A DNA stretch of 21,379 bases from a virus. Position 1 is the first letter of the stretch. Each line of letters begins with the position of its first letter. Below are positions 1 to 21,379 of the stretch, one piece after another. The notes under the pieces are model-generated. The model saw only the letters and a program-made list of their open reading frames with translations. It was not told the origin of the DNA and did not search any database. The stretch covers positions 1-21,379 of the IMG/VR virus record IMGVR_UViG_3300030389_000858; one strand, given 5' to 3'. Position numbers and translations under genes: made by a program.

Positions 1-9
1 AGCTGGCTG

Positions 10-210
10 ATGAAACTGACGATGGAACCCGTACTCAAGACACAGATGGAACTCGAAGCACACGAGAAAGAGTGCGCCATCCGATACGCTAATGTGCAAG
101 AAAAGCTAGAGGGCTTGGACAAGCGCATGTGGCGTCTTGAAGCGATGATTATGGGTAGCACAATTATGGTGGTTGCAATGGTGGTCACAGTATTTATGGG
201 AATGAACTAG
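10..210 (+). CDS. Small coiled-coil/membrane protein, possibly holin- or XhlA-like
   Basis: A 66-residue protein with a charged helical N-terminal half (about residues 10-42, rich in Glu, Lys and Leu with heptad-like spacing) and one C-terminal membrane segment (about residues 45-64, rich in Met, Val and Ile). This build resembles XhlA-type phage membrane proteins and some small holin-associated proteins, but I see no diagnostic motif. The reading frame is open to the left window edge, so the start at 10 is not certain; an in-frame ATG also lies at 22, and the gene could begin outside the window. Its stop is followed one base later by the ATG of the next virion gene, so it belongs to the late transcription unit. 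A lysis role is inference from build and position only. Confidence 0.6.
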   Translation: MKLTMEPVLKTQMELEAHEKECAIRYANVQEKLEGLDKRMWRLEAMIMGSTIMVVAMVVTVFMGMN

Positions 211-211
211 T

Positions 212-2572
212 ATGGCTGTATTCAAAGCATTTAAACCAGAAGCGATGAATAAAATCGCCAAAAGCATGGGCTATACTGGCAACATGGGTGAGTTTCAAAA
301 CTTCATTGAACAAGACCCTGCACGTCAGGCGCGTATGGATCAGTTTAAAAATGCTGCTATTCAAATGGCAAAGGGTGGCGTTGTGCGTATGCAAGAAGGC
401 GGCACAACTACAGGTAAGGTAACACAGGTAAATCCTAAAACACTTGATCCCACAAAAGGCTACGCGCAAGTTACTGAAACAAAATTTCAAGACAAATTTG
501 GTAATCTTTATGGGACAGAGGATGAGTATCGTAGCGCAATGGCCGGTACGGTCACCCGTACTTTTGAAAAGGACGGTAAAAAAACTAAAGTCCAATTTGT
601 GCGCGGTAAAGCCCAACAAGATATTCCAAAGGGTGCAAAAGAAGTAGGCAAAGCTAAAGCTACTTATAAAGACTTTACAATTCCTGATCCTCGTAAAAAA
701 GACGTAACACGTGATCCAACTATTGCAGACGTTTCTGCACAACGGCTAAGTGACCCGCGTCTTCCTGAAGAGGCTGTTGTCAAAGCCGCACAAATTACTC
801 CAAAGGATGATCAGGACGTTGATACAGAGACTGGTCAAATTGATGCGTATAAAAATGTCGCAACACGAAAACAAACTTCTGTTGCAAAAGCAACTGCGGG
901 TGATAAACCAGAGCTTGCTGAGGTAGAGGATGTCCAAGAAACGGCAGAAGATGTCAAAGAAGTAGCCGACGAAACAGCGGCACAAACAATAAAGAAAGAT
1001 CAAATTGAAGAGATAGAAGCAGAAGAGCAGTTTGAATCTGCTGTTTCTGACATGGAAGCAGAAACCGGAACTGCTATCAAAGCAGAGAATGAGGTTACTA
1101 GAGAACTACAAGACGGTGAAATAGTTAGCGCAGCTTTTAATGCAGAGAAAGCTGCTAAGTTTGCTGAAACAATTCAAGCTGCAGAGGCAACCCCGTCAAA
1201 GAAGGCTACAGTCCGTGGTCAGCTTGACGAATTAATGACAGATTTTGAGGGTGGTGAAACACCTGTCTGGGCTGCTGGTGCAATGCGAGCAGCAACACAA
1301 GCTATGGCGTCCCGTGGTTTGGGTGCATCTTCTATGGCTGGTCAGGCTATCGTTCAAGCTGCAATGGAATCTGCCATTCCGATTGCACAAGCAGATGCGG
1401 CGCGCTTTGCTACCTTTGAGCAACAGAACCTTTCTAACCGGCAACAACGTGCAATGCTGGCTGCAGAACAACGCGCCGCTTTTATTGGTCAAGAGTTTGA
1501 TCAAGAGTTCCAAGCCCGTGTATTCAACTCCACCCGTATTGGTGAAATTGCTAATCAGAACTTCACGGCTGAACAACAAGTACAGCTTGAGAATAGTCGC
1601 GCCGCTAACACGATGAATTTGCAAAACCTGTCAAACGCACAGGCTCTTGTAATGGCAGAGGCTGCTGCACTTGCTGATCTTGATAGAGCAAACCTTAATA
1701 ATCGCCAACAGGCCGCTGTACAGAACGCGCAGAACTTTTTGCAAGTTGACATGGCTAATCTCAACAATCAACAACAAGTGGAGATGTTTAAGTCACAACA
1801 GCGTATTCAATCCATCTTCAATGATTCGGCTGCAGAAAATGCCCGTAGGCAGTTCAATGCTACTAGTGAAAATCAGCTTAACCAATTCTTTGCAAATATG
1901 CAAACACAAGTTAGCCAGTACAATGCGTCACAGAAAAATGCTCAACGTCAGTTCAATGCAGGTCAACTAAACGCTATGGCAAAGTTTAATCGTGAAGTTG
2001 ATGCACAGCGTGATCAGTTTAATTCAACAAATAAGATTGCTATTGCACAGAACAACGCACAGTGGCGGCGTCAGATTGCCACTGCCAACACTGCGGCAGT
2101 TAATCGTGCAAACGAGATAAATGCTGCGGCTGTTCTTGACATTTCTAACGACGCATACAATAATCTATGGAACCACTATAGTGACACGATGGAATGGGCA
2201 TGGACTTCAGCAGAGTCACAGCTTGATCGCTATAACCAAATTGCTCTTGAACAACTTCGACAGGATAAGGCAGTTGAACGCACAAACATTGAGGCAGGTA
2301 GCGCGGCAGGTAGTGCAATTGGTAGTCTGCTTGGTTCGTTGGGTACTGCGTTTATCACAGCTAAGTTTTGCTGGGTTGCTCGTGAAGTATATGGTCCGGC
2401 TAATCCTGACTGGCTCACTTTCCGTGAGTGGATGTTTACTAAAGCTCCTAAATGGTTCTTTAACTTGTATGCTAAATATGGTGAGCGCGTTGCCACCTTT
2501 ATTCGTAACAAGCCAGCACTCAAGTTTGTAATTCGTAAAATGATGGATAGGGTAGTAAAAAATGGAAACTAA
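212..2572 (+). CDS. Large repeat-containing virion protein (putative internal/tail structural protein)
   Basis: A 786-residue protein of unknown exact function. The N-terminal part (about 1-70) carries a KGGVVRMQEGG stretch that I recall from structural proteins of marine phages. Residues about 70-340 are charged, low in aromatics and probably flexible. Residues 406-647 form eleven consecutive 22-residue units rich in Asn, Gln and Ala, often starting with Asn (NLSNRQQ, NLNNRQQ, NLNNQQQ), consistent with a long 11/3 helix or coiled coil. A Gly/Ala/Ser hydrophobic stretch follows (about 696-720), then a C-terminal module of about 65 residues starting CWVAREVYG with conserved-looking Trp, Phe and Tyr positions. 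The gene starts one base after the previous stop and overlaps the next gene by 11 bases. A structural or DNA-ejection role is inferred from size, composition and late-gene context. Confidence 0.75.
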   Translation: MAVFKAFKPEAMNKIAKSMGYTGNMGEFQNFIEQDPARQARMDQFKNAAIQMAKGGVVRMQEGGTTTGKVTQVNPKTLDPTKGYAQVTETKFQDKFGNLYGTEDEYRSAMAGTVTRTFEKDGKKTKVQFVRGKAQQDIPKGAKEVGKAKATYKDFTIPDPRKKDVTRDPTIADVSAQRLSDPRLPEEAVVKAAQITPKDDQDVDTETGQIDAYKNVATRKQTSVAKATAGDKPELAEVEDVQETAEDVKEVADETAAQTIKKDQIEEIEAEEQFESAVSDMEAETGTAIKAENEVTRELQDGEIVSAAFNAEKAAKFAETIQAAEATPSKKATVRGQLDELMTDFEGGETPVWAAGAMRAATQAMASRGLGASSMAGQAIVQAAMESAIPIAQADAARFATFEQQNLSNRQQRAMLAAEQRAAFIGQEFDQEFQARVFNSTRIGEIANQNFTAEQQVQLENSRAANTMNLQNLSNAQALVMAEAAALADLDRANLNNRQQAAVQNAQNFLQVDMANLNNQQQVEMFKSQQRIQSIFNDSAAENARRQFNATSENQLNQFFANMQTQVSQYNASQKNAQRQFNAGQLNAMAKFNREVDAQRDQFNSTNKIAIAQNNAQWRRQIATANTAAVNRANEINAAAVLDISNDAYNNLWNHYSDTMEWAWTSAESQLDRYNQIALEQLRQDKAVERTNIEAGSAAGSAIGSLLGSLGTAFITAKFCWVAREVYGPANPDWLTFREWMFTKAPKWFFNLYAKYGERVATFIRNKPALKFVIRKMMDRVVKNGN
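1427..2152 (+). repeat. Eleven tandem 22-residue (66-base) protein repeats
   Basis: Reading the protein from residue 406, the chain divides without gaps into eleven 22-residue units ending at residue 647. Units 3-6 begin NFTAEQQ, NLSNAQA, NLNNRQQ and NLNNQQQ; units 7-9 share Gln-Phe or Gln-Tyr-Asn positions spaced 11 residues apart. The DNA has diverged, so the periodicity is visible mainly at protein level. A 22-residue period with an 11-residue sub-period suggests a hendecad coiled coil or amphipathic 11/3 helix. Confidence 0.75.
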
Positions 2573-2795
2573 TGTTGCAAAGCGTACGTACACTCAAATG
2601 GAAAACATGATTCAGAACATGGATCAATTGCAACAGGCTTCTGCTGCACCATCTACAGGTCTTCTTGCGCCCACTAAGATGGGCAAGCCTATGAATAATG
2701 AAGACTCTCTGGCAGAAAATCCAGCATATCGCGTGGCAAAATATTTTCAAACACTTCGTAACAAACGCATGGAGTTAAATGGTGGAAAGTCCTAG
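2562..2795 (+). CDS. Conserved-position small protein of unknown function in the virion module
   Basis: A 77-residue hydrophilic protein, Met-, Asn- and Gln-rich at the N terminus and ending in a basic stretch (YFQTLRNKRMELNGGKS). I do not recognise a family. It overlaps the end of the preceding repeat protein by 11 bases and the start of the following gene by 17 bases, so it is translated within the same late operon. No signal peptide or membrane segment is visible. The overlaps on both sides and the lack of any alternative frame that fits the operon support a real gene. A small virion component or assembly factor is possible, but this is only context. Confidence 0.7.
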   Translation: METNVAKRTYTQMENMIQNMDQLQQASAAPSTGLLAPTKMGKPMNNEDSLAENPAYRVAKYFQTLRNKRMELNGGKS

Positions 2796-3321
2796 CTTCG
2801 ACACGCCGATTCCCGGCCAAGCAATGACTGCTGAACTAGGCAGTCGCCCGTGGCAAAGCCCCCCTCAATACACAACTGTTGAAGAGGCGTTGGATTATTA
2901 TATCCCGCAGATGGCAGATGATGCTTTCTCTGATCAGCTTCTTGACATTATGGAGATGGGGGTGCCTTTGGTTACCCTTGCAAACACAATGCAGATGACA
3001 GGGACTATGGAGGGCAAACACAGCGCGGATGTGGGTGTCCTTATCTTGCCTGTTCTTGTAGAGATGATGCGTTTTATTGGCGACAGTGCCAATGTTAAGT
3101 ACACTACAGGCATGGAAGAAGATGCAAAGGCACCACGCTCTAGCATGATTGCTCGTGCGATTAATGAGCTTCGTGAAGAAGAGGCAAAAGAAAAAGAAGA
3201 AGAAGATAACCCACCTGTTGATCAGATGACTATGGAACCTGAAGCACCAATTGAAGAGCCTATGCCTGAAGCAGAACAGCCTGATGAACAGCCTATGGGT
3301 CTGATGGCGAGGAGGTCGTAA
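2779..3321 (+). CDS. Virion-associated protein with acidic Pro/Glu/Met-rich tail
   Basis: A 180-residue protein. Residues 1-115 look folded: an N-terminal IPGQAMTAELGSRPWQSPPQY stretch, then EEALDYYI, then a helical region (LLDIMEMGVPLVTLANTMQ) and a second hydrophobic helix (VLILPVLVEMMRFIGD). Residues 130-180 are a low-complexity tail of Glu, Pro, Gln and Met ending GLMARRS. I recall homologues of the N-terminal half in marine phage structural modules, without a proven function. A GGAG at 2771-2774 stands five bases before the ATG at 2779, which fixes the start. It overlaps the previous gene by 17 bases and shares one base (TAATG) with the next. The acidic tail could bind a basic virion partner; that is inference. 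Confidence 0.75.
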   Translation: MVESPSFDTPIPGQAMTAELGSRPWQSPPQYTTVEEALDYYIPQMADDAFSDQLLDIMEMGVPLVTLANTMQMTGTMEGKHSADVGVLILPVLVEMMRFIGDSANVKYTTGMEEDAKAPRSSMIARAINELREEEAKEKEEEDNPPVDQMTMEPEAPIEEPMPEAEQPDEQPMGLMARRS

Positions 3322-4688
3322 TGCTGGGTGGTCTTATTAAAGGTATTGGTGGTGTTTTTGGTCTTGAGAGCGAAGCTGAAATAGCGGGATTTAAAAAGGG
3401 TTTATTTGGAAGCATCGGCAAAGGCGTTGAAAAAAGCATTGACAGGTACGCAGAGCGTGTGGACCGTATTGCCGATTATCAGCTTCGCAAACGTGTAGCG
3501 GAAGAGGAGCGATTTACAACTGAGTATCAAGAAAATGTTAAAAAGCTTCGTTACATGAAAGGCCGAATGGGGGATGCCGGTGTTGAAGGCTTGGCATTCC
3601 TTGTATCAAAGTATGGCATTGATGGTGCTGAAAAAGAAGTTGATACGTTGCGTACTCTTGCTGATCGTACTGGTCGTAGCACAACCTCCCTGCTTGGCAT
3701 GGAGCGGAATGAAAACTTTGGCATGAGCGTAAGTGATTTGGCAAAAATTTCTACACGTCCCGTCACAGATTATTCCGATCTTGGTGAAGGCATTGAAGCA
3801 CCAGGTATTGTTGGATTGTTTGGTGGTGACGTACAGCGTGATGTTGCCCGTCAGTATGATCGCGGTATCGCTGAACTAAACATTACCACAGACACAGACA
3901 GTGTAGAGTTTGAAAACTTACCAACTGCGACAGGTATTTCTTCTATTGACCGAGGTATGCTGTCCAGTCCAAAAGTAGAGGCTGGTCGTCTTCGTATGAT
4001 TGGTCACGACTATCTTGAAGAAGCACAAGAAATGCTAAAAAATGCGGGTAGTAACGCGGAAGCACAGGCGGCAGCAGAAGCTAAAAAGCAGGAGGGTCTT
4101 GCTCTCATTAAACGTGGCAATGACATGGCTGAAATCTTTGACACGGACAACAGTCAGAACATGACAACAGCAGGTACACGTGCAGCCGCCACAGACTTTA
4201 AGACACAAATTAACGATGCTTTTGGCTTGGGTGGGGTTTATCAAGACGGTATTGTTGTAACTGGCAATATGAATCAAAAAGATTTTGCAAAGCTAAATAT
4301 CCTTGGTTCAAAGCTTGCTAGAATTCAAGATGATGCTGTTCGCTCTAAAAACTATACAGCATCAGAGGCATATGCTACCATTTCTGAAGCTATCGCAACC
4401 AATAAAAGTGTTGAATTTGACGTGGAAACAGGACAAATTATTGTGGGTTCTGCGGGATCACTCGCGATATTTTCAGCGCAAGAAAAACGAGAAGAAATGG
4501 AGATTGCTCAAACAATTGCTACAGAAGATAGCACAGTTGATCAAATTGTTCTTAGAGTTCAAAACGAAAATAATCAAGCAAATAGATCAGCCGATATAGC
4601 TCTCCTTGTAGAGAAACTTATAAAAGAAAAAAGTATGTCCAGAGCTAACGCTTTGGAAGAGGCTAAACGGCTGATTGAAGGTCAATAG
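3321..4688 (+). CDS. Putative internal virion protein
   Basis: A 455-residue, mostly helical, charged protein. It opens with a glycine-rich hydrophobic N terminus (about residues 1-35, MLGGLIKGIGGVFG) and then a long Lys/Arg/Glu-rich helix (about 36-85). The rest alternates short polar segments with Ala-rich helices, for example around residues 240-270, with no catalytic motif that I recognise. The ATG overlaps the preceding stop as TAATG, with a strong GGAGG at 3311-3315 setting the start. Its stop precedes the next ATG by one base. Its place between other virion genes and the large ejection-like protein suggests a component of the internal core or tail. The glycine-rich N terminus could interact with membranes; this is inference. 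Confidence 0.7.
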   Translation: MLGGLIKGIGGVFGLESEAEIAGFKKGLFGSIGKGVEKSIDRYAERVDRIADYQLRKRVAEEERFTTEYQENVKKLRYMKGRMGDAGVEGLAFLVSKYGIDGAEKEVDTLRTLADRTGRSTTSLLGMERNENFGMSVSDLAKISTRPVTDYSDLGEGIEAPGIVGLFGGDVQRDVARQYDRGIAELNITTDTDSVEFENLPTATGISSIDRGMLSSPKVEAGRLRMIGHDYLEEAQEMLKNAGSNAEAQAAAEAKKQEGLALIKRGNDMAEIFDTDNSQNMTTAGTRAAATDFKTQINDAFGLGGVYQDGIVVTGNMNQKDFAKLNILGSKLARIQDDAVRSKNYTASEAYATISEAIATNKSVEFDVETGQIIVGSAGSLAIFSAQEKREEMEIAQTIATEDSTVDQIVLRVQNENNQANRSADIALLVEKLIKEKSMSRANALEEAKRLIEGQ

Positions 4689-4689
4689 T

Positions 4690-7600
4690 ATGTTGTACAA
4701 CGAAGATAAAGAAAACCTCAACAAAGAAAAATTGTTAGAGGATAATTTATTTATTGATGATGCACGCCGTTTTTTAGCTGCAAGAAAGGGTGCAGAGGTA
4801 GAAGACCTTATTGATCGTGAAGATGTATATGATCAATTTATGTCACATTTCCGTAGTCAAAATGTAAATGAAGCTACAGCCATACGTGACATGATCCATG
4901 CACAGAATGCCGACGACGAAGACAAACAACGCATGGGTCGTTTGATGGACGCCTTTGACCACATGGACAGCGACTTCGGTGGCAAAGCTATTGGAGACTA
5001 CGCTGCTGGTATCTTTACAGCCCCTTCCACATATGCAGGTATGCTGACATTTGGTGCCGGTAAGGCCGGTGCTGTGGCTGCTAATCAGGGCATTAAAATA
5101 GGCTTGCGTCAAGTGCTGAAAGAAGCAATGGTAAAGTCTGCCAAAGATCGTGGTGCAAAGACTGTAACAGTAGCTGGGATCAAAGGCTCTGGCAAAAAGC
5201 AAGTCATTGCAGATGGTGTTATTCAACGTGCAACGATGGCACAGCGCGCAAAGGCGGCTTCAAATACCGCGCTAATGCAGGGTGGTATTCGTGCTGGTTT
5301 AGGTGCAGCCGCAGTGGAAGGAATAGTTGGTGGTGGTGCCGTTCTTGCCCAAGAAGAAACCCGTAAAGAGACTAATATTAAAGAGGGTGTTGACCTTGGT
5401 AATGTTGTAATAGGTGCAGCAGCAGGTGCCATCCCAGGTGGATTGCTTGGCACAGTGGCCGGTACAAAAAAGTTTAGCACCCACTACGAGGCTACGAAAG
5501 AGCTTATTAAATCTCGTAACAAAATGATGAAGGGTGTTGAAGACGTATATAATAAAGCTACAGTAAATGTTCTCAAGGGCAAAGGAAAAAATGGCAAGCT
5601 AAAGAAAGCTGCTGCACAAAAGTATGTAGACCTTCTTTCCCTTGAAGAGACAATACCGGAGCAACTAAAGCGTGGTCGCATCAGAAAAAAAGCCCTTGTA
5701 GAAACTGATGCAGAGACACTAGCCACGTTTGATGAAAAAGTGCGTCACAATATTGCTGCAGCTGCGGCTGAAATTGTAGCCATAGTGCCACCCCGCTCTG
5801 CTACTATTAAAGCCGGTAGCAAAGAAGACCTCCAAGAACGCTTTTCCTCTCGTCTTGTTAGGGGTATGACAGACCCAAATATTCTTTCTGAAGACAAACT
5901 AATTGAAATTGTTAATAAGTATGGCGTCAGTCAAGAAGACTTAGCCGCTGTCGGCTTCGCTGATGGCGCTGGGGAACTTGTTGCCGAAGGCGTATCTGAA
6001 GCCGGTAAACTTTTGGGTTCGTTTGGTCTTGCAGCCCAAAAGCGTAACAGGGCTTTATTTAAAGCAATGGACGAACTTGATCAGTCGTTAAAAAAAGACG
6101 GTGAATACAAAAGCTCTATTGCACTTCAAGAAATGAAAAAGAAGACAGGGACGCTTACGGCTGGCAGTAATCAGCAAAGCTTTTTGAGCCAACTTACCAG
6201 CGCCCGTGTAGGCTTAATGACTGTTAACGTAGCCACCACAGTTCGTAACACAACGAGTGGTTTCTTGCGTAATTATATGTACGCGCTTGACAATCTTGGC
6301 TCCGGTGTGTCTAACATAGTTCTTGCAAAAACCGGATTCGGTGAGCGCATGACTAAAAAAGCAGTTGCGGACATAACAGATGAGCAATTGAAAGAAGAAG
6401 CAGAACGCGCCGTCAAACTTGGCACTGCACAACTACGTGTCGGATTTCAATCCTTGTTTCTTAAAGACTTGTTCTTTTTGTCGCAATCCAAAGACGCGCT
6501 GATCTTGCGCGAACTTATGACAGACGATGTATTTGGTAAGAGTGATATTGGCCGCAAGCTATTCCGTGATTTGGGAGACATGGGAGAGCATCTAAATTCA
6601 GAGAGTGGCTTGTTAAGAATGGCACGTGTCGGAAACTTCCTCAATAAAATGAGTGACGACATGTTTAAGAATGCCATTTTTGCAAGAGAGTTGGAAAAAG
6701 AATTAGCCGTCAGTTCTCTTGGGGTACAAAAAGGAACACTAAAAGAAACGGTAGGTCTAGGCATTCCTGCTGGGCAAATCGCTAATCCTAACTTACGCAA
6801 CATGATTGAGCAAGACAAGTTTGCGTCTGTGCCTGACGAAATGATTGGCCGTGCCATGCAAAAGGCTTTGTCATTTACATATCAAAGAGGCGATTGGGAC
6901 CGTTCAACACTGTGGGGTAGCCTCGCTAACACAGTAATTAAGTTTGGTCAAAGCCCTCTTGGTAGTCTTGTTATTCCCTTCCCGAAGTATATGGTAAACC
7001 AGTTCAAGACTGCGTATGAGTACGCGCCTATTTTGGGTATGGCCGATTTTGGCACGGGAATCCTAGATAAAGCGGACGTGAGTTCAACAGTTATCAACCG
7101 TGCTGCCGAAAAGATGGGCAAGCAAATGGCAGGACTTTCTACACTGGGCGCTTTTGTGATGGCCCGTAATCAATTTGGCGATGAAAAGACAGAGGCGTTT
7201 GAGTACAACGATCCAACAAGTGGACAGATTGTAAACGCAGAAGCAGCTATTGGTCCTTTCTCTGTATTTGCTTTAGTTGCAGATATACTGTATAAGACAA
7301 AAAATGATATTCCCTTAGATGGCTCTGTCCGAAATATTGCAAAGGCGCTTACAGGTGGTCAATTCCGACCTAATACTGGCCTAGATTCTCTTGATCGCAT
7401 GGTCGCAACTATTGGCGCAGAGGATATGGGCGATATGGAAAAAGCAAAGCGCACTGTTGCAGAAGCGGCAGGTAACTTTATGAACGGATTCCTTGTCGGT
7501 GCTGGTATGCTCAAGGACGTAATGGCCACCATTGATCCTGATTATCGTATCATCCCTAACAACGAGCGTGTCAACGCCTTTGACCACATGATTAGCGTAG

Positions 7601-8190
7601 GACTGAAGTCTCTGCCACAGGAGATTCGTGAAGACGAAGAGCGTCGTCAGAGTCCTACTAAATCAAACGGTCTGCGCTACGCATCTCCCATACTTCGCCA
7701 AGTCACAGGGTTCTCATTCAGAGAGGCAAACAATGTGGCAGAGAATGAGTTCGATAGGCTTCGCATTCCCTATCGGAAGATTTCTCCGACCGAAATTAAG
7801 TTTGATCCAGAACTGAGCAACGAAGCGAGAGGTATCATGGGCCAGTTTGTGACCCGTGAGATTGCCCGTTTTATTAATAGCCCCGACTATCAGTCACGGA
7901 AAACAGACGAAGAAAAAAGATATCTGCTACAAAGGGAGTTAAATTACTTCAGGGCAGAAGCAAACAATAGAGTTCTTGATCAAAACAAGTATTTAGAAAA
8001 GGATGATATTGAGCGAATCTCAAAAGCTCTGTTCTTTAAGCTTGGCAAAGAAGAGCGCAAGTACGCAATATCTTTGTATGAACAAACTACAGGTAGCCGA
8101 CTAGTAGACACTGAAGACTATCAACAGGCTCTTGCAATTCTTCAGGATAGAAAAAAAAGGGACCGTGCTGCTGCGCGGCCCCGTCGTTAG
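4690..8190 (+). CDS. Giant internal virion / DNA-ejection-type protein
   Basis: A 1166-residue protein, the last + strand gene. I chose the ATG at 4690 because AAGG at 4678-4681 sits eight bases upstream and it follows the previous stop by one base; the longest open frame would use a TTG at 4675. Several Gly/Ala-rich hydrophobic stretches (about residues 100-139, 193-223 and 239-258) alternate with charged helices. Aromatic, partly hydrophobic segments lie near residues 511-539 and 763-791. The C terminus is strongly basic (RKKRDRAAARPRR). Size, position and membrane-active-looking segments fit the ejection proteins of short-tailed phages (the role of T7 gp14-16). I see no lytic transglycosylase or polymerase motif, so an enzymatic domain cannot be claimed. 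The last codons contain the terminator of the opposing transcript. Confidence 0.75.
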   Translation: MLYNEDKENLNKEKLLEDNLFIDDARRFLAARKGAEVEDLIDREDVYDQFMSHFRSQNVNEATAIRDMIHAQNADDEDKQRMGRLMDAFDHMDSDFGGKAIGDYAAGIFTAPSTYAGMLTFGAGKAGAVAANQGIKIGLRQVLKEAMVKSAKDRGAKTVTVAGIKGSGKKQVIADGVIQRATMAQRAKAASNTALMQGGIRAGLGAAAVEGIVGGGAVLAQEETRKETNIKEGVDLGNVVIGAAAGAIPGGLLGTVAGTKKFSTHYEATKELIKSRNKMMKGVEDVYNKATVNVLKGKGKNGKLKKAAAQKYVDLLSLEETIPEQLKRGRIRKKALVETDAETLATFDEKVRHNIAAAAAEIVAIVPPRSATIKAGSKEDLQERFSSRLVRGMTDPNILSEDKLIEIVNKYGVSQEDLAAVGFADGAGELVAEGVSEAGKLLGSFGLAAQKRNRALFKAMDELDQSLKKDGEYKSSIALQEMKKKTGTLTAGSNQQSFLSQLTSARVGLMTVNVATTVRNTTSGFLRNYMYALDNLGSGVSNIVLAKTGFGERMTKKAVADITDEQLKEEAERAVKLGTAQLRVGFQSLFLKDLFFLSQSKDALILRELMTDDVFGKSDIGRKLFRDLGDMGEHLNSESGLLRMARVGNFLNKMSDDMFKNAIFARELEKELAVSSLGVQKGTLKETVGLGIPAGQIANPNLRNMIEQDKFASVPDEMIGRAMQKALSFTYQRGDWDRSTLWGSLANTVIKFGQSPLGSLVIPFPKYMVNQFKTAYEYAPILGMADFGTGILDKADVSSTVINRAAEKMGKQMAGLSTLGAFVMARNQFGDEKTEAFEYNDPTSGQIVNAEAAIGPFSVFALVADILYKTKNDIPLDGSVRNIAKALTGGQFRPNTGLDSLDRMVATIGAEDMGDMEKAKRTVAEAAGNFMNGFLVGAGMLKDVMATIDPDYRIIPNNERVNAFDHMISVGLKSLPQEIREDEERRQSPTKSNGLRYASPILRQVTGFSFREANNVAENEFDRLRIPYRKISPTEIKFDPELSNEARGIMGQFVTREIARFINSPDYQSRKTDEEKRYLLQRELNYFRAEANNRVLDQNKYLEKDDIERISKALFFKLGKEERKYAISLYEQTTGSRLVDTEDYQQALAILQDRKKRDRAAARPRR
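8151..8182 (-). terminator. Intrinsic terminator of the - strand block
   Basis: On the - strand, GGGGCCG (8182-8176) pairs with CGGTCCC (8165-8159) around a ten-base loop, giving seven pairs including one G-U, followed directly by eight T (8158-8151). On the + strand the same hairpin has an A-C mismatch and no T-tract, so it should act only on - strand transcripts. It lies inside the last codons of the + strand ejection-type gene. Confidence 0.8.
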
Positions 8191-8199
8191 CGCATACAA

Positions 8200-8391
8200 C
8201 TAAGAAGTTTTAAGATTTTCCACATATGCCTGATTCCAGCCACGCTGCCATTCTTTGGCAGACGTGGTATTTTTTCGCATAGGGTTTGCTACCTGGTGGT
8301 AGCACACACCAAAGCGTTTACTTTTTTTCTCTTCAACGCGAGAAAACGCCTCGTATCCACGACGAAAATCGTCTGCTAGTCTTTGGTTCAT
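8200..8391 (-). CDS. Ribosome modulation factor (RMF)-like small protein
   Basis: A 63-residue basic protein. The N-terminal part has RRGYEAF and the C-terminal part has NP, then KEWQRGWNQAYVEN, the pattern seen in the RMF family (RGYQAG and QWLGGWREA in E. coli RMF), with a longer linker between. RMF binds the 30S subunit and promotes inactive ribosome dimers; RMF-like genes occur in phages, where their role is unsettled. GGAG precedes the ATG by seven bases, fixing the start at 8391. The gene is last in the - strand block and overlaps the end of the endonuclease VII gene by 59 bases. Its 3' half also contains the + strand terminator. If it is an RMF, it could modulate host translation late in infection; a different small RNA-binding role is possible. 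Confidence 0.6.
   Translation of the reverse strand: MNQRLADDFRRGYEAFSRVEEKKSKRFGVCYHQVANPMRKNTTSAKEWQRGWNQAYVENLKTS
8240..8275 (+). terminator. Intrinsic terminator of the + strand late block
   Basis: CCACGCTGCCA (8240-8250) pairs with TGGCAGACGTGG (8256-8267) around a TTCTT loop, giving eleven pairs with one bulged A at 8262. It is followed by TATTTTTT (8268-8275). No T-tract follows it on the - strand. It sits 50 bases after the stop of the last + strand gene and inside the coding sequence of the opposing RMF-like gene. Confidence 0.85.
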
Positions 8392-8737
8392 ACTTTTCTC
8401 CTTTCATATATGCTAGTGCTTTTTCTACACTTTCAATATTGTCACCAAGATTTCCCAATCCAAGGTTACAAGGATTGCACAACCAACCCCTAAACACTTT
8501 TGTTTCGTGACAGTGGTCAAAGACTAGCTTGCGCTCTTTACCACAGAGATCACAACACGTGGGTTTTGGAGGGGCATTCTTTTTTAGTTCTGCTACTACT
8601 CTTTCGTGTTCTCGTTGACAAGAGTTGCACGAAGTGTTCCGACTATTTTTATCTCCTGTTGCTCTTCTATACAATCTAAATTCACTAACTGGTTTTGTTA
8701 TATTACAATCTCTACAAGTAATCTCCTCCTCATCCAC
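8333..8737 (-). CDS. Endonuclease VII-type Holliday junction nuclease
   Basis: A 134-residue His-Me (beta-beta-alpha metal) nuclease. A zinc site is formed by C62, C65, C87 and C90, and the catalytic block is DHCH (D74, H75) with N91 after CNPC, matching T4 endonuclease VII (D40, H41, N62). An extra N-terminal zinc ribbon is visible (C8-x2-C11 and C37-x2-C40). The family cuts branched DNA: junctions, forks and mismatches. I chose the GTG at 8737 because AAAGGAGG (8751-8744) then lies six bases upstream; the GTG at 8743 directly abuts it. The last 19 codons overlap the RMF-like gene in another frame and probably form a non-conserved tail. The phage also encodes a T7-type junction nuclease (12568-13047). 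Confidence 0.85.
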   Translation of the reverse strand: MDEEEITCRDCNITKPVSEFRLYRRATGDKNSRNTSCNSCQREHERVVAELKKNAPPKPTCCDLCGKERKLVFDHCHETKVFRGWLCNPCNLGLGNLGDNIESVEKALAYMKGEKYEPKTSRRFSSWIRGVFSR

Positions 8738-8754
8738 TACCACCCTCCTTTCAT

Positions 8755-9024
8755 TTAAATTTTGTCAATTATACCTGCAGCTAAGATCGTGGCCCCAACT
8801 ACATTCAACAATAAGATGGCTCTATCATTCCACAAAAAGCCAACCCACCCCCAAAGAGATACGCCTATAAAGCTAAATGTCAAGTCTAATAGATTAGAAT
8901 AATCCATAGCCCTAATGGCAAAAGCAGACAAAAGAAACATGCTGGCAATCCACTTGATATACCACGTGATATCCTTATACGGTGTTACTTTATTGACGGT
9001 CTTCAAGCGTTCACCTGTTGTCAC
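8755..9024 (-). CDS. Small membrane protein with three predicted membrane segments
   Basis: An 89-residue protein with hydrophobic segments at about residues 22-41, 45-66 and 68-87, and a WNDRA motif between the second and third. I recall similar small membrane proteins near nucleotide-metabolism genes in marine phages, but no function is known to me. The listed start is a GTG at 9024 with only a weak AGGG upstream, overlapping the MazG stop region by 14 bases; a TTG at 9006 with AGGTGA upstream is a possible alternative that keeps all three segments. The stop is followed by the ribosome binding site of the endonuclease VII gene. A role in the host membrane, for example in lysis timing or exclusion, would be a guess. 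Confidence 0.65.
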   Translation of the reverse strand: MTTGERLKTVNKVTPYKDITWYIKWIASMFLLSAFAIRAMDYSNLLDLTFSFIGVSLWGWVGFLWNDRAILLLNVVGATILAAGIIDKI

Positions 9025-9373
9025 CTGACCCTGACAGAGTACCCCGTTTCTTTCTGTCAGCCAACTTCTCTAAATTCTTCTCCATGATATGACCCAAGTC
9101 CATGTCAAGTTCTTCGGCAAGGACAGCACAATACCACATCACATCTCCAATCTCATACGCAATCTGTGTACGCTTGTCTGCGTATTCTTTGCCAGTCAGG
9201 TAGCTGTGTGAAGTTTTACTTGCACCATCTCGTATAAACTTCTTGACTTTGTTAGCTATCTCACCTGCTTCTCCCGTGAGGCCAAGAGTAAGGTACTCCA
9301 TAGCCATATCTTTAGGAAAGATGGCCGTGTCACATGCAGCTAGTTGATACGCTTTAGCTGTGATGCCATACAT
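9011..9373 (-). CDS. MazG-like nucleotide pyrophosphohydrolase
   Basis: A 120-residue all-alpha NTP pyrophosphohydrolase. The magnesium-binding residues are E35 and E38 in LTGEAGE and E74 and D77 in YEIGD. The C-terminal LADRKKRGTLSGSGDNR stretch is typical of phage MazG-like proteins. The family hydrolyses (d)NTPs to monophosphates; in marine phages it has been linked to nucleotide recycling and to altering host ppGpp signalling, which is still debated. I chose the ATG at 9373 because AAGGAG (9385-9380) lies six bases upstream. The ATG at 9418 has no ribosome binding site and would only add 15 charged residues. The gene follows a conserved small protein and lies downstream of the ribonucleotide reductase, consistent with a nucleotide-pool operon. 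Confidence 0.9.
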   Translation of the reverse strand: MYGITAKAYQLAACDTAIFPKDMAMEYLTLGLTGEAGEIANKVKKFIRDGASKTSHSYLTGKEYADKRTQIAYEIGDVMWYCAVLAEELDMDLGHIMEKNLEKLADRKKRGTLSGSGDNR

Positions 9374-9423
9374 TGATTTCTCCTTCATCCATGTTTTAGC
9401 TTCTTGTTCTAAGTCCATTGTGA

Positions 9424-9639
9424 TTACCCATTTTTTGTGTCTTCAGGCCAGTGTCGTAGAATGGCGAGTCGATCTTCATGTACTGCTATCTTATCTAGTT
9501 CAGCTTGTATAGCTTCCATAATGTCAGAGTGTTCTCCAATACCTGCTGGATTAGCAAAGTACACGTCTATATTTGTTTTATGCAGGTGAATGTTAGCCAC
9601 GGCATGATTTTTTAAGGCTTGAACCATCTGTTGTTTCAT
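9424..9639 (-). CDS. Conserved small phage protein of unknown function
   Basis: A 71-residue protein with no membrane segment. It has a KNHAVANIHLHKTNIDVYFANP region, then GIGEHSD, then an acidic helix (IMEAIQAELDKIAVHEDRL). I recall close relatives as short conserved unknown proteins in marine cyanophages and other ocean phages. GGAGAAAGAGA precedes the ATG at 9639, giving a good ribosome binding site. It overlaps the 3' end of the GTG-started gene upstream by 47 bases. Two His and several Asp/Glu residues are visible, but no known catalytic pattern. Function unknown; its position between ribonucleotide reductase and MazG suggests a part in nucleotide metabolism only by association. Confidence 0.8.
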   Translation of the reverse strand: MKQQMVQALKNHAVANIHLHKTNIDVYFANPAGIGEHSDIMEAIQAELDKIAVHEDRLAILRHWPEDTKNG

Positions 9640-9772
9640 TCTCTTTCTCCTTTCTTTTCTTCATCCATTCATCGTAGCAAGGGTGATGAGGATGGGGATT
9701 GAACTGCACCCACCCATCACCACGTTTCCATGCTAAACTACTCTGCTTCTCTTGTCGAGTCTTTTTTACCAC
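9593..9772 (-). CDS. Small GTG-started basic protein, unknown function
   Basis: A 59-residue frame found by reading the gap after ribonucleotide reductase. It starts with GTG at 9772, seven bases after CCGGAG (9785-9780), and ends at TAA 9593. The protein has a compact central motif, WKRGDGWVQFNPHPHHPCYDEW, rich in aromatic and His residues and ending in a lysine-rich helix. Such a motif is unlikely in a chance frame and could bind a metal or nucleic acid. It overlaps the 36-residue frame upstream by 35 bases and the following conserved gene by 47 bases; its last dozen codons share DNA with that gene and are probably unconstrained. No family recognised. Confidence 0.6.
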   Translation of the reverse strand: MVKKTRQEKQSSLAWKRGDGWVQFNPHPHHPCYDEWMKKRKEKENETTDGSSLKKSCRG

Positions 9773-9848
9773 TTAAATACTCCGGTTGCTTTTGGAACTT
9801 GATAAATCTGCTTAGTAACTTTACTAGCATGTTAGCTATCTTGTCCAT
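9738..9848 (-). CDS. 36-residue peptide downstream of ribonucleotide reductase
   Basis: The ATG at 9848 shares a base with the ribonucleotide reductase stop (TAATG), so it could be translated by coupling; no separate ribosome binding site is visible. The product starts with an amphipathic helix (MDKIANMLVKLLSRFIKF) and ends in a charged tail. Its 3' part carries the ribosome binding site and start of the next gene. Unknown function; it could be a chance frame. Confidence 0.4.
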   Translation of the reverse strand: MDKIANMLVKLLSRFIKFQKQPEYLSGKKDSTREAE

Positions 9849-11809
9849 TACGCTGCGTTCAAGTCCACTACCTCACATACACCAGCAGTGCAAGCCAACT
9901 CTCGTCCACCAGACGTAGTGTCCTCCTTTTCAAACTCGCGAAGCTTGTCCCAGTTAACATTTTTGGGCATTTTTGTCAAGAGGTCTTCGTAAGTTTCTTT
10001 GTCTATATCTTGATAGACGGCTTGTTGATACACGAAGTCACTGAACGGCAAGAAGCTAATGCCTGAAACTTCATCAAAGTGTTCGTACACCCACGCCCCT
10101 ACTTCCATCCATTCGTCGTCTTTGACACTAATTGTGACAGAGGGTTTGTGTTCACACCAGTGACGCTGATAGGTAAGCCACAATTCAAGCTGTTCAATGG
10201 CAGACATATCATATCGTGTTACTGCCCCAATAGGCGACTGCATTGGAAAACTAAATACAGTAGTGCTATCTGGCTTTGTTACATCTGGTTCTGCAGGAAT
10301 GCCTTCAGAAACAAGGAACTGTGTGATAGGGTCTTTGTTATCGCCACGCACCGTGCGAATATAGTACGGATTGTGACGGGCATGGATGCCCGACGCGCTG
10401 TCTACAAGTTGGGACACCGTACCTGACGGCTTTACGCATGTAATCGCTGTGGACCGTGGGATATCCAAATCTCGTGCGATTTCTTTGTTGGTCATCACAG
10501 CCACGAGTTTTAGTGCCTCAAGGGTTGCAGCAATATTCTTACCCAAGTGTGCCGACTTACCAGACATAAGTTGATTATCCATAATACCTGTCAATGACAC
10601 GCCAAGCAGACGCTCTTCCTCTGTATTCTTTTTCCATACGCTACGCAAATATTTAAAGTCAGTCAACGTAGATTGATATGTGCCAAGAATTGTAGCCAGA
10701 CGTACTTTTTGATTCAGGCTTTGCTGTGTATCAGACGCACGTACAACAACCTCAGACAGATTACAAAACTGATATGGGCGCAATATAATTTCGCTACACG
10801 GGTTGCACCCAAAGTTGTGTTCTGGATCACGACGGCCATTCTTAGCTGCCTGTTTCTTGGACGCCTGTCGATTAAATATTCCACGCTCACCGGAATGACT
10901 TTCGTATAGTGACAACCACTCACGCATAAATGTACCCATCTGTGGTTTCTCGTCGTAAGCCACACTATTGTTTGCAAGTGAACGCTGACCATCTCTGTAG
11001 ATATTTTTCTCAGGTTCGTCCCACCACACACCAGACTTAGCATGAGCCATCTGGTCATCATTCAGATCAGACAGACTTATAAGTGCGCTACGTCGTACAC
11101 CACCCACAACAACGACTTCACCAATTTTACACATGATGTCGTGACACTCCAAGGGGGAGAGGCGGCGTCCAACGGCATTCTTAAATTTCTGAATACAGAA
11201 TCTAAACAACTCCTCCAACGGGGCTGGGCCACTAGCACGTCCACCAAATGTCTTTAGACGTGCGCCAGCAGGACGGACCTTGCTGACATCCCACTTCGGG
11301 ATTTTCCCTGCGTACAGGAGAGATATAAGTTCGCGCAGAGCATTGGCCCAGCCTGGACGAGAATCGCCAACCTTGATGAGCGTATCGGTTTCATTCATCT
11401 CTTCGTTGACGATAGGTAGCTTCTCTACATTATGTCTCTCCACAGAGAAGCCCACACCAGTGCCACACATGAGGATATACATCGTCTCATCGAATGCACG
11501 AGGACTATCCACTGGTACGTAGGAGCAATTGTAACCACCGACGTGACAACGGTCAAGCGCAGGACCGGCAGTCATCAATGCTCTCATGCTAGGCATGATG
11601 TCTTGGTTAAGCACAGCCTCTTCAAGTTCAGCACGAAGTATGTCATCCATTACATAATTGTGCTTTTTATACAGAAAGCCGTGCATATAATCAAAGTAAC
11701 GAGATACTGTTTCCGGCCACGTCTCACGACGTTGCTCATCCTCTTTCCATCTCGCATATCTGGAAAGAGCAATAAAATTTTGATAGTCCGTTGGCAAATA
11801 ATTACTCAT
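9848..11809 (-). CDS. nrdJ: Class II (B12-dependent) monomeric ribonucleoside-triphosphate reductase
   Basis: A 653-residue enzyme that makes deoxyribonucleotides from ribonucleotides with adenosylcobalamin as radical source, so it works with or without oxygen. It matches the Lactobacillus leichmannii RTPR type: C95 in NCSYVPV and C349 in QFCNLSE would be the redox pair, C338 and E340 in NPCSE the radical cysteine and general base (spacing C338 to C349 is 11, as in RTPR C408 to C419), and C640/C645 in CTAGVC the C-terminal reductant pair. The length is below the 739 of RTPR; part of the loss lies between C95 and C338, so allosteric control may differ. GGAG lies seven bases before the ATG. Dependence on host cobalamin is inferred. 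The gene heads a nucleotide-pool segment with MazG. Confidence 0.93.
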   Translation of the reverse strand: MSNYLPTDYQNFIALSRYARWKEDEQRRETWPETVSRYFDYMHGFLYKKHNYVMDDILRAELEEAVLNQDIMPSMRALMTAGPALDRCHVGGYNCSYVPVDSPRAFDETMYILMCGTGVGFSVERHNVEKLPIVNEEMNETDTLIKVGDSRPGWANALRELISLLYAGKIPKWDVSKVRPAGARLKTFGGRASGPAPLEELFRFCIQKFKNAVGRRLSPLECHDIMCKIGEVVVVGGVRRSALISLSDLNDDQMAHAKSGVWWDEPEKNIYRDGQRSLANNSVAYDEKPQMGTFMREWLSLYESHSGERGIFNRQASKKQAAKNGRRDPEHNFGCNPCSEIILRPYQFCNLSEVVVRASDTQQSLNQKVRLATILGTYQSTLTDFKYLRSVWKKNTEEERLLGVSLTGIMDNQLMSGKSAHLGKNIAATLEALKLVAVMTNKEIARDLDIPRSTAITCVKPSGTVSQLVDSASGIHARHNPYYIRTVRGDNKDPITQFLVSEGIPAEPDVTKPDSTTVFSFPMQSPIGAVTRYDMSAIEQLELWLTYQRHWCEHKPSVTISVKDDEWMEVGAWVYEHFDEVSGISFLPFSDFVYQQAVYQDIDKETYEDLLTKMPKNVNWDKLREFEKEDTTSGGRELACTAGVCEVVDLNAA

Positions 11810-11813
11810 CGTT

Positions 11814-11972
11814 TCACTCCGTTGTTACCTTTATATGTTTGACTGCTACACCTTCCATCTCGTGAAAGTAGTCTTCTAAACTTTCTTCTAATTCTTCTGT
11901 AGGATTCTCATCCGCTGGCATAGGATACTCTTCGGGGTCCAGCATTAGATGAGCATAAACTTTAACTCTCAT
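11814..11972 (-). CDS. Conserved small acidic phage protein
   Basis: A 52-residue protein starting MRVKVYAHLMLDPEEYPMPA, followed by an acidic helix and a C-terminal strand ending VKHIKVTTE. I recall similar short proteins near ribonucleotide reductase and DUF3310 genes in marine phages. The ATG at 11972 overlaps the end of the DUF3310 gene by 11 bases and has GAGGG eight bases upstream; the longer frame starting at 12008 would lie wholly inside the upstream gene. No catalytic motif is visible. The beta-alpha-beta pattern could be a small ferredoxin-like fold, but this is speculation. Confidence 0.7.
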   Translation of the reverse strand: MRVKVYAHLMLDPEEYPMPADENPTEELEESLEDYFHEMEGVAVKHIKVTTE

Positions 11973-12237
11973 CGTAATATCCCTCAACCTCCTTAATAAG
12001 TTCGTCAAGGTACCAACGAGCTTTCTTCAAATCTTCTGTTCCGTTCTTGTAGCGATAACGCCACAGGTACTTTAGAATATTTCCCTGTAAGTAGTATTCA
12101 AATCCATCACCAGTTACAGCGCGAAGGGCATCAATACACTCAATGCCAGCTTTGTTGTAATGTGGTGGGCTATTTACCATGTCAGCCTGCTTTGCTGCTT
12201 GGCGCATGTATTCTTCATGTCTTAGCTGTGTCATCAT
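11962..12237 (-). CDS. DUF3310 protein (T7 gp1.7-like nucleotide kinase family)
   Basis: A 91-residue protein. After about 20 leading residues it shows the DUF3310 pattern: VNSPPHYN (21-28), GIECIDALRA, then LQGNILKYLWRYRYKNG (50-66) and DLKKARWYLDELI. T7 gp1.7, which belongs to this group, phosphorylates dGMP and dTMP; a similar role here fits the neighbouring ribonucleotide reductase but is inferred. Two tandem ATG codons lie at 12237 and 12234, with GGGGAGG just upstream, and the upstream gene's TGA overlaps them, so translation is probably coupled. The C terminus overlaps the next small gene by 11 bases. Confidence 0.85.
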   Translation of the reverse strand: MMTQLRHEEYMRQAAKQADMVNSPPHYNKAGIECIDALRAVTGDGFEYYLQGNILKYLWRYRYKNGTEDLKKARWYLDELIKEVEGYYDES

Positions 12238-12590
12238 GCCTCCCCTTTCGTTTTTGTTGTAAATGTTAGACGAACTACATTACCATCTTCTTGTTCAATA
12301 ATAACCTCGTCCTCATCATCAGAAGGGTCATCTCCCCCCCAAAAATCTTCAGAGTTCTCTTCTACATATTTGTAAAGCTGTTCACGAATATATTCGTCTT
12401 GTTCCATAACAGGAAGAGAGGCGAGGATCATCATAACAAATAATTCCATACCACGATACACCTCTTCTGTCAACTGATTATCAGAAGAAGTTATGACAGA
12501 TACAGACGCATCTCCTGTCCAGCCCCCTTGTTTTGTAAAGGTAGGCCGTACTCTAATTACAAAGTCTTCATTTTCTATTGGTCCGTCCAC
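12234..12590 (-). CDS. Acidic protein of unknown function
   Basis: A 118-residue protein with a beta-rich N-terminal half (DFVIRVRPTFTKQGGWTGDASVSV is the clearest region, given here by type: alternating strand residues around residues 9-33), a hydrophobic helix (about 47-62, MELFVMMILASLP) and an acidic segment (about 79-100) before a final strand. I do not recognise a family. The start is a GTG at 12590 with GGAG six bases upstream; it overlaps the endonuclease I gene by 23 bases and the DUF3310 gene by four. No zinc or nuclease motif is visible. Unknown function. Confidence 0.7.
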   Translation of the reverse strand: MDGPIENEDFVIRVRPTFTKQGGWTGDASVSVITSSDNQLTEEVYRGMELFVMMILASLPVMEQDEYIREQLYKYVEENSEDFWGGDDPSDDEDEVIIEQEDGNVVRLTFTTKTKGEA

Positions 12591-13047
12591 GATACACTCC
12601 TTTCTTTTTTGTGCCTGTGAAGGCGATAAACTTTGGATGTTTATTTTTCCCCTTCTCCTTCAGCCAATCTTCTGGAATGATCCTATCGTAATATCGGAAG
12701 TCATGTTTATGACACCATTCTGCGTATGAAGATTTTGCTCCTTTTCTTAGTTTACGACGACTGTTTTCAAAAACAAAACGTATATCCAGTTTCGGATGTT
12801 GCTTTTTAATAGCCAAATGTTTTCGCCTATCAGCAGCAGTAAAGACACCTTTTGTTTCTATAATTATACCATTGTGCAGCACGAAGTCTGGTGTATAAGT
12901 TCTGTATGCTAGGTCTTCCCACTCAATCTTAATACCTTCATATATAAATTTTATCTTGAGTTCTGTCAGCTTTTCACTGACGGAAAGTTCTAGCCCACTT
13001 CTATACCCGTACTTACGCGCTGCACGAAATCGTTTGTTGTTAAACAC
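12568..13047 (-). CDS. Endonuclease I, T7 gp3-type Holliday junction resolvase
   Basis: A 159-residue nuclease of the PD-(D/E)XK class. The four catalytic residues line up with T7 endonuclease I: E20 in SGLE, D54 in TPDF, E64 and K66 in ETKG (T7: E20, D55, E65, K67), with the typical DRRKHL and IRFVFEN blocks following. It resolves branched DNA formed in replication and recombination and may help degrade host DNA. The start is a GTG at 13047 overlapping the previous TAG (TAGTG), with no strong ribosome binding site, so translation is probably coupled. The C-terminal 30 residues are lysine-rich. It is the second junction-cutting enzyme in this window besides the endonuclease VII-type gene. Confidence 0.9.
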   Translation of the reverse strand: MFNNKRFRAARKYGYRSGLELSVSEKLTELKIKFIYEGIKIEWEDLAYRTYTPDFVLHNGIIIETKGVFTAADRRKHLAIKKQHPKLDIRFVFENSRRKLRKGAKSSYAEWCHKHDFRYYDRIIPEDWLKEKGKNKHPKFIAFTGTKKKGVYRGRTNRK

Positions 13048-13265
13048 TAACTATTTACCCACTGAGCAAGACGATGTGTGCGAAAGGGGTCACGATACCC
13101 TAGTGCTTTGAGTTCTTCACGAAGGACTTTATCTGCTTCATTACGTGCATCAATCGCCGCTCTGAGTCCTGCTGTCCTGAGTTCTCTATACTCTTTGCGA
13201 AGTTCTGCCAAATGCTGTTCAGCATCTTTAATTTGTTCAGCAAGTGCTTCAATATCATTCTCCAT
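13047..13265 (-). CDS. Small coiled-coil protein
   Basis: A 72-residue, highly charged protein. Residues about 1-55 form one long predicted helix with heptad spacing of Leu, Ile and Ala (IEALAEQIKDAEQHLAEL and onward), followed by a basic segment (GYRDPFRTHRLAQW). GGAG precedes the ATG at 13265 by seven bases, and the gene overlaps the exonuclease end by 11 bases. Its place between exonuclease and endonuclease I suggests a partner or regulator in DNA processing, but there is no motif to prove it. Confidence 0.7.
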   Translation of the reverse strand: MENDIEALAEQIKDAEQHLAELRKEYRELRTAGLRAAIDARNEADKVLREELKALGYRDPFRTHRLAQWVNS

Positions 13266-14124
13266 CTTTTTTCTCCTCTATTAGTTCTGCATAATAAACC
13301 AGCTTCGGTTCTTTGGCTTTTGACTTTACAGCTGGTAATTGTTTTAGATTAGGCCAACAAGCGTGTCTGTAATCACAAAACGTACATTCTTTGCACAAGA
13401 CTTTGTTACCTGTCTCTTTGCCTCTGAATGTTTCAACTTCTAAATCATAGCTACGCTCAAACTTATTAGCTTTAAGTTTGTCGGCAACGTCTTCAATCTT
13501 TTTGATTTCAGACTCTATGTCAATGTCAGCAGGGACATACTTAAATTGTCCATTTGCTTTATTAATAACCCACCAACCACCTGGTTTTTGACCTGTGGCT
13601 TTTGCGTATCCTGCAAGCTGACCAACATAACCAAACGCATCATTGTCCTTCAACACCTCGTATGAGGCAAACTTATTCTTGTAGGACCAGTCAGACGCTG
13701 ACTTAATATCATCAACAGCACCATCAATTACAAGATCAAACGTGCCATCAATGTTTACATTTTTTGCATTTAGAGTGACTTTCTCAGAGTCAATGTACTC
13801 GACCTCTGCCTCTTTCAACAGACCTTTAAATATAGCTTCGATGATATCACCAAGAAGCATATTCATTATAAAAGTTGTGGGTTTGGGTATTGCTGTTTCT
13901 GGTTTGTTTTTTTCAAACCAAAGCTGGCAGTATGGTCTGCCAACATTGGACATGCGTAGCTTGAATGGTCTTCGTTTACCACGCCCAAATTGACGCAGCA
14001 CGGCATCTTGAACATCTCGCCCTATCTGTATAGCAGTAAACTTTGAGAACCCTGCCTTTCCATTTACGACGCGATCAAGATAACCATGCAACGCTAATTC
14101 TGCTGGATGATTAAGATTCGTCAA
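13255..14124 (-). CDS. Cas4/RecB-like PD-(D/E)XK exonuclease with iron-sulphur cysteines
   Basis: A 289-residue nuclease. Catalytic features: an acidic block IDGTFDLVID (about 125-134), the D-x-K core DDIKSA (D139, K141) and the RecB-type Q-x3-Y motif QLAGY (169-173). Cysteines C247, C250 and C256 (CTFC then C after five residues), together with C66 in GRPYCQLWF, match the 4Fe-4S arrangement of Cas4/AddB nucleases; C244 is an alternative ligand. The open frame extends to 14235, but that part lies inside the upstream gene. I prefer the TTG at 14124, nine bases after GAGG, giving a 14-base overlap; CTG at 14130 is possible. It follows the putative ssDNA-binding gene, suggesting joint action in recombination or DNA processing. 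Confidence 0.85.
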   Translation of the reverse strand: MTNLNHPAELALHGYLDRVVNGKAGFSKFTAIQIGRDVQDAVLRQFGRGKRRPFKLRMSNVGRPYCQLWFEKNKPETAIPKPTTFIMNMLLGDIIEAIFKGLLKEAEVEYIDSEKVTLNAKNVNIDGTFDLVIDGAVDDIKSASDWSYKNKFASYEVLKDNDAFGYVGQLAGYAKATGQKPGGWWVINKANGQFKYVPADIDIESEIKKIEDVADKLKANKFERSYDLEVETFRGKETGNKVLCKECTFCDYRHACWPNLKQLPAVKSKAKEPKLVYYAELIEEKKDGE

Positions 14125-14983
14125 CGTCAGCCACCTCAACAGTGATAAAATCATCAGCCTCTTCAGAGACAGGAGTGTCATCCTGATACGACTTGTCCCA
14201 CTCGTCCATGACCCACTTATTATGACCTTCAACATTCTGCATAAACTCTGTCAGAAGTTGCTTGTCATCGTTGTCTATCTCAAAGACAGTGGACTCGTCC
14301 CAATCAACCATTGGTACAAAATATGAGTAGCCTGTTTGTAAGTCACGCTTTGCAGTGGTAACAATCCAAGGGTGGCTCATAAGCAACCTCTGCTTTCTTC
14401 CAAGTTGAGAGATGGCAGTGCCAATATTCTTGTAGCCCTCTTTGGTATCAACATCCCAGACAAATGGAAGGTCTTCGATGTCCATTGCATCACCCTCTTT
14501 GGTAACACCGGACATACTGACTGTGCCGTATAGTACACGAGTGCGCTTGATCGTACGGATCAGTGTTTTCATATCTTCAGACAACGCACTAAAATCTTTA
14601 ATATAACCACTAGGCTTGCCACAGTTAAAGGTACCGAAGTTATCTTTCAGATCAATGTCAAGATTATTTGCCATGACAGTTTTCTGATACACACCCTTAT
14701 CATTATCATAACGCTGATACATGAAGCGTTGCAGGAATGGGCGAATAACTACACTATCAGCAAATACAGATTGTTTCTCCCCATTATCCAAAGCCATAGA
14801 ACCAGCAGATACTAGTTCTGCCTTGATCGTCTTACCATTAACTTCAGCGTCACCCATGATAGCTTGCTTTACGATACGAAGACGAGATAGACCACTCTTC
14901 TTCTCTTGCGTGTCATACGCAGTACCCATCATCTCAGCCATAGCTGCATAGTTATTGGCATCAATAGTTGTTAGTTCACTCAT
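14111..14983 (-). CDS. Putative single-stranded DNA-binding protein (acidic-tailed)
   Basis: A 290-residue protein without a recognised signature. The N-terminal two thirds alternate strands and polar loops; several aromatic and basic positions are visible around residues 80-110 (RPFLQRFMYQRYD) and 190-225. The last 30 residues are strongly acidic (SEEADDF, then EVADVDES), resembling the protein-docking tails of phage ssDNA-binding proteins such as T7 gp2.5. It lies between polymerase and exonuclease, where such a protein is expected, and no other candidate occurs in the window. GGAG lies eight bases before the ATG, and a sigma70-type promoter lies just upstream. The function is inference from tail and position; a recombination mediator would fit equally. 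Confidence 0.55.
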   Translation of the reverse strand: MSELTTIDANNYAAMAEMMGTAYDTQEKKSGLSRLRIVKQAIMGDAEVNGKTIKAELVSAGSMALDNGEKQSVFADSVVIRPFLQRFMYQRYDNDKGVYQKTVMANNLDIDLKDNFGTFNCGKPSGYIKDFSALSEDMKTLIRTIKRTRVLYGTVSMSGVTKEGDAMDIEDLPFVWDVDTKEGYKNIGTAISQLGRKQRLLMSHPWIVTTAKRDLQTGYSYFVPMVDWDESTVFEIDNDDKQLLTEFMQNVEGHNKWVMDEWDKSYQDDTPVSEEADDFITVEVADVDES

Positions 14984-15017
14984 ATATAGAACTCCTTTCC
15001 GTTAAGTTAGACGCGCA

Positions 15018-15046
15018 GTTATATCACACAACGTCTTTCGTGTCAA
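15018..15046 (-). promoter_or_regulatory. Sigma70-type promoter at the end of the polymerase gene
   Basis: On the - strand TTGACA (15046-15041) is followed by a 17-base spacer and TATAAC (15023-15018): a perfect -35 and five of six -10 bases at ideal spacing. The -35 lies in the last polymerase codons and the spacer ends with the stop. Transcription would start near 15011, about 28 bases before the ATG of the acidic-tailed gene. Confidence 0.75.
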
Positions 15047-17066
15047 GCCAATTCGGACCCATTTTTGCCTCTAATAGCAGTGGGACATTGAATGTAATGC
15101 CCCACCTGCCAGCTATCAAACCTGGCAAATCGTCATTTGTTTTTTGTATTGCTTGCAACACAAGTCTTTCCTCATGTGGGTGTACGTCAATCACAATACT
15201 ATCATGCACCGTGTTCACAATACAGGACTTAGCATAGGCCAGTTGTCTGTCTATGTGTAGCAGGGCTAGTGGCACAATGTCTGCTGTGGCAAACGACTGC
15301 ACAGGATAGTTCTTGATCTGCGTAAAGTATGATACACGCCCATTCTCCTGTCGTCGTACATCAGGAAAAGAAAACTGACGACCAGAGGGCGTAGTAATTT
15401 TTTGTGTAGTCAACGCCTCTTTCGCAAGTTCTTGATGCCACTTGGCAATACCCTTATATTTCTCCGTGAAGTGCGTATAATACTGCGCCTCCGCTGGAGT
15501 TCTCCCAAACCCAGTTGCCCCATAAAGAGGAGCAAACGTGTGCGCTTTCGCAGTCTGTCGGTCAGTCGGTTGACCAGCTTCTGTGATAATCTTTGCTGTA
15601 TATGAATGAACATCAAACCCATTAGTTACCTCATCAATTGCTACGGAATCTTGCGACAGGAATGCAGCTACACGAAACTCAAGTTGTGCAAAATCTGCTT
15701 CCATAATCTTGCCCCCATCAAAGCGAGACACAAACACTCTCTTGATAGGGAAGGTGCTACCACGTGGCATGTTCTGCATGTTTGGGTCAGCACCAGAAAA
15801 ACGCCCAGTAGATGTTCGATGTTGCAACAGACGCACATGAAGCTTCTCATCAAACTTTTTGTGTAGCTCAATGCCGTCAATAAAAGAGGACAGGTATGTT
15901 TCCACTGCACTCAGACGACTAACCTTTTCCAGAAACTCTGTAGCTTCTTGCATATTTTTCTGTCGGGCTATTCCCTCAAGAACTTTCAGGCTACCCTTAC
16001 TGGTGGAGAAGCCATTGGCTGACACCCACTTCGCACTTGGCGCAGTAAACTTCAGTCCAGCAACTTCCGGTAGTGTCTGATAAACATATCCTGTCCCAGC
16101 GCAATGAGGACACTTGTTGGGTTTAGCATAAGGCTCTCCATTCTTTTTCGTTCGATACACATTACCTGACCCATTGCATTCAGAGCATTTGACGGCTCGT
16201 GTTTTGTAGACTACATCCGTTTGCTTTCGCACAATGTCTTTGAAGTGTGTGTCCTTCATATATTTGTGTGTTGCGTTGGCCCATACATTTTTATCTTTGG
16301 GTTTGCGCGAGTAGATAACCCACGACAGTTGTTCAGGACTATTCAAATTGATGTGCGTGTCACCCATCAAACGATAAGCCATCTGTCGCAGGTCCATCTT
16401 TAATTTGTGCTTTTCTTCTTCATACTCTCGACGCACTTCGTCTAACTCTATCTTGTCAACGCTGAACCCACGCTGATAGATACGAGCGAGGCATACAGCG
16501 ACCTGGTTGGTCAGGTCTACAGTACCCATCAGTCCGGCGTATTCAGGACTATTAAGTTTTGCGTACTGCAGATCAGCAAGTTGCTGCGTAGCCTCAAGGT
16601 CTGCCACAAGATACTCTGTGAGTTCATCAAGAGGAATATCACTAGTTCTATATCCCTTCTTAAAATACTCCTTGAGAGTGTCTTGTTTTTTCGTATCCAA
16701 CTCATGCCTCTCAGCACACGCCTCCAGAGACAGGGGTTGTTTCAACCCACACTGTAGGATGTACTCAACAAGCATCGTATCAAAGACGGGACCATCATAT
16801 TTAAACCCAGATTCCCACAACCACAGCAAGTCGTGCGCTGCGTTATGGCAGATAAGAACAGTAGCCTCATCCAAGAACATCTGTACACGCTCGTGATAAT
16901 CGTGACCTGACAGATGATCCTTGTGATCAAAAGGGAAGGTCTGACAAACGCCTGTGTCTGTCAGTACCCCCACTTGAACTAAAGAGTTCTCAGGCTCAAA
17001 GGGATCAAGGTGGAGTTTACCCTCCCTCTCTGTAGAGTTGTTTTCTACGTCAAGAGTAAGTTTCAT
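15024..17066 (-). CDS. polA: Family A DNA polymerase with DnaJ-like cysteine insert
   Basis: A 680-residue replicative polymerase. The N-terminal 3'-5' exonuclease has D6 and E8 (LDVEN), N75 and D79 (HNAAHD), and Y152/D156. The polymerase part has motif A with D458 (EADFAQLEFR), motif B with K507, F511 and Y515 (TAKAHTFAPLYG) and motif C with D622 (VHDS). F511 corresponds to E. coli Pol I F762. Between the two lies a zinc-binding-like insert with two C-x2-C-x-G-x-G motifs (C294/C297 and C319/C322), as in the middle domain of DnaJ; a partial DnaJ domain in the polymerase is a known trait of phage HMO-2011. I use the ATG at 17066, which shares a base with the stop of a 29-residue peptide (TAATG); the frame extends to 17117 but that overlaps the peptide gene. 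Confidence 0.93.
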   Translation of the reverse strand: MKLTLDVENNSTEREGKLHLDPFEPENSLVQVGVLTDTGVCQTFPFDHKDHLSGHDYHERVQMFLDEATVLICHNAAHDLLWLWESGFKYDGPVFDTMLVEYILQCGLKQPLSLEACAERHELDTKKQDTLKEYFKKGYRTSDIPLDELTEYLVADLEATQQLADLQYAKLNSPEYAGLMGTVDLTNQVAVCLARIYQRGFSVDKIELDEVRREYEEEKHKLKMDLRQMAYRLMGDTHINLNSPEQLSWVIYSRKPKDKNVWANATHKYMKDTHFKDIVRKQTDVVYKTRAVKCSECNGSGNVYRTKKNGEPYAKPNKCPHCAGTGYVYQTLPEVAGLKFTAPSAKWVSANGFSTSKGSLKVLEGIARQKNMQEATEFLEKVSRLSAVETYLSSFIDGIELHKKFDEKLHVRLLQHRTSTGRFSGADPNMQNMPRGSTFPIKRVFVSRFDGGKIMEADFAQLEFRVAAFLSQDSVAIDEVTNGFDVHSYTAKIITEAGQPTDRQTAKAHTFAPLYGATGFGRTPAEAQYYTHFTEKYKGIAKWHQELAKEALTTQKITTPSGRQFSFPDVRRQENGRVSYFTQIKNYPVQSFATADIVPLALLHIDRQLAYAKSCIVNTVHDSIVIDVHPHEERLVLQAIQKTNDDLPGLIAGRWGITFNVPLLLEAKMGPNWLDTKDVV

Positions 17067-17155
17067 TACTTCAGTCCCGTTGCAGTTGTGCCAGCGTCGA
17101 TAATCGCGACAGCCCAAGCAAACTTAATAACAAATGGTGCTACAAGTGCAAGCAT
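17066..17155 (-). CDS. 29-residue hydrophobic peptide upstream of polymerase
   Basis: An ATG at 17155 follows AAAGGAG with six bases between, an excellent ribosome binding site. The product begins MLALVAPFVIKFAWAVAII and ends GTTATGLK, so it is likely a single membrane segment. Its TAA overlaps the polymerase ATG, making it a candidate leader that couples polymerase translation. Polymerase itself has only a weak ribosome binding site, which supports this reading. Confidence 0.6.
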   Translation of the reverse strand: MLALVAPFVIKFAWAVAIIDAGTTATGLK

Positions 17156-17157
17156 GG

Positions 17158-17388
17158 CTAATCTCCTTTCGTTTCAGTTTCAGATAGTTCCTCCGTAGAC
17201 CAATCAACAATGTCTTCAAGGTCTAGGTCTTCATCCTCTGTGTCGCAGTTACACTCTGCAAGCGCGTCACTAAGAATAGCATTGAGGCCAACAGTCAGCA
17301 CAGCCATGTACGCACTGTTGTCTAATTCAGCGCCAATGAAAACTGACCCGTCCCCATTGTCGATAACTTCAGTAACTTCAATATTCAT
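17158..17388 (-). CDS. Acidic protein of unknown function
   Basis: A 76-residue protein. Residues 1-45 look like a small folded unit (MNIEVTEVIDNGDGSVFIGA, then a hydrophobic helix AVLTVGLNAILSDAL), and the remainder is an Asp/Glu-rich tail with CNC near residues 46-48. The ATG overlaps the helicase stop by four bases (ATGA) and GGAGG lies a few bases upstream. I do not recognise a family. The acidic tail and position between helicase and polymerase allow a replisome accessory role, but nothing proves it. Confidence 0.7.
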   Translation of the reverse strand: MNIEVTEVIDNGDGSVFIGAELDNSAYMAVLTVGLNAILSDALAECNCDTEDEDLDLEDIVDWSTEELSETETKGD

Positions 17389-18608
17389 ACCTCATACCTC
17401 CCTGTCTGGTTGTTAAGATTACAGTGTAGACGACCATGCCAACCCGTCAACTTGTTCTTCACAATGTTGATGTGTCGTTGGGGGTCTTGTGCATCAGAGC
17501 CTTCTAATTGAGGATTAGCTGCAATCAGAAGCATCAAGTCAGCTTCTGCTGCTTTACCAGTCTTTGATCCCTCCATCATGCTCTGATTTAGTATAGTCTT
17601 TCCCTCCGCTTCTGCTGACAACTGCGACATGTAAAACACAGCACAGTCATACTTTTTACCGATCTCACGAGCATGGATTACATTCTTCTTTAGAATTTCA
17701 TCCTGTCGCAAGTTAGATTTCATTGTAGCGAATTTGTCGCCCATGTCAAGAACTAAAATATCTGGGCGATACGTTTTTGCAACGCGCTCTACCCAAGCCA
17801 TGTCCTGACCAATAGAATCATACATCTTAATGTTGTCCCTGACCTCTTCGTAAAGGGCCAAGGCTTGCTCCTTCTTACGCACAAACTCTGTGTCGCTCAT
17901 ACCCACAGCAGCAGTAATGTACCTAGTCCGCACTCGCTCTTGCTTCTCCTCGTTCACAAGAACTACACACTTGGCACCCTGCCTAGCGAACCCGTTTGGT
18001 CCTGCTACCATGCTTGCATGGAAAGAAGTCTTGCCTGTATTTGGACGCGCACCGATCTCAATAAGCTGACCGGCGTCCACACCTGGCACAACTTTTGATA
18101 GCGTCGGTAGATTAAACGCCCACTTATGTTGATCACCGATATATTCAATCGCTGCTTCAAGGCTCATGTCCAACCAATCAAGGTTAAGGTCTGGCGACAA
18201 GTCCTCATTGTACCTAGTCAACAACTCTCTCAGAGGCTCAAGGGTGGCCTCTTCTCCGTTAGAGTACATTACCCCAAGATTGATTATCTCCTTGCCTATA
18301 TGACGCTGAAACAGGCGAGAAACCACATCCGCAGCAACGTCGTTACCCATGACATTCTCTGACTTAATTTTGTGGAACAGACTTGAGTAAGAATGCTCTT
18401 GGGCAGGCGTCATAACAGGAGTGTGTGACATGAAATATGCCGAAACTTCTTCAGGAGTCACAGACCTCTTGTACTGCTGTATCATCTTATCAATGCAACG
18501 TATTATCTTAGTCCCCTCACTCGTGAAGAGTTCGTCGGGGCATCGTGTTGCACGATACTGCCCATGAAAGTCTATGTTCATCAACGAGCGTATCATTTTT
18601 AATTCCAT
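17385..18608 (-). CDS. Replicative DNA helicase, DnaB/T7 gp4 C-terminal type
   Basis: A 407-residue RecA-fold helicase. Walker A is ARPNTGKTS (187-195, K193), a catalytic Glu is likely E220 (VNEE), Walker B is DILVLDMGD (283-291), and the H3-like region has Q329 (MSQLS), followed by GSKTGKAAEADLMLL, matching the DnaB order. The N-terminal 150 residues are helical and contain no primase domain. It unwinds the fork 5' to 3' ahead of the polymerase. The ATG at 18608 overlaps the primase end by 10 bases, so the primase and helicase that are fused in T7 gp4 are two coupled genes here. GAGAG lies five bases upstream. Confidence 0.9.
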   Translation of the reverse strand: MELKMIRSLMNIDFHGQYRATRCPDELFTSEGTKIIRCIDKMIQQYKRSVTPEEVSAYFMSHTPVMTPAQEHSYSSLFHKIKSENVMGNDVAADVVSRLFQRHIGKEIINLGVMYSNGEEATLEPLRELLTRYNEDLSPDLNLDWLDMSLEAAIEYIGDQHKWAFNLPTLSKVVPGVDAGQLIEIGARPNTGKTSFHASMVAGPNGFARQGAKCVVLVNEEKQERVRTRYITAAVGMSDTEFVRKKEQALALYEEVRDNIKMYDSIGQDMAWVERVAKTYRPDILVLDMGDKFATMKSNLRQDEILKKNVIHAREIGKKYDCAVFYMSQLSAEAEGKTILNQSMMEGSKTGKAAEADLMLLIAANPQLEGSDAQDPQRHINIVKNKLTGWHGRLHCNLNNQTGRYEV

Positions 18609-19360
18609 GCCATCTCTCCTAGTCTGTGAATATCATTTGGGTTTCGGTATTTCAAATCCTTCTGCAAATTCAGAATGTGTATATTATCAACGTACAACTC
18701 CAGTTGTTGTGCATGATACGCCGACTTTAGAATGGCATCAGGATCAAGCGCCACTAATATGGTAGAGAACTGCGATAGATACTGCTTGTGAGTATCATTG
18801 AGACTCGTGCCAAGCAGCGCCACCCCAACGCAATTTTTGACTTCTGCTACGACTGCAGCACTAACACAGTCCTCCACCACGACAGCAACAGCGCCACTTC
18901 CACAGGCATAGGGGAGACTGCTAGACCCATACCGTTTCCATTTTGGCTGTCGCTTTGTTAACGCTCTTCCTGTAGCGTCAACAATCTTGTCACCATCTTT
19001 GACGAGAAACACAGCGCGTTCCTCCTTGGCATCCCACATAAGACCCAAATCAATAGCATTCAAGTCCCAAGAGTCTGCCCAATCCCCAACAAACTGATTG
19101 CAGGGTACAATGTATTCTGGTAGCACAAAAGGTTTTTCCTTCTGTCCCTCACGCATCCTGTCCAAGTCATCAATCGTCCACGCCTTTGAGCGTGTACCAC
19201 TAACATCACAAGATGCTTTATAACAATTCCATACGATGCTACCACCAATATTACTGATACTAAAAGTATTCAATCCTCCACACACTGGACAATCGAAACG
19301 CACAGTCTCACCAAATCCGACATCGTACTCGTCTAGTATATTATTTAATGTTGTATACAT
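18599..19360 (-). CDS. DNA primase (zinc-finger plus Toprim-like)
   Basis: A 253-residue primase that would make RNA primers at the fork. A zinc site is visible as C24-x2-C27 and C46-x4-C51 (CPVC and CYKASC). A Toprim-like core follows: E163 in VVVEDCVSA and the D206/D208 pair in VALDPDA. A basic stretch RQPKWKRYG (137-145) may bind template. It is shorter than DnaG and resembles the N-terminal half of T7 gp4. GGAGGAG lies eight bases before the ATG at 19360. The gene is coupled to the helicase by a 10-base overlap, suggesting that the two proteins act as a pair. Confidence 0.87.
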   Translation of the reverse strand: MYTTLNNILDEYDVGFGETVRFDCPVCGGLNTFSISNIGGSIVWNCYKASCDVSGTRSKAWTIDDLDRMREGQKEKPFVLPEYIVPCNQFVGDWADSWDLNAIDLGLMWDAKEERAVFLVKDGDKIVDATGRALTKRQPKWKRYGSSSLPYACGSGAVAVVVEDCVSAAVVAEVKNCVGVALLGTSLNDTHKQYLSQFSTILVALDPDAILKSAYHAQQLELYVDNIHILNLQKDLKYRNPNDIHRLGEMAWN

Positions 19361-19393
19361 AGTATATACTCCTCCTTGTGCGACATCTCATGT

Positions 19394-20266
19394 TCATTTA
19401 CCATGATTCTTTCTCATTGTCAAGGCATAATTTGCACTATCATATGTGTGCTTCATGTATGGCTTGACCGATTGTGGGTTAGCATGTCCTGTTACCGACA
19501 TAATCTGTCCAATACTAACACCTGCATCTACCATTTCTGTCGTGCCAGTACGACGTAGGTCAGATAGTCGCAGGCTTCTTGGCAAACCTGCTGCGTCCAT
19601 CAACTGACGTGCATACTTTGGTAGTTTGTACACAGAGTATGGCTTGTATACGCCGTCAATCGGTTGTGGTCGAGGTGCAACGTAAGATTGAAACCCAAAG
19701 TCGTCATGCTGTTCACGCAACATGGCACATAACTCGTCGGATATAGGCAAGAAAACCTCTGCCCTACGTTTTGACTGTTCAATGTGTACAGTCTGCTTGT
19801 CAAATTGTATAGATTCCCACTTTAGCAAGCGCATGTCACCCAAACGCTGACACCACTCGTATGCCATCTGTGCGATTAGTCCTATGTTGCGTGTGCTGAA
19901 GTCGCTGTATGCGACCTCAAGAAACTTTTGTATGTCACTCTGCGACCAAACGACACGCCTGGCTTTAGTTTCACGGCGCTTTACCTTGTCGAATGGATTG
20001 ACAGTCACAATCTCCATACGCACACCATGATTAAACACAATCTTGGCAGCAGACATGACATGGTTGGCGAAAGACACGCCACGATTACACCATGCGTCAT
20101 ACGCCTTCTTAGCAGACAACGGGGTAATCTTTGACAGGCGTGTCCTTGCAAATTGGTCAGCTGCGACTGTGATATGATAGTCATATTGGCGTTGTGTTTC
20201 TATGCGTAACTCCTTGTATTCTAAGGAAGTTTTATAGTCATCAGCCAAGTCGATGAATGTTTTCAT
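19394..20266 (-). CDS. int: Tyrosine recombinase (phage integrase)
   Basis: A 290-residue tyrosine recombinase. An N-terminal SAM-like core-binding domain (about 1-95) precedes the catalytic domain. Active-site residues visible: R141 (CQRLGDM), K166 (QSKRRAE), R238 (SDLRRTGTTE), H261 (VTGHAN) and nucleophile Y270 (KPYMKHT). The first residue of the usual H-x-x-R box is S235 rather than His, a substitution known in some recombinases. It would insert the phage genome at a host site, commonly a tRNA gene. GAGGG lies five bases before the ATG at 20266. It sits within the replication block, directly before primase. No attP, tRNA-like end or excisionase could be recognised nearby, so lysogeny is possible but unproven. 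Confidence 0.92.
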   Translation of the reverse strand: MKTFIDLADDYKTSLEYKELRIETQRQYDYHITVAADQFARTRLSKITPLSAKKAYDAWCNRGVSFANHVMSAAKIVFNHGVRMEIVTVNPFDKVKRRETKARRVVWSQSDIQKFLEVAYSDFSTRNIGLIAQMAYEWCQRLGDMRLLKWESIQFDKQTVHIEQSKRRAEVFLPISDELCAMLREQHDDFGFQSYVAPRPQPIDGVYKPYSVYKLPKYARQLMDAAGLPRSLRLSDLRRTGTTEMVDAGVSIGQIMSVTGHANPQSVKPYMKHTYDSANYALTMRKNHGK

Positions 20267-20268
20267 GG

Positions 20269-20331
20269 CTACCCTCTCAAGTTTACAATCACAACAATTA
20301 GCACATAAGCCATAAGCAGATCAAGTAACAT
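20269..20331 (-). CDS. 20-residue hydrophobic peptide before integrase
   Basis: An ATG at 20331 shares a base with the preceding TGA (TGATG). The frame encodes 20 residues, nearly all hydrophobic (MLLDLLMAYVLIVVIV), and stops two bases before the integrase ATG, with the integrase ribosome binding site inside its last codons. It could be a coupled leader or a tiny membrane protein; a chance frame cannot be excluded. Confidence 0.4.
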   Translation of the reverse strand: MLLDLLMAYVLIVVIVNLRG

Positions 20332-20486
20332 CAGTCACACGAACTTAGTCGTTGAATCACAGCTACATACGCCTCTAGCTTCTCATCATAGTAAGAACGA
20401 GACAAGCTAGTCATATACCCAAGAGGGTGGTACATAGCAAAGTAATCTTTGATACGTTGATCCAGTTCCTCTTCGGTATATGCCAT
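20331..20486 (-). CDS. 51-residue protein of unknown function
   Basis: The frame is open to 20558, but GAGG lies eight bases before the ATG at 20486, giving a 51-residue product starting MAYTEEELDQRIKDYF. It is acidic at the N terminus, helical and tyrosine-rich, with no known motif. It begins 11 bases after the stop of the 76-residue gene upstream. Unknown function. Confidence 0.6.
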   Translation of the reverse strand: MAYTEEELDQRIKDYFAMYHPLGYMTSLSRSYYDEKLEAYVAVIQRLSSCD

Positions 20487-20497
20487 GAGTTTTACCT

Positions 20498-20728
20498 CTA
20501 CTGCCAATCTGGAATCTCCACTTCGTGATCTACAAGATTGTGCCTGATCTGATACCATGCGTTGTCTACTAGGCGCAGGTCATTGTAGCTGATGTCACAC
20601 AGTTCACTCATTGCAAACCTGATAGGTTGCCACGCTTTCATAAAGTCCATGATAGCTTCCTGTTGATCTTTCGACATAGCCGACCAAGCCTGTGTTGCAT
20701 TCTCTTTACGTTTGTCCCAATCAGTCAT
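20498..20728 (-). CDS. 76-residue helical protein of unknown function
   Basis: Three ATG codons stand in tandem (20734, 20731, 20728); I prefer the third because GGAG then lies seven bases upstream. The product, MTDWDKRKENATQAW and onward, is mostly helical with several Trp residues and ends in an acidic HEVEIPDWQ. It overlaps the upstream acidic peptide gene by eight bases. No family recognised; no membrane segment. Confidence 0.65.
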   Translation of the reverse strand: MTDWDKRKENATQAWSAMSKDQQEAIMDFMKAWQPIRFAMSELCDISYNDLRLVDNAWYQIRHNLVDHEVEIPDWQ

Positions 20729-20837
20729 CATCATTCTCCTCTCGTAATAGTTCTACATCCTCATCGTCAAGTAACATGACGATACTCTCATACCACGGGT
20801 TCTCACCCAGGTCAACCAAAAGTTCGTGTTCATCCAT
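20721..20837 (-). CDS. 38-residue acidic peptide
   Basis: The ATG at 20837 overlaps the stop of the membrane peptide upstream (TGATG), with AAAGGA about ten bases before it. The product is strongly acidic (MDEHELLVDLGENPWYES, ending EENDDD). The frame extends to 20909, but that part lies inside the upstream gene. Small acidic phage proteins often mimic DNA or bind host factors; here this is only a possibility. Confidence 0.55.
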   Translation of the reverse strand: MDEHELLVDLGENPWYESIVMLLDDEDVELLREENDDD

Positions 20838-20980
20838 CAGCAGTATATCCTTTCCATGATTCCGTTGAAAGCATGGTACATCATCCAGCCTAAGAAGGCC
20901 CAACAGCACGCAAGCAGGAATATCTCAATGTCATCGTGCGTGAGGCAATATTCCACAGCTTTGTCCCATAGCTTACTCAT
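20837..20980 (-). CDS. 47-residue single-pass membrane protein
   Basis: The ATG at 20980 follows GGAGG by five bases and overlaps the end of the previous gene by eight. A short charged N terminus (MSKLWDKAVEYCLTHDD) precedes one membrane segment (about residues 18-38, IEIFLLACCWAFLGWMMY). The longer frame to 21067 lies inside the upstream gene. No family recognised. Confidence 0.6.
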   Translation of the reverse strand: MSKLWDKAVEYCLTHDDIEIFLLACCWAFLGWMMYHAFNGIMERIYC

Positions 20981-21254
20981 GCTCACCTCCATTGCCTCTG
21001 CCAAGCCCACCAAAATACTGTGGCCTACGCTTGGCTGTTTCAAATACACCTGCTGTAATGAACACACCAGCTATTAGCAGGGCGTGTAGTGCGGCACTAA
21101 TACCGAACACAACGACAGAACCTACCCACATGCTGAAGATAATACACCACATCCATGCCAGTATCTGCATGACCATGTGCCTTGTATTTGTGTCGGGTAT
21201 GTTGGACAGCGGATTGTATCTACTGTCCATGATTAGTTTGTATGATTTAATCAT
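20973..21254 (-). CDS. Two-segment membrane protein, conserved-looking
   Basis: A 93-residue protein starting at the ATG at 21254, seven bases after GGAG; the frame extends to 21320 without a better start. Residues 1-27 are polar (SRYNPLSNIPDTNTRHM), followed by two hydrophobic segments (about 29-50 and 53-74) and a basic tail ending GRGNGGEHE. I recall similar proteins with the RYNPLSNIP and TRHMVMQ motifs from marine phages of this type, with no known role. It overlaps the partial zinc-binding frame upstream by eight bases. A membrane role in takeover or superinfection exclusion is a guess. Confidence 0.7.
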   Translation of the reverse strand: MIKSYKLIMDSRYNPLSNIPDTNTRHMVMQILAWMWCIIFSMWVGSVVVFGISAALHALLIAGVFITAGVFETAKRRPQYFGGLGRGNGGEHE

Positions 21255-21379
21255 TACTATTCTCCTTTTTTCCACCCAGATACTTGGGTATTCTTTCCTC
21301 AATGCGCTTACCACATACATAACAATACATTTTATCTATCAGATTACGCAATCGTGTGGGTATGTACTGTACACTTTTG
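21247..21379 (-). CDS. Partial gene, C-terminal part of a small CxxC protein
   Basis: An open frame runs from the right window edge to TAA at 21247 and overlaps the next gene by eight bases. The visible 44 residues include YIPTRLRNLIDK, then CYVCG (one C-x2-C pair) and a lysine-rich tail. An in-frame ATG just before the cysteine pair could give a 27-residue product instead. Probably a small zinc-binding protein; the start is not in the window or not decidable. Confidence 0.45.
   Translation of the reverse strand, partial: KSVQYIPTRLRNLIDKMYCYVCGKRIEERIPKYLGGKKENSND

Follow-up and report, generated by a model that had tools for sequence, protein, structure and literature searches.

The 21.4-kb stretch of viral DNA analysed here (referred to as the window, 21,379 nucleotides in full) contains a spacer-less junction between two converging gene blocks. 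This junction very probably carries two one-way predicted terminators, each inside the opposing gene, with the codons at these places serving both the protein and the terminator. On one side this dual use is seen unusually directly, in codons that are frozen when the gene lies at the junction and vary freely when it lies elsewhere.

Genome context and genes at the junction

Judged from its genes and their order, the window covers part of the genome of a marine podovirus of the HMO-2011 type. The ribonucleotide reductase it encodes shares 81% identity with the counterpart in Puniceispirillum phage HMO-2011. It has a B12-dependent RNR, a DNA polymerase and a late block converging on the early one, as do HMO-2011 and the CRP phages. 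The layout is that of HMO-2011-type phages, with an early replication and metabolism block converging on a late structural block (the labels 'early' and 'late' are inferred from gene content), and contigs L089 and L094 show the same kind of gene order. A DNA-level search of the phage collection with the window gave no match, and the protein search returned distant relatives of the late gene only. The late (+ strand) and early (- strand) blocks meet tail-to-tail at 8190/8200. The features around this point are listed below.

4675..8190, + strand: last late gene, 1171 aa; TTG at 4675 opens the ORF, TAG at 8188-8190; the - strand terminator lies within its 3' end
8151..8158, - strand: T8 tract of the early-block terminator (TTTTTTTT); predicted 3' end of the early mRNA
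8159..8182, - strand: hairpin of the early-block terminator, GGGGCCG-CGCAGCAGCA-CGGTCCC, inside the late gene 4675-8190; dG -16 to -17.4
8187..8225, - strand: remnant (12 codons) of a 37-codon membrane-protein ORF; its TAA overlaps the TAG of the late gene
8200..8391, - strand: RMF-like small gene, 63 aa; the + strand terminator lies at the codons for RKNTTSAKEWQRGW
8239..8268, + strand: hairpin of the late-block terminator, CCACG CTGCCA TTCTT TGGCAG A CGTGG, inside the RMF-like gene 8200-8391
8269..8276, + strand: T-tract of the late-block terminator (ATTTTTTC), encoded opposite the Lys-Asn codons AAA AAT
8276..8328, + strand: further terminator-like hairpin (8276-8316) in tandem with the first, T-rich tail TTTACTTTTTTT; shared by the window and L083 only
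8333..8743, - strand: endonuclease VII-like gene of the early block, upstream of the RMF-like gene

Pfam and PHROG profile searches with the last late gene gave no family above cut-off. By tblastn it weakly matches the 'putative internal virion D' of LUZ100 (34.5% over 110 aa, E 6e-7) and shows 24-26% identity to hypothetical proteins of CRP-2 and CRP-13. The RMF-like protein resembles the ribosome modulation factor (RMF, PF04957) in being small and basic and in its W..GW motif, and its match to the Pfam profile is weak (E 0.0018 to 0.012). Its scores all lie at 16.1-18.7 bits (16.1 in the window, 18.7 in the best relative tested) against a gathering cut-off of 27.9 bits; on these scores membership of PF04957 is not established.

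The initial annotation took the RMF-like gene to be the last early gene. In L083, L085/L001 and L004, however, a 37-codon membrane-protein ORF comes after it; in the window that ORF is cut to 12 codons. This ORF ends the early block in L083 (MWKILKLLRWFPIAVICAYILYIMGVAGIHTICDCMR, about 4167-4280) and in L085 (24/37 residues identical, about 4152-4265), overlapping the 3' end of the RMF-like gene, and its stop overlaps the stop of the late gene by 4 nt. The gap of 202 listed for L001/L085 ignores it, the true arrangement being an overlap of 4 nt. In the window, a 75-nt in-frame deletion in the ORF leaves MWKILKLLSCMR.

Two hairpins with one-sided T-tracts

Both sites have the sequence of an intrinsic (Rho-independent) terminator, a stable G+C-rich hairpin followed by a U-tract, and each is located inside the coding sequence of the other unit. 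Their coordinates and anatomy were described correctly in the initial annotation, although the second + strand hairpin (8276-8316) was missing from its list. The late-block hairpin followed by TATTTTTT occupies 8240-8275, with a stem of 11-12 bp containing one bulged A, and its dG is about -18.7 to -20.1 on the + strand and about -17.6 to -18.3 on the opposite, RMF-like sense strand. The early-block hairpin likewise folds equally on both strands (-16.0 on - and -16.5 on +). Among the first eight tail bases, T accounts for 8/8 on the - strand against 3/8 on the + strand at the early-block site, and for 6/8 on + against 2/8 on - at the late-block site. Since the hairpins fold about equally on either strand and the T-tract is present on one side only, each terminator is predicted to be one-way. 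This direction had been anticipated, together with a cause for the - site, namely a G-U pair that becomes an A-C mismatch on the + strand; the pair is indeed there, but the folding energies indicate that the T-tract decides. A hairpin of the bidirectional kind, with T-tracts on both strands, was not found at either site, and no symmetric spacer hairpin is present in the window.

Sites were ranked by an ad hoc score, folding energy minus twice the T-tract score, which is meant for comparative use only. The junction accounts for three of the four terminator-like sites that score best in the window (8159-8182, 8239-8268 and the + strand hairpin 8276-8316), and the early-block site 8159-8182 is the single best. 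The second-best score belongs to a sense-direction hairpin at 16932-16974 (-) in the 697-aa early ORF 15024-17117, which may be due to chance. A stock terminator scan reported neither junction site, because it caps the loop at 8 bases (the - loop has 10) and apparently disallows bulges (the + stem has one), and it was replaced by a fold-based scan.

Frozen codons on the RMF-like side

The RMF-like gene is present at the junction in five contigs of three lineages (group A: the window, L001/L085/L102, L083/L105, L084/L103 and L004) and away from it in five relatives (group B: L096, L097, L098, L099 and L101). Group B has another early gene after the RMF-like gene (MazG in L096/L086, where the RMF-like gene lies upstream of it). 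The junctions of group B themselves have a spacer hairpin in L096, L098 and L099; none was found in that of L097, and the L101 contig ends.

The late-block hairpin is nucleotide-identical in L083, L084, L085/L001 and L004, and the 14 codons (RKNTTSAKEWQRGW) spanning hairpin and T-tract are letter-for-letter identical in 5/5 group A contigs. The identical run around the hairpin covers 8233-8280 against L085 and L004 and 8236-8280 against L084, which is approximately the extent of hairpin and T-tract; against L083, which is more closely related to the window, it covers 8200-8295. Among the window, L084 and L085, all 12/12 degenerate codons for the same residue are invariant in the hairpin region as compared to 8/20 outside, where 12/20 comparable codons vary synonymously (Fisher p 0.0006). 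Group B, by contrast, encodes a nearly identical peptide with 5-9 synonymous differences per pair and the hairpin gone; 8-10 of 11-12 degenerate codons in this region are variable, and the difference in codon variability between the groups has p 7e-5 to 3e-4 (two triplets tested). The T-tract codon is AAA in every group A copy and AAG, which breaks the tract, in every group B copy. Because the hairpin region is frozen at the junction and varies freely elsewhere, a nucleotide-level constraint tied to the position of the RMF-like gene is strongly supported by these comparisons, although the sample is small (five contigs, three lineages) and short gene conversion could also erase synonymous differences.

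The proposal that both coding ends carry a second constraint thus holds for the RMF-like gene, with zero synonymous change in the hairpin region at the junction, and is less supported for the late gene (see below). Regarding the protein, the stem arm TGGCAG corresponds to invariant Trp-Gln codons and the other arm, TCT GCC A, to Ser-Ala, at which position relatives without the hairpin have Ser-Tyr/Phe. It is possible that the RMF-like protein may have yielded a residue to the terminator here.

The frozen 42 nt might instead be a recently exchanged or protein-constrained patch, with the hairpin arising incidentally from the peptide TTSAKEWQRGW. In favour of such a reading are the small size of group A and the peptide itself, one of the best-conserved segments in the family. 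But group B encodes nearly the same peptide without the hairpin, and in group A the flanking codons have diverged on either side, which would require the borders of any exchange to coincide with those of the terminator. Synonymous recoding of the same proteins also speaks against it, as the score is reproduced in 0-3/1000 cases (3/1000 for the best + site of the window, and 0/1000 each for the same + hairpin in L084 and L085). We regard this explanation as improbable. Of the 59 distinct RMF-like genes compared, 23 have a late-strand site scoring -20 or better, where synonymous recoding predicts 1.45, and 14 have one at -24, where it predicts 0.10, with the codon usage of the window as the null and with the genes mutually related, so that the counts are not independent events. 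These sites are located at or near the same codons in different stem registers. A mobile or repeated terminator element was considered and ruled out, the 24-nt core being found only in four group A contigs besides the window.

A role of the conserved element in the RMF-like mRNA itself, such as -1 frameshifting or an effect on stability or translation, is very improbable. The hairpin does fold on the sense strand (-17.6), and A AAA AAT precedes it in register with a -1 slippery heptamer. However, the heptamer and the hairpin are about 1 nt apart, and the -1 frame meets a stop after a few to about 19 codons, at a position that differs between the window, L084 and L085. RMF-like genes situated elsewhere have lost the hairpin and the A-run with the protein kept, and late-strand sites outnumber sense ones family-wide. 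Frameshifting at the A-run and hairpin was rejected on the 1-nt spacer and on there being no conserved -1 product.

The early-strand terminator and exchange of the late gene

The - strand hairpin is less regular among relatives than its + strand counterpart: the + stem is identical in 5/5 junction contigs, while the - stem is kept in L001 and absent in L083. L001 keeps the pairing despite sequence changes (one G-C has become G-U, a C.A mismatch has become U-A, and the loop is altered). In L103 the late-gene end is unrelated and hosts a replacement, an unrelated 8-bp stem GAGACCTG...CAGGTCTC followed by TTTTCTTT, 63-103 nt before the late stop. In 240 synonymous-codon permutations of the late gene (last 450 nt scanned), the early-strand site of the window was equalled in 0/240; the sites in the unrelated late-gene ends of L103 and L006 gave 0/240 each and that of L001 gave 1/240. 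The site of L004 is weak, being equalled in 37/240, and no early-strand terminator was found in the last 450 nt of the late gene in L083, L011, L060 and L025. In L083 none was detectable in the last 1.9 kb. For the late gene, therefore, the pairing-compatible changes of L001 and the unrelated strong hairpin of L103 favour a second constraint, and the weak site of L004 and the absence in L083 count against it.

An early-strand hairpin inside a late gene was also observed in another lineage, 372-405 nt before the late stop in L006 and L177; it is strong in L006 (GCAGACGTGCCTC...GAGGTGCGTCTG followed by TTTTTATTTT) and weaker in the L177 homologue.

Between L083 and the window, identity is 65% in the last late gene and 93-98% elsewhere, with the break at window position 8197. 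As L083 is near-identical except for this gene and is without the - terminator, the last late gene appears to have been exchanged as a cassette bordered by the junction, with the terminator of the early block travelling with it. In the comparison with L107 the exchanged segment is window 4702-8197, 65% identical between sides that are 93-98% identical, one border being the convergent junction. The early block can apparently do without the - terminator, and its absence in L083 and weakness in L004 suggest that this half is not essential or not conserved.

It is possible, though we find it the less probable reading, that only the + terminator is selected, the - hairpin being an accident or a passenger of the late-gene cassette and the early RNA ending otherwise, through Rho, RNA polymerase collision or other sites. 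The comparison with L083 fits this idea, as does the lack of a family-wide antisense excess in late genes, and head-on RNA polymerase collisions have been reported to be prevalent in termination at convergent genes of E. coli (PMC13082048). However, no other terminator-like site of the window scores as well, none of 240 synonymous permutations equalled it, L001 has retained it through several changes, and L103 and L006 have strong but unrelated - hairpins with T-tracts at comparable positions.

Convergent junctions across the family

Most of the HMO-2011-type family has one symmetric hairpin in a short spacer. With a spacer of at least 22 nt nearly every junction has such a hairpin within a few nt of the late stop, usually AGGGGGCAATTAAGCCCCCT flanked by A and T; with a spacer of 9 nt or less it is found at no junction. 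Among 66 distinct junctions, late-strand sites in the early block outnumber sense-oriented ones by 41 v 13, 25 v 6, 19 v 3 and 11 v 2 at rising stringency, whereas the late genes show no excess of antisense over sense sites (13 v 9, 4 v 4 at score -20, 3 v 1 and 3 v 0). Scores of the K-P-K/N subclass (CCC...GGG stems; L013, L044, L053 etc.) are probably inflated, as the T-tract is interrupted. An asymmetry in G-U orientation across the broader set of RMF-like genes (218 v 177 of 234 pairs, late v early strand) was kept out of the main evidence, since several wobble pairs are forced by amino acids.

A family-wide rule of interlocked terminators at every spacer-less junction was ruled out by L010, L011, L025 and L060: a strong early-strand site was not found in L011, L025 and L060, and a strong late-strand site was not found in L010 and L025. 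These comparisons suggest that intragenic terminators on the late strand are a trait of the family, the two-way interlock being a local, derived variant.

A further late-strand hairpin (AGGCCCAGAGTTAAATACTCTGTGGCCT, with variants having different outer stems) recurs about 310-780 nt past the late stop inside an early gene, which is probably MazG in some of the contigs (L029, L040, L044, L046, L060, L062, L069, L072 and L115). With its compensating stem changes it looks like a second family of intragenic antisense terminators.

A model for termination at the junction

We infer the course of transcription from the positions of the predicted sites. Late RNA polymerase would pass the stop at 8190 and terminate about 50-85 nt further on, inside the RMF-like gene (8239-8276), and early RNA polymerase would stop at its own intrinsic terminator in the last 40 nt of the late gene (8182-8151). 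The two mRNAs would then overlap antisense by about 120-125 nt, in agreement with the initial estimate. Such placement would allow the genes to abut and would put the late terminator beyond the reach of the ribosome trailing RNA polymerase, the price being dual-use codons for protein and terminator. According to Li et al. (PMC4824070), the ribosome moving behind RNA polymerase represses tR2 almost fully when a stop codon is near, and termination is near-maximal at distances above 30 bp. In the window, the distance from the late stop codon to the start of the late terminator is 48 nt. With no spacer left and with ribosome repression near stops, an efficient late terminator would therefore have to lie in the opposing gene. 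The - hairpin, at 17 nt from the RMF-like stop and, in relatives, at 4-5 nt from that of the membrane ORF, fits this logic less well, and the model predicts reduced efficiency at these distances. Late RNA would likewise leak through the usual spacer hairpin, which is 4-10 nt from the late stop, and this could explain the intragenic late-strand back-ups in other members of the family.

Extended to the HMO-2011-type family, this leads to a proposal that we hold to be about as probable as its opposite. One-way late-strand terminators, lying antisense in the last early genes (RMF-like, MazG and neighbours) and using varied stem registers on the same conserved codons, would act as firebreaks that back up a spacer hairpin partly disabled by the trailing ribosome and replace it entirely in the clade of the window.

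Relation to known systems

A bidirectional intrinsic terminator is present between tonB and the opposing gene in E. coli, and overlapping bidirectional terminators have reportedly been described by Ju and colleagues in 2019. Bidirectional terminators between convergent genes are also known in phages such as phage tf (PMC3517423). The tonB and tf cases are similar to ours in that intrinsic terminators stop two converging units at one junction, and most HMO-2011-type relatives have exactly such a structure, e.g. AAAAAGAGGGGGCAATTAAGCCCCCTTTTTTT in HMO-2011. They differ in having one shared A-stem-T hairpin in the spacer, whereas the window has two one-way hairpins, each in the coding sequence of the other gene. 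Termination sites inside neighbouring coding sequences are already known in bacteria (PMC7154746), and in E. coli RNA polymerase collision is an established aid to termination between convergent genes (PMC13082048). Convergent pairs with overlapping 3' UTRs, including those of the excludon type, are reviewed in PMC7154746. In the excludon the paired RNAs additionally repress each other or are processed by RNase III, whereas the overlap predicted in the window is short and seems to result from compactness. Terminators and convergence are not mentioned in the main comparative study of HMO-2011-type phages (PMC9038755). What appears to be new here is the replacement of one symmetric terminator by two interlocked one-way ones; on one side, the evidence for dual coding is unusually direct.

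The junction shows, as a clean natural experiment, where transcription stops are placed in compact viral genomes that have no spacer left, since the codons for a conserved, nearly unchanged peptide contain a hidden predicted terminator or not, depending on the position of the gene. It also offers a test of terminator position relative to stop codons against genome layout, and it is a warning that synonymous sites at convergent junctions are not neutral. HMO-2011-type phages are among the most abundant marine phage groups. If the firebreak role is true, late transcription in these phages would be kept from running into the early block.
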